DNA of 64,000 nucleotides from Thermoplasmata archaeon (GCA_022750055.1 JAKIWL010000001.1:124001-188000), one strand, 5' to 3'; counted from the first letter of the stretch, positions 1 to 64,000 are shown. The notes: generated from the sequence alone by a model not told the origin. Made by a program: numbers and translations.

Positions 1-749
1 CCGCGATGGTCGACGAGGGTGAGCCGCCTCGGGTCGTGTCCGAGGGTGAGGAGCAACCGGGCCGTCGCGAGGTTCGCCGCACCGGCCCCGAGCAGGACGG
101 TACGAGCCGACGCGATCGAGCGTCCGGTCAGGTTGAGTGCGTTCAGGAGGCCCGCCACGATCGCCGCCGCGGTCCCGAGCTGGTCGTCATGCCAGACCGG
201 GATGGGAAGTCGCTTCTGCAGCTCCTCGAGCACGTAGAAACACTTCGGCGAAGCGATGTCCTCCAGGTTCACCGCGCCGAACGCGGGCGCGAGCCGGACG
301 ACGGTCTCGACGAGCTCCTCCGGGGTCCGGGTAGAGACCGGGACCGGGATCGCGTCGACCCCGCCGAGGAACTTGAACAGGAGCGCCTTTCCCTCCATCA
401 CGGGAAGGGCGGCGACCGGGCCGATGTCGCCGAGGCCGAGAACGCGGCTTCCGTCGGTCACGATCGCGATCGTGTTCCACCGTCCGGTGAGCTCGAAGGA
501 GCGGTCGGGTTCGGCCGCGATCTCCCGAGAGACCTGGGCGATCCCCGGCGTATACCACAGGGAGAAATCGTTCAGGCTGCGGACCGGGACCTTCGGGACC
601 GTTTCGATCTTGCCTTGGTAGAATCGGGCGAGTCGGGCGGACCGTTCGTTGAGCGCCTCGGTCTGGTCGACCTCCGGGTGGTGAGCCTCGTCGGCTCGCT
701 TTCGGGGGCCTCGGACCGGGCTCGGGGCGGGAGCCGACGCCGGCACCAT
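1..749 (-). CDS. NAD(P)-dependent malic enzyme (3' end truncated by window edge)
   Basis: Minus-strand translation from ATG at 749: ...[54 protein letters not shown]...[22 protein letters not shown]...[20 protein letters not shown], typical malic enzyme motifs. The frame stays open to position 1. Confidence 0.9.
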   Translation of the reverse strand, partial: [249 protein letters not shown]

Positions 750-809
750 CGGAGTACAGACGAGCGGTCCTCGGGAGATAACGCTTTGGCCGGACGAAGG
801 GAGCGTTCG

Positions 810-1322
810 TCAGTCGTCGTTTGCCGCGCGGACCGAACGAGGCTTCCGCCTCCCCGAGCCGGTGGCCGCGCGCATCGAGTTGCGCAGCGCCCGGACGAGC
901 CGCTCGACCTCCGGTCGGTTCCCTCGTGGCGCCTTGGGCCACCGCTGGATCCCCAGCCGGACGTAGCGCGCCGGGACCCCCGGATACCGAGCGATGACGA
1001 ACTGGTGGACGTGTCGGAACCCCTCCGTGAAACAGTACGTGTAGGTCCACGGCACCCCGAGCACGGCCCGGAGGGCGCGACTGACCTGGGCTACCAACCG
1101 CCCCATCCTCGCTCCCTCCTCGTCGGTGATCTCGGCGAGGCCGGACTCGGTGTGACGTTTCAGCAGCAGCATCACCGCTCCTCGATAGCTCGCCCCGCCT
1201 TCCTCGAGCTCGTGCGCGACCCAGAGGAGATCGTCCTCGTAGAGCACCCGACCCGACCCGCGTTCCGGGTCGGTGAGCAGGTCGCAGAACGTGCACGCGG
1301 TCATCGACGAAGCGGCCCCCAT
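810..1322 (-). CDS. HIT-family protein
   Basis: MTACTFCDLLTDPERGSGRVLYEDDLLWVAHELEEGG...HVHQFVIARY; HIT-like fold signature with a modified His triad. Start could also be 1304. Confidence 0.75.
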   Translation of the reverse strand: MGAASSMTACTFCDLLTDPERGSGRVLYEDDLLWVAHELEEGGASYRGAVMLLLKRHTESGLAEITDEEGARMGRLVAQVSRALRAVLGVPWTYTYCFTEGFRHVHQFVIARYPGVPARYVRLGIQRWPKAPRGNRPEVERLVRALRNSMRAATGSGRRKPRSVRAANDD

Positions 1323-1500
1323 CTCCTCTCCGGGGACCCGTCGAGTTCGACATCCGCCCCTGCTGTAAAGGGTTGGCGAGGGGGGGCCGACTGCGGGCCC
1401 CCACGCGGCGCGCGTGCCGTGGATTGTCCGAGGCGCAAGCGCGTTTCGCGCTCCGAATTCCGCCACCCTTAAACCTCGAACCCGGCTCCGCCCGCCTCCC

Positions 1501-2475
1501 ATGGAGGTCCATACGATGCTCACCGGCCCGTTCCCCCGGTCGGAGGCCCTCGTCGCTGCGACCCGCGACCTCGACCGCGGCCGGACCTCGCAGGAGACCG
1601 TTCGGGCGCTCTACCAGTCGACCGAAGACGAGGTGAGCGCCCTCGAAGAACGCCTCGGCTTCGACCCGCGCAGCGGAGGGTACCTCGCCTGGGCCGACCT
1701 CTTCCGCCCCTTCTCGGAGACCTGGCGGGGGTTCACCGTCGGACCCGTCACCCGGTGGTTCGAGACGAACACGTTCTTCCGGCAACCGATCCTGCACGCT
1801 CCCCCCGAGCGCGTCGACGGCGCGCTCGAGTCCTTCTGGCCCCTCGGAACCCGCCTCGAGCCGACGGCGATGAAGGTGACCCTTCCAGGGCCGTACACCT
1901 TCGTCGGACTGCTCGACAACCGCTCGGGAGAGACCCGGGAGGCGCTCACCCATCGGATGGGCCGGCTCCTCGCTGAAGAGGTCCGTTCCCTCGCGGCCCG
2001 GGGATACGCGGCGTTCCAGTTCCAGGAACCGCTGCTCGTCGTCGACCCGCCCAGCGGGACGCTCGCGGCCGCGGTGGTCGCGGCCTACCGCGCGATCGCC
2101 GAGGCGGCGCCCGGTGCCACGACCATCGTGTGGACCTTCTTCGGGGACGCCGCTCCCGCGCTCGCGGTGCTCGGCCGGCTCCCCGTGACCGTGGTCGGCG
2201 TAGACCTCGCGGAGACCGAGCCGAAGAGCCTGACCGACGACCTCTCGGGCAAGGCTCTCGGACTCGGATGCCTCGACCCGCGGACCACACTTTCGGAGGA
2301 CCCGCAGGAGGTCGCCCGGATCGTCGAGGAGCTGAATGGTCGGCTCGCCCCGCCGTCGGTCTGGCTCGGTCCGGGGGGACCGCTCGACCTGCTCCCCTTC
2401 GCCGCAGCCGCCCGCAAGCTCGAGGTCCTCCGGGAATCCAAACGGCGGCTGACCGAGCCTCGGGGGCGGCCGTGA
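1501..2475 (+). CDS. MetE-like methionine synthase homologue lacking the Zn ligands (N-domain-like partner)
   Basis: MLTGPFPRSEALVAATRDLDRGR...KVTLPGPYTFVGLLDN...FQFQEPLLVVDPP...LGCLDPRTT: MetE/UROD-like barrel. No HxC or late Cys motif seen. Confidence 0.75.
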   Translation: MEVHTMLTGPFPRSEALVAATRDLDRGRTSQETVRALYQSTEDEVSALEERLGFDPRSGGYLAWADLFRPFSETWRGFTVGPVTRWFETNTFFRQPILHAPPERVDGALESFWPLGTRLEPTAMKVTLPGPYTFVGLLDNRSGETREALTHRMGRLLAEEVRSLAARGYAAFQFQEPLLVVDPPSGTLAAAVVAAYRAIAEAAPGATTIVWTFFGDAAPALAVLGRLPVTVVGVDLAETEPKSLTDDLSGKALGLGCLDPRTTLSEDPQEVARIVEELNGRLAPPSVWLGPGGPLDLLPFAAAARKLEVLRESKRRLTEPRGRP

Positions 2476-3617
2476 CGACCCCGACGCTCTTCCCCTTGCA
2501 GGAGATCGGCAGCCTCGCCAAGCCCCGATGGCAGCTCATCGGCCAACGTGGCGAGACCCTGGACGACCGGGCGAGGGCCGAGTTCGAGACCTGGAACACC
2601 CGGGTCCATTTCGCGGACCCGGCGGGACCCACGGTCCAGGCCCTCCTGTTCGGTCGGCCCGGGGAGGCTGCTGTGGGGGCCGTCCGGGACCTAGGCGCCC
2701 TGTTCGGGCTGCGATACTTCGAGGAGGCGGGCCTGCAGCGAGTCTACGATGGCGAGGCGAGGCGGATCGAGATGTACGAGTACCCGATCCGGCAGATGCA
2801 GGGGTTCCAGTTCTTTGGGCACGTCCGCTCCTTCGACAGCAAGTACTACCTGAAGGCGGCCGCCACGGGACCGGTGCGCCTCGAGCGCCCGTACCACCTC
2901 GACGAGTTCGACTTCGTCAAGGCCCACACCGAGCGGGTCCCCAAGGTCCCTATCACGGGGCCCTACACCCTCGCCGAGTGGTCCTACAACGAGCACTACC
3001 TCGGACGCCAGTCCGGTTGGAAGGGTCGCGAGGTGCGACGGCGAGCCCAGTCCGAGTTCGTCACGGAGATCGCCCGCCAGGCGATCCGACCGACGTTGAA
3101 GGCGCTCATCGAGCACGGCGCGACGGTCATCCAGATCGACGAGCCGGCGGCCGGCACGCACCCGGACGAGGCGGAGCTCGTCGTCGAGGGGTTCAACGCC
3201 GCCACCGAGGGGCTCGACGCGACGTTCTCCATGCACATCTGTTTCTCCGACTACGCCACGCTGTTTCCCGCGATCCTCGAGGCAAAGGCCTGCCAGCAGT
3301 GGGCGTGGGAGTTCGCGAACCGCGACACCTCCCACCACGACGGCTACGAGGTTCTCAAGCTGTTCCGGGAGTACGGCGACGACCGGGAGATCGGCCTCGG
3401 GGTCCTCGACGTGCACCGCGATGAGGTGGAGAGCCCGGAGCTGGTCGCCGCCCGGATCGTGCGCGCGGCCGGCTATCTCGGGGACCCCGAGCGGATCTGG
3501 GTGAACCCGGACTGCGGCCTGCGGACCCGCTCCCTCGACGTCGCCGCCCGAAAGCTGAAGGCGATGGCCGAGGGCGCGCGCGCGGCCCGAAAGGAGTTCG
3601 GCGCCCGCGAGAACTAG
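2472..3617 (+). CDS. metE: Cobalamin-independent methionine synthase, catalytic Zn domain (MetE/core-MetE type)
   Basis: GTG start overlapping the previous TGA. VTTPTLFPLQEIGSLAKPRWQ...ITGPYTLAEWSYNEHY...IQIDEPA...MHICFSDY...WEFANRD...VNPDCGLRTRS includes the HxC...E...C Zn ligands. Confidence 0.9.
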   Translation: MTTPTLFPLQEIGSLAKPRWQLIGQRGETLDDRARAEFETWNTRVHFADPAGPTVQALLFGRPGEAAVGAVRDLGALFGLRYFEEAGLQRVYDGEARRIEMYEYPIRQMQGFQFFGHVRSFDSKYYLKAAATGPVRLERPYHLDEFDFVKAHTERVPKVPITGPYTLAEWSYNEHYLGRQSGWKGREVRRRAQSEFVTEIARQAIRPTLKALIEHGATVIQIDEPAAGTHPDEAELVVEGFNAATEGLDATFSMHICFSDYATLFPAILEAKACQQWAWEFANRDTSHHDGYEVLKLFREYGDDREIGLGVLDVHRDEVESPELVAARIVRAAGYLGDPERIWVNPDCGLRTRSLDVAARKLKAMAEGARAARKEFGAREN

Positions 3618-5251
3618 CGGAGCGCGCCTTCCGCCGGCGCCACGGGCGTCCCGGGCCGCCGAAGGGCCAACGCGGGGTCCCGGACCCCCCCGCCGCCGGT
3701 CGGGACGCGCGAGCCGTCGGGAAGGATGCGGAAATTTCGGATCGGGATCGTGAGGAGGAGACAGGCAAGGCCCAGGGCGCCGATGAGACCGAAGATGAGC
3801 TGGAAGGCCGGATCGCCGGGCGCGCGGTACGCGATGTGAAGGACGGTCCCGTTGGGCAAGGTGACGATCCGGGTGAAGTTCGTCAGGACGCTCGACAGGA
3901 TCACGGCGCCGGCGACCGGTCCGATCGACGTGCCCAGATTGCGGAACGTGAGGTTCATGCCGGTCTGGATGCCGGTCTCCGAGGGTTTGGAGGAGACCAC
4001 GACGAGGTTGATCATCGAGATGAAGATCGCGATCACGCCCGTCATCACGGGGATCGTGAACAGGATGAGGAACACGACCTGGTCGTTCGCGATCGTCAAC
4101 AGGAACCCGCCGAGGACGACGAGGAGGCTCCCGAGGGCCATCGCCGGCCGGGGGCCCGAACGGCCGACCCATTTCCCGACGAACGGGGCGACGAGCATGT
4201 TCACGAGCGTCGTCGGGAGGCTATAGTAGCCGAAGTCGAGCGGGCTCTTCCCGAGCCCGGTCGGACCCATCGCCTCCGCCCGCGTCACGATCCCTACGAA
4301 CAGGAGGAACATCGACACGCCCGCGAGCAAGCCCACGAGGTTCGACAACAGGATGTTGCGCTCGGCGAGCTTCCTCAGGTCGACGACCGGCAGCGCGCTC
4401 CGAAGCTCCCAGGCGATGAACGCGACGAACGCGATCCCCGACAGGACGAAGAACTGCGGGCTCCCGAGCGGGATCCCCCCGACGGTCGTCCCGACGGCGT
4501 TCCCCCAGCCCCAGCTCGGGCCCTCGGTCAGGCCGAGCAGGAAGAGGGCGAGGGTCGCTCCGAGCAGGAGCGAGCCCGGCACGTCGATCGCCTGGCGCAG
4601 TCGGACCCGCGACTCGTTGAGGTAGAGGATCGTGAGCAGGAGGACGAGGCCGGCGATGGGGATCACGGTGTGGTAGGTAAGTTGCCAGCCGAACGTCTGG
4701 GTGATCCAGGCCCCGCCAAAGAGCCCGATCGACGCTCCGGCACTGAACATCGCCGAGACGATGCCTTGGGCCTGGGCCACCTCCGGGCGGGGAAACTCCT
4801 CCCCGATCATGGCGAAGGCGAGCGGGAACATCGCCATCCCTACGCCCTGGACCGCCCGGATCCCGATCAGCAGGTAGAGCTCATTCGACCGGGTCATCCC
4901 CAGGGCGTCGCCGAGGTTCGGGCTGAACCCGGCGAGGGTGACCGCGACGAAGTAGACCGACAGGATCGCGACGAGGACGCGTTTCTTTCCGTAGATGTCC
5001 CCGAGCTTGCCGGCGATCGGCGTGAACGCGACACCGACGAGCAGGTACGCCGAGAGGATCCAGGAGACCGTGGTGAACGGGGCGTTGCCGTAGAACGTCT
5101 GGAAGCGGAGCAGGCCCGGGATGATCATCGTCTCGACGTAGGTGACCATCAGGGCGGCCGCGGAGAGGATCACGAGGACCCCCCGGGCCCGGCTCCGGGC
5201 CGGGGGAGCCGCGTCACGTGGCAGAGCCTCGGGGCGAACGGCTTCGGCCAT
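3614..5251 (-). CDS. MFS transporter, DHA2/EmrB-QacA type drug:H+ antiporter
   Basis: About 14 hydrophobic segments; FTPIAGKLGDIYGKKRVLV MFS motif A; TVSWILSAYLLVGVAFTPIAGKL. Confidence 0.9.
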   Translation of the reverse strand: MAEAVRPEALPRDAAPPARSRARGVLVILSAAALMVTYVETMIIPGLLRFQTFYGNAPFTTVSWILSAYLLVGVAFTPIAGKLGDIYGKKRVLVAILSVYFVAVTLAGFSPNLGDALGMTRSNELYLLIGIRAVQGVGMAMFPLAFAMIGEEFPRPEVAQAQGIVSAMFSAGASIGLFGGAWITQTFGWQLTYHTVIPIAGLVLLLTILYLNESRVRLRQAIDVPGSLLLGATLALFLLGLTEGPSWGWGNAVGTTVGGIPLGSPQFFVLSGIAFVAFIAWELRSALPVVDLRKLAERNILLSNLVGLLAGVSMFLLFVGIVTRAEAMGPTGLGKSPLDFGYYSLPTTLVNMLVAPFVGKWVGRSGPRPAMALGSLLVVLGGFLLTIANDQVVFLILFTIPVMTGVIAIFISMINLVVVSSKPSETGIQTGMNLTFRNLGTSIGPVAGAVILSSVLTNFTRIVTLPNGTVLHIAYRAPGDPAFQLIFGLIGALGLACLLLTIPIRNFRILPDGSRVPTGGGGVRDPALALRRPGTPVAPAEGALR

Positions 5252-5320
5252 CGCCGTCGGCCATCGGAGACAGCGCTTGAGGCTTCCGATGCGACCCGCC
5301 GGCGCGGTCCCCGGCCCCCG

Positions 5321-6220
5321 TCAGGGAGCCGACCCCGCGGCCCCGTCGCCGCGGGTCAACACCTCGGCCCCCTGGGGGCCCACGAGGACCGTGTGCTCCC
5401 ACTGGGCGACGAGACCCCCTCCCCGTTCGAGGAAGACCGGGTAGCTCTGCAGGTGGCGCCGCACCTGGGAGAACGCCCCGCGTTCCTCCGCCGGGATCCA
5501 TCGGGCGGTGAAGGGGAGGGTCCGGAAGCGTTCGAACCACGACCGGGCCACCGGGGTCGTCCCGGCGGGCTCGGAGCGGAAGCGCACGATGTTGCCGAAC
5601 GGACCGTTCTCGATCTCGCCCGCTCCGTTCGTCGCGAACGGTTCGATCGCGACGATCTCCCCCTCCGAGAGCCGGTCGGTGCTCATCCCCGAAGCATTGG
5701 GGATCGCCTTTCCGGCGTGCAGGAGGTATCGTTCGATCGTGTGACCGGTCAGGTTGCGTACGGGTTTCAGGCCCCTCGCGTGGATCGCGCCCTCGATCGC
5801 CCGGCTGATCCGGTCTACCGCCACCCCAGCCCGGACCTCGGCGATGCCGGCCTCGACCGCCGCACGGACGGCGGAGCGGAGGTGGTCGTGTCGGTGGCCG
5901 CCCCCAACCTCGACGGTTTCGGCCGTATCGGCGATCGCCCCGTCCAGATGCGCGCCGACGTCGACCTTGAGGAGGTCGCCCGCGAGCAGCACCTCGGCAT
6001 CGTCGGGGGATGGCGTGTAATGGGCGGCCTCCACATTGCGCGACAGGTTCGCCGGGAACGCCGGCTCCGCGCCCTGCGACCGGATCGCGGCCTCGATCGC
6101 TTCGGCCACGTCCTGTCGGCGGGCCCCCGGGACCGCCGCCCGGACCCCGACGGCCCGCGCCCGCGCGCTGATCCAAGCGGCGCGCCGCCAGCGCTCGAGG
6201 TCCTCGGGGTACGGGGTCAT
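5321..6220 (-). CDS. map: Methionine aminopeptidase type II
   Basis: DLLKVDVGAHLDGAIADTAETVEVG...NLTGHTIERYLLHAGKAIPN...EGEIVAIEPFATNGAGEIENG...VAQWEHTVLVGPQGAEVLT. Confidence 0.95.
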   Translation of the reverse strand: MTPYPEDLERWRRAAWISARARAVGVRAAVPGARRQDVAEAIEAAIRSQGAEPAFPANLSRNVEAAHYTPSPDDAEVLLAGDLLKVDVGAHLDGAIADTAETVEVGGGHRHDHLRSAVRAAVEAGIAEVRAGVAVDRISRAIEGAIHARGLKPVRNLTGHTIERYLLHAGKAIPNASGMSTDRLSEGEIVAIEPFATNGAGEIENGPFGNIVRFRSEPAGTTPVARSWFERFRTLPFTARWIPAEERGAFSQVRRHLQSYPVFLERGGGLVAQWEHTVLVGPQGAEVLTRGDGAAGSAP

Positions 6221-6795
6221 CCTCTAGACCTGCGGACCGTGCTCCGGACCGATCCGGTCAGGTCGAGGATCTCCGACGGGCGTCCGCTCGGCGCCGGTCG
6301 AGCGGCCAGGTACACCGATACGGAGGCTCCGAAGTAGCTGCGGGCCTCGGTCAGCGTCCGGGCGGACGGAGCGCCGTGCGGGTTCGCCGACGTCGAGACG
6401 ATCGGTCCGGCTCGACGGGCGAGCTCCCGGGCCACCGGGTGGTCGGGGATGCGGACGCCCACGGTGCCCCCGTCTCCGAGCATCGCCGGCGCGAGATGGC
6501 TTCTCGCGTTCGGACTCGCCCTCAGGAGCAGGGTGAAGGGTCCCGGCAGCCGCCGGCGAATCTCGGTCCGCGCCCCCTCGCCGAGGGCCGCCCACGGTTC
6601 CAGTTCCTCGTAGGAGGAGACGGCGAAGGAGAGGGGCTGGGAGGGCGAACGGCCCTTGGCTCGGATCAGGCGGCGCACCGCAGAGGCCCGGTCGGCTCGG
6701 GCGCCGAGACCGATCAGCGTGTCGGTCGGGTAGACGATCAGCTCGCCCTGCTCGAGCGCCCGGACGGCTCGGTCGAGCGGCGCCGACGTCGTCAC
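6217..6795 (-). CDS. L-threonylcarbamoyladenylate synthase (Sua5/YrdC family)
   Basis: ELIVYPTDTLIGLGARADRASAVRRLIRAKGRSPSQPLSFAVSSYEEL...VGVRIPDHPVARELARRAGPIVSTSANPHG. Confidence 0.93.
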   Translation of the reverse strand: MTTSAPLDRAVRALEQGELIVYPTDTLIGLGARADRASAVRRLIRAKGRSPSQPLSFAVSSYEELEPWAALGEGARTEIRRRLPGPFTLLLRASPNARSHLAPAMLGDGGTVGVRIPDHPVARELARRAGPIVSTSANPHGAPSARTLTEARSYFGASVSVYLAARPAPSGRPSEILDLTGSVRSTVRRSRG

Positions 6796-7253
6796 ACGAA
6801 CCCGGCGTCGGTCCGGGCGTACTCGAGATAATCCCCCGGCCGGAAGTACAGCGCGAGCTCCCGTTCGGCCGAGGTCGACGAGTCGGAGGCGTGGACCAGG
6901 TTCGGGGTCATCGCGATCGCGAGGTCCCCACGGATCGTCCCCGGCGCCGCCGATTGGGGATTCGTGGCCCCCACCATCAGACGGGCCGTGGCGATCGCCG
7001 ACCGCCCTTCGATCGCCATCGCAAAGACCGGGCCGGAGGTGATGTGGCGGATCAGGCCCTCGTAGAAGGGCTTGCCCAGATGTTCGGCGTAGTGTCGGGC
7101 CGCCAAGTCCGCGCTCACGCGAAGGAGCCGAGCGGCCACGACCTGGAATCCCTTGCGTTCGATCCGTCCCACGATCTCGCCGATGAGACCTCGGGCGACC
7201 CCGTCCGGTTTCACGAGGACCAGGGTCCGTTCGACCTTCGCCTCCTCCGCCAT
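6792..7253 (-). CDS. ndk: Nucleoside diphosphate kinase
   Basis: MAEEAKVERTLVLVKPDGVARGLIGEIVGRIERKGFQVVAARLL...MVGATNPQSAAPGTIRGDLA...NLVHASDSSTSAEREL. Confidence 0.97.
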   Translation of the reverse strand: MAEEAKVERTLVLVKPDGVARGLIGEIVGRIERKGFQVVAARLLRVSADLAARHYAEHLGKPFYEGLIRHITSGPVFAMAIEGRSAIATARLMVGATNPQSAAPGTIRGDLAIAMTPNLVHASDSSTSAERELALYFRPGDYLEYARTDAGFV

Positions 7254-7316
7254 CCGCCGTGGGACGAGGCGCCCCGCCAAAACGCTTTGGGAGGTTGGGG
7301 CTCGTCAGGACGCATC

Positions 7317-8099
7317 ATGGCCGAGCTCTCGGAGCGGGTGCACCCGGCGGCCCGGGGCTTCGACTCGGGAGCCGAGGCGTACGAGCGCGGCCGGCCCGAT
7401 TATCCGCCGTCGGCCCTCGCTCATCTCGCTGCCGGCCTCCATCTCGGTCCCGGGGTCGAACTCCTCGAACTCGCCTCGGGAACCGGAAAGCTCACGCGTG
7501 GGCTGCTTCCCTTCGGGGTACACGTCGTCGCCGTCGAGCCCAGTGCAGGGATGCGGGAGACCTTCCGCCGGACCGTCCCCGGTGTGACCGTTCAGGATGG
7601 GACCGCGGAGGCGATCCCCCGGCCCGACGCGTCCGCGGACGCGGTCGTCGTCGGCCAGGCCTTCCACTGGTTCCGGCCGGGTCCGTCGCTCCGGGAGATC
7701 CGGCGCGTCCTCCGCCCGAGGGGCCGGCTCGGCCTCGTCTGGAACCGCCGGGACGAGTCGGTCCCGTGGGTCGTCCGGTTCGGTCGCATCCTACATGACT
7801 CCCGCCCGCCGGGGACCCCGGATTCCAAGGATGTGGTCTGGCAGACGGCGTTCGACGGAAGCAGCGGGTTCGCTCCCCTGGAGAGCGCCACGTTCGTCTT
7901 CGAGCACGAAGAGTCGGTGGACCAGGTCATCGACCGCGCGGTCTCGGTGAGCTACATCGCCGTTCAACCACCGGACATTCGGGCCGGCATCGCCGCTCGG
8001 ATCCGTTCGTTCCTCGTCGAGGACCCCGATACGGCGGGCCGGCCGACGGTCCGGTTCCCCTACCAGACCGAGGTCTACCTGACCCAGCGTACGGATTGA
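7317..8099 (+). CDS. Class I SAM-dependent methyltransferase
   Basis: FDSGAEAYERGRPDYPPSAL...LLELASGTGKLTRGLL...VVAVEPSAGMRETF...FHWFRPGPSLREIRRVLRPRGRLGLVWNRRD. Confidence 0.9.
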   Translation: MAELSERVHPAARGFDSGAEAYERGRPDYPPSALAHLAAGLHLGPGVELLELASGTGKLTRGLLPFGVHVVAVEPSAGMRETFRRTVPGVTVQDGTAEAIPRPDASADAVVVGQAFHWFRPGPSLREIRRVLRPRGRLGLVWNRRDESVPWVVRFGRILHDSRPPGTPDSKDVVWQTAFDGSSGFAPLESATFVFEHEESVDQVIDRAVSVSYIAVQPPDIRAGIAARIRSFLVEDPDTAGRPTVRFPYQTEVYLTQRTD

Positions 8100-8620
8100 G
8101 CGGGGAGCGGCGCGCGGGCATCGCACCCCGGGCGCCACCGGCAGCGCGCGCACTTCGCCGGACCCGGATCCGCCCGGCCATCGTACGGCCGTCCGACCTC
8201 CCGACGCAGAATGAGGAGACGGGCTCGGGCGTCGTCGTCCCACGGCAACCGGTATTCCGTACCGTCGGAGTAGCGCAGGACGCCGTACGGGGGACGAAAC
8301 CCGGTGACGTCCTCGAGCAAGAGACAGTATGCCCAGACCTGGACTTGATGGGAGGCTGGCGGGCCATGCGGGGGGGACGGCCGACTCTTCCACTCGACCG
8401 GGACGGGGCGCCCGTCGGCCATTCGGCGCACCTCATCGGGCCGCCCCACGAGACGGTAGCGGGAGGACGAGAACCCACCCCCCCTCCCCGAGTCATCCGC
8501 GTACACGAGACGTCCATGCCGACGGCCTTCCGCCCACCTCCAAAGCGCCCCGGCGCCCCCGACGAGCAGAGCGAGCACGACCAGGACGAGGACCGCCCCG
8601 ACCTCTTCGTTCCCTCCCAT
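8075..8620 (-). CDS. Cas4-like PD-(D/E)XK nuclease, C-terminal half with N-terminal TM helix
   Basis: TM VGAVLVLVVLALLVGGAGALW, then RLVGRPDEVRRMADGRPVPVEWKS (GxxDev...vEwKs), HQVQVWAYCLLLED, YGVLRYSDGTEYRLPW and terminal CARCRWRPGC cysteines. Confidence 0.8.
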   Translation of the reverse strand: MGGNEEVGAVLVLVVLALLVGGAGALWRWAEGRRHGRLVYADDSGRGGGFSSSRYRLVGRPDEVRRMADGRPVPVEWKSRPSPPHGPPASHQVQVWAYCLLLEDVTGFRPPYGVLRYSDGTEYRLPWDDDARARLLILRREVGRPYDGRADPGPAKCARCRWRPGCDARAPLPAQSVRWVR

Positions 8621-8898
8621 TAGAGGAACCCGCCCAGGAGGAGGAGGAGAGCCAGCACGGCCGCTCCGGCGACGGCGAGGAGTCCTACCGCCGCACCCCG
8701 ATCCTCCCGGTGCCGGATCCCGCGCAACGCGTGCCGATGGTACGCCTCTCCGACTTGCGACGAGCGAACGGACCCCGGGTCCGGCGGCTCCCGCGGTGGA
8801 TGATGGCGGTACCAGTACGCCCTAGGACAGTAGGCGTACTCGGCCAGATCGCTCACCGAGAGCCAGGGAGGGGAGGAGTCCGTCGGGTTCTCGGCCAT
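8620..8898 (-). CDS. Cas4-like nuclease, N-terminal half with C-terminal TM helix
   Basis: WLSVSDLAEYAYCPRAYWYRHHPP (Cas4 N-terminal Cys motif) and QVGEAYHRHALRG (motif I His), followed by TM GAAVGLLAVAGAAVLALLLLLGGFL. Ends in a TAATG overlap with the downstream half. Confidence 0.78.
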   Translation of the reverse strand: MAENPTDSSPPWLSVSDLAEYAYCPRAYWYRHHPPREPPDPGSVRSSQVGEAYHRHALRGIRHREDRGAAVGLLAVAGAAVLALLLLLGGFL

Positions 8899-8977
8899 GG
8901 ACGGACGGAGCCCGGCCGGACCCTTTCAACGTGCTCGCTCCACTGGAGGATGGCGCGCGCCCCGACGGGGCCATAGG

Positions 8978-9574
8978 CTATTCGGAGTCGGTCTTCGGGT
9001 CGGCGGACGGGGTCGCCTTCTTGATTGCCTTCTTGGCCCCTTTCGGGGGGGCACCGTCGGACGATGCCCGTTTGGAGGGGGACCCGGAACTCGGGCTCGG
9101 GGGGGTTTCGGTCTTGGGAGTTCGCGGGGAGTTCGGTTCGCTCGAGGAAGCGGAAGGCGGGGGCCTCGACCCGACCTCCTTCGGAGGCGTCGGAGTCGTT
9201 GGGGCCATCGCCGCGCCGCCGGTAGCGGGGGACTTCGGAGAGGAGGCCGCCGCGCCGGCGGGCTCGCTGACGAGGGCGGGGCGGGGCGCGGCCTGCGTTC
9301 CGACGCGGGTGGACTTGGGGCGGGTGGAGACGGCGGGGGCCAGCGCCGGCGTCGTTCGTCCGCGTGCCGTGGCCGAGCTATGTTCCGCCGCACGCTTCAT
9401 GGCGTGCGCGCGGGTCCACTTCAATCGGTGTCCCACGCGTCCCAGGTTGAGCTGTTGTTTTCGGCAGGACGAGGAGCAGAACTGGAACACGGAACCATCC
9501 CGCTTCACGTAGAGGGTCCCGGTACCCGGTTCGATCTCTCCGGCGCAGAAGGTGCACTGGCGCTTGACGACCAT
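8978..9574 (-). CDS. rpl24e: Ribosomal protein L24e with long low-complexity S/T/P/A/K-rich C-terminal extension
   Basis: MVVKRQCTFCAGEIEPGTGTLYVKRDGSVFQFCSSSCRKQQLNLGRVGHRLKWT matches L24e; about 140 residues of low-complexity tail follow. Confidence 0.92.
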   Translation of the reverse strand: MVVKRQCTFCAGEIEPGTGTLYVKRDGSVFQFCSSSCRKQQLNLGRVGHRLKWTRAHAMKRAAEHSSATARGRTTPALAPAVSTRPKSTRVGTQAAPRPALVSEPAGAAASSPKSPATGGAAMAPTTPTPPKEVGSRPPPSASSSEPNSPRTPKTETPPSPSSGSPSKRASSDGAPPKGAKKAIKKATPSADPKTDSE

Positions 9575-9587
9575 CGGAATCGCTCCG

Positions 9588-9800
9588 CTAACGGACCGAG
9601 AGCTTGCGGGCTTCGCGGGCGGTCTCGCGCAGGATCAGGACGTCCCCCAGGCGGATCGGTCCGGCGACGTTCCGGGTGATGATCTTACCGCGGTCCCGGC
9701 CCGCGAGGACCCGCACCTTCACCTGGGTCGCCTCCCCGGCCATCCCGGTCCGGCCAATGAGCTCGACGACCTCGGCCGGCGATCCCTTCTCTTCGACCAT
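9588..9800 (-). CDS. rps28e: Ribosomal protein S28e
   Basis: [62 protein letters not shown]. Confidence 0.97.
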
Positions 9801-9828
9801 CGTTGGATCCGCAGGTCGTCCTGGCCAC

Positions 9829-10200
9829 TCACTTCTTGAGCGCCGGGACGCTCTGGGCGATCTCTTCGAGCAGGCTCTTTCCCTCGCCCGCCTCGACGAT
9901 CGCGACGCTCGCGGCGGACTTCGTCAGTCCGGCCGACTGGCCGAGCCGTTGCTTCTTCGGCACGTAGACGTACGGGATCCGCTTCTCCTCGCACAGCATC
10001 GGGACGTGGATGAGGATCTCGACCGGGTCGACGTCCTCCGCCATGATGACGAGCTTCGCCTCGGCTCGCTCGCTCGATTTCGTGACCTCGTTCGTCCCGA
10101 TCCTGAGCTTGCCGGTCTCCCCGGCGACCTGGACGAGCTGCAGGGCCTTTTCGGAGAGTTCGGCGGGTGTCTCGAACCGTACGTAGATTGGTCGTGCCAT
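9829..10200 (-). CDS. rpl7ae: Ribosomal protein L7Ae
   Basis: [63 protein letters not shown]. Confidence 0.97.
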
Positions 10201-10273
10201 CGTTCCACCTCGCGTCAGCGGAACCCTTTGGAGGATCCTCGGCTCACGGGTAGGGTCGCGGTACCGGGCGAGG

Positions 10274-10280
10274 TATATAT
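10274..10280 (-). promoter_or_regulatory. Archaeal TATA box candidate for the L7Ae-S28e-L24e operon
   Basis: TATATAT motif about 75 nt upstream of the L7Ae ATG in an otherwise GC-rich gap. Confidence 0.55.
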
Positions 10281-10309
10281 CGTGATGGGCGGAGGGCGAC
10301 GCCGTTCGC

Positions 10310-11353
10310 CTACAGACCGATTCCGTCGGCCCCCGGGACCGCACGCAAGGCCTCCGAGGCCGGCACGATGATCGCCGCCAGGCCCCGCGCGACCGCGTTC
10401 TTCAGGTCCATCGGATGCAGGGACCCCGAGCGCCACGCCGCGAGGAGGGACGCCTCGTCGACGAATTCGACCGGCCCGCCGTGTCGCGGGTCCCGCTCGA
10501 CGGCGATCTGTCCGGACCAGGGGAGCAGGACGTGACGCGCCAACTCGACGACGGGGTTCCCCTCCACCTGTTTCGCCTCGCAGAAGGCGCCCCGGATCCG
10601 TTCAGCGATCTGCGATTCGCTCGAGGGGAGCGGGATCGCGCCCGTGGGGTCGGATTTCGACATCTTCGGTGCCGCGCCGGCGGACGAGGCGTCCATGCGC
10701 CCGCCCCCGGAGAGGGCGGGGATGAGCGGCGTGTGCAAGGCGACCGGCACGGCCCAGCCATAGTGGTGGGCGACCTCGCGGGCGAGCGCGTGGGCTCGTC
10801 GCTGGTCGAGGCCGGCGTAGGCGATCTCGGCCGGGAGCTCGAAGATGTCCGCCGCCTGCATCGCGGGGTAGAACAGCTTCGCCGTGTCGAGCTGGCTCTC
10901 CTCCTCGGAGCGGCCCAGGACCGTCATCGCGCGCTTGGTCCGGGCGAGCGAGGTCGCCTTCGCGACGCGCACGACCCGGGCCCAATAGTCGGAGCGACCC
11001 GTGAGCTCGTGGGCCCACCGATAGGTCGTCTTCGCCGGTTCCACGCCGAAGGCGCCGAACGCAGATTGCATGTAGCGACCGGCGAGCGCGATCCGATCGA
11101 GCGAACCGCCGAGCTTGTCGTTGATCCACGCGTGCCAATCCGCGAGGAAGACCGTCAGCTCGCAGCCGGCCTCCAGCAGGTCGCGCATCTTGCGGATGCA
11201 CACGAGGTGTCCGGCCGTCAGCCGGCCGGACGGTTCGAACCCGATGTAGGCCTTCGGGTGGTCCTCGTTCTCGAACAGCCGGCCGAGCTCCTCCGGGGTG
11301 AGGGTCTCGGCGGTGAACCGCATCACGATCGCGGCCCGCTCGGCCGTGTCCAT
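10310..11353 (-). CDS. tyrS: Tyrosyl-tRNA synthetase (archaeal type)
   Basis: [50 protein letters not shown]...[13 protein letters not shown]. Confidence 0.95.
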
Positions 11354-11469
11354 CGTCCTTCCGACGAGGCAGGCCCCTATTTAGGCCAAAGCGCCCGCGC
11401 AGCAAACTTCGCCGTCGAGGGATACGCATAAGTCCGAGGGAAGAGGTAGGAATCCTCCACGGTCCTCGT

Positions 11470-13812
11470 ATGAACCCCTCCGCCCAGGCGATCTCGGATC
11501 CCGATCCGTCCGCGGACGAGGCGGTGGTCGAAGCGCTCTCCCGAAGGTTGGGCGTGGGATCGGCGACGGCCCGCAAGCTCGCCGATTCGGGCCATCGAAG
11601 CGTCGAGGAGGTCCGGGCCCTCAGCCGGGAGGAGCTCATGGGAGCCGGCCTCGATGCCCGGGAGCTCGTTCAGGTTCTGGTCGCGAGCGAACCGGCCGAC
11701 CCCGTCCCAGAGCCTCCCACGATCGCGCCCGCCCCCTCGAGCGAGGACCTCGTCGCCGAGCGGTTCCTCCAATCGGTCCAGCACCGGGACCGCACCCGAC
11801 GACCGCGCGGGTCGGGCCCGGCACGAGGATCGACGGATATCCTGAAGCGATGGGTCGATGGGGACGACCGGGCCATGGAGGCCTGGATTCGTTCGGCCCC
11901 CTCCGCGCCCTCCGCCCCCGACGCTCCCCGGTCGCTGCCCGCGCGCGCCGAACCGGCCGCGCCACGCCCGGTACCGACCGAATCGGCGCCTCCGACCGCC
12001 TCCGAGTCCGGACCGGCCCCACCCACGCGAGACCTCTCGGCACCGAGCCTCATCCGGGCACTCGCGCCCGCGGATCGGGAGACGGCGCCGCCGGCGACCT
12101 CGGAGCTCGTCCCCGCGGGCGAGATCCCGACCCAGATCCTCGAGCGGGAGAAGGCGGTGGTCGCCTGGCTCACCGAGCTGCTCGGACGGGCGAAATCCGA
12201 CCGGTTCGACCCCGCCTCCCTGCTCGCCGAGCTTCAAGACCTCAACCGGGAGATCTTCACGGAGCGCGCCCGTCGGACCCAGCTCGAAGAGGACCTCGAC
12301 CAGGTCAAGCGCGGCTCCGTCGCGGTGATCAAGTACGTCCGCAGCCGCGAGGCGACCGCTCGGGAGACTACGACCCGAGAGCGGGACGCCGAGATCTCCG
12401 CCCTCAAGCTGAAGCTCCTTCAGGCCTCGGAAGGAGCGCTGCCCACGACCGTGCCGGTGGCGGCGACCGCCGAGATGGAGGAGCGCCTGCGCGCGGAGCA
12501 GGCGGCTCGGGAGGCAGAGGCGACGCAACGCGAGAACGAGCTTCGGGCCCGGATCGCCCAGGCCGAAGGAGAGATCGGCCAACTTCGGGCCGAGTCAAGC
12601 GCCCTAAAGGGACGGGAGGACCTCCTGAACCAGAAGACCCAGACCCTCCCAGAAGGGGTGGCGGCGCGACTGCTGGAGCTCGATGGACGCGACAAGGAGC
12701 TCGCGAATCGGGAGAGCGACCTGAGGGTCCGGTTCGAGGAGATCCGGGCGGCCTCCAACGACCTCGACCGCCAGCGCGAGCCGATGCGGATCAAGGAAAA
12801 GCAGCTCGGCGAATGGGAGGTCCAGCTCCGCACGCTCAAGCAGACCCTCGAGATCGAGGCGCGGACGGTAGAGAAGACCCGCCTCGAGCTCGAACGGACC
12901 GGGGGTGGCGACCCGGCCCGGGAACGGCGCCTCGACGAGCTCAAGACCGAGCTCGCCCGCCGCGAGGACGAACTGCGCAGTCGCGAACAGCTGCTCCACC
13001 AGCAGGTGGAGGAGCTCCAGGCGAAGATCGCCCAGGCGGATGCGGACACGATGCACCGCGAGGTCACGAGCGACGTCCGAGAGACGCGGGTCCCGACCGG
13101 GATCCGTCGACTCGACGACCTGCTCTTCGGCGGACTCCCGACCGGCTCCCAGGTCCTCCTGAACGGGCCGGCCCACTCCGGAAAGGAGATCCTCGCGCGG
13201 CTCTTCGTCGCGGAAGGACTGAAGCGCGGCGTCCCGGTGATCTGGGTCGTGACCGACAAGTCCTACACGCAGATCCGCGACGAGATGACCGCGCTCCTGC
13301 CCTCCTATCGCGAGCTCGAGGGACGCGGGATGGTCCGCTACGTCGACCTCTACTCGAAGGCGCTCGGGGTCACCCAGGGTGAGCCCGGGGTGCGCCTGTT
13401 CCAGACCTCGGACCGGGGGGTCCTCGACCAGCTCAGCCAGTCGGTCAACGCCTTCAGTCAGGAGCTGAAGGAACGGGCCCCGTCCTACCGCCTCGTCTTC
13501 GAGTCGGTCTCCACGGTCACGGCGTACCTCGACACCACGGCCATGTTCCGTTTCCTGCAGCCGTTCACCGGGCGTCGACGCCTGGACGGGGCCGCCGCCT
13601 ACTACAACATCGAGACCGGTATGCACACCGAATCCGATGTGGAGACCCTGGAGCACATGGTCGACGGCTCGGTCAACCTGAAGCTCGACCAGCTCAAGAT
13701 GTTCCTGTCGGTCCGCGGGATCACCGACGTCCAGTCCCGCGACTGGGTCGGGTACACCTTCACGAAGCGCGCGTTCTCCCTTGGCTCGTTCTCCCTCGAC
13801 CACATCCGTTAG
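11470..13812 (+). CDS. HhH/SAP-like N-terminus + long coiled coil + KaiC/RAD55-like RecA-fold domain
   Basis: SRRLGVGSATARKLADSGHRSVEEV (HhH-like); extended charged heptad region at about 12130-13070; GIRRLDDLLFGGLPTGSQVLLNGPAHSGKEILARLFVAEGLKRGVPVIWVVTDKS resembles the KaiC core. Confidence 0.75.
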   Translation: MNPSAQAISDPDPSADEAVVEALSRRLGVGSATARKLADSGHRSVEEVRALSREELMGAGLDARELVQVLVASEPADPVPEPPTIAPAPSSEDLVAERFLQSVQHRDRTRRPRGSGPARGSTDILKRWVDGDDRAMEAWIRSAPSAPSAPDAPRSLPARAEPAAPRPVPTESAPPTASESGPAPPTRDLSAPSLIRALAPADRETAPPATSELVPAGEIPTQILEREKAVVAWLTELLGRAKSDRFDPASLLAELQDLNREIFTERARRTQLEEDLDQVKRGSVAVIKYVRSREATARETTTRERDAEISALKLKLLQASEGALPTTVPVAATAEMEERLRAEQAAREAEATQRENELRARIAQAEGEIGQLRAESSALKGREDLLNQKTQTLPEGVAARLLELDGRDKELANRESDLRVRFEEIRAASNDLDRQREPMRIKEKQLGEWEVQLRTLKQTLEIEARTVEKTRLELERTGGGDPARERRLDELKTELARREDELRSREQLLHQQVEELQAKIAQADADTMHREVTSDVRETRVPTGIRRLDDLLFGGLPTGSQVLLNGPAHSGKEILARLFVAEGLKRGVPVIWVVTDKSYTQIRDEMTALLPSYRELEGRGMVRYVDLYSKALGVTQGEPGVRLFQTSDRGVLDQLSQSVNAFSQELKERAPSYRLVFESVSTVTAYLDTTAMFRFLQPFTGRRRLDGAAAYYNIETGMHTESDVETLEHMVDGSVNLKLDQLKMFLSVRGITDVQSRDWVGYTFTKRAFSLGSFSLDHIR

Positions 13813-13947
13813 GCCGAGGGGCACCGCCCGGGACGGCGGCTCCCGGCCCGCCGGTCGGGACCGCGTGACCGGCTGGGACCTTGCGGGTCTTGGCGGATCG
13901 GACCAGAGGGGAATCGCCCCTCAGAGCGTGGGTTAAATAGCCCCGGG

Positions 13948-14240
13948 TGGGTCGTGGTGTGCTAGGCTAGACCGGGGGGTTGGGCGTCCCCTTATACACC
14001 GAAACCGTCCTTAGCGGGGGTGACAGGTCGGAACGACGTTCGGGGGAGGGGTTCGTCCTGGAACGTTCCGTCGAAGCCCTGTTCCATCGGGCCGCGGGCA
14101 TCGCGACGAGCGCTCGGAGGAGCGCCCTAGCGGTTATCCATCACGGGAACCGGGTCAGGTCCTGACGGGAGCAGCCTTACCGTGACCCGTCGACGCTGGT
14201 GGGGCGACGGGGCTGAGGAATCTCTGGGAATCACGACCCC
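13948..14240 (+). ncRNA. Signal recognition particle RNA (7S RNA)
   Basis: GCTAGGCTAGACCGGGGGGTTGGGCGTCCCC 5' domain; helix 8 signature CCGGGTCAGGTCCTGACGGGAGCAGCC; 3' GGGGCTGAGGAATC; termini pair (gggtcgtg/cacgaccc). TATA-like TTAAATA just upstream; exact 5' end uncertain by about 15 nt. Confidence 0.88.
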
Positions 14241-14413
14241 TTCCCCCGGGCGGCTATCCGACCGGCCTAGCACCGAGCCGACGACCCGTCGGCTCGGGTG
14301 ACCCCCACCCCTGCGTTTCCAGTGGAACGGCGGATGGCAGGGGACCGTTGCGCCGTCCTTCGGGCCAACCTGCGTCTCGCCGGAGGGGACCCGGCGCCCG
14401 TGAGTCCGTTACG

Positions 14414-14866
14414 CTACGACCAGCCTTCACTCGCCAGGTCGACCGAATCCTTCTCCATCCGGGCCCGTCGGTCGATCGGGATCTCCTTTTTCCGGTCGTT
14501 CGCATAGTCGTAGCATACCACGACCGTACGCCCCCGGGCGTACACCGTCGTACCGTCCGGATCCCGGAAGCGGTAGAGGAGAGAGAAGCTGGTCCGTCCG
14601 AGCGGACGGGCCGGAGCGACCTCACCCAGGACCTCCATCCCGTACCGGACCGGAGCGAGGTACCGACACGTCGCCTCCGCGAGGATGATGTCGAGCTTGG
14701 AGGGATCGGGCTGTCCCATCACGGGTAGGTAGTAGTCGCACCGGAGCGTTTCCATGAAAGGGAAGTACACGGCGTGGTTCAGGTGGTTCAGGACGTCGAT
14801 GTGATGGTAGAATATCGAGAACCGCCGCTGGCCCGGCCACGGGGTGAAGTGAGGCTCCGAGGGCAT
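14414..14866 (-). CDS. Acyl-CoA thioesterase, 4HBT hot-dog family
   Basis: RRFSIFYHHIDVLNHLNHAVYFPFMETLRCDYYLPVMG...ATCRYLAPVRYGMEVLGEV. Confidence 0.88.
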   Translation of the reverse strand: MPSEPHFTPWPGQRRFSIFYHHIDVLNHLNHAVYFPFMETLRCDYYLPVMGQPDPSKLDIILAEATCRYLAPVRYGMEVLGEVAPARPLGRTSFSLLYRFRDPDGTTVYARGRTVVVCYDYANDRKKEIPIDRRARMEKDSVDLASEGWS

Positions 14867-15014
14867 CGGACCCGGTCGAACCCCGCTGACTATAAGGGGT
14901 GGGCTGGGAGCACTCCGGGGAACGGTCCGAACCGGGCCGATTCGGCCGACCATTCCGAGCGTGCGCCGACGGGCGGCCCCTCCGAGTTCCAGTGGAAACA
15001 GGGGGGTGGGGGTG

Positions 15015-16344
15015 CGTGAAGGCCGATCCCGAGCCTCCGGAGCGGGAGATGGCGGCCACCGTACGGGAGATCCGGGCCTCGGTCCAGCGGCACTCCACCC
15101 GGTTCGAAAAGGCGATCCCGCTGATCGCTTCGGAGAACCTCCTCTCCCCGTACGCGAAGGAGCTCCTGATCAGCGACTTCCACTCCCGCTATGCTGAAGG
15201 TCTGCCCGGCGAGCGGTATTACGAAGGGAACGAGGAGGTCGACCGCGTCGAGCGGACCTGCCTCGAACTGGCACGACGCCTCTTCCGTTGTTCGTTCGCC
15301 GACGTGCGACCGATCTCGGGTACGGTCGCGAACCTCGCCGTCCTCAAGGCCCTAGCCGAACCGGGGGACCCGGTGGGGACCGCCCGCCTCGCCGACGGCG
15401 CCCACATCTCCAGCGCATCATTCGGTGCGTTCGGCCTGCGCGGCGTGAAGCCCGTCTACTACGCCTGGGACGAGGAGCGGATGACCCTCGACGTCCCGAA
15501 GACCCGTGCGATCCTGAGGGAGGCACGCCCGAAGCTCTGCCTCTTCGGCCTGTCGCTGTTCCTCTTCCCGATCCCGATCGAGGAGCTTCGCCCGACCCTG
15601 GAGGAGATCGGCGCCCACGGTTGGTACGATGCGGCCCACGTACTCGGGCTCATCGCGGGGGGGGAGTTCCAGGACCCATTGCATGAAGGATGCGAGGTCA
15701 TCTCGGCGTCCACGCACAAGACCCTCCCCGGGCCCCAGCACGGCCTCCTCCTCGGCGAGACCCGGGATCCGGACGTGGAGCGGCGCCTCCGGTCGGCCGC
15801 GTTTCCCGGCGTGACGAGCAACCACCACCTGCATACGATGGCGGCGCTCGCGGTCTCCCTGGCCGAGCACATCGCCTTCGGCCGGGACTACGCCCGTCAG
15901 GTCGTGGCGAACGCCCGGGCCCTGGGCCAGGCGCTCTACGAGCGCGGGTTCGACGTACTCGCTCCCGGGCTCGGGTTCACCCGCTCCCACACCATCGCGG
16001 TTCGGGTCGTACGGGAGGGCGGCGGCGAGGCCGTAGCGCGCTCCCTCGCCGAGGCGGGGATCATCACGAACAAGAACCTCCTTCCAGGGGATTCAAGCCC
16101 GAAGCGCCCGGGAGGGATCCGGATCGGCACTCCCGAGGTCACCCGGGTCGGCATGCGGGAGCCCGAGATGGTCCGGATCGCCGAACTCCTCGACGCCCTC
16201 CTGCACAAGGGCCGGCCGCCCGCCGAGGTCCGAGCGGACGGCGAGCGTTTGAAAGCCGACCACACGGCCCTGCGGTTCTGCTTCGGAGCTGGCGAAGCGG
16301 CGTACCGGTTCTACGACCTAGTAGGACGGGACCCGGGGTCATAG
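15015..16344 (+). CDS. glyA: Serine hydroxymethyltransferase
   Basis: KAIPLIASENLLSPYAKELLISDFHSRYAEGLPGERYYEGNEEVDRVE...ASTHKTLPGPQHGLLLGE. Start GTG 15015 or ATG 15049. Confidence 0.93.
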
Positions 16345-19187
16345 CCGTCGGAAGGTTCGTCGGAGCCCGTCGGCCCCTCGTCGGATCGGGTCGACTCGAG
16401 TCGCTGACGCTCCAGGGCCGCGTCGAGCGCCATGGCATCGACCTCGACCCGAAGCGGGGGCGCGGGGGCGGCAGCGGGCAGTCGGACGAACATCGGCCGG
16501 CCCTCGGGGCCGATCGAGGGTTTCAGGATCCCTTCCGAGACGAGCGATCCCACCCATTCGGCGAGCTCCGCCGCGTCCGGGGGCGGGCCGGTCCATCCGC
16601 CCGCGATATGGTCGAGGTCCACCGCTCGCTCGAGCGGCACCCGTTCGAGGACATGGGCGCGGCCCTCTGCGAGCCGTTTGAGACCGTCCTCGACGGCCGA
16701 ATCGCTGTCGGGGTCCTGGTTCTCGGCCGAGGCGGCGCGCCGACGGCGCGCGATCACCGCAGCCCCCACGACCGCGGCCATCCCGAGACCGAGAACGGCG
16801 GCATAGGCGAACTGACCGAGCGGAGCGTCGGCCAGGGCCGGCACTGCGATCGGAGACAGCAGCGACTGGTTCGACTCGCTCAGCACGTAGACCGTCCCTG
16901 CGCCGCTTCCCCCCGCCGAATAGTTGACCCACACGACGGAGCCGGTACCCGAGGGACGTATCGTCGAATGGAGGTCGGTCACGGTGGCGCCGAAGACCGA
17001 GCGGACGAGGACCCACCCGTCGGTGACCGGGTTCCCGAAGCGATCCCGGATCTCGTAGAGGGTCGAATTCTCCCGATCGCCCGGTCGGGCTACATCGATG
17101 CGGCTGAGGTGTTCGTCGGCAACGTACGGCCCCACCTGGATCCGCATGGGGGACGGACCCTGGACGCTGCCGGCGGCGTTGAAGGAGAGATTGAAGATCC
17201 CGACCGCGCGGTCGGTGAAGGTGAGGTTCAGGAAGCCGTACGTCCACGCAGACCCCAGGACCCCGAAGATCCCGCCTGCCTCCTGGACCGACGTCGAACC
17301 GCTCGCGTTCACCCAGACCCCTGTATAGTCGGCCAACCTCGGGAGGATGCTGAACGAACCGTTGTAACCCGGGACGGCCTCTTGGAGGGCGTCGACCGCC
17401 TCGAACGAGAGGCGGATCGGGGTTCCGGCCGCTGCCGTTGCGTTCGGCGGCTCGTTCAGAAGGATCCGGGTCGCGTTCGTCGAGACGACGAAGACCCGGA
17501 CACTCGCCGAGAAACGCGTCCCGAGGGCGTCAACGATCGTCAGGTTGAGGAGCGAGTTGACCGGGACGGTCGAAGCATGAAAGGAGACCCCGACCGGGCC
17601 GTCGCTCGAGAGACCGCCCCCGCCCACGGTCCGGGTGGGAGCCGTGGTGTTCCACCAGTATGAGATCGGCAGGGCCCCTCCCCGGACCTCCGCGGTGGCC
17701 GTCACGACACCACCCACATCGACCTCGGATTGGCTGAGGTTGATGGTCCCTAGGCCTGGGCGAGAGGAGATAGTCACCGGTAGCGACATCGTGTAGTTCG
17801 TTCCTCCGGAGTCGGCGACGTAGATGCGTGCCTGATATCGTCCGGTTTGCGGGTAGGTGATGGAGAACTTCCACGGGGGGGCGGCCGTCGCGTTGCAGAC
17901 CGTGGCCCCGATCCCGTCCGAGAAGCAGGCGGGGCCGTAGGGGGCGGTTCCGCTTCCGCCGTTTACGCCGACGGTGAAGAGGATTGGCACGCCCGCGTAC
18001 TGGAGGCCTGGGTCGGGGCCGACCGTTACGCCGAGCCCGCGGGAGACGGTTATCGGCGCGAACGTGTAGTTCGCGCTCGAGAACGGGTTGGCGAGGGTCG
18101 CGAACGGCTGGGCCGAGCCCCCTGCCGAGTAGGCGTAGATCACCGAGCAGTCGAATTGGCGCAAGCCCCCTGCGATCGAATGGTTCAAGCAAGCGGCGCG
18201 GACCTGCGCCGCTCCGAGGCCGGGGCCGAGCGTAGCCCAGTACGGGTACCCATCGGCTCCTGTCCCGGTCCAGGAGAACGTCGCGTCCACGCCCGTATCG
18301 ACCGAGGTCGGGCTCGCCGATCCGGAGGTGATCAGGGTCGACGCAGCCGTGAGGAGCAGCGAGACGGGCGGGGCGTGGAACGTCAACCCTCCGTAGGATC
18401 CGTTCACCCAAACTTCGACCGTCGCCACGTTGCTGGTCGAGACCGCCTCGACGGGGAACGTCGGGGCGCCGTTGCCTGCCAGCGACCGCCAACCGACTCC
18501 CGTCAAGGACCAGGCGAACGACAGGTTCGCCGGACTCGGCGTGCCCAACCCCGAGAGCCCCTTCGCCGAAACCACCGTCGGCGCGTTCACGCTCACGGTC
18601 AGGAAGCCGTTCGGTGAGATCGACGCGTTCTCCAGGGCGATTACCCGCGTCAGCGTGAACGTCCCGTTCGAGGTCGTCTCGTTTTCGAAGAATCCCGCGG
18701 GCAGCGCACCGCTCCCCAACGAAAGCGACGCCGGCCCGTACGGGCCGGAATAGTTCCAGCATCCGTACGGCTTGCTGCAGAACGGACCGCTCACGGAAGC
18801 GGTGATCGAGAACGAGCCCGTTGGCCCGGTCAACCCGTCGGCCAGGGTCGAGACGCACAGGTACTGGCTCGCTCCCCCGCCCGACGGGTGGAAGGTCTGC
18901 GTGTATCGGTACGAGAGGACGACGGATTGGTTCGCGAGCGGCGGCGCCGACGCACCGCCCCCGGCGTCCGCGACCCGACCGAGGTACCCCGAGCTCACGG
19001 CCGGGCCCGCGCAGGGACCGGTGCCGGAGGAACGGAGGAGGAAGCCCCGAGGGACTGCGTGGGCCGACGGGCTCGTCAGTGAAAGAGTTCCCATCGGGAG
19101 GCCGATGGCTAGGAGCGCCCCGACGAGGAGAATCGCGCCGATGAGCCGCGGTTCGAAACCTCGGGCCCGTCGATGGTAACCTCGCAT
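16311..19187 (-). CDS. Large surface protein: signal anchor, Ig/PKD-like extracellular repeats, TM, cytoplasmic winged-helix-like tail
   Basis: N-terminal hydrophobic signal; many NxS/T sequons and beta-rich repeats (SGSASPTSVDTGVDATFSWTGTGADG; LSQSEVDVGGVVTATAEVRGGALPISYWWNTTAP); TM FAYAAVLGLGMAAVVGAAVIA RRRR, then DGLKRLAEGRAHVLERV...LAEWVGSLVSEGILKPS. Confidence 0.75.
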   Translation of the reverse strand: MRGYHRRARGFEPRLIGAILLVGALLAIGLPMGTLSLTSPSAHAVPRGFLLRSSGTGPCAGPAVSSGYLGRVADAGGGASAPPLANQSVVLSYRYTQTFHPSGGGASQYLCVSTLADGLTGPTGSFSITASVSGPFCSKPYGCWNYSGPYGPASLSLGSGALPAGFFENETTSNGTFTLTRVIALENASISPNGFLTVSVNAPTVVSAKGLSGLGTPSPANLSFAWSLTGVGWRSLAGNGAPTFPVEAVSTSNVATVEVWVNGSYGGLTFHAPPVSLLLTAASTLITSGSASPTSVDTGVDATFSWTGTGADGYPYWATLGPGLGAAQVRAACLNHSIAGGLRQFDCSVIYAYSAGGSAQPFATLANPFSSANYTFAPITVSRGLGVTVGPDPGLQYAGVPILFTVGVNGGSGTAPYGPACFSDGIGATVCNATAAPPWKFSITYPQTGRYQARIYVADSGGTNYTMSLPVTISSRPGLGTINLSQSEVDVGGVVTATAEVRGGALPISYWWNTTAPTRTVGGGGLSSDGPVGVSFHASTVPVNSLLNLTIVDALGTRFSASVRVFVVSTNATRILLNEPPNATAAAGTPIRLSFEAVDALQEAVPGYNGSFSILPRLADYTGVWVNASGSTSVQEAGGIFGVLGSAWTYGFLNLTFTDRAVGIFNLSFNAAGSVQGPSPMRIQVGPYVADEHLSRIDVARPGDRENSTLYEIRDRFGNPVTDGWVLVRSVFGATVTDLHSTIRPSGTGSVVWVNYSAGGSGAGTVYVLSESNQSLLSPIAVPALADAPLGQFAYAAVLGLGMAAVVGAAVIARRRRAASAENQDPDSDSAVEDGLKRLAEGRAHVLERVPLERAVDLDHIAGGWTGPPPDAAELAEWVGSLVSEGILKPSIGPEGRPMFVRLPAAAPAPPLRVEVDAMALDAALERQRLESTRSDEGPTGSDEPSDGYDPGSRPTRS

Positions 19188-19329
19188 GCTCGGCCGGCGG
19201 CGCCGCCCGGGGGAGTCTCTCCCAGCGACGTCGGGAAAAACGGTTACGTGTTCCCCGGGGCTTAAGGATGTCGAATTTTTACGGCGCCCGCTGGAACCTG
19301 TTGGAGCCGCCCGAACCCCGGGGCGGACC

Positions 19330-19863
19330 CTAACCCGTCGCCGTAAGGGGGTAGCGGCCCACGCACTGGTGCCGAGCCCCGGAGGGGAGCAGCTCGCTCT
19401 GCATGAGTAACAACTCCTCGACGCGGGCCTCGGCCAGGACCCGATCTCCCGCCGCGTCGGCCAGCCGGCGGGCCCGCTCTCCGTCTGCCGAGGAGCGAAT
19501 CCGAAGGAGGGTGACGTGCGGCAGGAACGGGCGGGGGTCCTTCGGAAGCCCGAGCGGCTCGATCGAGCCGGTCACCGCGGCCGCGAGCGCCTCGAGCTCC
19601 GAGCGGCCGGAGGCGACTCGGGCGTACACGACCCGCGGCCGTTTCCGGTCGGGAAAGGCGCCGATTCCGGACAGCGAGAGTTCGAACGACCGGAGCTGGG
19701 GCGCGACCGCTCCGAGCGCGGCGCCGACTGCTCGGACCGTCCCCTCGTCCACCTCACCGAGGAACCGCAGGGTGCAGTGTCGGGGGGCGCGATCGGGCGC
19801 CTCCGGGAGGCCCGGGAGGGACCCGAGTTCGGGCACCGCGACCGCGACGAACGCCCGCACGGA
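19330..19863 (-). CDS. thpR: RNA 2',3'-cyclic phosphodiesterase (ThpR/LigT family)
   Basis: VRAFVAVAVPEL...APRHCTLRFLGEV...RPFLPHVTLLRIR: two HxT motifs. May start at ATG 19947. Confidence 0.85.
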   Translation of the reverse strand, partial: SVRAFVAVAVPELGSLPGLPEAPDRAPRHCTLRFLGEVDEGTVRAVGAALGAVAPQLRSFELSLSGIGAFPDRKRPRVVYARVASGRSELEALAAAVTGSIEPLGLPKDPRPFLPHVTLLRIRSSADGERARRLADAAGDRVLAEARVEELLLMQSELLPSGARHQCVGRYPLTATG

Positions 19864-19886
19864 CCCGCCTTGCCTCCCGGTCCCGG

Positions 19887-22526
19887 TCACGAGTGCACCG
19901 GGTCTTGCCGATTTCCATCGCACCCGCTTGCTCTCGACAGGGTCCATACCTGGGCTTCGGGAGGGCGCACCCGTTCCCGTCGAAGGACCTCACTGAGCCG
20001 CCGAGCCCGTCGGGCGTCCGAGACCAGGAACAGGACCGCCGCCCCTGCTTGACGAGCCTTGGCGAGGCCGCGCCGGATCCGTTCCGGCCGTTCTGCCCCG
20101 GAGACCTCCGCCTCGACGTGGACGTCCCGCCCCCCAAACGCCCTCCAGAGCCAGCGCCCGGAACGTTCGCTCGCCATCCGAAACAGCTCCTCGGGGTTCA
20201 ACCCACCGGTCCGCGCCGGCAGCTGGCGCACGAGGCCGTCCGGGAGCCGCGTGTCGAACCGCCCCTGCCGGACGATCTCGAGCCACTCCCCGCGTCGGGC
20301 GAAGATTCGCACGCCCTCGACGAGGAGGGCACGGTGTTCGTCACTTTCCCGGATCGCCCCGCTACGGAGTCCGATGCCCAGCCGTCGGGTCCCAGCCACG
20401 GTCAACTTTACCCCGCCCCCCTCCTCCTCGGTCCAGCCCCGTTGTGCGAGGGCGGGAAGTCGGGAGGCGAGCTCGACCCGATCGATCCCGGGAAGGATCC
20501 GTGCCGCCGCATCGACGATCTCCGAGGCCGTGGGGGGAGGACCCCGCGCTTCCAGCCCGAACATCCCGAGGAGGAGCGCCTCCTCCGCCGATCCTCGCCC
20601 CCCGTTCGCCCATTCCGCCGACTCCCGGACCCCATATTCGAGCGCCGCCGTTTGGCACTGCGACTCCCAGGCGGACCCGCCATCGTCGAGGGATGGCGGG
20701 GTGTGGAGGAGTCCTCGCGGGCCGCCCGACAGCGCGATGTCGACGAGGGCCACGCCCGGTGGGAGCGCCGGAAGAACCCGTTCCGCCGCGTCGCGGTCGA
20801 GTCCCGCCCATCGACCGGCCGCGCTCGCGCCCGAACGTGGAATGTGGAACACGAGATGAGTTCCCGCCGCTCCCTCGGCCGCGGCGAGCGCCTCCGGCGC
20901 GAGACGGGCCGCGTACTGCGTGGCCACCGCCGCGCCGAACCCGAACTTCCGCCCTTCGCACAGGATCTCCGAAAGCAGCGAGGGGGAGATCGAATGGGCC
21001 TCGTCGAAAACGGCAAGGACCCGCAGCCCGGCCCGCCGTCTCGGGGTAGCCGCGAGGGCGAGGTAGGTCCGGCTCGCGAGGAGCGTCGCGGCGAACCGGC
21101 TCGCGGCGGGACCGAGCTCGGCGCTCGGGATCCGGAAGATGACCGAGCCTCCCGCGTCGAGGAGTCCCGCGACATCGAGGGGGCGCTCCGTGGCGTCCAG
21201 GAGTCGAAGGAGCTTGGGGTGGAGCGCGACCCGTTGGACCCGCGCGATGGCCGGTTGCAGGTACTCCGGGTTGCGGCGCAACAGCCCCGGGAGCTCCTCG
21301 AGGAATCGCGCGGCGACTCGGCGGCGCGTGGTGGCGCGGGCGGCCTCGCGGCGCATTGGGTCGGTGAGGAGCTCATAGAGGTCGGCGAACCCACCCCGTT
21401 CCTCTTCGACGAGCCGCACGAAGACGTCGAAGACCTGCTCCAGGCGATTCCCCCAGTAGACCTCCGAACCATCGTGGGAGAGGTGGCGGAGGCTCGCGAC
21501 CAAGTGGGCGGCCTCGCGCTCCCGGTCGGCGGCACCCTCCGCAGAGAACAGCGCCACGCCGGGGATCTCCTCCGTCGGGCGGGCGGCGTCGACCGCCACG
21601 ACCCGGGCGCGGGCGGTCGCATCGAGGCCCGCCGCGATGGCGGGGCCCAGGTCTCCGTGCACATCGAGCACGACCGTCGGCCGTCCCTTGCGGATCCGCT
21701 CCCGAGCGAGGTGGGCCAGGAAGGAGCTCTTCCCAGACCCGGACGCCCCGAGGATCGCGAGATGGCGCTCGAGCACGCGGTCGTCGAACGGAGCCATCGG
21801 GCGGAGGGGGCGGACCGCCCGGGCCGCAGCGGCCGGGGTGAGCTCGAACGGGGATCCTCGATGGAACCCGCGGAGGGAACCGGAGACCCAGGCCCGCCGA
21901 CGGCGCCAGGAGGCTGTCAGGGAGGCCAGCCCGACCGCACTCGGGCCCCCCTGAAGTCGCCCGACGATCGGGGCTGACGACTGGACGAGACAGCCTCGGA
22001 GGGCCTTCCCTTCCCCCGACGCGCGCAGTCGGACCCGAACGGCAAGACGGGGGCGACCCGTCGAGAACCAGTGCCATTGGACTGCTCCGATGCCGCCGTA
22101 GGACGGGAGCGCCGTTTCCGGCTCATTCGGGTACCACGCCGCCATGCCCTCCAGCGGGACCGGTTCGTCGGGGTCGACCCGTCGATACTCGCTCGCGTCT
22201 CGGCGGTCGGGCAAACCCACTGGGTAAACGACCCCGAATCGGGTCCGGCCGATCGGGATCGGGGGAACCGCCGGGATCGGCCCGAACCGTTCGAGAGCCC
22301 CGGGCAATCCCCAGGCCGCTCGCTCCACGGCCGGCTCCACGTCGGTCGATCCCGGGAAGACCAGCGGTTCGGAGTCCTCCGTGCACTCGAGCAGGATCGC
22401 GTGCCCGGCGGGGTACGTGGACAGTCCTTCCGCCAACCGACGCAGGAAGGGAAGGTCCCACGAGGGTCCGTCGGGCCGGAACCGGTAGGCCCGGTCCGGG
22501 CGGGTTCGGTGTCGGGGAGCGTTCAT
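19887..22526 (-). CDS. HerA/VirD4-like P-loop ATPase with C-terminal wHTH and putative restriction-fold nuclease domain
   Basis: HLAILGASGSGKSSFLAHLARERI Walker A; LRVLAVFDEAHSIS Walker B; AAVATQYAARL sensor region. C-terminus EWLEIVRQGRFDTRLPDGLVRQLP...DVHVEAEVSGAERPERIRRGLAKARQAGAAVLFLVSD resembles PD-(D/E)XK-type domains. Confidence 0.8.
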   Translation of the reverse strand: MNAPRHRTRPDRAYRFRPDGPSWDLPFLRRLAEGLSTYPAGHAILLECTEDSEPLVFPGSTDVEPAVERAAWGLPGALERFGPIPAVPPIPIGRTRFGVVYPVGLPDRRDASEYRRVDPDEPVPLEGMAAWYPNEPETALPSYGGIGAVQWHWFSTGRPRLAVRVRLRASGEGKALRGCLVQSSAPIVGRLQGGPSAVGLASLTASWRRRRAWVSGSLRGFHRGSPFELTPAAAARAVRPLRPMAPFDDRVLERHLAILGASGSGKSSFLAHLARERIRKGRPTVVLDVHGDLGPAIAAGLDATARARVVAVDAARPTEEIPGVALFSAEGAADREREAAHLVASLRHLSHDGSEVYWGNRLEQVFDVFVRLVEEERGGFADLYELLTDPMRREAARATTRRRVAARFLEELPGLLRRNPEYLQPAIARVQRVALHPKLLRLLDATERPLDVAGLLDAGGSVIFRIPSAELGPAASRFAATLLASRTYLALAATPRRRAGLRVLAVFDEAHSISPSLLSEILCEGRKFGFGAAVATQYAARLAPEALAAAEGAAGTHLVFHIPRSGASAAGRWAGLDRDAAERVLPALPPGVALVDIALSGGPRGLLHTPPSLDDGGSAWESQCQTAALEYGVRESAEWANGGRGSAEEALLLGMFGLEARGPPPTASEIVDAAARILPGIDRVELASRLPALAQRGWTEEEGGGVKLTVAGTRRLGIGLRSGAIRESDEHRALLVEGVRIFARRGEWLEIVRQGRFDTRLPDGLVRQLPARTGGLNPEELFRMASERSGRWLWRAFGGRDVHVEAEVSGAERPERIRRGLAKARQAGAAVLFLVSDARRARRLSEVLRRERVRPPEAQVWTLSRASGCDGNRQDPVHS

Positions 22527-22840
22527 CCGCTCCCAACCCGCTCGACCTCAACGGCCAGCGCTGCGAGTCCGTTGAGGCGGCAGAACGACCGAAGGGTCGA
22601 GGTCGGCAGGCAGTGGAGCAGCGGGCGATCGACCGACCAGAGACGGACGCACCATACGACCCGTCCGTCGGGCAACCGGTACGCGGTCGCCCACGGCCGA
22701 TAAGGTCCGGCGATCGGCAATCGTAGGCGTCCGAGTCGTTCCACGCGACCCGGGGCGGTCGGATCGACGGGATTCGGTCGGGGGGCGAGTTCGGCGTGGG
22801 GGGGCTCGGCGTTCTCGAGCGCGTTCGCTCTACGGTTCAT
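22523..22840 (-). CDS. Small uncharacterised protein overlapping the start of the HerA/VirD4-like gene
   Basis: 105-aa ORF, MNRRANALENAEPPHAELAPRPNPVDPTAPGRVERLGRLRLPIAGPYRPWATAYRLPDGRVVWCVRLWSVDRPL...; ATGA overlap with the downstream gene. Confidence 0.6.
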   Translation of the reverse strand: MNRRANALENAEPPHAELAPRPNPVDPTAPGRVERLGRLRLPIAGPYRPWATAYRLPDGRVVWCVRLWSVDRPLLHCLPTSTLRSFCRLNGLAALAVEVERVGSG

Positions 22841-23054
22841 GTTGTTCCTCGAGCCCGTCGGCCGGGGACGACCGACCGAGCGGGCCATCGGGGACCGCGC
22901 GCGCTCCTCCCCAGGCATCCGGGGGGGAACGGACGGTCCCATCGGTCAGGTCGCCTCGGCCTTCCGTCCTGGGTTCGAGAGGGTCCTCCCGAGCCGCAAG
23001 GCCGACGGGGTCCGGTCGTACGACCGGGAACGGGTCGAGCCGGGGTCCGACGCC

Positions 23055-23083
23055 GCCTTCCGGAAGGCTCCCGGGTCCGGGAG
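23055..23083. repeat. Two adjacent short palindromes
   Basis: GCCTTCCGGAAGGC (23055-23068, perfect) followed by CTCCCGG-GT-CCGGGAG (23068-23083). Confidence 0.7.
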
Positions 23084-23725
23084 CGTCTCCGCAGGTGGGG
23101 CGGCGACCGTCCGGAAGGCCCCTCCTCCGGGCGCGGTGCCTATCGGCTCGACGGTTTGGCTCTCGGGACCGAACGGTCCAGGGCTCGGTGTTCCACCGGG
23201 CGCCGAGTTCGAGTTCCGGGGCTCAGGGTCGTGCGGGAACTGGGAATCGTCGCAGCTCGCCCGAGGGGTGTCATCGGACACGCTCGTTGAAGGTGCGTGG
23301 GGGTTCCCGAGGTTCCGGCCATGTGGGTTCGGCCGATGGAGGCGCCCCGGGAGGTCAATCCCATCCGAGGCGATGAATGATGAACGGTGCGACCTGCGAG
23401 AGAACCGTCGGTCGTTAATGCGTCATGAACTGGCTTGGCGTTCGCAGTTCTGTAAGAAGACGTTAGGAGAGGGTAGGAAGGGACCCCCGCACGCCCGAGA
23501 CGCGGTGCCGTCTCCTTGGGGATCTTGGCGGTCCCTTCCGGGGTGGTTGCGAGAGAACCAGGGCGATACGGGGTATAGGAACTGCCTCTGGGGCCCGTGA
23601 AACGGTCTCGTCGGCGCGGTGTTTCAAGCCATGTCGGGCTTTGTGATTTTATTCCGTCGGCCGTGACAGCATTCGGGAAAACGGAGCGAGCGCCGTGAGA
23701 AAAATCACGACGCTCCCGGGTCGCG

Positions 23726-24196
23726 CTACGGGTGGCGCCGGTCGGCGGCCTCGGGAATTCGGGGAAGCTCCCCCTGGATGAACGGGGTCCGAGAGCCGGG
23801 CGGAGGGCGAGACGCGATCGACTTGGGAGCCGAGAGCCATCGTTCTCCCCAGACCCGCAGCTCGCGCGCCGCCGGTCCGAGTGCGATGCCCATCTCCGTC
23901 AGGGAGTACACGACGCTGAAGGGCCGAGTGCTTACGACGGTGCGCTGGACCACACCCGTTCCTTCGAGGAACTTCAGCGTCGCGCTGAGCGTCTTGGCGT
24001 TCAACTTCGGGTTCCATCGGAGGAGTTCGCTGAACCGTTGCGGTCCATTCAACAGCTTGTGGACCAGGGCGAGCCTCCATTCGGTGCCGATCACACCGAC
24101 CGCAGCGAGAACGGGGCACAGGGCGGCATCCCCCATCGCGACGGAGGGCTCGACGGAGACGCGGACTTCAGGGCGATGAGATAGTGCGCTCGACAT
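23726..24196 (-). CDS. HxlR-family winged-helix transcriptional regulator
   Basis: CPVLAAVGVIGTEWRLALVHKLLNGPQRFSELLRWNPKLNAKTLSATLKFLEGTGVVQRTVVSTRPFSVVYSLTEMG. Confidence 0.9.
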   Translation of the reverse strand: MSSALSHRPEVRVSVEPSVAMGDAALCPVLAAVGVIGTEWRLALVHKLLNGPQRFSELLRWNPKLNAKTLSATLKFLEGTGVVQRTVVSTRPFSVVYSLTEMGIALGPAARELRVWGERWLSAPKSIASRPPPGSRTPFIQGELPRIPEAADRRHP

Positions 24197-24318
24197 GGCG
24201 TGAACCGACCGAAGCCAGAGGAACCGCAGATATTACGGTTGCGGATGGAAACCAAGTAACGAAAGGTAACTTCGCCACCGTAGCATCCTCGGCGACGCCT
24301 CATCCTCCAGCCCTCTAC

Positions 24319-24972
24319 ATGCCGCGCGAACAGGTTTTGATGGGGCCCGTCCTCGGAGCTGTCGTGAGCCTTCGAAGAGGCCGGGAGGTCGAGCTATCGG
24401 TCGAGCGTGAGGTCCTGGATGCGGTCGGGGTCCCCCGACGGATCCGGGTCTCGGCCCATTTTTCCATCGAAGAGGGTAGCACGGGGCCCAGTCCGATCGA
24501 GCTCGCCGCAGCGCTTCGGGACCTCGACAAGGAGCTCGACTCGGCGCGGGCCGAGGCGGGATTCCGAGGTCCCGTCCCCCGAGCCGACCGGTCGCGAACG
24601 GAACTCCTGGAAACCTACCGTCCCCGTCGACCCCAGCTCGTGGAGGCGCTGCTCGCCGATGGGGAGGTGACGCCGGCCGAGGCTGAGATCCTCCGCTCCG
24701 CCCTCCCAACGGCCCCGCGGTCGGAAGGAGCCTCGACCGTCCCGAAGGCGGCGTTCGCGGATACCGACCGCCCCCTGGCGGCCATGCCCCTGTCCAACGA
24801 CCGGACCCCGAACGTTCCTCGGCCGGTCCCTGAGCTCCTCGCAACGTTCCAGATCGGTTCCTTGAAACAGGCTGGCGCGATCCGGGCCCGCCGACAGATC
24901 TCCTACGACGAGTACATGGCGCTCAAGCGCCATTTCGGCGCCCTAGAAACGAGCTCCGGACCGGTCGCCTGA
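24319..24972 (+). CDS. Hypothetical protein
   Basis: 217-aa ORF with GC-rich third positions, MPREQVLMGPVLGAVVSLRRGREVELSVEREVLDAVGVPRRIRVSAHFSIEEG..., in a gap between genes. Confidence 0.6.
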   Translation: MPREQVLMGPVLGAVVSLRRGREVELSVEREVLDAVGVPRRIRVSAHFSIEEGSTGPSPIELAAALRDLDKELDSARAEAGFRGPVPRADRSRTELLETYRPRRPQLVEALLADGEVTPAEAEILRSALPTAPRSEGASTVPKAAFADTDRPLAAMPLSNDRTPNVPRPVPELLATFQIGSLKQAGAIRARRQISYDEYMALKRHFGALETSSGPVA

Positions 24973-24994
24973 GCGGCCCTTGGCAGCCCTTCGG

Positions 24995-26305
24995 TCACTC
25001 GCGCGGGGCCGGGACCACCGCGATGAGGAGGCAGCCCACGTCCGTGATGCCCGGCTGCATGGTGACCCCGCGAAGCTTCGGTACCTCCCCAGCCCCGCCG
25101 ACGTTCGCCTCCGCAAACCCGCCGGCCGGGTCCGCTGGATCCGACCCCCCACTCGTCGCGAACGCCCCGACCAGGGTGCCGCGATGTCGCATCTTCGGTC
25201 CCGCCTCCGAGAGGAACCGGCGGATCGCCGGTCGCTCATCGAACCCCTCAGGGACATCGAAGGTCGCCGTCGCGAACGCCACCAGCCCTTCCCGGTTCCG
25301 GCTTTTCAGCGCCGCGGCCTCGTCGCGAAGTATTTCGTCTAGGCGGCCCGAAAATTGGCGCGCGACGGTCTCGGGGCCGCCCTGGTAGGAGCGCTGGGCG
25401 AGCCTCGGGAGGTAGCGTTTCTCGCCGACGGCATCGGCTGCCCCTCGCAGGGCATCGTCCGGTCCGGCGACCACGACGGGTCGACCGACCGAGGCGGGCA
25501 GAGGCGGGGGGATCGGCCTCGGGGCGAGCGCGGCGCGTGGGGAGCCGGTCGCAGCGAGGCCCAAGGTCCGATCGAGCACCGCGAAACCGAGGGCACGTTG
25601 CGCCGGTAGGAGCCGTCGTGTCGGGGCTCCGCCGATCAGGTCCCCACCATCCCCCCGGTCGACCACGATCGACTGTACCTCCGCCCTGCCGGCCGCCTCG
25701 GCGAGGCCCCCGTCGACCCCGCCGCCGTAGAGGAGCGCTTGGGCGAGCGAGATCTCCCGGGAGCTCGCCCCGGACGATCGCATCGCCGAGATCCACGGGC
25801 CGGGCTCGACCGGGGTTCGCTCGGGGTCCGGCGCCGCGAAGGAGGCGATGGCACCGGCCGAGACGAGGGCGAGGAGCAGGTCGTTCGGGCCAAGGCCTCC
25901 GGCGAGCTCGAGCATGAGGCGGCCCGCCTCCACGCCCTCGCGCGACCCGGGATAGCCCCGCGGGACCCGCATCCCCCGGAAGGGGATCTCGGGAGGCACC
26001 GGGTCGGGTCCGGCGACGAACCCCTGGGTCAACTTCGCCCCCAGTCCGTGGACCGCCGCGAGGGTCTGGGAGACCGAAGCGTTCCCGGCGGCCACGAAGG
26101 CGATCTCACGATACTTCCCCACGGGGACGAACCGATTCCCGATCCGGAGGATCTCCCCCTCGACGCGCAGGGCCGCACGGGTCGCCTGGTACGCATCGGC
26201 GTTCGTGACCGCTCCACGGAACGCCTTCCGAGGGATCGTAGTCAGACCCTCGCCCTTCGACCCTTTCTCGTCGACCATGAACGGAAAGGAGGGGGAGGCG
26301 TCCAT
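24995..26305 (-). CDS. Glycerate 2-kinase (DUF4147/MOFRL family)
   Basis: EIAFVAAGNASVSQTLAAVHGLGAKLTQGFVAGPDPVPPE...ALVSAGAIASF...GPWISAMRSSGASSREISLAQALLYGGGVDGGLA; overall GCK/MOFRL layout. Confidence 0.7.
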   Translation of the reverse strand: MDASPSFPFMVDEKGSKGEGLTTIPRKAFRGAVTNADAYQATRAALRVEGEILRIGNRFVPVGKYREIAFVAAGNASVSQTLAAVHGLGAKLTQGFVAGPDPVPPEIPFRGMRVPRGYPGSREGVEAGRLMLELAGGLGPNDLLLALVSAGAIASFAAPDPERTPVEPGPWISAMRSSGASSREISLAQALLYGGGVDGGLAEAAGRAEVQSIVVDRGDGGDLIGGAPTRRLLPAQRALGFAVLDRTLGLAATGSPRAALAPRPIPPPLPASVGRPVVVAGPDDALRGAADAVGEKRYLPRLAQRSYQGGPETVARQFSGRLDEILRDEAAALKSRNREGLVAFATATFDVPEGFDERPAIRRFLSEAGPKMRHRGTLVGAFATSGGSDPADPAGGFAEANVGGAGEVPKLRGVTMQPGITDVGCLLIAVVPAPRE

Positions 26306-26359
26306 CGCGGTACGGACCCCGGACGGCGAAGATAGGTTTTCCGGGCCGGCCCGTCCTCG

Positions 26360-27526
26360 TCAGCCCGGTTGCAGACGTTCCGAAGCCCGCGGCGAGCCCG
26401 GTCCGAGGAAGCGCTGTGGCCCGAACATCGCCGGGTCGAGGTCGGACCGTTCGCCGAGCACGCTCTGAGCGACCCGCCGCGTCGAGGCGGGCGCGAGCAT
26501 GAAGCCGTGGCCGCCGAAGCCGTTCGCGTGGACGAATCCCGGGAGCCTCGGGTCGGGTCCGATCACCGGGAGGCCGTCCGGCGTATCATCGTAGAAACCG
26601 GACCACGCGCGCAGGACGCCCAGGGTCGACGTCCGAGGAAGAAGGTCGATGAGCGCCCTCGCCATCGCCGGGAGGAACTCGACCGAACTCGCCATTCCTC
26701 CCGAGGTCCCGGGACGATGGGGGATCGTCAGCCCGCCGACGAGTTCGCCGCGCATGGTCTGGCTGACGTAGAGGCCATCGGCCAGCCGGATGATCATCGG
26801 GTCGAGGAACGGTTTGAGAGGTTCGGTGGCGAGGATCTCGTGGCGCGTCGCGACGTTCGGGCTCGGGAGTCCGCAGCGCTCCGAGAACTCTGCGCTCCAC
26901 CCACCGGCGGCGTTGACGACCCACTCGGCGCCGATCGGTCCGACCGAGGTCGACACGCCCGAGACCCGGCCGGAATCCCGTCGGACCCCGGTGGCCTCCA
27001 CGCCGAAGCAGACCTCGACGCCGAGCGCGCGCGCCCGCTCGTAGACCCCCCAGACCGCCGGGAACGGGTAGAGGGTCCCGTCCGAATCGAGGAAGCTCGC
27101 ACCGACGAGCCGAGAGGTCGACAGGCCCGGAGCGAGCCGAGCCGCCTCTTCCGGGGCGAGGAGCCGGCTCGCCAATCCCTCGGAGGCGACGACGGAGTGG
27201 ACCCGACGGAGACGCTCGAGCTCCGCGGGACTCTCCGCGAGGAACAGGTAGCCTCCCTGACGGAACCAGATGTTGTAGTCGAACTCACGCCCGAAGCGGC
27301 GGTACTCCGCGATCGCCTCGCGGGCGAGCCGGACCGTCGCGCGGGTCTCCCACTGCTGTCGGACCCCTCCCCCGTTTCGGCCCGAGGCACCCGAGCTCAG
27401 GAACCCACGGTCCAGGACGAGGATCGGACCGGCGCCGGCCCGCGCGAGGTGATAGCTCGTGAAGAGGCCGACGATCCCGGCGCCGACGATCACACCGCGG
27501 TAGTGCGCCCTCGACGGGCCCGTCAT
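26360..27526 (-). CDS. FAD-dependent oxidoreductase (DAO/sarcosine oxidase beta-like)
   Basis: GVIVGAGIVGLFTSYHLARAGAGPILVLDRG...SGASGRNGGGVRQQ...AWSGFYDDTPDGLPVIGPDPRLPGFVHANGFGGHGFMLAP. Confidence 0.9.
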   Translation of the reverse strand: MTGPSRAHYRGVIVGAGIVGLFTSYHLARAGAGPILVLDRGFLSSGASGRNGGGVRQQWETRATVRLAREAIAEYRRFGREFDYNIWFRQGGYLFLAESPAELERLRRVHSVVASEGLASRLLAPEEAARLAPGLSTSRLVGASFLDSDGTLYPFPAVWGVYERARALGVEVCFGVEATGVRRDSGRVSGVSTSVGPIGAEWVVNAAGGWSAEFSERCGLPSPNVATRHEILATEPLKPFLDPMIIRLADGLYVSQTMRGELVGGLTIPHRPGTSGGMASSVEFLPAMARALIDLLPRTSTLGVLRAWSGFYDDTPDGLPVIGPDPRLPGFVHANGFGGHGFMLAPASTRRVAQSVLGERSDLDPAMFGPQRFLGPGSPRASERLQPG

Positions 27527-29187
27527 GCGGGCTCCGTCCGGGTCGGCGGAGGGAGGCCGGCTAGGGCGGTCAAGGGTGTGGGGACGACGGGGGGTCGTTG
27601 GGTGATGTAACCGACCTCGTTCGGCGGTCGCCCCTCCCACAGGGAGAGCAAGAGGATCGCATCGGGCAGGCAGTACCGACCCTGGCACAGGCCCGTGCCG
27701 ATCCCGGTGTAGCGCTTCGTCACCTCGATCCCGCGGTAGCCGCGTTCGCTCGCCTCGACGAGCTCGCTGAGGAGAACGTCCTCGCAGGCACAGGCGATGG
27801 TCTTCGCGTGCTTGGGGAGCTTCGGGAGGAGCTCGCGATAGTACCCTTCTAGCTCGTTGGAGCCCTCGGAACGGACCCGGGGGATCGATCCCGTCCGGGC
27901 GGGGGCGGGGCCGGAGAGGACCGCTGCGAGCCCCTCGGCACTCGACGACGCCGCGCTCCCGACGAACCCGGCGGATTCGCCGATGGCAAAGAGTCCCGGC
28001 ACGGTGGTCTCGGATCGGTCCGACAGCGTCGGGTAGTACGAGCCGGTCTCCGAGCGCCATTCCATCCGCGCGCCGGCCTGGAAGAAGAGCTGCGGATGGG
28101 GGAGCCTGCGGTGCGCGATCACGACCGCGTCGCAGGGTAGTCTCACCGACTCGCCGGTCCCCCGTCGCGCGAGGCGGACCGCTCGGACCCGCCTCGTTCC
28201 GATAGCTTCGAGGAGCAACGTTCGGGGGTAGAGGGGGATGCCGAGCTCGCTCGACCGGCGCGCCACCTCGGGCCCGATCGAACCGGGTGCGACGATCGCT
28301 TCCACTCGGTCGCCCCAGCGTTCGAGCAGGCCCGCGATCCTCGCCCCATCCCCGAACAGGACCGCGTGGTGGAACGAGGGACGGTCGGTCTCCGGGGTCG
28401 GGCCTTCGGCGCCATCGGCCGTCATCACACCCGGCCGGTCGTTCCCCGAGAACAGTAGGCCCGCGTCGTAACCCCCGACGGCGACGACCACCTGCCGCGC
28501 CCGGATCCGCACCCCCCGTCCATCGTCCCGCGCCGCAAGAAGTCGGAATCCGAGGGGGTCGGTCGGGTCGGGCGGTGGCAGGAACACGACCGTGGTCTGG
28601 TCGAGCACCTCCACCCGCGGGATGGCCTCTAGGCTACGCTCGCGTTCGACCAGGAGGGTCCGGCCCGCTCCCGGACCGAGCGAACGGGCGAACCCTCCGC
28701 CGGCGGTCCCGCCGCCGACGACGACGAGATCCATCGTCCTCTCCTCGCCGGGCATGGCGCTCCGCCCGCTCGCCTCATCGGCGAGGGTCCCATAGCCGGC
28801 CAGGCGGCGGACGACCCACTGGTAGGCCGGTACGGCCCAGCGGGGCCGGTTGAACCCATGGAGCGTGTCGATCCCGGACGGGAAGACCCGGTCGATCAGC
28901 CCGAGGAGGTCGAAACGCGGGGAGGGCCACGCATTCTCCGATTCGACCGCGTCCTGCGCGGTGGGCCGGTACCGACAGGCCCGGACGTTGGGGCGACCGT
29001 TCACCCGGACGAGGCAGTTCGTGCAGAACCCGATCCCGCAGAACGGGGACCTGGGCCGATGGTAGCGTACCGAACGCCCCAAGATCCCGACCCCGCGCCG
29101 CGCGAGGGCGCGGGCCAGGGTGTCCCCGGGGCGGACGGGAACCGGGCGGCCGCGGTAGCGAACCCACGGGGACGGACCCTCGGACAT
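27523..29187 (-). CDS. [2Fe-2S]-ferredoxin-domain FAD/NAD dehydrogenase with Bfd-like domain (sarcosine oxidase alpha/hydroxyproline dehydrogenase type)
   Basis: SPFCGIGFCTNCLVRVNGRPNVRAC; DLVVVGGGTAGGGFARSLG; TIACACEDVLLSELVEASERGYRGIEVTKRYTGIGTGLCQGRYC. Confidence 0.88.
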   Translation of the reverse strand: MSEGPSPWVRYRGRPVPVRPGDTLARALARRGVGILGRSVRYHRPRSPFCGIGFCTNCLVRVNGRPNVRACRYRPTAQDAVESENAWPSPRFDLLGLIDRVFPSGIDTLHGFNRPRWAVPAYQWVVRRLAGYGTLADEASGRSAMPGEERTMDLVVVGGGTAGGGFARSLGPGAGRTLLVERERSLEAIPRVEVLDQTTVVFLPPPDPTDPLGFRLLAARDDGRGVRIRARQVVVAVGGYDAGLLFSGNDRPGVMTADGAEGPTPETDRPSFHHAVLFGDGARIAGLLERWGDRVEAIVAPGSIGPEVARRSSELGIPLYPRTLLLEAIGTRRVRAVRLARRGTGESVRLPCDAVVIAHRRLPHPQLFFQAGARMEWRSETGSYYPTLSDRSETTVPGLFAIGESAGFVGSAASSSAEGLAAVLSGPAPARTGSIPRVRSEGSNELEGYYRELLPKLPKHAKTIACACEDVLLSELVEASERGYRGIEVTKRYTGIGTGLCQGRYCLPDAILLLSLWEGRPPNEVGYITQRPPVVPTPLTALAGLPPPTRTEPA

Positions 29188-29251
29188 CGGCGGACCCGCG
29201 GACCGGGCCGCTGCGTATTTAGGCCGTCCCCCGAGCCCGCCCTCGTGCCGC

Positions 29252-29788
29252 TTAGACCTCGATATCGAGGTCGCCCTCTCGCTTGAGGAGGATGCGGATC
29301 TCCTCCTCGTCCTCGATGGTCTCGGCATGGGTCGACCCCAGATTCGCGCGGTCGAGGTGCAGGACCCGGTCGTGGAGCCACTCGAACTCGTGGAACAACA
29401 GTGGGTCCCGTAGCGAGCTGCGGGCCTGGCCGATCAGGTCGACGGGGTGTCGGAGGGCATGGTAGTAGTCGGCGGCCCACGTTCCGAAGGCCTCCCAGAC
29501 CAGGTCTTCCTCGAGCACCCCCCGGTGCGTCAGCGCTCCGACGAGCTCGAAGAACGCTCCCACCTCGAGGTTCGTGATGTCCTCGTGCTGATTGTTCAAG
29601 AGCCGTGTGGCGAGGAATCGGCGGGCCCGTCGCATCGAGAGCGAGGCGAAGCGCTCCCGTAGGGCCATCACCACGTTCGCCGAGTTCAGGATCCGGGTCT
29701 GGCGGGTCTGCCACCACATCAGGACGATCGTGCCGATGACGAGGGTCCAGGTCCCGACGAACGTCCACACCGCGATGTCGATGCTCAC
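29252..29788 (-). CDS. Membrane-anchored hypothetical protein (DUF4760-like)
   Basis: VSIDIAVWTFVGTWTLVIGTIVLMWWQTRQTRILNSANVVMALRERFAS...: single TM plus helical domain. Confidence 0.65.
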   Translation of the reverse strand: MSIDIAVWTFVGTWTLVIGTIVLMWWQTRQTRILNSANVVMALRERFASLSMRRARRFLATRLLNNQHEDITNLEVGAFFELVGALTHRGVLEEDLVWEAFGTWAADYYHALRHPVDLIGQARSSLRDPLLFHEFEWLHDRVLHLDRANLGSTHAETIEDEEEIRILLKREGDLDIEV

Positions 29789-29960
29789 CAAGCCTCTCCC
29801 CGTCCGGGCGGGGGCAGCGCGCTCCCTCCCTTGAACGCTGCGCCCGCCGGTCTTCGGTGCGAGCGGCCGATGCCCTCGCAGCAAGTTCGAACGAACGGAA
29901 GGTCGGCCCTGCGCGCCCGCGAGCCTATTACCATGTCGTGCACCGGCCGTCACGACCCAC

Positions 29961-30467
29961 ATGGAGGCGTTCCTGTTCCGTCACGGCCCGGCGGAGGAGC
30001 GAGACCCGCAGCGCTGGCCCGGGGACACCGACCGGCCGCTCTCGCCGGAGGGCGTTCGGGCGACCCGGAAGGCGGCGAGGGGGTTCGCGGCGTGGGTCGG
30101 GCGGATCGATCGGATCGCGACGAGCCCGTTCGAGCGGGCCCGGGCGACGGCGCAGATCCTGTCCGGGAGCTATCCCAGGGCCGTCCGCGTGGAGGCGTGG
30201 GAGGAACTCGCGAGCGGGGAGCTCGCCGAGCCCCTCCTCGCTCGCCTGCGCAGCCGGCCGCGTACCGTCGATCGGATCGCCCTCGTCGGTCACGAGCCGA
30301 CGCTCGGGGAGTTCGCTGGATACGCGCTGACGGGAGAGTCCGCCGCGTTCTTGCGCCTTACCAAGGCCGGCGCGGCCGGCCTCGGCTTCCCTCGCACCCT
30401 CGCGCCGGGCGGCGCCGAGCTTCGGTGGGTGCTCACGCGGGAGCAGTTGACGGCGCTCGGGAAGTAG
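29961..30467 (+). CDS. sixA: Phosphohistidine phosphatase SixA-like (histidine phosphatase superfamily)
   Basis: MEAFLFRHGPAEERDPQRWPGDTDRPLSPEGVRATRKAARGFAAW...IATSPFERARATAQIL...LVGHEPTLGEFAGY. Confidence 0.9.
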   Translation: MEAFLFRHGPAEERDPQRWPGDTDRPLSPEGVRATRKAARGFAAWVGRIDRIATSPFERARATAQILSGSYPRAVRVEAWEELASGELAEPLLARLRSRPRTVDRIALVGHEPTLGEFAGYALTGESAAFLRLTKAGAAGLGFPRTLAPGGAELRWVLTREQLTALGK

Positions 30468-31200
30468 GCACGGGGGCCGCAGCGGCCTTGCGGCCCCGCG
30501 AGGCCCGGTCGCTGGGCTTGAGGTAGAGGGGGGCGACGATCCGCTTGACGTCCGAGTGGACGGTATCCGGGTGGCGGTTCGCATCGATGAAGTGGAAGCC
30601 GTACGGTTTCGCCATCCATTCGAACTCCTTGCGGAGCCGGTCCTGGTAGAGGAAGAACGAGTCGAACCGGTCGGGGGAGAGCGACAGGTCCATGCCGGAC
30701 TCCCAGTAGTCGAGGGAGCCGTACTTCATGATCGCCCGGTGGAGCAAGATGTCGGTCCGGGCCTCGAGGAAGACGACGAGGTCCGGCACGAGCGCGAACT
30801 GGTAGAGCTCCTGCGCCCACTCCCGCGAGGCGCCCCGGGCGATCGCCCGCGCCATCAGCGTGTAGATGTAGCGGTCGGCGAGGACGGTGCTGCCCGCCGA
30901 CATCGCCGGGATGATCTTGTTCTCGAGCTGGTCGGCGAAGTCGACCGCATAGAACAGGGCCATCGTTGTGGGGGCGAGCGTGTGGCCCTGCTTCGCCTGG
31001 TCGATCTGCTCGCTCACCAGCGTGGAGCGCCGGAGGCCCGTGTCGACGACGGCGTGGCCCTGGACCTCGAGCCATTCCTTGAGCATCCCGACTTCGGTGG
31101 TCCGACCGGACCCGTCCGCCCCTTCGACGACGATGAGCCGCCCAGTGAGCCGGTGCTTGGGCATGCCCGGCAGGGGCGTGCCGTAGGTGTTACCCGTCAT
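30433..31200 (-). CDS. Thymidylate kinase-like P-loop kinase with variant P-loop (GADGSGRTT)
   Basis: RLIVVEGADGSGRTTEVGMLKEWLEVQGHAVVDTG...TTMALFYAVDFADQLENKIIPAMSAGSTVLADRYIYTLMARAIARG. Confidence 0.82.
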   Translation of the reverse strand: MTGNTYGTPLPGMPKHRLTGRLIVVEGADGSGRTTEVGMLKEWLEVQGHAVVDTGLRRSTLVSEQIDQAKQGHTLAPTTMALFYAVDFADQLENKIIPAMSAGSTVLADRYIYTLMARAIARGASREWAQELYQFALVPDLVVFLEARTDILLHRAIMKYGSLDYWESGMDLSLSPDRFDSFFLYQDRLRKEFEWMAKPYGFHFIDANRHPDTVHSDVKRIVAPLYLKPSDRASRGRKAAAAPVPTSRAPSTAPA

Positions 31201-31966
31201 GGATCAGGCTCTCGACGGTCGGGAAGCGCTCGAGCAAGGGCCGCAGCTCCCGTCGGAGCTGGTTCTGGACCGGCTCGACCGGCCGGCCCGCGTCGATCAG
31301 CGTGAAATGGTCCGAGGTGGCGAGCAGGTCGTACTGTCGCTTGAGCCGCCCCTGGAACCGTTCGAAGCTCTCGGTCACGTCGTCGGCGAGCCCGAGGTCC
31401 ATTCCGGCCTCGTAGTAGGAGATCTTCGACCGCGAGGCGATCTTGCGGTCGAGCGTCACCTGGACCGGGACCTGGAAGTAGAACGTCCGGTCGGGGCGGG
31501 GGGCGAAGCTGTAGATGTTGCGGACCCAGTTCGGGTCGCAGCCGCGCGCCGCATCCCGAACGAACGCCGTGTAGACGTAGCGGTCGCAGATCACCACGTA
31601 GCCAGCTCGCAGCGGGGGCAGGATCTGCCGCTCGAACCGGTCGGCGAAATCCGTCGCGTGCAAGAGCGAGAACGTCGTCGCCGTCAGGAGCCCCTTCTTC
31701 TTGCCGCGTCGGATCGTCGAGGCGACGAGGTCGGAGGAGTTCCACTCGGTGAAGAAGACCCGATAACCCCTCGACTGGAGCCATTTTCCGATCAGGCGGG
31801 CCTGGGTCGACTTCCCGCTGCCATCGAGGCCCTCGAAGACGAGGAGCCGACCGGGGTATCCGTGGGTCGGCGAGGGGGTCTCAGGGATCACGCGCCTTGA
31901 CCTCCAGGTGGAACTCGCGTCGTAGGGGTTTGCGGACCTTCTCGATCGCCTTCGGCGGGAGTCCAT
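31190..31966 (-). CDS. tmk: Thymidylate kinase-like P-loop kinase (canonical P-loop)
   Basis: GRLLVFEGLDGSGKSTQARLIGKWLQSRGYRVFFTEWNSSDLVASTIRRGKKKGLLTATTFSLLHATDFADRFERQILPPLRAGYVVICDRYVYTAFVRDAARG. True start may be downstream. Confidence 0.82.
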   Translation of the reverse strand: MDSRRRRSRRSANPYDASSTWRSRRVIPETPSPTHGYPGRLLVFEGLDGSGKSTQARLIGKWLQSRGYRVFFTEWNSSDLVASTIRRGKKKGLLTATTFSLLHATDFADRFERQILPPLRAGYVVICDRYVYTAFVRDAARGCDPNWVRNIYSFAPRPDRTFYFQVPVQVTLDRKIASRSKISYYEAGMDLGLADDVTESFERFQGRLKRQYDLLATSDHFTLIDAGRPVEPVQNQLRRELRPLLERFPTVESLIHDG

Positions 31967-33374
31967 TCTCCGAGGCCCGGCCCCAGGCGACGGTCAGGAC
32001 GGTCGATCCCTCCGGAAGGGTGAACTTCGGGTCGCCGCCCTGCAGGGTCTCGGCGACATAGAGGAGCGAGCCGAGCTGGCGCGCGAGCTCGATGTCGGAA
32101 CCTCGGATGAGCGGGAGGTAGTCCCTCCGCCACGAAGAGGGGGCCTCGTCGCCTTCGTGCAGGAACGCCGCCATCGACGCGAGCAAGATCTCCCGTTGGG
32201 ACAGCCCCCATAGCGGCACGTTGCGCAGCAGGTAGGCCGAGTGGCGCGCGTGTCGCCACAGGTCGATCGCCACGCCGGCGTCGTGCATCCAGGCGGCGAC
32301 CGTGAGGGCCCGACGCTCTTCATCCCCCCAGTGGAGGCGGTCGGAAAGGAGGTTAAAGAGCTGGCGCGCCACGCGCTCGACCTCCTCGCCGTGGGAGACC
32401 GAGAACGCGAGGGCCTCGCTCGCGCCTTCCACCGACCGTCGGGCGAGTTCCTCCGCCGAGGCCGGCAGTCGGGCGTGGATCTCCTCGAGGGCGAGCCCCT
32501 CCCGGATGCCCGTCCCGCTTACGGTCATCAGGTCGGTGGCGCCGGCTCTCAGGAGCTCTTCGATCACGACGAGGCCCGCGACGATGACGTCCGCCCGGTC
32601 GGCCCCGATCCCGGGGATCGCCCATCGCTTCTCGGAGGGAAGCTCGAGGAGGAGCTCGCCGAGCGCCTCGAGGTCATGGGAGCGCAGCGGGAACCCGTGG
32701 ACCCGGGGAATGGGGTAGTCGCGCAGGTTGATCGCCACCTTCGCCAGGCTGCGGACCGTGCCGCCGACCCCGAACAATCGGCCGTGCTCCTTTCCGATCG
32801 CCTCCAGCGCGTCGGCCAGGTTGGCTCGCACGTGCTCTCTCAGGTCGTCGACCTCCCGTCCCTTCGGAGGGTCGTGCTCGAAGAACCGTTGGGTGAGCCG
32901 GAGCGCACCGAGGGGAAGGCTGACCGAATTCTTGAGCAATCCCTTGCGGGTCGCCGCGATCTGGAGGGATCCCCCACCGAGGTCGCAGATGAGGTCCGTG
33001 TCCAGCTCCCACGAGCTCGACACGCCCAGGTAGGCATACCTTGCCTCCTCGGTGCCACTGAGGACCCGCAGCGTGATGCCCGTCTCGTGGGCGACCTTCT
33101 CCACGAAGATCCGACCGTTGGGCGCATCGCGGACCGCGCTCGTGGCCACCCCCACCGTCCGGGGGCTTCCGAAGGCATGCAGGGTCCGCTCGAACCGTTT
33201 GAGCCCGGCCAGTCCGCGGTCGATGGCTTCGCGGCTGATCGTGCCGTCGGGCCCGACCCCTAGGCCGAGCCGCGGGCTCTCCTTGACCTCGTCGAGCGCA
33301 CGGAGGAAACCTCCCGGAGCGGTGTGGAACACCACGAGCCGCGCCGTGTTCGAGCCCACATCGACGATCGCCAT
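31881..33374 (-). CDS. ppx: Exopolyphosphatase/pppGpp phosphohydrolase (Ppx/GppA) with C-terminal HD-like domain
   Basis: MAIVDVGSNTARLVVFHTAPGGFLRALDEVKESPRLG...LICDLGGGSLQIA...GVGGTVRSLAKVA...VAAWMHDAGVAIDLWRHARHSAYLL. Confidence 0.92.
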   Translation of the reverse strand: MAIVDVGSNTARLVVFHTAPGGFLRALDEVKESPRLGLGVGPDGTISREAIDRGLAGLKRFERTLHAFGSPRTVGVATSAVRDAPNGRIFVEKVAHETGITLRVLSGTEEARYAYLGVSSSWELDTDLICDLGGGSLQIAATRKGLLKNSVSLPLGALRLTQRFFEHDPPKGREVDDLREHVRANLADALEAIGKEHGRLFGVGGTVRSLAKVAINLRDYPIPRVHGFPLRSHDLEALGELLLELPSEKRWAIPGIGADRADVIVAGLVVIEELLRAGATDLMTVSGTGIREGLALEEIHARLPASAEELARRSVEGASEALAFSVSHGEEVERVARQLFNLLSDRLHWGDEERRALTVAAWMHDAGVAIDLWRHARHSAYLLRNVPLWGLSQREILLASMAAFLHEGDEAPSSWRRDYLPLIRGSDIELARQLGSLLYVAETLQGGDPKFTLPEGSTVLTVAWGRASENGLPPKAIEKVRKPLRREFHLEVKARDP

Positions 33375-33537
33375 CCGCCGGTCGGGCGTGGGGCGAACGG
33401 CGAGCGTCTCCGTTTCGCGGTCAATAAGGACGCGAGGCCGTTCCACGGCTTTCCCGACGGTAGGGGAGGATAAAAACCCCCGCCGGCGAAGGTACGGCAC
33501 TCTTACTATCCTCGCCTGTTGCCCGCACCGAGCCTCC

Positions 33538-34470
33538 ATGGTCGGTCACCGCGGCCGGGCAGACCCGATCGGGTCCCCCGGGACGGGGGCCGCCTCCGAC
33601 TCGGCGCCGACTCCGGGGCGCTTCACCCTAGCGAGCGCCAGTCGGAAGGTCGTCGAGTCGGCCCGCCGGGACGCCGACCGGATCTCGATCGAGCCCGACC
33701 CCACGCCGGAGCAGCTTCATCGCTTCCATCAGCGACTGCGCCGCCTGCGCGCATCGATACGGCTCCTGGCCCGTCTCCTGCCGGAGGCGCAGGCCGACCG
33801 CGCGCTCGAGATCCACCGGCGGCTGCGAAGGGTGGCTCGCCTCGTCGGAGAGGTCCGGGATTTCGACGTGGCGATCGCCCACCTGTCCGACCCGCGGCTG
33901 AGCGTGGCGGCCGAGCCTCCCGACGAGCGGCTCGAGGGGATGCTCCGACGGATGGGGGAGGAGGCGGGGACCGGTCGAGCCCTACTGGGTGCGTTCCTTC
34001 GGTCGGAGATCGACCGTGGGCTGTTCGAGGAGTCCGACCGGCTTGTCGCAACGGCCGGCGCTCGGCTCGACGGAGCGAAGGCGTGGACCGCCTGCCGCCG
34101 CGCGGTGACGAGCGGTCGGTCGAGGGTCGAACGATCCCTCCGCCGAGCCCGGCGCCGGTCGAATCCGGACCGGATGCATCGGCTCCGGATCGAGCTGCGT
34201 CGAGCGCACATCCTGTCGGACCTGGTCGACGCGGCGGTCGGCCGGGTCGAACCGAGCTTTCCGGCCCGGCTGAGTGGGCTGCAACGTTCGTTGGGCGCGT
34301 TGCACGACCTCGACCTGTTGGTCGACGGGTTCGAGGACGTACGGGGTAAGGCCGCCCGATCCCCCTGGGTCCGCCGGGAGGACCAGCGCCGTCGCGCCCT
34401 GCGAAAGGAGATCATCCTGCGGTTCCGGAAGCGCTCGACTCGTGCGGCCATCGCGAGCCTCGCGCTGTAA
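33538..34470 (+). CDS. CHAD domain protein
   Basis: DPTPEQLHRFHQRLRRLRASIRLLARLLPE...RVARLVGEVRDFDVAIAHL...DRMHRLRIELRRAHILSDLV...LQRSLGALHDLDLLV: paired H/R-rich CHAD motifs. Confidence 0.88.
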   Translation: MVGHRGRADPIGSPGTGAASDSAPTPGRFTLASASRKVVESARRDADRISIEPDPTPEQLHRFHQRLRRLRASIRLLARLLPEAQADRALEIHRRLRRVARLVGEVRDFDVAIAHLSDPRLSVAAEPPDERLEGMLRRMGEEAGTGRALLGAFLRSEIDRGLFEESDRLVATAGARLDGAKAWTACRRAVTSGRSRVERSLRRARRRSNPDRMHRLRIELRRAHILSDLVDAAVGRVEPSFPARLSGLQRSLGALHDLDLLVDGFEDVRGKAARSPWVRREDQRRRALRKEIILRFRKRSTRAAIASLAL

Positions 34471-34590
34471 GAAGGCGATCCCCCGGCGCCACGGTCAAGG
34501 GCCTAAACGACCGGCGCCTCCAGAGGGCGTTCGGCACCCGTCGAACTCCGAGATAGGGCGTCTACGGACCTTCCGTAGTAGGCCATATTC

Positions 34591-34598
34591 TATATATG
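34591..34598 (+). promoter_or_regulatory. TATA box candidate upstream of the Zn-finger membrane protein
   Basis: TATATATG about 30 nt upstream of the GTG at 34627, consistent with a leaderless transcript. Confidence 0.6.
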
Positions 34599-34626
34599 CC
34601 CGCGAACCATTCATTCGGTAAGGCCA

Positions 34627-34959
34627 GTGCGGAGAACGAAATCCACCCCAACGAAGGCAGCCGAGCCCCCCGTTCCCGCCCCCCTGCTTCTGGGCGGACA
34701 CCCCTCACCCCGGACGGTCGTGAGCTGGGCCCTGGTGGCGGGCCTCCTCGTTGCGCTGTTCCTTCCGCTCGAACGGGTTTCGTTGGGACGACAGCTTTCG
34801 GGGTGGTTCCACCGAGCCCGTCCGACGGAATCGACCGGGGCCGAAGGCTCGTCGGTCGACGAGGATTCGCGCGCCTCCTTCCATTGCCCGTCCTGTAGCC
34901 GGACCTTCTCGTGGTTCTCGGCGTGGGACGAACACGTCCGGCTCAATCACGCTCGTTAG
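34627..34959 (+). CDS. Small membrane protein with C-terminal C2H2-type zinc finger
   Basis: TM TVVSWALVAGLLVALFLPL; FHCPSCSRTFSWFSAWDEHVRLNHAR fits C-x2-C-x12-H-x4-H. Confidence 0.7.
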   Translation: MRRTKSTPTKAAEPPVPAPLLLGGHPSPRTVVSWALVAGLLVALFLPLERVSLGRQLSGWFHRARPTESTGAEGSSVDEDSRASFHCPSCSRTFSWFSAWDEHVRLNHAR

Positions 34960-35084
34960 GTCCCGCGTGCGGGATCGTCCGTAGTCAGCGGGTGTGGCTG
35001 GGTCCCGGTCGTCCGTTCTCCCGGCCACGTGCCGAATCCTGCATCCCTCGTAGGCGGGTCGTCCAAACCGTCCGCCCAGACAAA

Positions 35085-35094
35085 ACTATATAGT
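35085..35094 (+). promoter_or_regulatory. TATA box candidate (ACTATATAGT) for the phoU-like gene
   Basis: Centre about 32 nt upstream of ATG 35122; AT-rich island in GC-rich DNA. Confidence 0.6.
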
Positions 35095-35121
35095 ATCAAT
35101 ATCCGTCGTGCAAACCCGCAC

Positions 35122-36168
35122 ATGCGAGCTCCAGGGGGATTCCATGGACGCCGGATCCAAAAGACCGGAGGTTCGACCTACATCGTCTCTCTCCCAAAGG
35201 CCTGGGTGACGGGCCGAGGGCTTGGGGCGGGCGACGTGCTCCTGTTCACGCCCCGACCCGACGGGTCCATGACGGTCTACCCGGACGAATCGCCGAAGGC
35301 GGAGCCGACCCGACGGACCGTGATGGTCTCCAACAAGGCCGACGAGCACCACCTGTTCCGCCGGCTCGTCGCCGAGTACATCGCGGGGGCTCCGCTTCTC
35401 GAATTGAAAACGCCCGAACGGATGAGCGCGCGCACTCGCGACGTCGTCCGCGGATTCGCCCAGCGGATGATCGGACCCGAGATCCTGGAAGAGACCGCCG
35501 ACTCGGTCGTCCTACAGGACGTGGTCGGGTCGAACCCGCTGCCCATCCCCTCGGTCATCCGCAGGATGCACCAGATGGTCCGCGCGATGCAGACGGACGC
35601 GATGGCCGCGTTCAAGCTGCGCGACGCGTCGATCGCGAAGGATGTGATCGAACGGGATTGGGAGGTCGACCGATTACACTGGTTCGTCCAGAAGCAGGTC
35701 ACCACGGCGTTGAGGGATGCCCGCGTCCTCGCCTCCCTCTCTCTGACGCTCCCGGAGTGCGCCACGTACCTGCTCACCTCCCGGACCCTAGAGCGGGTCG
35801 CGGACCACGGGGTCCGTATCGCCGACACGGTCGCGATGCTGGGCAAGGAAGAGCCGCCGGCGGCACTGGTCGAGGAGTTGGAGCGGTTGCATGCCACCGC
35901 GGCGACCTGCCTGTCCGATGCGCTCGATGCGCTCGAGGCCCGAGACATCGACCGGGCGAACGCCGTGATCGACTCCGCGCAGCGGGTCGCACGGGAGCGC
36001 CAGAAGATCCTCCGCGAGGTCGGCACGAAGCGCGGTCGCCTCGCCGTCTCCCTCGCCTACGTCCTCGAGAGCCTGGAGCGGAGCGCGCTCTACGCCACGG
36101 ACATCGCCGAGATCGCGATCAACCACGCCGTGGAGAACCGGACGGAAGGTCCGGGGTCCTCGGTCTGA
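35122..36168 (+). CDS. phoU: Phosphate uptake regulator, AbrB/SpoVT N-domain + PhoU domains
   Basis: RRIQKTGGSTYIVSLPKAWVTGRGLGAGDVLLFTPRPDGSMTVYP (AbrB-type) followed by helical PhoU repeats (RTLERVADHGVRIADTVAM; ERSALYATDIAEIAINHAVENR). Confidence 0.92.
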   Translation: MRAPGGFHGRRIQKTGGSTYIVSLPKAWVTGRGLGAGDVLLFTPRPDGSMTVYPDESPKAEPTRRTVMVSNKADEHHLFRRLVAEYIAGAPLLELKTPERMSARTRDVVRGFAQRMIGPEILEETADSVVLQDVVGSNPLPIPSVIRRMHQMVRAMQTDAMAAFKLRDASIAKDVIERDWEVDRLHWFVQKQVTTALRDARVLASLSLTLPECATYLLTSRTLERVADHGVRIADTVAMLGKEEPPAALVEELERLHATAATCLSDALDALEARDIDRANAVIDSAQRVARERQKILREVGTKRGRLAVSLAYVLESLERSALYATDIAEIAINHAVENRTEGPGSSV

Positions 36169-36204
36169 GCCTACCCAGGCGCGGTCGGCGGTCCGCCGGC
36201 CGGT

Positions 36205-37359
36205 TCAGAACATGACGGCGACCCCGTCGAAGGCGCAGCCGAGGAGCCGCGCGTACTCCTCCTCGGAAGCGACGCGGGGATTGGCGACCGTCGCCGACGA
36301 AGCGCGCGCTCGCGACACGACGCGCTCGCGCCCCGTCGAGAGGACGGTCGAAGGAAGCCCGGCGTCCTTGAGCGTCCGGGGGATCCCGAGCGGGAGGAGG
36401 AGGGTGCGCAATCGTTCGGCCACGGCCGAGCGGTCCTTCCCCGCCCCGGCTCCGAGGACCGCGCTCGCCCGCTCGAGCCGCTCGCGGGACGAGGGATAGT
36501 TGAACTCGCTCACGTACGGAAGGAGGATCCCGAGAAGGCGCCCGTAGGAAACCGTCGTCTCGGGGCCGAGCGCCACGGCGAGCGCGTGGGCGGCCCCGAA
36601 CTGGGCGTTCGAGGCGGCCAGGCCGGCGAACGAGGCGGCGTGGTGAAGCGCGAGCCGGACCTCGAGGTCTTCCGGCCGCCGAACGGCCTTCGGAAGGTTG
36701 GAGAAGGCGGTCGCGAGGGCCTCGCGGGCGAAGGCATCGGAAAACGGATTGGCCCATTCGGAGACGATCGCCTCGACGGCATGCCCGATCAGTTCCGCGC
36801 CGGTATCGACGGTCACTTCGGGCGGCATGGTGGCCGGAAGCGCCGGGTCGAGGAGGGCCCAGTCGGGGACGAGCTCCCGCGAGGCGAGTTCGATCGCCCG
36901 ACCCTCCGAGGATCGCACCATCGTCGTCCACGACACGTCGCAACCGCTCCCGCTCGTGGAGGGAACGGCCACGAATCCGGCGACGCTGCGCAGCTTGAGC
37001 TCGTCGAGGGGGGTGAGCGACGCGAGGTCGAGCTGCGGTCTCGCGTAACGGACCCACGCCGCCTTCGCGCCATCGAGGGTGCGGCCTCCGCCGACGCCCA
37101 CGATCCAGTCCGGGGCGAAGGATCTAAGACGCCCGGCGAGGGCATCGACCAACGGGACGGTCGGCTCCGGACCGTCCCAGCGCAGAACTTCGACCGCCGC
37201 CGACGACTGGGCGAGCTCCTCGACCACCCGCTGGGTCCGTTCCGCCTCGACGATCGCCGGGTCGACGACCACGGCGGCGCGCTGAGCCCCGAGCGATCCC
37301 AGCTGTTCGAGAGCCGCCGGCCCGGCCGAGACCCGGGGCGCGATGAAGAACGCGCTCAT
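36205..37359 (-). CDS. Iron-containing alcohol dehydrogenase family
   Basis: PDWIVGVGGGRTLDGAKAAWVRY...FVAVPSTSGSGCDVSWTTMV...LLDPALPATMPPEVTVDTGAELIGHAVEAIVS...GAAHALAVALGP. Confidence 0.88.
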   Translation of the reverse strand: MSAFFIAPRVSAGPAALEQLGSLGAQRAAVVVDPAIVEAERTQRVVEELAQSSAAVEVLRWDGPEPTVPLVDALAGRLRSFAPDWIVGVGGGRTLDGAKAAWVRYARPQLDLASLTPLDELKLRSVAGFVAVPSTSGSGCDVSWTTMVRSSEGRAIELASRELVPDWALLDPALPATMPPEVTVDTGAELIGHAVEAIVSEWANPFSDAFAREALATAFSNLPKAVRRPEDLEVRLALHHAASFAGLAASNAQFGAAHALAVALGPETTVSYGRLLGILLPYVSEFNYPSSRERLERASAVLGAGAGKDRSAVAERLRTLLLPLGIPRTLKDAGLPSTVLSTGRERVVSRARASSATVANPRVASEEEYARLLGCAFDGVAVMF

Positions 37360-37399
37360 CAGATTCCCGCGGGCGTCCTGGGGCCGGGCCCGAGGGGGA

Positions 37400-37708
37400 T
37401 CACTCGGAGCGACCCAGACGGCACTGCGGGCAGATCCCGGTGAAGGAGAAGGACATGCCCTCGACGGTCCACCCGTCCGGGCGGCGATCTGAGAACGCGT
37501 GCAGGGTGGCGACCTCCTCGTGGGGGATGTTGACCCGCAGGATCCGCCCGCAGACCCGGCAGATCGCGTGCGCCGTCGTCTCGGGCGGGATGTAGGACGG
37601 GGTGATCGGGCCGACCCCGAGCGGCAGGTCCACGACCGGCGCTCGCAGCGCAGGGCGAGCCTTCCTGAGGGGCGAGCGAGCGCGGGTTGCGGCGGATTTT
37701 CTGGGCAC
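37400..37708 (-). CDS. Fur-like C-terminal (metal-binding/dimerisation) domain protein lacking the winged helix
   Basis: AHAICRVCGRILRVNIPHEEVATLHAFSDRRPDGWTVEGMSFSFTGICPQCRLG resembles Fur C-domain HxxCxxCG...GxCxxC; the preceding ~45 aa lack an HTH. Confidence 0.6.
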   Translation of the reverse strand: MPRKSAATRARSPLRKARPALRAPVVDLPLGVGPITPSYIPPETTAHAICRVCGRILRVNIPHEEVATLHAFSDRRPDGWTVEGMSFSFTGICPQCRLGRSE

Positions 37709-37910
37709 GACCGCGGGCAGGTCGCCCGTCTATAAGGCCCCTGTCCGACCGTTCGCCTGCCTTCGGTTCGTCCGTCGTTTTTCAAGCAACAGAGCCAGCC
37801 CGCGGGGGGGCGTCCGGTGCCCCCCTGCGTTCTCAGGAGTGAGACCGATTTACGGGGTGAGCCGCGCGCCAGCGCGTCGATAAGCCCCCCTCGGCTCTCC
37901 GGATCGAACG

Positions 37911-38255
37911 ATGTCCCCGAAACCCGCTCGCCTCACCCTGGTCTACGCGACCTGGTGTCCGCACTGCGTGCCGGTCTCCACCGATCGCGCTCCGCTACTC
38001 GCCCGGCGCTGGAAGGTGCCCCTTCGATTGCTCGACATCGATCGTCCCGACGAGGAGGCGATCGCCGATGAGCTCGTGAGAGACCACGGCGATTGGACGG
38101 AGGACTATCTGATCCCCCAGGTCCTTCTGGAATGGGAGGATGGTCGGGTCACGCACCTACTGACCGGCGTGCCCGGCGATGTCTCGGGCACGGTCTCCCT
38201 GTGGGATCGGCTCCTCATGCGGGGGGAACCACCGATCGCGGACGGCGTTCCCTGA
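37911..38255 (+). CDS. Thioredoxin/glutaredoxin-fold protein (CPHC)
   Basis: LTLVYATWCPHCVPVSTDRAPLLARRWKVPLRLLDIDRPDEEAIADELV...IPQVLLEWEDGRVTHLLTG. Confidence 0.75.
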   Translation: MSPKPARLTLVYATWCPHCVPVSTDRAPLLARRWKVPLRLLDIDRPDEEAIADELVRDHGDWTEDYLIPQVLLEWEDGRVTHLLTGVPGDVSGTVSLWDRLLMRGEPPIADGVP

Positions 38256-38397
38256 TCGAGCCTCCGCGTTCCCCTTGGGGGCGCTTCGCCATCACGGTCT
38301 GGCCCTGCGGCTGAAGGTGCGATTCAACGTCGCGCCATGCCCGGGGGGGGAACGAGCTGGAACGATGCCGACCGGTGCGGCCGCACAAGAGTGAGAT

Positions 38398-38481
38398 GCG
38401 GGGAGAGGGATTTGAACCCACGAACTCCTACGAGACCAGACCCTGAATCTGGCGCCTTTGGCCAAGCTGGGCGATCCCCGC
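38398..38481 (-). tRNA. tRNA-Leu (anticodon CAG)
   Basis: Minus: GCGGGGATCGCCCAGCTTGGCCAAAGGCGCCAGATTCAGGGTCTGGTCTCGTAGGAGTTCGTGGGTTCAAATCCCTCTCCCCGC; 7-bp acceptor, CCAGA-TTCAGGG-TCTGG anticodon arm, long variable arm. Confidence 0.95.
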
Positions 38482-38571
38482 GTCCGGGATTTTGAACCGG
38501 CCCGAGCTAATGAAACCTGCGCGAGGGTCGTCGTGCCGCCCCGACTCGCCTCGGGGTCGGGGGTCCGTCGC

Positions 38572-39366
38572 TCACCGATCGCGTTTGGAATCGGATAGGA
38601 CCGCTTCGGCCTCGGCGACGGTCGCCCGGTCGTGGACGATCGCGCGAAGCGCTTTCAGCATCGGAACCGGGTGGTCGGATTGCCAGACGTTCCGGCCCAT
38701 GTCGATCCCCTTCGCCCCCTCGGAGATCGCCCGGAAGGCCAGTTCGAGCGCGGCCCGATCCGAGTCGAGCCTCGGTCCCCCGGCGACCACCAGGGGCACG
38801 GGGCAGCCCTCGACGACCTTGGAGAATCCCTCGCAAAAGTAGGTCTTGACGAGATGGGCGCCCAGCTCGGCGGCGACCCGGCAGGCGAGCGCGAGGTAGC
38901 GTGCATCCCGTTTCTCGAGCTCTTTGCCGACCGCGGTAATCGCCATCACCGGCATCCCGGCCTCTTCCCCGGATTCCACGAGGCTCGCGAGGTTCACGAG
39001 GGAATCGTGCTCGTGCGGTGCTCCGACGAAGACCGAGAGGGCGACGGCCGAGGCATTGAGCCGGACGGCGTCCCGAACGGAAGTCGTGAGGGCCTCGTCG
39101 GAAAGGTCCTCCTTGAGCACCGTCGCCCCGCCCGAGACCCGTAGGACGATGGGGGTCGTCGTCGAGGGCTCCACCGAGGTTCGCAAGACCCCCCGGGTCA
39201 GTGCGATCGCGTCGGCGTACGGGAGGAGGGGGGTGATCGTGGCGCGGGGATTTTCGAGCCGGCTCGTCGGGCCCATGAAGTAGCCGTGGTCCACGGCGAG
39301 CATCACCGTGTTCCCCGATCGGCCGGGGAACATTCGGGCGATCCGGTTGCGCTTCCCCCAATCCAT
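38572..39366 (-). CDS. Class I aldolase, DhnA/LsrF-DeoC family (FBA-like)
   Basis: MLAVDHGYFMGPTSRLENPRATITPLLPYADAIALTRG...SVFVGAPHEHDSLVNLASLVESGEEAGMPVMAI...GAHLVKTYFCEGFSKVVEGCPVPLVVAGG. Confidence 0.88.
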   Translation of the reverse strand: MDWGKRNRIARMFPGRSGNTVMLAVDHGYFMGPTSRLENPRATITPLLPYADAIALTRGVLRTSVEPSTTTPIVLRVSGGATVLKEDLSDEALTTSVRDAVRLNASAVALSVFVGAPHEHDSLVNLASLVESGEEAGMPVMAITAVGKELEKRDARYLALACRVAAELGAHLVKTYFCEGFSKVVEGCPVPLVVAGGPRLDSDRAALELAFRAISEGAKGIDMGRNVWQSDHPVPMLKALRAIVHDRATVAEAEAVLSDSKRDR

Positions 39367-39399
39367 GGTGGTTCCGGCCGCGGAGTCGGTCGGGCCTTC

Positions 39400-39897
39400 T
39401 TATGGATTGCCCGACGCGCGCTCCGATGCCTTGGGCGGAACGGGGACGCGCCGTTCCTCCTTGACCCGATTGAGGACCACCTGCGTGTTCGTCCGTTCGA
39501 TATGGGGGTCCTGCAACGCATGCTTCACGAACCGGTCGAGGTCTCGGCGATCTCGGAACCGACCGATGAGCAGCGCATCGAAGTCGCCGGTGACATCGTA
39601 GATCGCGTAGGCCCGCGGGTCGCGGGCCAGGCGCTCCTCCACCTCGCGGAGCCGACCCTTGGAGATGCGGATCCCGATCGTCGCCGTCAGGTCGAAGCCG
39701 AGCGCCTCGTCGTCCAGCAGGGGGACGTACCCGTGGATGACGCCTTCCCGCTCCATCCGCTGGACCCGTGCGATCACGGTCGTCGGGGAGACCCCGAGGC
39801 GGTGCGCCACCTCACGGTGGCTCCGACGGGCGTCGATGTTCAGCTCCTGGAGGATGCCGCGGTCGAGACCGTCGAGCATGGACTTTTGTCTCATCAT
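39400..39897 (-). CDS. Lrp/AsnC family transcriptional regulator
   Basis: LDGLDRGILQELNIDARRSHREVAHRLGVSPTTVIARVQRMEREGVIHGYVPLLDDEALGFDLTATIGIRISKG...VTGDFDALLIGRFRDRRDLDRFVK. Confidence 0.95.
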   Translation of the reverse strand: MMRQKSMLDGLDRGILQELNIDARRSHREVAHRLGVSPTTVIARVQRMEREGVIHGYVPLLDDEALGFDLTATIGIRISKGRLREVEERLARDPRAYAIYDVTGDFDALLIGRFRDRRDLDRFVKHALQDPHIERTNTQVVLNRVKEERRVPVPPKASERASGNP

Positions 39898-39913
39898 ACA
39901 CCAATATGGATTA

Positions 39914-39955
39914 CAAATATTTGAAACTTAGCAACAGATATGGACACATGTCCAT
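39914..39955. promoter_or_regulatory. Palindromic operator candidates in the lrp-glnA divergent intergenic region
   Basis: Perfect palindrome CAAATATTTG (39914-39923) and inverted repeat ATGGAC-acat-GTCCAT (39940-39955) between divergent lrp-like and glnA genes. Confidence 0.55.
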
Positions 39956-40013
39956 TCCTTGCGCCGTCGAGTTCTTGTAGGCCCAGCACGCTGGGTCCCC
40001 GGGGGAGGACGTC

Positions 40014-41507
40014 GTGGCCGAGGCGAGCGAGCGAATGGGAGCGACCGTTCCGACGGAAGCGACGAAGGGGGAATCTCGGGGTGCTGCGGCCCTCGCCAAG
40101 ATCCAGGAACATAAGCTGAGATGGGTCGAGCTGTTCTACACCGACCTGCTCGGCGGGTACAATCACGTCCATGTTCCGGCGCACACTCTCGACGAGGATT
40201 CGTTCACCACGGGGATCCCCAAGCTCGACGGTTCCTCCGTCAAGGGGTTCCGTGAGATCTACGAATCGGACATGATCCTTCGACCGGACCCCGCGACGTT
40301 CGGGATCATGCCGTGGGGCGCGGAATATGGCGGTACGGCACGGTTCATCTGCGACATCCACCTCGGCGTCACCCGAGAACCGTACAGCCACGACCCCCGC
40401 GGTATCGCCTATCGGGCCCAACAGGTGCTCGCCAAGGCCGGCTTCGACCGCTCCTACTGGGGTCCGGAGATCGAGTTCTTCGTCTTCGACCGGGTCCGTC
40501 TCCTCCCTTCCGCGAACGCCGTTCGAGACGCCTGGGGCGGGGCGGGCTACGAGATCGTGAGCGAGGAAGCGCCGTGGAACCTCGCGGATGGCCACGGGTC
40601 GGTCCGGTTCAAGGAAGGGTACCATCGGTCGGGGCCGTCCGATGCGCTCGAGGGCATGCGGTCGGAGGTGAGCAACATCCTGACGGACTCCTTCCACATC
40701 CGGATGGACGCCCACCACCACGAGGTCGCCACGGCCGGCCAGGGCGAGATCAACATCCGATTCGACGACATGATCCCGGCCGCGGACCATGTCCAGGACG
40801 TCCGATTCATCCTGAAATCGGTGGCCGGACGCCATGGGAAGGTGGCCTCGTTCATGCCGAAACCGGTCTTCGGCGACAACGGCATCGGCATGCACATGAA
40901 CCAGTCGATCTGGAGCGCCGGAGTGAACGCGTTCTACGACGCGAACGACCCCTACGCCGAGGTGAGCCAGGTCTGCCGGTACTACGTCGGTGGCCTGCTC
41001 GAGCACGCTCGGGCCCTCTGCGCGATCACGAACCCCACGACGAACTCCTACCGCCGGTTGGTGCCGGGGTACGAAGCGCCGGTCTTCATCGCCTGGAGCC
41101 GGGCGAACCGGTCGGCCAACGTGCGGATCCCCTACTACCTCAAGGGCCGACCCGAGGCGAAGAGGATCGAATACCGGACCCCGGACTCCGCGGCGAACAT
41201 CTACCTGACCGAGGCGGCGCTCGCGCTCGCGGGACTCGACGGGATCCGTCGCAAGATCGAACCGCCTCCCCCCGTCGACACCAACATCTACAAGCTGAGC
41301 CCCGCGAAACGCCGCGAGCTCGGGGTCCGCGAGTTGCCCGGGTCCCTCGGGGAGTCGCTCGCCTGCCTCGACTCCGACTCGGAGTTCCTGAAGCCCGCCT
41401 TCGAGGCGAGCGTCCTCGACGTATATCGGGAGCTCAAGCACGAGGAACAGCTTCAGCTCAACCTGCGGCCGCACCCGTGGGAGTTCTACCAGTACCTCGA
41501 CGTGTAG
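40014..41507 (+). CDS. glnA: Glutamine synthetase
   Basis: FYTDLLGGYNHVHVPAHTL...FDGSSVKGF-like LDGSSVKGFREIYESDM...GPEIEFFVFD...DAHHHEVATAGQGEINIRF...MNQSIWS...NPTTNSYRRLVPGYEAP. Confidence 0.95.
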   Translation: MAEASERMGATVPTEATKGESRGAAALAKIQEHKLRWVELFYTDLLGGYNHVHVPAHTLDEDSFTTGIPKLDGSSVKGFREIYESDMILRPDPATFGIMPWGAEYGGTARFICDIHLGVTREPYSHDPRGIAYRAQQVLAKAGFDRSYWGPEIEFFVFDRVRLLPSANAVRDAWGGAGYEIVSEEAPWNLADGHGSVRFKEGYHRSGPSDALEGMRSEVSNILTDSFHIRMDAHHHEVATAGQGEINIRFDDMIPAADHVQDVRFILKSVAGRHGKVASFMPKPVFGDNGIGMHMNQSIWSAGVNAFYDANDPYAEVSQVCRYYVGGLLEHARALCAITNPTTNSYRRLVPGYEAPVFIAWSRANRSANVRIPYYLKGRPEAKRIEYRTPDSAANIYLTEAALALAGLDGIRRKIEPPPPVDTNIYKLSPAKRRELGVRELPGSLGESLACLDSDSEFLKPAFEASVLDVYRELKHEEQLQLNLRPHPWEFYQYLDV

Positions 41508-41568
41508 GGTCGGGCCGGATGACCTGGGGAGCCCGGCAGGCTAAGAACCCCCTCGCGAGAGCGGGGGC

Positions 41569-42156
41569 ATGGCCGAGCCGGTGGCGGTTCCGGAGTTTCG
41601 GACGTTCTCTCCGACGAAACGCGTCGACGTCCTGCTTGCGGACTGGAAGGCGGAGCTCGCCCCCGAGCGTCGTCCCGAAGAGCTCGAGCGCGAGGTGTAC
41701 GGGCGCGCTCTCGAGGAGTACCTCGACGGAGACTACGCGTTCGGCCTCTGGGGCTGGTTCGAGTGCGACCGCCTGACGAACGCATTCGGGGGCAAGGTCG
41801 CGGAGGTGACGCGCGTGGTGGGGGAGGGGCGTTACCTCGGGTTCTCCCATCGCCGCGCGATCTCCCAACAGGTGCCCCTGGAACGGGTCTACCAGCCCCG
41901 GAAGGGGGACATGAGCACCCCCCGACCGGAGGCGATCGTACTCGCCCCCTACCAACGACTGTGCGTCTACGCGGTCCGGGCCTCGGGGGGCGATACGAAG
42001 TCGCGAGCCCAACTCGAGATCGCTCTGAGCGAATTGGGGGAACGACGCCGGGCGGATCCGTACATCGTCCATTTCGAGACGTTCCGAAAGCTCCTCGAGC
42101 GGTCGCAACGGGCGAAACTGGCCTCGGCATCGGCCCCTCGGTCCGACGCACCGTAG
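41569..42156 (+). CDS. Conserved-looking hypothetical protein
   Basis: 195-aa ORF, FSPTKRVDVLLADWKAELAPERRPEELEREVYGRALEEYLDGDYAFGLWGWFECDRL...; good coding composition. Confidence 0.65.
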   Translation: MAEPVAVPEFRTFSPTKRVDVLLADWKAELAPERRPEELEREVYGRALEEYLDGDYAFGLWGWFECDRLTNAFGGKVAEVTRVVGEGRYLGFSHRRAISQQVPLERVYQPRKGDMSTPRPEAIVLAPYQRLCVYAVRASGGDTKSRAQLEIALSELGERRRADPYIVHFETFRKLLERSQRAKLASASAPRSDAP

Positions 42157-42247
42157 GCCGTCCTGAGCGAGCGCCCAGGCGGCGGTGCGGGGCGAAGGGG
42201 CCCGTTTCCGAAGAGGCCATATTTCTCTTCGAGTCCCTCTGACGGCC

Positions 42248-43540
42248 ATGCCCGAGGGGTTCCCAATAGGGTCTGAGTCCGGTCCCCAAGTCGGCCCCGA
42301 CGGGACTGTTCCCGTTTGGGCGGCCCGCCCCCCGAAGGCGAGACGTCTCGCGGTTCCCGTGGCCGTGGTCGCGATCCTGGTCGCAGCCTCAGTCCTATCG
42401 GGCCTGTATGTCGCTGGGGTGGGCCCGTTCCACCGAGTGCCTCACCCCGGCGGCCCGGTGACCTTCCGTCAAGCCGAATCGGCGGCCCGTGGGGCGGTCC
42501 AGGGTTACCAAGGCGGGAACTGGGTCCTCGTCGCGGCCGGTTCGGCGGATGTCCGCGAGACCGAGTCGTTCCCGATCGCTGCGGTCGAGCTCGCGCTTCG
42601 GCAGACCGTCGGCAATTGCTCGCTCGACTGGCTGACGTCGCAAACGGCCCTCGCGGTCCCCAGCTTCTCCGGGAACCTGAGCGCCGGGACCTCGCCCATC
42701 TGGGAGCTCGTCTACAAGAACAGCTCCGTTTCGGGTTCGGGGATCTTGATCGTATCGGTCGTAAACGGGAGCGCTGCGCTGACCGCCCAGTTCGGCTCCG
42801 GCGGAACCTGCACGACGCTCCTCGCGTCGTCCCCGTGGCTCACGGCGATCTCGGACTCGCTGATCGACTCGCCGGCGGCCGTCGCCGCGGCCGCAACGGC
42901 GGGCGGGGCGGCCTATCTGCGCGCCCATCCGTACGCCAACGTGACGACGGAGCTGACCGGAGGGTTCGGGTTCCTCTCCATCACCATCCCCCCGGTCTGG
43001 GGCGTCGCGTTCTCGTTGTGCTCGCTGGCCGCCCCCACGGCCGCAGCCGAACCCAGGTTCAACGCCACGGTGAACCCTGTGACGGGGACCGTCGAATTCT
43101 CCCAGATGGTTTTCCAGAACTGCTCGGGTTCGACGACGCTCTTCCCGCCGATCCGCGCCCCGATCCCGGTGAATCAATCCCTCTCGTTCTCGGCGGTCAC
43201 GACGGCCTCCGCCGGAACTGGGCACTGGGCGAACGCAACCGTACTGACGGCCGCGCATGGCATCGCGTTCGGAAACCTTTCTTTCCGCCCCCTGACCGAG
43301 TTCGGCGGCGCCCCGTCGATGTCCGGCTGGTCCGTGAGGGCGCTTTCCTCCACCGGTTCCCTCCTGGCCATGGACAACCTGACGACGGACCGCTGGACCC
43401 TGGGAGCTTCCCTCGGGATCTCGGTCGGGGACCGGATCGCCCTGTTCAGTTCGACGACCGCCCTGAACGGCGGAACGATCGTCCTGTCCGGCGTCGGCGC
43501 CTTCGGGGGCGTGGAGTCCCTTTCGATCCCGTTGGCTTGA
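42248..43540 (+). CDS. Membrane-anchored, probably glycosylated extracytoplasmic protein
   Basis: N-terminal TM RLAVPVAVVAILVAASVLSGLYVAGVG, then S/T/A/G-rich beta domain with many N-x-S/T sequons. Confidence 0.65.
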   Translation: MPEGFPIGSESGPQVGPDGTVPVWAARPPKARRLAVPVAVVAILVAASVLSGLYVAGVGPFHRVPHPGGPVTFRQAESAARGAVQGYQGGNWVLVAAGSADVRETESFPIAAVELALRQTVGNCSLDWLTSQTALAVPSFSGNLSAGTSPIWELVYKNSSVSGSGILIVSVVNGSAALTAQFGSGGTCTTLLASSPWLTAISDSLIDSPAAVAAAATAGGAAYLRAHPYANVTTELTGGFGFLSITIPPVWGVAFSLCSLAAPTAAAEPRFNATVNPVTGTVEFSQMVFQNCSGSTTLFPPIRAPIPVNQSLSFSAVTTASAGTGHWANATVLTAAHGIAFGNLSFRPLTEFGGAPSMSGWSVRALSSTGSLLAMDNLTTDRWTLGASLGISVGDRIALFSSTTALNGGTIVLSGVGAFGGVESLSIPLA

Positions 43541-43619
43541 CCTTCCGCCGATCGGGCCCGGGCCCGCCGGTCTTCTCCGAGGGACGAGAGCTCAAGGGTC
43601 CCGGAGCCTCGGGCCGAAT

Positions 43620-44468
43620 ACGGCGCGCTATCTCGTACGGTTCACCTACGATGGCTCCGGTTTCGCCGGGTGGGCCCGACAGCCCGGCCTGCGGACCGTC
43701 GAGGGCGAGATCCGATCCGGCCTGGTCCGATCGGGGATCGCGGAGAGCGCCGACGCGGCGGCCGTCTCCGTCGGCAGCCGGACGGACCGGGGGGTCCACG
43801 CACGCGCGAACGCCCTCACCCTCCAGTCCACGCTGACTCCGGCCGCACTGCTCCGGGCGCTCAATGGGATCGCGCCGGAGATCCGGTTCACCCACGTCGC
43901 CCCGGTCCCCGTCGGGTTTCGGCCCAGAAGAGCGACCTACCGATGGTATCGTTACTTCGAGCGGCGAACCCGTACCCTCCCGAGGGCCTGGACCGAGGGG
44001 GCCGAGGTCCTGACCGGCGCCCTCGACGCGCGGTCCTTCGCGCGCGGGATGCCGAGGTCCGCTCCTACCTTTTGGAAGGTCGATGCGGTCGAAGCAAGGA
44101 TCTCGCTCGGCTGGCTGGTACTGGATGTGCGCGCCCGGGCGTTCGCCTGGGGCATGGTGCGGAAGATCGTCACTTCGCTGCGCGAGCTCGAGTCCGGACG
44201 ATTGGACCTCGCGGCCCTGAGGGATGCGGCCCGGGGAAGACGTCCCATCGCCCTTTCGATGGCGCCTTCGGACCGGCTGGTGCTGTGGGAGACGATGTAT
44301 CCGGTCCGGTGGGCAACGAAGGGAACGGGCTGGGGCCACCGCCAGGAGGACTGGTTTACGGAGGGCGTGCTCAGCGCTACGGCGCGAGCCCGAATTCTCA
44401 CCGAACTGTCGAACTCGCAGCGGGTGGAGCGACCCCCGCGACGAGAGGCGCGCTCCCCCGACCGATGA
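43620..44468 (+). CDS. truA: tRNA pseudouridine synthase A (start codon not identifiable)
   Basis: ARYLVRFTYDGSGFAGWARQPGLRTVEGEI...VGSRTDRGVHARANALTLQSTL...RRATYRWYRYFERRTRTL...RAFAWGMVRKIVTSLRELESGRLD. No in-frame ATG/GTG/TTG before 44049 in the ORF track. Confidence 0.85.
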   Translation, partial: TARYLVRFTYDGSGFAGWARQPGLRTVEGEIRSGLVRSGIAESADAAAVSVGSRTDRGVHARANALTLQSTLTPAALLRALNGIAPEIRFTHVAPVPVGFRPRRATYRWYRYFERRTRTLPRAWTEGAEVLTGALDARSFARGMPRSAPTFWKVDAVEARISLGWLVLDVRARAFAWGMVRKIVTSLRELESGRLDLAALRDAARGRRPIALSMAPSDRLVLWETMYPVRWATKGTGWGHRQEDWFTEGVLSATARARILTELSNSQRVERPPRREARSPDR

Positions 44469-45211
44469 CCGGGGTGCGCACGGTGGCCACTCACGAAGTG
44501 GTCTCGGCGACGTTTCCACGCGAGGTCACCGAACGCGACGAGCTCGGGATGGCGATCGGAAAGGCGATCGATACCGCCCTGAGCCGCTACAGTCACGAGG
44601 CCAGCCGAGGCCGACGCCCCGGCGTGACGGCCATCGTCGCCCTCGGTCGGGCGGAGTTCGAGGAACTCGCCCGCGATGCCGACCTCGCGATCGCGGCTGC
44701 GGATCGCGCGGAGGTCGAGCGACAGATCTCCGGGGTCGTCCGGGCGTTCCGGTCCAGTGTCCTGTTCGGGCTCGAGCGACCCCGTTCCCGCCTCATCTTG
44801 ATCGGCGAAACGGTAGGGGTGTACGCCCAGCCCGATTTCTGGGACCGCCGGTCGACCTTCTACGAGATGAAGAGCTACCGGGCCATCCCTCCTTCCCCGG
44901 CGGTCGCGCTCCAGGTGGCCCTGTTCTGCCTGGCGTTTCCGGGATTCCGGGCGAGGTTGGTCGGCCTGGACCGGCACGCGAACCCGGTCTCGGTGCTCGA
45001 CGACGAATTGCCCCCACCGGTCGAGGAAGAGCGGGCCCGGATCCTGCACCTCGCCTTTGACTTCGGTCTCCATCACGGTACGGACAAGGTGCTCGAGTTC
45101 ATCGACGTCCCGGTGGTCCGGTATCCTCTTCCCCCGGGGTCCGACCCCACGATCGAAGCCGGTAGTTCCCTTCCTCCCCCTTCCGGCGCCCTCGACGGCA
45201 AGTCCCCCTAG
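44465..45211 (+). CDS. Uncharacterised protein with possible PD-(D/E)XK nuclease motif
   Basis: ATGA overlap with truA; VYAQPDFWDRRSTFYEMKSYRAIPPSPAVALQVALFCLAFPGF (PD...ExK...Q-like spacing). Confidence 0.65.
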   Translation: MTGVRTVATHEVVSATFPREVTERDELGMAIGKAIDTALSRYSHEASRGRRPGVTAIVALGRAEFEELARDADLAIAAADRAEVERQISGVVRAFRSSVLFGLERPRSRLILIGETVGVYAQPDFWDRRSTFYEMKSYRAIPPSPAVALQVALFCLAFPGFRARLVGLDRHANPVSVLDDELPPPVEEERARILHLAFDFGLHHGTDKVLEFIDVPVVRYPLPPGSDPTIEAGSSLPPPSGALDGKSP

Positions 45212-45314
45212 GAACCCTCCGTCCGGCCCAACGGCAGGCGCAGGGAACGGCTCCCGGGGGTCGGAGGCCCCCGAAGGGCATCTTGAATGGGGGGAGAAGC
45301 GTCGTCCCGAACCC

Positions 45315-46142
45315 GTGCAGCTTCACATCGGGTGTTCCTCCTGGACCTCGGATTCGTGGTGGGGGAAGGTCTACCCGAGCGGGATCCGGGACGGGGACCG
45401 CCTGTCCCGGTACGCGAGCCTGTACGATACCGTGGAGGTCGACTCGACCTATTACCGGCCCCCGGCGGCTTTTCTCGTTCGCCGATGGGCCTCGGTCACC
45501 CCCGACCGGTTCGTGTTCACCCTCAAGTTCCCGAGGGACCTACTCGACCCCAAACAAGCAGTGGACCGAGGGCAGGTCGGGGCGTTCCTCGAGAGCGCTC
45601 GGCTGCTCGGCCCCAAGCTCGGCCCGATCCTGCTCCAGTTCCCCCCCTGGGTCAAGCCGGGTCGGGCCGGGACGTTCCTCACGGAACTCCTCGAGGCGCT
45701 CGACCCCGCGCTTCGTTATTCCGTCGAGCTTCGGGACGCCGGCTGGTTCCAGGGCTCGACCTGGAAGGCTCTCCGGTCGGAGCTCTCGGACCGCAGGATC
45801 GCGCTCGCATGGTCCTACCTTACGTACGTCGATGTCCCACCGGAACGCACCACCGACTTCGTCTATCTACGCTTCATCGGCGACCACCACACGCTGCCGG
45901 ACTCCACGCACGGGGAGATCCGCCTCGACCGCACTCCGGAACTTCGGACGTGGGCCGCTCGGCTGAAGGGGGTCGAGGAGACCCTCCACGAGGCGTTCGT
46001 CTTCTTCAACAACCACTTCGCCGGGTTCGCCCCCGAGTCGGTCAACCAGTTCCGCCGCGAGTGGGGCCTCCCTAGAGTTGAATTCCAGGTCGCGGAGCCG
46101 TCCTCCTCCTCCGACGGCCCATCCCGCCGAGGACCGTTCTGA
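45315..46142 (+). CDS. DUF72 family protein
   Basis: LHIGCSSWTSDSWWGKVYPSGIRDGDRLSRYASLYDTVEVDSTYYRPP...FVFTLKFPRDL...ILLQFPPW...FVFFNNHFAGFAPESVNQF. Confidence 0.9.
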   Translation: MQLHIGCSSWTSDSWWGKVYPSGIRDGDRLSRYASLYDTVEVDSTYYRPPAAFLVRRWASVTPDRFVFTLKFPRDLLDPKQAVDRGQVGAFLESARLLGPKLGPILLQFPPWVKPGRAGTFLTELLEALDPALRYSVELRDAGWFQGSTWKALRSELSDRRIALAWSYLTYVDVPPERTTDFVYLRFIGDHHTLPDSTHGEIRLDRTPELRTWAARLKGVEETLHEAFVFFNNHFAGFAPESVNQFRREWGLPRVEFQVAEPSSSSDGPSRRGPF

Positions 46143-46370
46143 TTGCGGAAACACGACCTAGGCAGCTCGTCCCCAACCCACGGGTTCGCGGGAACGTGGG
46201 TACACGAGGATCCGAAACCGCGTTCGCCCGCGTTGGCTCGTCATCGGCGCCGCCATCGGGGGTGGACCGCCTCAGAATCCTGACCCACTACCCCGTGGGC
46301 GAGGGGGAACCTCTCTCGCGCACCGCGCGCGATAGGCCTCCCAGGATCTGAACCCGTCCTTCGTGGTAGT

Positions 46371-46444
46371 GCTCCCGGCGGGATTCGAACCCGCGTTACG
46401 GGGTCGAAGGCCCCGAATCCTTGACCGGACTAGACTACGGGAGC
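46371..46444 (-). tRNA. tRNA-Glu (anticodon UUC)
   Basis: Minus: GCTCCCGTAGTCTAGTCCGGTCAAGGATTCGGGGCCTTCGACCCCGTAACGCGGGTTCGAATCCCGCCGGGAGC; CGGGG-CCTTCGA-CCCCG anticodon arm. Confidence 0.95.
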
Positions 46445-46485
46445 GCCACCGGCCGACGGAGTCCGGGCCGCTTTACCATTTTGGG

Positions 46486-47790
46486 TCAGCCGACGCGCTC
46501 CCAGTGCTCGAGCCGCTGGACGGAGGCGAGCGTCGAGCCCCGTTGGATCTCTTCGCGGACCCGGTTCTCGTGCTCCCGCACGTCGAGCGCCCGGTTCGCG
46601 ACCTCCTGGGCCCGTTCTCTCGGGACGACGACGAGCCCGCTCGGGTCCCCGACGATCCAGTCCCCGGGTCGCACCCGCTGGCCCCCGACCGTGACCTCGA
46701 CCCCGATCTCCCCATGCCCCTTCGGTTCGCCGGCGTTCGGCGAGACGGAGCGGGCGAACACCGGGAATCCGAGCGCGAGGATCTCGTCGAGGTCCCGCAC
46801 CGCCCCATCGATGACCACGGCGGCGACCCCCCGACCGTGGGCGCTCCAGGAGGCGAGTTCGCCCCAGATGGCGGTGGTCCCGCCGCCGGCATCGATGACG
46901 ATCACGTCTCCCTCGCCTGCGCGGTCGATCGCCTCGACCGGCTTCGCCCAGTCCCCATCCCTCGTCACCACGGTGACCGCCGGACCCGCGATGCGGACGT
47001 GGGCATCCTTCAGGTGCGGCGTCAGTCCGTGGAGGGCCCCCTTGCGCTGCAGGGCGTCGGAGACGTTGGGGGTCGAGACTTTCTGGAAGGCCTCCCGGAT
47101 CTCGGCGGGTCCATAGCGGCGGAACTCGGTGGTCGGGACCGCGGTCCCCGTTTCCATCGCCTGCTTGAGCTTTTTCGTGGCCGCCCCGATGTCCGCGCTC
47201 TTGGTGATCGCTCCCCCGACGATGAGGATGCGCGCCCCGGCGCGCACCGCCTGGGCGATCGTCTCGGAGTTGAGCCCCCCGGCCACGGCGACGGGCACGG
47301 GACTGCCGAGCGCCAGCTCGGCGAGCTTCTCGAACGGCGTTCGGCCGGTCATCTGCATGTCGATCCCGACGTGCCAGCAGACGGCCGCGGCGCCGAGTTC
47401 GGCCGAACGCTTCGCGCGGGCGATCGGGTCGACGACATTGAGGAGGTCGACCACCACCTCGGCCCCGTACTTCTCCCCGCCCCGAACCGCGTCGGCGATC
47501 GTTTCGTCATCGGACGCCCCGAGCACGGTCACGAGGTCGGCGCCGGCCTTGGCGGCGATCTCGACCTCGAACGCGCCGGTGTCCATCACCTTCATGTCAG
47601 CAACGATCCGGTGGCCGGGGAACGCCTTCTTGAGCGCCCGGACCGCGTCGAGCCCCTCGCTCTTGAGCAGCGGGGTACCGGCCTCGACCCAGTCCGCCCC
47701 TCCCTCGATCGCCTCCTTCGCGGCCTGCAGGGCGCGCGGGAGGTTCTCGAAATCGAGGGCGACCTGGAGAACGGGCCGGTCGAGCCGCAT
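46486..47790 (-). CDS. Bifunctional 3-hexulose-6-phosphate synthase / RraA-like (aldolase) fusion
   Basis: N-half LQVALDFENLPRALQAAKEAIEGGADWVEAGTPLLKSEG...ADMKVMDTGAFEVEIAAKAGADLVTVLG; C-half STPNVSDALQRKGALHGLTP...GRGVAAVVIDGAVRDLDEILALGFPVFARSVSPN. Confidence 0.93.
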   Translation of the reverse strand: MRLDRPVLQVALDFENLPRALQAAKEAIEGGADWVEAGTPLLKSEGLDAVRALKKAFPGHRIVADMKVMDTGAFEVEIAAKAGADLVTVLGASDDETIADAVRGGEKYGAEVVVDLLNVVDPIARAKRSAELGAAAVCWHVGIDMQMTGRTPFEKLAELALGSPVPVAVAGGLNSETIAQAVRAGARILIVGGAITKSADIGAATKKLKQAMETGTAVPTTEFRRYGPAEIREAFQKVSTPNVSDALQRKGALHGLTPHLKDAHVRIAGPAVTVVTRDGDWAKPVEAIDRAGEGDVIVIDAGGGTTAIWGELASWSAHGRGVAAVVIDGAVRDLDEILALGFPVFARSVSPNAGEPKGHGEIGVEVTVGGQRVRPGDWIVGDPSGLVVVPRERAQEVANRALDVREHENRVREEIQRGSTLASVQRLEHWERVG

Positions 47791-47840
47791 GACTCGACCG
47801 ATGGGTCCGAGGTATAAACCGTGCCGCGCGTGCCGGTCGG

Positions 47841-48647
47841 ATGGTCACCGTACGGACGCCCCCCGGTCGCGTCCGGGTCGCGCTCGGAGACGCGCGGGAT
47901 CTTCCCGGCGTACCGTCCGAGTCGGTCGCGCTCGTGGTGACGAGCCCCCCGTATCCGATGCTCCCGCAGTGGGACGAGCTGTTCCGGCGATGGGGCGCGA
48001 CCGGATTTGAAGCGATGCATGCACGGCTTGCGGAAGCGTGGGCCGCCTGCCGGAGAGTCCTCGTACCGGGCGGGATCCTCGCCGTCAACATCGGCGACGC
48101 CCTTCGGACGCTCGAGGGGGAGTTCCGGCTGTGGCCCAATCACGTTCGCGTGGCCCTCGACTGCGAGGCCCTGGGGCTGCGGCCCCTGCCCTACATCCTG
48201 TGGAAGAAGCCGACGAACCGCCCGAACGCGTTCCTCGGCTCGGGCTTCGATCCCCCGAACGCCTACGTGACGCTCGACTGCGAGTTCATCCTCCTCTTCA
48301 GAAAAGGCTCCCCCCGGCGGTTTCCCCCGAAGGACCCTCGTCGGGTCGAGAGCCGGTACTCCAGGTCGGAACGGGACACGTGGTTCTCGCAGGTGTGGAC
48401 CGACATCCGAGGGGTTCGCCAGGGCCTCGACGGCGCTCGGACCGGGGCCTTCCCTCCGGCGATCCCCGAGCGCCTGATCCGGATGTTCAGCGTCGTCGGC
48501 GACACCGTCCTCGACCCCTTTGCCGGGACGGGGACCACCTTGTGGGAGGCCTCGCGGTTTGGGCGCGACTCGGTCGGGGTCGAGATCGACCCGGTGCTGT
48601 ACGAGCGCCTAGTCGATCGGGCTAGGCGCTCAGGGGTCGAGCCCTAG
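47841..48647 (+). CDS. DNA methyltransferase, N4-cytosine/N6-adenine class
   Basis: LVVTSPPYPMLPQWDELF...FRKGSPRRFPPKD...GDTVLDPFAGTGTTLWEASRFGRDSVGVEID: TSPPY and DPFAGTGT motifs. Confidence 0.9.
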   Translation: MVTVRTPPGRVRVALGDARDLPGVPSESVALVVTSPPYPMLPQWDELFRRWGATGFEAMHARLAEAWAACRRVLVPGGILAVNIGDALRTLEGEFRLWPNHVRVALDCEALGLRPLPYILWKKPTNRPNAFLGSGFDPPNAYVTLDCEFILLFRKGSPRRFPPKDPRRVESRYSRSERDTWFSQVWTDIRGVRQGLDGARTGAFPPAIPERLIRMFSVVGDTVLDPFAGTGTTLWEASRFGRDSVGVEIDPVLYERLVDRARRSGVEP

Positions 48648-49186
48648 CGGGGCGCGGTCCGGCGCGCTTCGAGCTCCTCGTAGACTGCGGTGGAGAGGTA
48701 GCTGAGCGCGTGGTCGCTTAGCCGGTCGAGGTGAAGGAGGAGGTAGTGCAGGTAGATCCGCTCCGGTCGGGTAGACGGTCCGGGCGGGTGGGGTCGTCGG
48801 CCGGGTTCGGGAGCCTCCGGGCCGTATCGCATGGCCGCGAGGGTCTCGGGATGGTGTTCTCGTTCCGACCCGTGGAGGGCCCGGCCGGTCGCCCGGGTGA
48901 GGGGGGGATAGACCCGGGCGACCGGGTCGAGCTCGCCGACCGCCTCGTCCGATGCCGCATCGGGGTCTGGGTCCCCCGCCGTGGGTCGAATGGGCGCGGA
49001 GCGGGACCCGGAGCGGGGCGGGAGCGACTCGACGACCGTCGAACGATATGGGGCGAGGTGGGGGGCGGAGTCGGGTCCTTGGAAATCCGTGATCGGGCGG
49101 CCGCCGATCTCCTCGGCGATCTTTCGGAAGCTCCACGTGCCCCGACGCCTTGGCGGGACCTCGGCGGTAGCGAGCGCTTCCTCCAC
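48644..49186 (-). CDS. Uncharacterised protein, last gene of the T4SS-like operon
   Basis: GTG-start ORF; N-term TWSFRKIAEEIGGRPITDFQGPDSAPHLAPYR; C-term helical ERIYLHYLLLHLDRLSDHALSYLSTAVYEELEARR. Confidence 0.6.
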   Translation of the reverse strand: MEEALATAEVPPRRRGTWSFRKIAEEIGGRPITDFQGPDSAPHLAPYRSTVVESLPPRSGSRSAPIRPTAGDPDPDAASDEAVGELDPVARVYPPLTRATGRALHGSEREHHPETLAAMRYGPEAPEPGRRPHPPGPSTRPERIYLHYLLLHLDRLSDHALSYLSTAVYEELEARRTAPR

Positions 49187-49250
49187 GGCCCGGAGGGCGG
49201 AGGTCGCATGAGATAAACTCGCGCCTCGACTGGTCCGTCTCCTCGACGGG

Positions 49251-50903
49251 TCAGTGGCCTTTCGGCCCGGGCCCCGCGGTCCCGCTCAGCAGCTCGTATT
49301 CCGGGGTCGAGGCCACGATCGCGATCGGAAGGTGAGAAGGACCGAACCGAAGGAGCCCTTCCGAGTATCCGGCCTCCTTCGGAAGTCGCGCCCTCGGGAG
49401 CCATTCCGCCTCCGACTCGGTCAGCGAAAAGAATCGGCGCGCGGCCTCGGAGACCTCCGGGAGGCGGAGCAGGAAGGAGGCGCGCAGGTTCCGCAAGAGG
49501 GATCGACCGCTCTCGGTCCGAAGAAAATCGTCCGGATTCTGGCTCGCGATCAGGAGGCCGGCGTGGAAGTGCCGCACGTGGCGTACGAGTCGGTCGAGGA
49601 ACTCCGCGGTCGCGGGAACTCGGGCGAGCAGGTGGGCCTCGTCGACGAGGACCAACTTCGGTCGGTCCGAACCCTTGAGGCGGCCGTACACCGCGTCCAG
49701 CAGAAACGCGAGGTAGAACGGGAGCTGGCCTTCGGCCGCTCCGGACAGGTCGAAGACGAGGGGGGTCCGCGCCCAATCGACCGTCGTGGGTCCATCGAGG
49801 TGACGAAGGGACCCGGTCCGGAACACCTCCAAGAGACCCGACAGACGGCTCGGGACCACCGGGAGTCGTTCCACCTCCCGAAGCAGGTCGGAGAGGGTCG
49901 GACGAAGCTGGGTCGCTCCGTACAGACGGGCCACCGCGGTGTCCAGTGCGGCCCCCTCCTCGTCGTTCAGGCTCGGGAAGAGCGCCCGCAAGACCGCGGT
50001 GATGCGCGCGGCCGGGCCCGGCCCGTCCGACGCTGCCTCCCCCGCATCCAGCGGGTTGATCCGCGGTCCGCCCGGCACGGCCGGTCGGACGACCTGGCCC
50101 CCGGTCGCTTCGGCGAGCCGAGCGAACTCGCCGAGTGGATCGACCAGGTACAGCTCCACATCGGGCTGGGTCCAGCGACTCCGCAGGGCCCACAGGGAGG
50201 CGGCGAACGACTTGCCGGAGCCCGTCATCCCGAAGATTCCCCAGGAGTGGCTTGCGTGACGCCACCGATCGAGAACGACCGGGGCCGCATCGTCGAGAAG
50301 CAGGCCCACCAGCACTCCATGCGGTTCGACGACCGCCTCGTCGACGAACGGAAAGAACGCGCCGAGTCCGTCGGTCGACAGCGTGTGCCAGTATCCGGGC
50401 GGGCGGCGTTCCGTTCCCAGCAGGTCCGGAGGACCCAGCGTCTCCCCCGCCTCGAATCGGGGGACGCGCGTCCGGAAGCCGAGGGAGGCGAGGCGGCGGA
50501 GCAGTTCGGAGCGCCGTTGCTCAGCGCGTGTCATCGAGGGGCCCTGGGCATGCAGCGCGAGGCCGACCCGGAACAGGTCTTCGGCGCCGGAGGCCACGCG
50601 CCGCCCGAGCTCCCGGGCGCTCTCGGCTTCGAGTTCGAGGTCGGCCGTGCGCGCCGACCCGCTCGGTCGGCCCTCCGAGAGCTCCGCCTCGGCGACCGAC
50701 CCCGCTCCTTCCAGGAGGTCGAGGGAACGGGGGCGGGGGATCCGATGGAATTGCATCCGAAGGCCGTACCCGCTCGGCCCCGCTAGGATGCGACCGAGAA
50801 AACCGAACGGGACCTCCTTCGGGAGCTCCGGAATGACGACGGGAAGGGAGAACCCAAGGGGCCCGACGACCCAGCTTTCCCCTTCGACTCGCCGCCGGGT
50901 CAC
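49251..50903 (-). CDS. VirB4/TraC/CedB-like conjugation ATPase
   Basis: YWHTLSTDGLGAFFPFVDEAVVEPHGVLVGLLLDDAAPVVLDRWRHASHSWGIFGMTGSGKSFAASLWAL (VirB4-type linker + Walker A); PKLVLVDEAHLLARVPATAEFLDRLVRHVRHFHAGLLIASQNPDDFL. Confidence 0.88.
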   Translation of the reverse strand: MTRRRVEGESWVVGPLGFSLPVVIPELPKEVPFGFLGRILAGPSGYGLRMQFHRIPRPRSLDLLEGAGSVAEAELSEGRPSGSARTADLELEAESARELGRRVASGAEDLFRVGLALHAQGPSMTRAEQRRSELLRRLASLGFRTRVPRFEAGETLGPPDLLGTERRPPGYWHTLSTDGLGAFFPFVDEAVVEPHGVLVGLLLDDAAPVVLDRWRHASHSWGIFGMTGSGKSFAASLWALRSRWTQPDVELYLVDPLGEFARLAEATGGQVVRPAVPGGPRINPLDAGEAASDGPGPAARITAVLRALFPSLNDEEGAALDTAVARLYGATQLRPTLSDLLREVERLPVVPSRLSGLLEVFRTGSLRHLDGPTTVDWARTPLVFDLSGAAEGQLPFYLAFLLDAVYGRLKGSDRPKLVLVDEAHLLARVPATAEFLDRLVRHVRHFHAGLLIASQNPDDFLRTESGRSLLRNLRASFLLRLPEVSEAARRFFSLTESEAEWLPRARLPKEAGYSEGLLRFGPSHLPIAIVASTPEYELLSGTAGPGPKGH

Positions 50904-51250
50904 GATCCCTCCCCGAACGCCGGCACGCGCCGCCCGACCCAGCCCACGAATCCTGCGGTACCGCCTAGGACCACCCCACGGGCGATCGCCGCCGGCCCGA
51001 TCGCCGACACGAAGAACGCCCAACCGGCGATGGAGGCAACGAGCCCTAGGAGGAGCAGGGGGCGACGACCGACCTCACCGGGTGGGTTCGGTCCGATGAG
51101 CCAACCCACGAGAGCGAGGGCCGCCAGGGCGGCGGCCATCCCATCGAAGAAGGGCCATCCGACCGAAGCGATCCCCGCGAGCGCCGAGAGGGTCCCCGCG
51201 GTCGCGACCGGATCGATGGCGAACGACTCGAATCGGGGAGGCCATCTCAT
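50900..51250 (-). CDS. Small polytopic membrane protein of the T4SS-like operon
   Basis: MRWPPRFESFAIDPVATAGTLSALAGIASVGWPFFDGMAAALAALALVGWLIG...RRPLLLLGLVASIAGWAFFVSAIG...; several TM segments; ATGA overlaps both sides. Confidence 0.7.
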   Translation of the reverse strand: MRWPPRFESFAIDPVATAGTLSALAGIASVGWPFFDGMAAALAALALVGWLIGPNPPGEVGRRPLLLLGLVASIAGWAFFVSAIGPAAIARGVVLGGTAGFVGWVGRRVPAFGEGS

Positions 51251-52023
51251 GGGGGAAGCCGTCCGGTCCAACCGAGGGTCTCCGCGGCGCTCGACAGGTT
51301 GGGGCCGCGGAGCCGGTCGACGGGGACGCCCAGACCGGCGAGTCCGGATTGGAACGCATCCGTCCGCTCGTTCAACCGGCGGAGCGAGACCGGATCCGAC
51401 CCGGATTCGAACAGGAGGACGCAGACGCGGCGGAGTCGGCGGCGGCGGAGCAGGAGCTTGGCCATCTCCTGGTAGCCCGTCCGGGCGGCGGCCTCGGCCG
51501 GCCCGTAGCTCGACCTCTTCGGAAGGTGGAACGGCGAGCCCGGGATCGGTGCGCTGCCCACGTCGAGATGGACCCCGGATTCGACGGTCCGCAATAGCTC
51601 CCGATACCGGTCGAACAGCGCGCGCGCGTCACTGGGAGGAAGGAACCGGATCGGGACCCCGCCCGCTTCGAGGATCGTCGCGGTGACCGGACCCGGTAGC
51701 CTGAGATACGTCTCCGAGCCGCTCGTCGCCACCGGGCTACTCCTCCCATTCTCGGGGTGACGGCGTCGCCATCTCCATCGGAGGTAATCACCGGCGCGAT
51801 CGTCGAGACCCTTGCCCTCCGGTCGGACGACCGACAGCACAAACCCGAGCGCCAGGATCGGAAGCCAGGCGAGCGCCCCTCCGATCGGGACCACGATCGC
51901 GCCCGCCGCGGCGTAGGCGGCGAACCGCATCGCGTCGCGGGCGGTGGGGAACGGTCCGAGTCGCATCCGGCGCTCCAGGGGTCTCGGAAGAGGGATGGGC
52001 GCGAGGCCGTGGTCCTCCGCCAC
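51247..52023 (-). CDS. VirB3/PrgI-like TM hairpin fused to a soluble VirB4 N-domain-like region
   Basis: TM pair AMRFAAYAAAGAIVVPIGGALAWLPILALGFVLSVVRPEGKGLDD followed by a soluble domain ending VLLFESGSDPVSLRRLNERTDAFQSGLAGLGVPVDRL. Confidence 0.65.
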   Translation of the reverse strand: MAEDHGLAPIPLPRPLERRMRLGPFPTARDAMRFAAYAAAGAIVVPIGGALAWLPILALGFVLSVVRPEGKGLDDRAGDYLRWRWRRRHPENGRSSPVATSGSETYLRLPGPVTATILEAGGVPIRFLPPSDARALFDRYRELLRTVESGVHLDVGSAPIPGSPFHLPKRSSYGPAEAAARTGYQEMAKLLLRRRRLRRVCVLLFESGSDPVSLRRLNERTDAFQSGLAGLGVPVDRLRGPNLSSAAETLGWTGRLPP

Positions 52024-52024
52024 C

Positions 52025-53206
52025 CTACATCAACTCCCGGATCGTCGGCGGGAACCGTCGGTAGATCGGGTCGTCGAACTCCGACGGCTCCTCCCTCGAG
52101 CTCCCAGCGGACCGCGCGCGGGCCCCCGAACCACCGGCCGAGGGTCGCATGTGCCGGACGAGATGTCCCGCCCCCCGCCCCAGCAATTCTCCGAACGCGA
52201 GCGGGAGCGCAGCGGGCAGTGGGGCCTTCCCTCCGGCGCTGAGCGCGCTCGAAGCCCCCGATACTGCCCTGCCCCCGGAGGTCCGGGAGCCGCTGATCTC
52301 GCCGAGGGGGCGTGCGTAGCTGGTGGCTCCGAGCGAGGCGACCGCGAGTCCGCGTTGCATGCCCCCCGAGAGCAGTCCGGAAGCGGACGGGAGACCGAGC
52401 TGAGACAGCTGGGTCCCGGCGATCGATAGGAGCGAGGGCGCGCCGAGAGCGAGCGTCAGAAAGGCCACGACGAGCAGAATCGACGGGGAGCCGACCGCGA
52501 GCTCGAGCGGGATCACGAGCAGGCAGGGAAGGAATGCGGCCTCGATGAACCACAACCAGGCCCGCTTCATCACCGAACGCAGCGGAGGGAGCGCCCCTAC
52601 GAGCGTGAGGACCGGGAGCACGACGATCAGGAACGCAAGCAAGGCGTCGCGCAGCGCGACCGCGACGGTGAGGAGAAGGACCAGGGAAAAGAGGACGAAC
52701 GAGACCACGAAGGCGAGCGCCCCGTTGTCCCAGCTGAACCGAGCCCCGGCGATCCCGGTCAGGTTCTGCCAGTGCTGCCACGCACCCCCATCGAAGCTGG
52801 CGACGAGCGGATAGACCGAACCCGCGAGATCGAGGATCGCCCCCGCGACCGGCACCGTGAGGTTCGCGAGCACCACGTAGATCACCAGTCTCGGAAGGAC
52901 GCCCTCCAGGCGAACGAGCTCTCGACCGAGGAAGGACCGCGAGAGGTACAGCAGGCCTAGCGCGATCGCGACGAGGACGACCGCCGGGTCGACCAGGTGG
53001 ACCACGAGATAGTTCGAGAAATCGACTGGTCCCGAGAAGAACGAAGCACCCACGCCGGGGAACGGTGGGAACAGGGCGCCCGGGGAGAGTTCGGGGACGA
53101 GCAGGCCCTCGTACGTCGGCCCGGTGATCGCCTGCAGGATCGCCGTCAGGCCGCTGAAGAGCGCGAAGAGGATCGACTGGATGACGGGGTCGAGAGGGCC
53201 CGACAT
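52025..53206 (-). CDS. Polytopic VirB6/TrbL/CedA-like membrane channel component
   Basis: Multiple long TM segments (VVLVAIALGLLYLSRSFLGRELVRLEGVLPRLVIYVVLANLTVPVAGAILDLAG; ALAFVVSFVLFSLVLLLTVAVALRDALLAFLIVVLPVLTLVGALPPLRSVMKRAWLWFIEAAFLPCLLVIPLELAVG) and a disordered C-terminal tail. Confidence 0.75.
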   Translation of the reverse strand: MSGPLDPVIQSILFALFSGLTAILQAITGPTYEGLLVPELSPGALFPPFPGVGASFFSGPVDFSNYLVVHLVDPAVVLVAIALGLLYLSRSFLGRELVRLEGVLPRLVIYVVLANLTVPVAGAILDLAGSVYPLVASFDGGAWQHWQNLTGIAGARFSWDNGALAFVVSFVLFSLVLLLTVAVALRDALLAFLIVVLPVLTLVGALPPLRSVMKRAWLWFIEAAFLPCLLVIPLELAVGSPSILLVVAFLTLALGAPSLLSIAGTQLSQLGLPSASGLLSGGMQRGLAVASLGATSYARPLGEISGSRTSGGRAVSGASSALSAGGKAPLPAALPLAFGELLGRGAGHLVRHMRPSAGGSGARARSAGSSREEPSEFDDPIYRRFPPTIRELM

Positions 53207-53216
53207 CGCCTCCCCT

Positions 53217-53609
53217 TCAGGGGGCGCCGAGGATCCATTGGGCGAGCCCCCAGACGATCCCGCTCAGCGCCGCGGCAAAGATGACCGTCCCGACGAGAGC
53301 ATCGCGCGCCCGCTCCTTCGCTTGCATCTTCTTCGAGACCTCGTTGGAGAACCAGCTCAACGCGACACGCGACCACGCGATGGCGAGGATCGCCCCGCCG
53401 GCGGCACCGAGGAGCGTTACGATGCGGCCGAGGGCGGCCGAGAAGTTGCCCACCACACTCCCGTTCCCGGACGGCACGAGCTCGTGGCTCGATGGAGAGG
53501 GCGGGCCGATCGCCCCTGGTCCGGGGCCCGGCCCCCACGCTCCGAGGGTAACCAACAGGCCGGCGAGTAGGAGCGGTGAGGAGAACGCGCCGAGGGCCCG
53601 CCCGATCAT
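53217..53609 (-). CDS. VirB2/TrbC-like pilin candidate
   Basis: Signal peptide, short G/P/S-rich segment, then TM-KKMQAKERARDALVGT-TM hairpin (IVTLLGAAGGAILAIAWSRVALSWFSNEVSKKMQAKERARDALVGTVIFAAALSGIVWGLAQWILGAP). Confidence 0.65.
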   Translation of the reverse strand: MIGRALGAFSSPLLLAGLLVTLGAWGPGPGPGAIGPPSPSSHELVPSGNGSVVGNFSAALGRIVTLLGAAGGAILAIAWSRVALSWFSNEVSKKMQAKERARDALVGTVIFAAALSGIVWGLAQWILGAP

Positions 53610-55324
53610 GGATCGTCCTTCGATAGGGCGGGCTCCGTCGGGCCGGGGCCGACCCATCGGATGAGCTCAGAGCCGTCCTCGCTTCGTTCGACCCTCACTC
53701 GCCCGCTCGCCTGGAGAGAAGCCAGCGCCGAATCGACCTCTCCGCCCGACAGTCCCTCCTCCTCTGCGAGCACCCGGAGCACGGAGGGCTCGGTACCGTC
53801 CGAATCCCGTAGGAGCCGCCGGAGGGTCTCCTCCGCCGGTGCGACGCTCGGGGCCAGGGGTCCGTTCCGAGGACGACGACGACGCCGTTCCCAGAGGAAC
53901 GCGCCGGACGCCGCGACGATCAGGACCAGCAGTCCGAGGTACCCGAGCGCCCCTTGCGAGGGAGGGGGGGATGCCTTGGGGACCGGAGCCGCTGTGGGTG
54001 GCGGCCCGAGCGGCGGGTCCGGCGGGGAAGGACTCGCCGAGAAAGCGGCGACGACGACCGTCGAGACGAGCTCCGTCGTCCCCGACAAGGAGTCCTCGAC
54101 GCGCAAGTGCACGGACAAGAACCCCGGGGCCGCCGGGTGCGCCACCCAGAGGAACGGCCCGGACGCATCGACCGATCCCGCCGATCGTTCCTCATCGGAG
54201 AGGACCATCGAGTACGAGTACGGGGCCATCCCTCCGACGAGATCCACGCTCAGATTGAGTGGGGCACCGGCCTGGGGAGAGCGAGTCTCGACCGCGAGGG
54301 CCAGCTCGAGCGGCGGGTAAACGCGCAGGGAGGTGTCCGCGCTGAGGAGGGTCCCGGCGGCATCCGAGAGGTCGAAGCGTACCGTGGCGTTGCCGACCCC
54401 GGCGAAGCGTCCGGACCAGTTGATCGGGGCCGACGTTCCGACCGTCCCGGTGGCTCCAGTGACGTTGAAGTCCGGAAGGCTCGCGGCCGCCGCCCAGGAA
54501 AAGGGGGGCGTCCCTCCCACCACGAGGCCCGTGACGACCGCGCGGGCCCCGGCGTCCACCGCCGGCTGAGCGGCCGTCAGCAGGACCTGGGGCCGCGGAT
54601 GAACGACCGCGACGATCCCGTCGACCGTCGCGGAGACGGAGAGCCGGTCGGTCACCGAGGCCTGGATCCAGGCGTAGCCCGGACTCGCTTGCGTGGTCGC
54701 GACCTCGAGTTGACCGGCTGCTTGGAGGACGCTCGAGCGGGCGGACCCATCGGGAAGCGGGGTCCACGTCACCGCGAAGGGGGGGAAGCTCCCGTCCACC
54801 CGGATCGACAGCGGGATCGGCAGGCCGACGTCGGTCGCTCCCACGAAGGAGGCCAAGGCGATCGAAGGGGCGCTCCCGATCCCCACCGACGCACTGGCCT
54901 GGGCCGAGTTCCCCAGTTCGTCGCGGACCGACACGCTCGCCCAGACCGAGCCGGAGCCCGGCGCCAGGAGCGTGATCGATCGATTCGTGCTCACGAGACC
55001 AAGGGAATCGTTCCACAGGTATCGATAGGCCCAGCCGAACCCTCCTTGCGCGGTCGCCTCCAGGGTGAAGGGGGCGTTGGGATCGACCGAAGGACCCGGC
55101 AGGGAGATCTGGACCGTCAGGCCGAACCCTCCGAGGAGGGCGGGCTCCGTTCGCGCGAGGGCGACGGGCCGATCGCCCCTCGCTCCCGCGACGGACGGTC
55201 CACCGGGACCCGGGATCATGGGCACGATCGGGAACCCAGCGAGCAGGGCGAGGAAGAGGGTCCCCAGGGTCCGGCGCCGCCAAGATTCTACCGTCGTCCG
55301 AGAGCGCGTTCGCACAGCAACCAC
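53606..55324 (-). CDS. Surface Ig-like receptor with TM and cytoplasmic winged helix, first gene of the T4SS-like operon
   Basis: Signal-like N-terminus, repeated Ig-like modules (ATAQGGFGWAYRYLWNDS; VVGGTPPFSWAAAAS; LVGGMAPYSYSMVLSD), TM LGYLGLLVLIVAASGAFLW ERRRRR, then APAEETLRRLLRDSDGTEPSVLRVLAEEEGLSGGEVDSALASLQASGRVRVERSEDG wHTH. Confidence 0.75.
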   Translation of the reverse strand: MVAVRTRSRTTVESWRRRTLGTLFLALLAGFPIVPMIPGPGGPSVAGARGDRPVALARTEPALLGGFGLTVQISLPGPSVDPNAPFTLEATAQGGFGWAYRYLWNDSLGLVSTNRSITLLAPGSGSVWASVSVRDELGNSAQASASVGIGSAPSIALASFVGATDVGLPIPLSIRVDGSFPPFAVTWTPLPDGSARSSVLQAAGQLEVATTQASPGYAWIQASVTDRLSVSATVDGIVAVVHPRPQVLLTAAQPAVDAGARAVVTGLVVGGTPPFSWAAAASLPDFNVTGATGTVGTSAPINWSGRFAGVGNATVRFDLSDAAGTLLSADTSLRVYPPLELALAVETRSPQAGAPLNLSVDLVGGMAPYSYSMVLSDEERSAGSVDASGPFLWVAHPAAPGFLSVHLRVEDSLSGTTELVSTVVVAAFSASPSPPDPPLGPPPTAAPVPKASPPPSQGALGYLGLLVLIVAASGAFLWERRRRRPRNGPLAPSVAPAEETLRRLLRDSDGTEPSVLRVLAEEEGLSGGEVDSALASLQASGRVRVERSEDGSELIRWVGPGPTEPALSKDDP

Positions 55325-55388
55325 CGTGCGCTGAGAGACGGGGTCGGGTATTTCGGACGAATCGGACCGGCGAACGATGAACGGTGGT

Positions 55389-56045
55389 TCAACCGGTCAC
55401 GGGGACCGCGAGGTGGTCTCGCGAGAACGGCGCCAGGTCCACCTCGGGGCCGATCGATAGGCCGGAGGCGGCCAGTTCCCTGCGCGCCTCGGCGACGACC
55501 GAGCGGGCGGTTCGGGACTGGGAGATCGACCGGACCTTCAGCATCAGTAGACCCCGGCCCGACGGATTGAGACAAGCATTCGCGTTCTCCCCGAAGATCC
55601 GGGCCTGGGCGCGTTGCGCCACGTCCTGGTACAGGAGGTCGACGGTGCCGACGTCTGCGGCGTAGCGTTCGGGAAGTTGCGCGTCGGCGAGGATCGGTAG
55701 GAGGTTCTCCCGACGGCGGGAGAGCTCAAGAAGCGGGGCGAAGGAGAGCGGGCTCTTCTCGATCACGAAGATCGGCGCCCCCGGGAGCAGGTCCGACAGG
55801 TGGCTCACGGTCGTCCCGTGGGAGCCGCCGAGATAGAGGACCGAGCGGACGCGTTCGAAGAGCGAGCTGGGTCCCCCCTTCAACAGATATGCCGCGAGCT
55901 TGGACCGGAACGGGTCCCACCGGCGGTACTCCGTTCCGGACTCTTTCAGGAGATCCTCCCCGTAGACCCGAACCCCGGGGGTCGCGTTCTCGGTATAGAG
56001 GTCGCGCCCGTGTCGGAAGATCCGAGGAAACTCCGTGGGTTCCAT
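55389..56045 (-). CDS. flpA: Fibrillarin-like rRNA/tRNA 2'-O-methyltransferase
   Basis: EYRRWDPFRSKLAAYLLKG...VLYLGGSHGTTVSHLSDLLPGAPIFVIEKSPLSFAPLLELSRRRENLLPILADAQLPERYAADVGTVDLLYQDVAQRAQARIFGENANACLNPSGRGLLMLKVRSI. Confidence 0.95.
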   Translation of the reverse strand: MEPTEFPRIFRHGRDLYTENATPGVRVYGEDLLKESGTEYRRWDPFRSKLAAYLLKGGPSSLFERVRSVLYLGGSHGTTVSHLSDLLPGAPIFVIEKSPLSFAPLLELSRRRENLLPILADAQLPERYAADVGTVDLLYQDVAQRAQARIFGENANACLNPSGRGLLMLKVRSISQSRTARSVVAEARRELAASGLSIGPEVDLAPFSRDHLAVPVTG

Positions 56046-56518
56046 CAGGCTCCCGGTTCCACCGATACGGTCAGTTCCACCTCGACGGACGCCCCGAGAG
56101 GAAGTCCGGCGACCCCCATCGCGACGCGAGCGGGTCGACCGGCCTCCCCGAAGATCTCGACGAGCAGGTCGGAGGCACCGTTCGCGACCTCGTGGGGTCG
56201 CTCAAACCCCGGGGAGACGGAGACGTACACCGCGACTCGGACCACTCGGAGGACCCGGTCGATCGAACCCAGGGCTCGGGCGAGGGCGCTCAGCCCCTGG
56301 AGCGTGGCGAGGCGGGCGAGATCCCGGGCTTGGGGGACCGACACCTGGGCATCGACCGCTCCCGGGTGGACCGCGCTCCCTCCCGAGGTGACCACCTGGC
56401 CGGAGACCCACGCGAACCCCTTCTCCACGACCACGGGAGCGTAGGAGCCGACGGGGCCGGGCGGAGGAGGGAGCAAGAGGCCGAGCTCCCGCAGACGCTC
56501 GCTCGGTGACCCGGCCAT
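56045..56518 (-). CDS. RidA/YjgF-family protein
   Basis: GSYAPVVVEKGFAWVSGQVVTSGGSAVHPGAVDAQVSVPQARDLARLATLQGLSALARALGSIDRVLRVVRVAVYVSVSPGFERPHEVANGASDLLVEIFGEAGRPARVAMGVAGLPLGASVEVELTV. Confidence 0.92.
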   Translation of the reverse strand: MAGSPSERLRELGLLLPPPPGPVGSYAPVVVEKGFAWVSGQVVTSGGSAVHPGAVDAQVSVPQARDLARLATLQGLSALARALGSIDRVLRVVRVAVYVSVSPGFERPHEVANGASDLLVEIFGEAGRPARVAMGVAGLPLGASVEVELTVSVEPGA

Positions 56519-56569
56519 ACGGTCGCAACTCGGGGCGGGCCAAAAGCTCTTGGCGGGGCGCGGGCAATG

Positions 56570-56577
56570 TATAATTC
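56570..56577 (+). promoter_or_regulatory. TATA box candidate (TATAATTC)
   Basis: About 28 nt upstream of ATG 56602; leaderless arrangement. Confidence 0.55.
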
Positions 56578-56601
56578 GACCGAGGGCGATGGCATCGGCC
56601 G

Positions 56602-57204
56602 ATGGCCTCCTTCTTCCAACGTTTCCGCCGAAAGAGCGACGACGAGGACAAGCCTCCTCGACCCTCGTCCGCCTCTCCCGCGCGACCGTCGAACGCGCCC
56701 CGATCCGCGCCGCCTCCCGCCGGTGCATCGAAGCGGCCGGGCGAAGCGCCGAATCGCCACCCTGGCTCCCCCCGTCCCGCCGGCGCAACCCCGGCACGCC
56801 CACCGAAGGGGAGGCCGGGAGGTCCCGCGCCCCGGCGCGTTCCGACCCCTCCGGCGCCGCCGCCGCCCGGAACGGTCGAGCCGAATCCGAAGGATCCTCC
56901 CCAGGTCGAGTCGGGACCGGCTCCCCCCGTGCCACCTCCTCCGCAGGAGCTTCCGCCTTGGGTCTTGCCGCCGCTTCCCCCTACCGCCACGCGCGACCTC
57001 GACGGAGGACGAACTTCGGGGGCGGCGCTACGGCCCGCAGGCATGACGTCGCCGACGGAGGCTCCGAGACCCCCGCTCCCTCCGGGTCGTTCGACCCCGG
57101 TCCCACGAGGGTCTGGGGAGAGACCCGCCGAACTGTGCTTCGTGTGCGGCACGGCCTTGAACGGTTCGTACTGCCCCACGTGCCGGATGACATGGATCGA
57201 ATGA
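56602..57204 (+). CDS. Proline-rich disordered protein with C-terminal zinc ribbon
   Basis: ~150 aa P/A/R/S-rich followed by ELCFVCGTALNGSYCPTCRMTWIE (CxxC...CxxC). Confidence 0.7.
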   Translation: MASFFQRFRRKSDDEDKPPRPSSASPARPSNAPRSAPPPAGASKRPGEAPNRHPGSPRPAGATPARPPKGRPGGPAPRRVPTPPAPPPPGTVEPNPKDPPQVESGPAPPVPPPPQELPPWVLPPLPPTATRDLDGGRTSGAALRPAGMTSPTEAPRPPLPPGRSTPVPRGSGERPAELCFVCGTALNGSYCPTCRMTWIE

Positions 57205-57287
57205 CGCGAGAGCGGGCGCTGGCGGTTCCGGCGCGACCGACCCTCGTCGAGCTTTAGAGCGCGAGGGAACTGCGCGGCCCCTTACGG

Positions 57288-58964
57288 ATGACGGGATCCG
57301 AGAAGATGCCGGCGCTCGAGCGGTCGGAACGGGATCCCGTCGGGTCGTTCGACGCTCTCGAGACCGCGGTCATCGACCATCTGTTCGCTTTGCAACCCGG
57401 GTATGCCGTCTTCCTCGGCCTCCACGAATACGATGGGCGGCTGCCGGACTATTCGAACGGGTTCACGGATCGATGGCTCTCCGAGTCGGACCGGCTGGGC
57501 GCCCGGATCCACGCGTTGGGCTCCGGCGAGGTTCCGGCGGGCCGATCGATCGACCGGCGCCTCCTCGAGCTCTTGCTCGCGAGCCCGGTCTTCGACCTGA
57601 GGGAGGCGCGCGACCTCGAGCGGAACCCGATGGCGTACCTGGCCTCCCTTTCGATGACCTCCTACATGGTCCGGGAGTACGCGCCGGCCGCCGATCGGGT
57701 CCGCGCGATGGTCGAGACGCTCCGGGCCGTCCCGCGCCTGATCGAGACCGGACGGCGCCGGCTCGAGGCGCGACTGCCGGCTCCGTTCCTGCGACTCGCC
57801 GATTCGATCGGGGCCGGATTGCCGAGCCACTTCGACGAGGTCGAACAGTTCGCCGCCCGCCACGGTTCCGCCCTGCGGCGTGCCGTCTCGGACGTCCGAC
57901 CGGCCGCCGAGGCGTCCGTTCGCGACTTCCTCGACCGGATCCGCAACGAGTGGGGACCGAAGGCGACGGAGGAGTTCGCCCTAGGTCCCCAGCGCTACCA
58001 GACCCTCCTGTGGGTTCGAGAGGGGATCCAGGAGCCGTTCTCCGACATGCTGGAAGAGGGCCGTCGCGACCTCGCCCGAAACCAGTCCCGGCTGGACGAG
58101 ATCGTCCGCTCCGCCGGCCCGGCCCGCTCGGTCTCCGCCCTCCTCGAGACCCTGTATGAGGACCACCCGAGCGCGGACGACCTCGTCCCATCGGCGCAGC
58201 GCTTCGTCTCGGAGACCCGGGAGTTCGTCCGCGACCACGGTCTTGCGACCATCCCGGAGCCGGACTCCTGCCGGGTCGAGGAGACGCCATCCTACGGACG
58301 GGCCCTGTCGACCGCGAGCATGAACCCGCCCGGGCCGTTCGACACGAAGGGCGACGAGGGGATCTATTTCGTCACCCCGGTCGACTCGATGTGGCCCGCC
58401 GAGCGACAGGAGGAGTGGCTGCGCTCGTTGAACCGGTCGATGCTACGCAACATCACCGTGCACGAGGTGTATCCGGGCCATTATCTGCAGTTCCTTCACC
58501 ATCGCCGGGCCGCTGGATCCCTCGCCCGCCGCGTGTTCATGTCGAACTCCTTCACCGAGGGCTGGGCCCACTACTGCGAGCAGCTCGCGGTCGAGGCCGG
58601 CCTGGGCGCGGGCAGCGTCCATGCCGAGGTCGCCCAGCTCCATGATGCCCTCCTTCGGGATTGCCGCCTGATCGCCTCGGTCGGGCTGCACACGGGCGGG
58701 ATGAGCCTCGAGCAGGCGACCGAGCTGTTCCAGACCGAAGCCCACTTCGAACGCCTGCCGGCCGAGCGGGAGGCGATCCGCGGCACCTTCAACCCCGAAT
58801 ACTTCTGCTATACGCTCGGCAAGCTATCGATCCTGCGGGCCCGCGCCCGGCACCTTTCCCCGAAGTTCTCCGGGTCCCTGAAGGCCTTCCACGACCACCT
58901 GCTCTCCTTTGGAGCCCCGCCCGTCGGGATGATCGAGGAGCTGTTCGCCGGGTCGGCGGCGTGA
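57288..58964 (+). CDS. DUF885 family (metallopeptidase-like) protein
   Basis: LFALQPGYAVFLGLHEYDGRLPDYS...NITVHEVYPGHYLQFLHHRR...SFTEGWAHYCEQLAVEAGLG: HExxPGHxxQ and EGWAxYxE motifs. Confidence 0.92.
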   Translation: MTGSEKMPALERSERDPVGSFDALETAVIDHLFALQPGYAVFLGLHEYDGRLPDYSNGFTDRWLSESDRLGARIHALGSGEVPAGRSIDRRLLELLLASPVFDLREARDLERNPMAYLASLSMTSYMVREYAPAADRVRAMVETLRAVPRLIETGRRRLEARLPAPFLRLADSIGAGLPSHFDEVEQFAARHGSALRRAVSDVRPAAEASVRDFLDRIRNEWGPKATEEFALGPQRYQTLLWVREGIQEPFSDMLEEGRRDLARNQSRLDEIVRSAGPARSVSALLETLYEDHPSADDLVPSAQRFVSETREFVRDHGLATIPEPDSCRVEETPSYGRALSTASMNPPGPFDTKGDEGIYFVTPVDSMWPAERQEEWLRSLNRSMLRNITVHEVYPGHYLQFLHHRRAAGSLARRVFMSNSFTEGWAHYCEQLAVEAGLGAGSVHAEVAQLHDALLRDCRLIASVGLHTGGMSLEQATELFQTEAHFERLPAEREAIRGTFNPEYFCYTLGKLSILRARARHLSPKFSGSLKAFHDHLLSFGAPPVGMIEELFAGSAA

Positions 58965-59674
58965 GCCGCGTCGCCGCTCCCCGCACCCAGGCCGATCGGC
59001 TCGGGCGCCACCGTCTGGCCCTGGGCGGGGCGTTCGGACTCATCGGGGCCCTGATCGGGATCGTCCTACCGGTGGGACTCCTCCTTGAAACCGCCTACGC
59101 GCCAGGAGGACCGTCCCCCCTGGGAGGCCCCCAGCTCACCCTGCTCGCGCTCATCCTCACGGCGGGCCTTCTCCTCCTGGTCGTGAGTTTCGTGATGTAC
59201 CGCAGTGCGTTCGCCGCGCTGCGCACCGCCGAGCCGAAATTCTGGGTCGCCTCGGCCCTGTGTCTCATCGGAACGGTCGGATTGATCGTCGTCCTGGTCG
59301 CGTCGGTCGCGGTGGGCGGGTCGGTGGGGGAGGTCGCGCGCTGCGCCCATGGGTCCCCGAGCCACGCGCTCGCCTGCCTACGGGCCGGGTCGTCGGGCGA
59401 GGTGCTCGGTGCGAGCCTTGCCGTACTCGGTTTCTGGCTCGCGTGGGTCGGAGGCGTGGGCATCGTGATCGGCCTGGGATTGGAGGGACGAAGGATCCGA
59501 AAGCCGGCCCTGGTCGCCGGGGCGGCCGCCTATGCGCTCGTCCTCCTCGCGTTCATCGGCCCGTTCGCCGCCCTCCTCCTCTCCCTCCCCTCGACCGGCC
59601 CGTTGTGGATCGCCTTGTCGGTGCTCGCCCTGGTCGCCCCCGGCCTCGTCCTCCGGGGGAGCCAGCGGTCCTAG
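58961..59674 (+). CDS. Polytopic membrane protein of unknown function
   Basis: GTG start overlapping the upstream TGA; six or so TM segments (LALGGAFGLIGALIGIVLPVGLLLETAYA; LTLLALILTAGLLLLVVSFVMY ...). Confidence 0.7.
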   Translation: MSRVAAPRTQADRLGRHRLALGGAFGLIGALIGIVLPVGLLLETAYAPGGPSPLGGPQLTLLALILTAGLLLLVVSFVMYRSAFAALRTAEPKFWVASALCLIGTVGLIVVLVASVAVGGSVGEVARCAHGSPSHALACLRAGSSGEVLGASLAVLGFWLAWVGGVGIVIGLGLEGRRIRKPALVAGAAAYALVLLAFIGPFAALLLSLPSTGPLWIALSVLALVAPGLVLRGSQRS

Positions 59675-59793
59675 GGTCTCGAACCGAGGCACTCCGGCTG
59701 GACCGGTCGCGGACCCGGGTCCCGGGGGGGCCGTCATCGGTTTTCAAATAGGATGCATCGGATGGCCTCGCATTCGATGGGAGGGTGCAGAGG

Positions 59794-60849
59794 ATGAAGG
59801 TGGTGATGGTGCTCTATCCGGGCGGGGCGGCGGCGAAGGAGAACCCGAAGATCCTCGGCGCTGCCGAGAACGCCCTCGGACTTCGACCCATGATCGAATC
59901 CGCGGGCCACGAACTGGTCGCCCTCACGGACAAGGAGCGCGACCTCGACCGGGAGCTGCCGGGGACCGACGTGCTCGTCACCACCCCGTTCTGGCCGGCC
60001 TACGTGACGCGCGCTCGCATCGCCGCCGCGCCCAAGCTCAAGCTGATCCTGACCGCCGGGGTCGGGTCGGACCACATCGACCTAGCGGCCGCCGCGGAGC
60101 GCGGCATCACGGTCGCGGAGATCACCGGCTCGAACGTCGTCAGCGTCGCCGAGCATGCCGTCATGCAGATCCTCGCCCTCGTGCGCGACTACCTCCCGGC
60201 CTATCGGCAGGTCGTCGACGGAAAGTGGGACATCGCCGCCGCTGTGACCCGGTCCCACGACCTCGAGGGAAAGGTGGTCGGGATCGTCGGGGCGGGCCGG
60301 ATCGGCCAGCGGACCGCGATCCGCCTGAAGGGGTTCGACGTGCAGGTACTGTACTACGACTTCCGACGACTCACGACGGCCGAGGAGTACACTCTCGGGA
60401 TCCGCTATGCGCCGCTCGACGACCTCCTCCGGCGATGCGATGTGATCACCATCCACTGCCCGCTGACGCCCGAGACCGACGGCCTGTTCGGTCGAGAACG
60501 CCTGGCGGCGATGAAGCGCGGCGCCTACATCGTCAACACGGCGCGCGGCAAGATCGTGGACACCCAGGCGTTGGTCGAAGCGATGGGTTCCGGCCACCTG
60601 GCCGGATACGCGGGCGATGTATGGTACCCCCAACCCGCGCCACCGGACCACCCGTGGCGGTCGATGCCACACCATGCCCTCACGGTCCACGTCTCCGGGA
60701 CCACGCTCGAGGCCCAGCAGCGCTACTCCGACGGGATCCGGGATTGCCTGACGAGGTTCTTCGCCGGTCGGACTCTCGACCGGGATTACCTCATCGTCGA
60801 CGGTGGCAAGGTCGTCAGCCCGAGCTACAGCTACGCCTTCGGGAAGTAG
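59794..60849 (+). CDS. fdh: NAD-dependent formate dehydrogenase (D-2-hydroxyacid dehydrogenase superfamily)
   Basis: TTPFWPAYVTRARIAAAPKLKLILTAGVGSDHIDL...EITGSNVVSVAEHAVMQILALVRDYLP...GIVGAGRIGQRTAIRLKGF...YAGDVWYPQPAPPDHPWRSMPHHALTVHVSGTTLEAQQRY. Confidence 0.92.
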   Translation: MKVVMVLYPGGAAAKENPKILGAAENALGLRPMIESAGHELVALTDKERDLDRELPGTDVLVTTPFWPAYVTRARIAAAPKLKLILTAGVGSDHIDLAAAAERGITVAEITGSNVVSVAEHAVMQILALVRDYLPAYRQVVDGKWDIAAAVTRSHDLEGKVVGIVGAGRIGQRTAIRLKGFDVQVLYYDFRRLTTAEEYTLGIRYAPLDDLLRRCDVITIHCPLTPETDGLFGRERLAAMKRGAYIVNTARGKIVDTQALVEAMGSGHLAGYAGDVWYPQPAPPDHPWRSMPHHALTVHVSGTTLEAQQRYSDGIRDCLTRFFAGRTLDRDYLIVDGGKVVSPSYSYAFGK

Positions 60850-60933
60850 GACGCAGCCTCTTTCGATCGGGCCGACCCACGATCGGGCGCCGGGCGCGGG
60901 TCGGCGCGAGACTGCTCCGCCGCGGAGCGCCGG

Positions 60934-61935
60934 CTAGGCTGTGAGGTTCTTCGGGGCCATCCACGCGCTGCGCGTGTCGACGTGCCCATCGGCCGAATCG
61001 ACGCGAGCCACCACGCCCGCCGATCGCCCCAGCATCGAGAACTCGAGGGAGTACCAGAAGACGGTGAAATGGTCCGGGGCCTCCCGGACCTCGGCAAAGT
61101 GGTGGGTCTCCGATAGCATCCAGCCCTTCGAGATCGACGGGTGGTAACTGCGTTCCAAGGCTTCCTGAGGGCTCGCGACGGGACCCGGCGAGTTCGGAGG
61201 CGGGTGCAGGCGGATCGAGCGCGGATCGTCCTCTCGGCCGCGAAGGAGATGGAGCCGGGTGAACCGAAGGAACGTCGAATCGGAGCCGGCCCGCTCCTCC
61301 GCGAGGAGGAAGACGAACGGGTTTCCCGTCGGGATGACCGAACTGTACCCCTCCTTCTTCTGGATCGTCCCGGCCTTCCATCGGCCCACGCCCCGGACGG
61401 CGAGGTAGCTGAGATAGATCGCCAGCAGCAACCAGGTGGTCAGTTCCCACAGCGCAACCGGGACCCGGCCCCGCTCGTAGAGCAGTAGCCAGAAGGAGAA
61501 CCCCGTGAACGCGAACGTGCCGAGGTTGATCGCCCGGTCGGCGTCGAGGTGGAACTCGAGCTTGCTGAACGGGGCGAAGGGCGGGACCGAGTAGTGGGTG
61601 AACCCGTCGAGGAAGACGTGGCTCAAACCCCCGCCCTCCATGGCGAGGAAATAGTACAACGTGGACCCGGCCGCGAAGGACGGACCGATCACGTGGGCGA
61701 AGACAGACGGGACGACGAACGCGCCGACCGCCGCGATGACCGTCACCCCAAAGATCGAGTGGGTGATCCCGTGGTGGCGCAGCAGGGGGAAGCGCTTCGC
61801 GAGCGGGAAGAAAAGCGCGTCGGAGTCCGGGAGACCTCCGGCGAGGGCTCCGGCGGCGATGTACTGGAGGCCGCCGGGTCCCCAGACCCCGTAGGAGACC
61901 AAGTAGGCGATGAGTACGTGTGTGAACAGGTCCAC
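60934..61935 (-). CDS. Membrane-bound metal-dependent hydrolase (YdjM-like)
   Basis: VDLFTHVLIAYLVSYGVWGPGG...GALAGGLPDSDALFFPL...HHGITHSIFGVTVIAAVGAFV...GGLSHVFLDGFTHYS. Confidence 0.85.
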   Translation of the reverse strand: MDLFTHVLIAYLVSYGVWGPGGLQYIAAGALAGGLPDSDALFFPLAKRFPLLRHHGITHSIFGVTVIAAVGAFVVPSVFAHVIGPSFAAGSTLYYFLAMEGGGLSHVFLDGFTHYSVPPFAPFSKLEFHLDADRAINLGTFAFTGFSFWLLLYERGRVPVALWELTTWLLLAIYLSYLAVRGVGRWKAGTIQKKEGYSSVIPTGNPFVFLLAEERAGSDSTFLRFTRLHLLRGREDDPRSIRLHPPPNSPGPVASPQEALERSYHPSISKGWMLSETHHFAEVREAPDHFTVFWYSLEFSMLGRSAGVVARVDSADGHVDTRSAWMAPKNLTA

Positions 61936-62083
61936 GATCGTCGAACGAGCCGTTCGGGGGATAACAATGGCGGCCGAAGTTACCCCCCCGCGCGCGCCGG
62001 GTCCCTCCCCCGTGGGGAGCCGTAACACGACAGGCCGCCGGCCCCCCGCGCGGCCTTAAGCCTCCAATTTCCTGACCGGCGCG

Positions 62084-62830
62084 ATGGAGATCCCTCCCGA
62101 GACGGTCGCCCGCCTCGAACAGGAGAACCAGGACCACCGGTGCCCGGGGGGCCCGGAGTCGTGCGTGAGGATCCACGCGATCGCCAAGCTCCCGACCCGC
62201 TTCGGGGGCTACCAGGTCGTAGCGTTCCAGAACGACTGGGACCATCGGGAGCACGCCGCCTTTGTCCACGGGAACGTGGTCGACGCCAAGGAGGTGCCGG
62301 TCCGTATCCACTCCGAATGCCTCACCGGCGACGCCATCGGGTCCCTGCGATGCGACTGCCGCGACCAGCTGATCGATTCCCTCGAGCGCATCGGGAAGAT
62401 GGAACGGGGTGTCGTCCTGTATCTCCGCCAGGAGGGCCGGGGGATCGGGTTCGTCAACAAGATCCGAGCGTACGAGCTCCAGGACGCGGGGTACGACACG
62501 GTTCAGGCGAATGAGATGCTCGGTTTCAACCCGGATGAGCGGGACTACGCGATCGCCGCCCACATGCTCCACTCGCTCCACATCCCGTCGGTACGGGTCA
62601 TGACGAACAACCCGGACAAGATCGAGGACCTCAAGCGCCACGGGGTCGACGTCGTCGGACGGATCCCGCTCATCATTCCGCCCAACGCCTATGACCGGCC
62701 CTACCTGATCACCAAACAGCGCCGCCTGGGCCACCTCCTCGACCTGGAGCAGGAAGAGGAATCGCCCCCGGACGAGTCGGCCCCCGACGGCGGGCCGAGT
62801 CACCGCGAAGCACCCGGTCCCTCGGGGTGA
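62084..62830 (+). CDS. ribA: GTP cyclohydrolase II
   Basis: PVRIHSECLTGDAIGSLRCDCRDQLIDSLERIGKMERGVVLYLRQEGRGIGFVNKIRAYELQDAGYDTVQANEMLGFNPDERDYAIAAHML...RVMTNNPDKIEDLKRHGVDVVGRIPL. Confidence 0.95.
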   Translation: MEIPPETVARLEQENQDHRCPGGPESCVRIHAIAKLPTRFGGYQVVAFQNDWDHREHAAFVHGNVVDAKEVPVRIHSECLTGDAIGSLRCDCRDQLIDSLERIGKMERGVVLYLRQEGRGIGFVNKIRAYELQDAGYDTVQANEMLGFNPDERDYAIAAHMLHSLHIPSVRVMTNNPDKIEDLKRHGVDVVGRIPLIIPPNAYDRPYLITKQRRLGHLLDLEQEEESPPDESAPDGGPSHREAPGPSG

Positions 62831-62945
62831 CCCTGCCGGCCGCCCCCAGGGTGCCCGGGTCGGCCCTGCTCGAGGACCCCGCTGGATTGCGTTGGGGTCA
62901 GGTCGCCCTTATCCGACCTCGCGCCGTCCTTCGGGTCGACACGCC

Positions 62946-63083
62946 ATGAAGGTGAAGGATCCGGTCTGCCACATGACCGTGGACACCGACAAGACCCCGC
63001 ACAAGTCCGAACGCGGGGGCGAACGGTTCTACTTCTGCTCGGCGGCCTGTCGGGTCCGCTTCGAGTCCGAGGGCAGGAAGTGA
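62946..63083 (+). CDS. YHS-domain small protein
   Basis: MKVKDPVCHMTVDTDKTPHKSERGGERFYFCSAACRVRFESEGRK. Confidence 0.85.
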   Translation: MKVKDPVCHMTVDTDKTPHKSERGGERFYFCSAACRVRFESEGRK

Positions 63084-63084
63084 G

Positions 63085-64000
63085 ATGGCTACCGACCCCG
63101 TGTGCGGGATGTCGGTGGACGAACGGTCCTCCGAGCTCATCCTCTTCCGTGACGGACGCGCCCACTACTTCTGCAGCGAGAGCTGCCTAGCCCAGTTCGC
63201 GGACCCGCTGCGCTCGCTGCGGCGGCTCAAGCAGCGGCTCCTCCTCGCGTGGCCGCTCTCCATCGCGGTCGTCCTGCTCGTGTACCTCGCTCGATTCCCC
63301 GGGGCCCCGTATCTCGAGCTCGTCCTCGCCGCCCTCGTCCAGTTCTACGTAGGAGCCCCCTTCTACCGGGGGACGTGGGACGCGCTGCGGAGCCGGGTCG
63401 CGAACATGGACATCCTCATCGCCGTAGGTTCGACCCTCGCCTTCGGCTATAGCGCGCTCTCGGTGCTCGTCCCGGGCCTCGTCCCGGCGGTCAGTTTCTT
63501 CGACGCCTCCGCGCTCATCGTCACCCTGATCCTGACCGGTCATTACCTCGAACAGGCCACTCGGCGCAGCGCGTCGAGCGCGCTCCTCAAGCTCCCCGGC
63601 TTGTTGCCTGGCCGAGTCAGCCTGACCCGGGCCGGGCTCCCGATGGAGTTGGCCCCGAGCGAGGTCGAGGTCGGGGATCGCTTCGTCGTTCCCCCTGGGG
63701 GGCGGGTCCCGGCCGACGGGAAAGTGGTCCTTGGGTCCTCCTCCGTCGACGAGTCGATCCTCACGGGCGAGGCGATGCCGGTCCGCAAGGGAGTGGGGGA
63801 CCCTGTCGTCGCAGGTGCCCTCAACCAGGAGGGTCGCCTCGAGGTCGAGGCCGAACGGGTCGGCGACGACACCTTCCTCGCCCAGGTGGGCCGGCTACTC
63901 GCCGAAGCAGAGACGAGCCGGATGCCGTTGCGACGTCTTGCAGATCGCATCTCCGAGCGGTTCGTCCCGTTCGTCTTCGCGGTCGGGCTGGCCGCCTCCC
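63085..64000 (+). CDS. Heavy-metal (copper) translocating P1B-type ATPase with N-terminal YHS domain (truncated at window end)
   Basis: MATDPVCGMSVDERSSELILFRDGRAHYFCSESCLAQF...NMDILIAVGSTLAFGYSALSVL...VPPGGRVPADGKVVLGSSSVDESILTGEAMPVRKGVGDPVVAGALNQEGRLEVEAERVGDDTFLAQ. Confidence 0.95.
   Translation, partial: MATDPVCGMSVDERSSELILFRDGRAHYFCSESCLAQFADPLRSLRRLKQRLLLAWPLSIAVVLLVYLARFPGAPYLELVLAALVQFYVGAPFYRGTWDALRSRVANMDILIAVGSTLAFGYSALSVLVPGLVPAVSFFDASALIVTLILTGHYLEQATRRSASSALLKLPGLLPGRVSLTRAGLPMELAPSEVEVGDRFVVPPGGRVPADGKVVLGSSSVDESILTGEAMPVRKGVGDPVVAGALNQEGRLEVEAERVGDDTFLAQVGRLLAEAETSRMPLRRLADRISERFVPFVFAVGLAAS

Follow-up and report, generated by a model that had tools for sequence, protein, structure and literature searches.

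The window analysed here is a stretch of 64,000 nucleotides from a Thermoplasmata archaeon. It contains seven consecutive genes on the minus strand, extending from 55324 to 48644, which an initial annotation had described as a conjugation-like operon with ATGA-type overlaps. All seven open reading frames were confirmed, with gene starts refined by codon-based gene calling and by the overlaps, three of which are of four bases (P0001/P0002, P0004/P0005 and P0005/P0006). The gene order is kept in about 20 loci of the window's genus and close genera, and the order of the T4SS core across six families of the class, so that the operon is not a chance arrangement; the comparison across Thermoplasmatota genomes suggested in the initial annotation thus supports it. 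The GC content is even over the whole window, and there is therefore no sign of a recent insertion.

The first gene, P0001 (53606-55324, minus strand, start at 55324 or 55315), reads as a surface protein with a signal peptide, an Ig-like ectodomain, a C-terminal transmembrane helix and a cytoplasmic winged-helix domain, the Pfam support for P0001 itself being weak. The same layout is found in 26 loci of the window's family (f1), in proteins of 500-1811 residues: a repeat region outside the cell is followed by a single C-terminal transmembrane helix and a short cytoplasmic domain that resembles a winged helix. Family f15 has a gene with this layout, containing Big_7, Big_13 and PKD domains, upstream of its pilin; it shows no detectable sequence similarity to P0001. 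Other Ig-repeat proteins are encoded elsewhere in the window's genome, so the layout is not proven to be unique to the operon. We propose that P0001 is an adhesin or contact receptor.

P0002 (53217-53609, minus strand, ATG start, 130 residues) has a signal peptide, a transmembrane segment, a positively charged loop and a second transmembrane segment. The pilin family A1 matches PF18895 (T4SS_pilin) in 18 of its 31 members (best 1.7e-8), with a TrbC/VirB2 match at 3e-4. The evidence is at the level of the family, the window member alone reaching only 0.007, and at this level P0002 is the VirB2-like pilin of a T4SS. Members of f15 also encode secreted proteins with a terminal pilin domain (L070:13126-17278 and L073:12762-14531).

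Profile searches with the families of the pilin, VirB6 and P0004 gave no solved structure, and folding was therefore needed. For P0003 (52025-53206, minus strand, start 53206), the five best Foldseek matches of the AF2 model among 350,542 PDB chains are all R388 VirB6 (TrwI), with a probability of 1.00 for four; the helical core of the model has a pLDDT mostly above 90. P0003 alone has no Pfam match, and 6 of its 53 homologues match PF04610 (TrbL; best 1.1e-6). The family profile also recognises the protein encoded upstream of PrgI in a plasmid from an actinobacterium (6.5e-16). Model and profiles together identify P0003 as the VirB6/TrbL channel protein of a T4SS.

The following gene, P0004 (51247-52023, minus strand, start 52023), has homologues that align to positions 35-274 of NF045975, while the partner VirB4 covers positions 275-829. 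Its family profile matches the 349-residue PrgI protein encoded on an Embleya plasmid along the whole length, both parts included (1.6e-15); on an Enterococcus plasmid it matches two proteins separately, the short PrgI and VirB4 at its N-terminus. Among the 50 matches listed for its AF2 model (pLDDT 85), R388 VirB4 (7o41_B) has the highest probability, one of the highest TM-scores, and an E-value of 0.12 that places it 47th. Since the Foldseek E-values are weak, the identity of P0004 rests on the sequence profiles, according to which it is a PrgI/VirB3 transmembrane hairpin joined to the first third of VirB4, TrsD-like, and provides the VirB3/PrgI component of a T4SS. VirB4 is therefore split. 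The ATPase part is P0006 (49251-50903, minus strand, GTG start, 550 residues), with Walker A GMTGSGKS and Walker B LVLVDEAHLL; profile searches match it to NF045971 (4.2e-32) and to the VirB4 structure 4ag5 (7.7e-15), and it is by these matches the VirB4 ATPase of a T4SS. Most of the f19 genomes examined have one longer VirB4 of 630-700 residues in place of the two genes, with the ATPase part starting near residue 240-320. The N-terminus of this longer protein is clearly recognised by the P0004 profile only in L137 (1.4e-11); in the other f19 genomes, length and gene order suggest that P0004 and VirB4 are fused.

Between the two parts of VirB4 lies P0005 (50900-51250, minus strand, ATG start, 116 residues), a small polytopic membrane protein whose position is conserved and whose sequence evolves fast: most f1 and f15 loci have a small membrane ORF, some 100-150 residues long, in the same place. 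The last gene of the operon, P0007 (48644-49186, minus strand, start 49186), is found only in f1. Its N-terminus is of low complexity, its C-terminal part has a conserved helical motif, ERIYLHYLLLHLDRL, and it is a putative adaptor.

Most of the assignments in the initial annotation are upheld by these results: the surface Ig/wHTH protein, the VirB2-like pilin candidate, the VirB6/TrbL-like polytopic protein (through the Foldseek search that it had suggested), the small polytopic protein and the VirB4-type ATPase. Its VirB3/PrgI-like membrane protein with a soluble domain is correct as to VirB3/PrgI, and the soluble part is now defined as the first third of VirB4. The description of the flanking genes as housekeeping does not hold for the gene directly downstream, which is a convergent, solitary DNA methyltransferase of the TSPPY type (47841-48647, plus strand; PF01555, 4.8e-33). 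In 11 f1 loci a homologue is found in this convergent position, and a closed f15 genome has one (28% identity) adjacent to VirB4. The association of the methyltransferase with the T4SS operon is uncertain.

The operon contains no substrate-processing gene. The initial annotation saw no relaxase nearby, and this extends to the whole genome for PF03432 (MobA-type), the only relaxase family searched. VirD4 (PF02534) likewise has no match in the whole genome. A VirD4/HerA-like ATPase with a winged helix is encoded 26 kb from the operon (19887-22526, minus strand), and is a candidate coupling protein. It adjoins VirB4 in three relatives, and a homologue follows VirB4 directly in L080 (f31). Strict co-occurrence of this gene with VirB4 was rejected by a presence/absence test: it is present in some genomes that have no T4SS and missing from some that do. 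Near this gene in the window is a repeat-rich surface protein of 958 residues (16311-19187, minus strand), with a C-terminal transmembrane helix and a cytoplasmic tail, whose layout resembles that of P0001.

A direct-repeat motif, CGTTCAnCGTTC, lies within the 64-nt gap that precedes the operon (55372-55383, minus strand), followed after about 27 nt by a TATA-like AAATACC, and is a putative operator or promoter element. It is exact, and in the same place, in about half of the loci of close relatives, most of the others having a half-site. Over 14 genomes there are 46 sites genome-wide, compared to 2 for a reversed control pattern. Eight of these precede the T4SS operon, eight (in seven genomes) precede the VirD4/HerA-like gene, and two more precede related ATPase genes; the remainder are inside genes, in repeats or before unrelated genes, and the many sites within genes or repeats were not counted as members of a regulon. 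Because the T4SS promoter served to define the motif, independent evidence comes only from the motif's association with the ATPase. In the window, a copy with one mismatch (23375-23386, minus strand) is found 860 bp upstream of the VirD4/HerA-like gene. The sites lie 850-1300 bp upstream of the ATPase gene, which is far for a promoter, and a search between motif and gene found no hidden gene or conserved leader, the leader being poorly conserved. Direct regulation of the ATPase by the motif is for these reasons putative.

The VirB6 profile matches 63 of 390 genomes of the phylum, all within the class Thermoplasmata, and the system occurs in families f1, f11, f15, f19, f27 and f31. In f19, which is Thermoplasmataceae-like, the profile matches 55 of 61 genomes, and 32 of the 33 of good quality. 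The system reaches beyond the window's own lineage, into most Thermoplasmataceae-like genomes. Its bearers presumably include cultured species, among them Thermoplasma acidophilum, Ferroplasma acidiphilum and Aciduliprofundum boonei, as well as T. volcanium and Cuniculiplasma divulgatum S5. Within f1 the operon occupies one chromosomal site, the flanking genes (fibrillarin, a 434-residue protein and others) being common to about 18-19 loci. No system was found in the f1 genomes G080, G147, G152, G173 and G254, and some nearly complete genomes of the same genus lack it altogether. In f1 genomes with no T4SS detected (L123-L129, from G290, G147, G287, G152, G173, G254 and G080), the fibrillarin is only about 40% identical to that flanking the window's operon.

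In a VirB4 tree every family forms one clade with full or near-full support, and f1, f15, f27 and f31 group together (90/94). VirB4 proteins of Gram-positive plasmids lie outside this group; they share with it a larger portion of the tree in which support is weak, as it is for the deep relations. The family-wise clades and the shared flanks fit a domesticated chromosomal system rather than a moving element. The module may have descended from a Gram-positive-type (FATA) conjugation system, and would now be inherited vertically within each family.

The initial annotation proposed a system of the Ced/Ted type. The functional analogy stands: Ced (Sulfolobales) and Ted (Thermoproteales) are chromosomal, have no relaxase and combine a VirB2-like pilin, VirB6 and a VirB4-type ATPase, as here (PMC9905601, PMC11868833), and the N-terminal domain of VirB4 is distributed over two proteins both in Ced (CedB/CedD) and here (P0004/P0006). 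Orthology of the ATPase to CedB or CedD does not, since P0006 is far nearer to Gram-positive VirB4 (NF045971, 4e-32) than to CedD (6e-9), and no match to CedB was reported. By sequence, then, Gram-positive (FATA) T4SS are nearer relatives of the operon than Ced is. It also differs from Ced and Ted in having the VirB3/PrgI hairpin (VirB3 has been stated to be absent in archaea) and the P0001 adhesin with its winged helix, and in having no ParA, Rad50 or HerA gene within the operon. A Gram-positive (FATA) counterpart is the Embleya plasmid NZ_CP108778.1, which has the same order of VirB6, PrgI with soluble domain, a small gene and VirB4, and whose three large proteins all match the archaeal family profiles. 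Next to VirB4 the plasmid also carries VirD4, a replication-relaxation protein and an NlpC/P60 hydrolase, all missing from the archaeal operon, which in turn adds the pilin and the Ig protein. The T4SS of Patescibacteria, compared here by described features, is likewise chromosomal and mostly relaxase-less, with FATA-type VirB4, a TrsD-like VirB4 N-terminus and PF18895 pilins; it differs in domain of life, lifestyle and the presence of peptidoglycan hydrolases (PMC12102498).

In 2016, T4SS components were noted in Cuniculiplasma divulgatum, with VirB4, multipass and membrane proteins in one cluster and a VirD4-like ATPase elsewhere (PMC5155288). This is very probably the same system. The accessible part of that report gives annotation only, and does not describe the pilin, the identity of VirB6, the split VirB4, the class-wide distribution or a function. 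The accessible text of open-licence papers and reviews from 2023-2025 on Ced, Ted and plasmid systems does not describe the operon.

It is secure that the operon encodes a membrane machine that derives from a T4SS and is borne on the chromosome, the identities of its subunits being demonstrated by the matches above. T4SS without a relaxase are known to serve DNA import (Ced; ComB), protein secretion or attachment. We consider, with moderate confidence, that the most likely function here is the exchange of DNA. By analogy with homologues, VirB6 would form an inner-membrane pore, on which an ATPase ring of P0004 and P0006 would dock via the VirB3-like hairpin, and the ring would power polymerisation of the VirB2-like pilin into a pilus. 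P0001 would bind a neighbouring cell, and may report contact via its cytoplasmic winged helix. Pilus and pore could thereupon transfer chromosomal DNA in single-stranded form from one cell to another, to be used in homologous recombination. This would proceed as in Ced, Ted or H. pylori ComB, with no relaxase, and the VirD4/HerA-like ATPase that shares the promoter motif would pass DNA to the machine. ComEC was not found in 20 bearing genomes in which controls were detected, so no standard DNA-uptake channel is evident in them. Frequent homologous recombination, documented in Ferroplasma (PMC2704941), likewise speaks for DNA exchange. On the other side stand the missing substrate-processing gene, the loose co-occurrence of the VirD4/HerA-like gene with the T4SS, the nearly complete genomes of the window's genus that have no such system, and the distance and poorly conserved leader between motif and ATPase gene.

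A T4SS that secretes proteins, delivering effectors or mediating attachment on contact as proposed for Patescibacteria, would equally have no relaxase and no certain coupling protein. The features in common with Patescibacteria (the PF18895 pilin, the VirB4 N-terminus on a separate protein and the multiple pilins of f15) and the large, variable Ig-repeat surface protein would also suit it. We nevertheless regard it as unlikely, because neither an effector gene nor a toxin-immunity gene could be recognised alongside the operon, and because near-universal presence in the small genomes of f19 fits gene exchange as a housekeeping function better than a niche weapon. Retention of VirB6 and the full VirB4 architecture in every family, together with the promoter motif common to the operon and the VirD4/HerA-like ATPase, makes it more improbable still that VirB4 and VirB6 assemble only an adhesive or cell-cell pilus that transports neither DNA nor protein, even though pilin, assembly ATPase, pore and adhesin would suffice for a T-pilus-like appendage and several large secreted f15 proteins carry a terminal pilin domain, as expected of tip adhesins.

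The homology to conjugative plasmids raises the question of an integrated conjugative element (ICE) or its remnant. A 2011 survey reports an ICE in Aciduliprofundum boonei (PMC3158045), and the closed f15 genome has a gene of the phage-integrase family (5.5e-8; L070:1551-2144, minus strand) about 7 kb from VirB4. However, the same flanking genes at a fixed site across the family give no indication of mobility, the GC content is even, and the PF03432 relaxase is absent; VirB4 is monophyletic in each family, and the system is near-universal in f19. This explanation is thus highly improbable overall, and for f1 and f19 it is weak given the constant flanks.

DNA exchange, as preferred above, can be taken further: the operon might be an ancestral, vertically inherited, class-wide mating apparatus that exchanges chromosomal DNA without ComEC, under control of a new kind, exerted by an Ig-repeat adhesin whose cytoplasmic winged helix reports contact and by a direct-repeat regulon in which the operon and the VirD4/HerA-like coupling ATPase are turned on jointly. 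This fuller proposal is tentative and, taken as a whole, rather doubtful. Homologous recombination is frequent in Ferroplasma (PMC2704941), which such an apparatus, if real, would account for; a T4SS-derived machine in nearly every Thermoplasmataceae-like genome would give recombination a concrete mechanism. The results extend chromosomal, domesticated conjugation machinery beyond Thermoproteota, with VirB3 and a split VirB4 in archaea. This stripped-down relative of the bacterial DNA-passing machine, carried by these soil archaea and by many relatives in the class, is a good candidate for the means by which they exchange genes.

It is worth adding that some f1 genera (g2, g6) have a second, distinct VirB4 system (L064-L067, L069, L075-L077), with its own VirB6, a pilin-like protein and a coupling-protein-like ATPase of 1000-1150 residues (TraG-D_C). 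In an f27 genome, a TFB (TFIIB) gene directly follows VirB4 (L063:10634-11569, plus strand).
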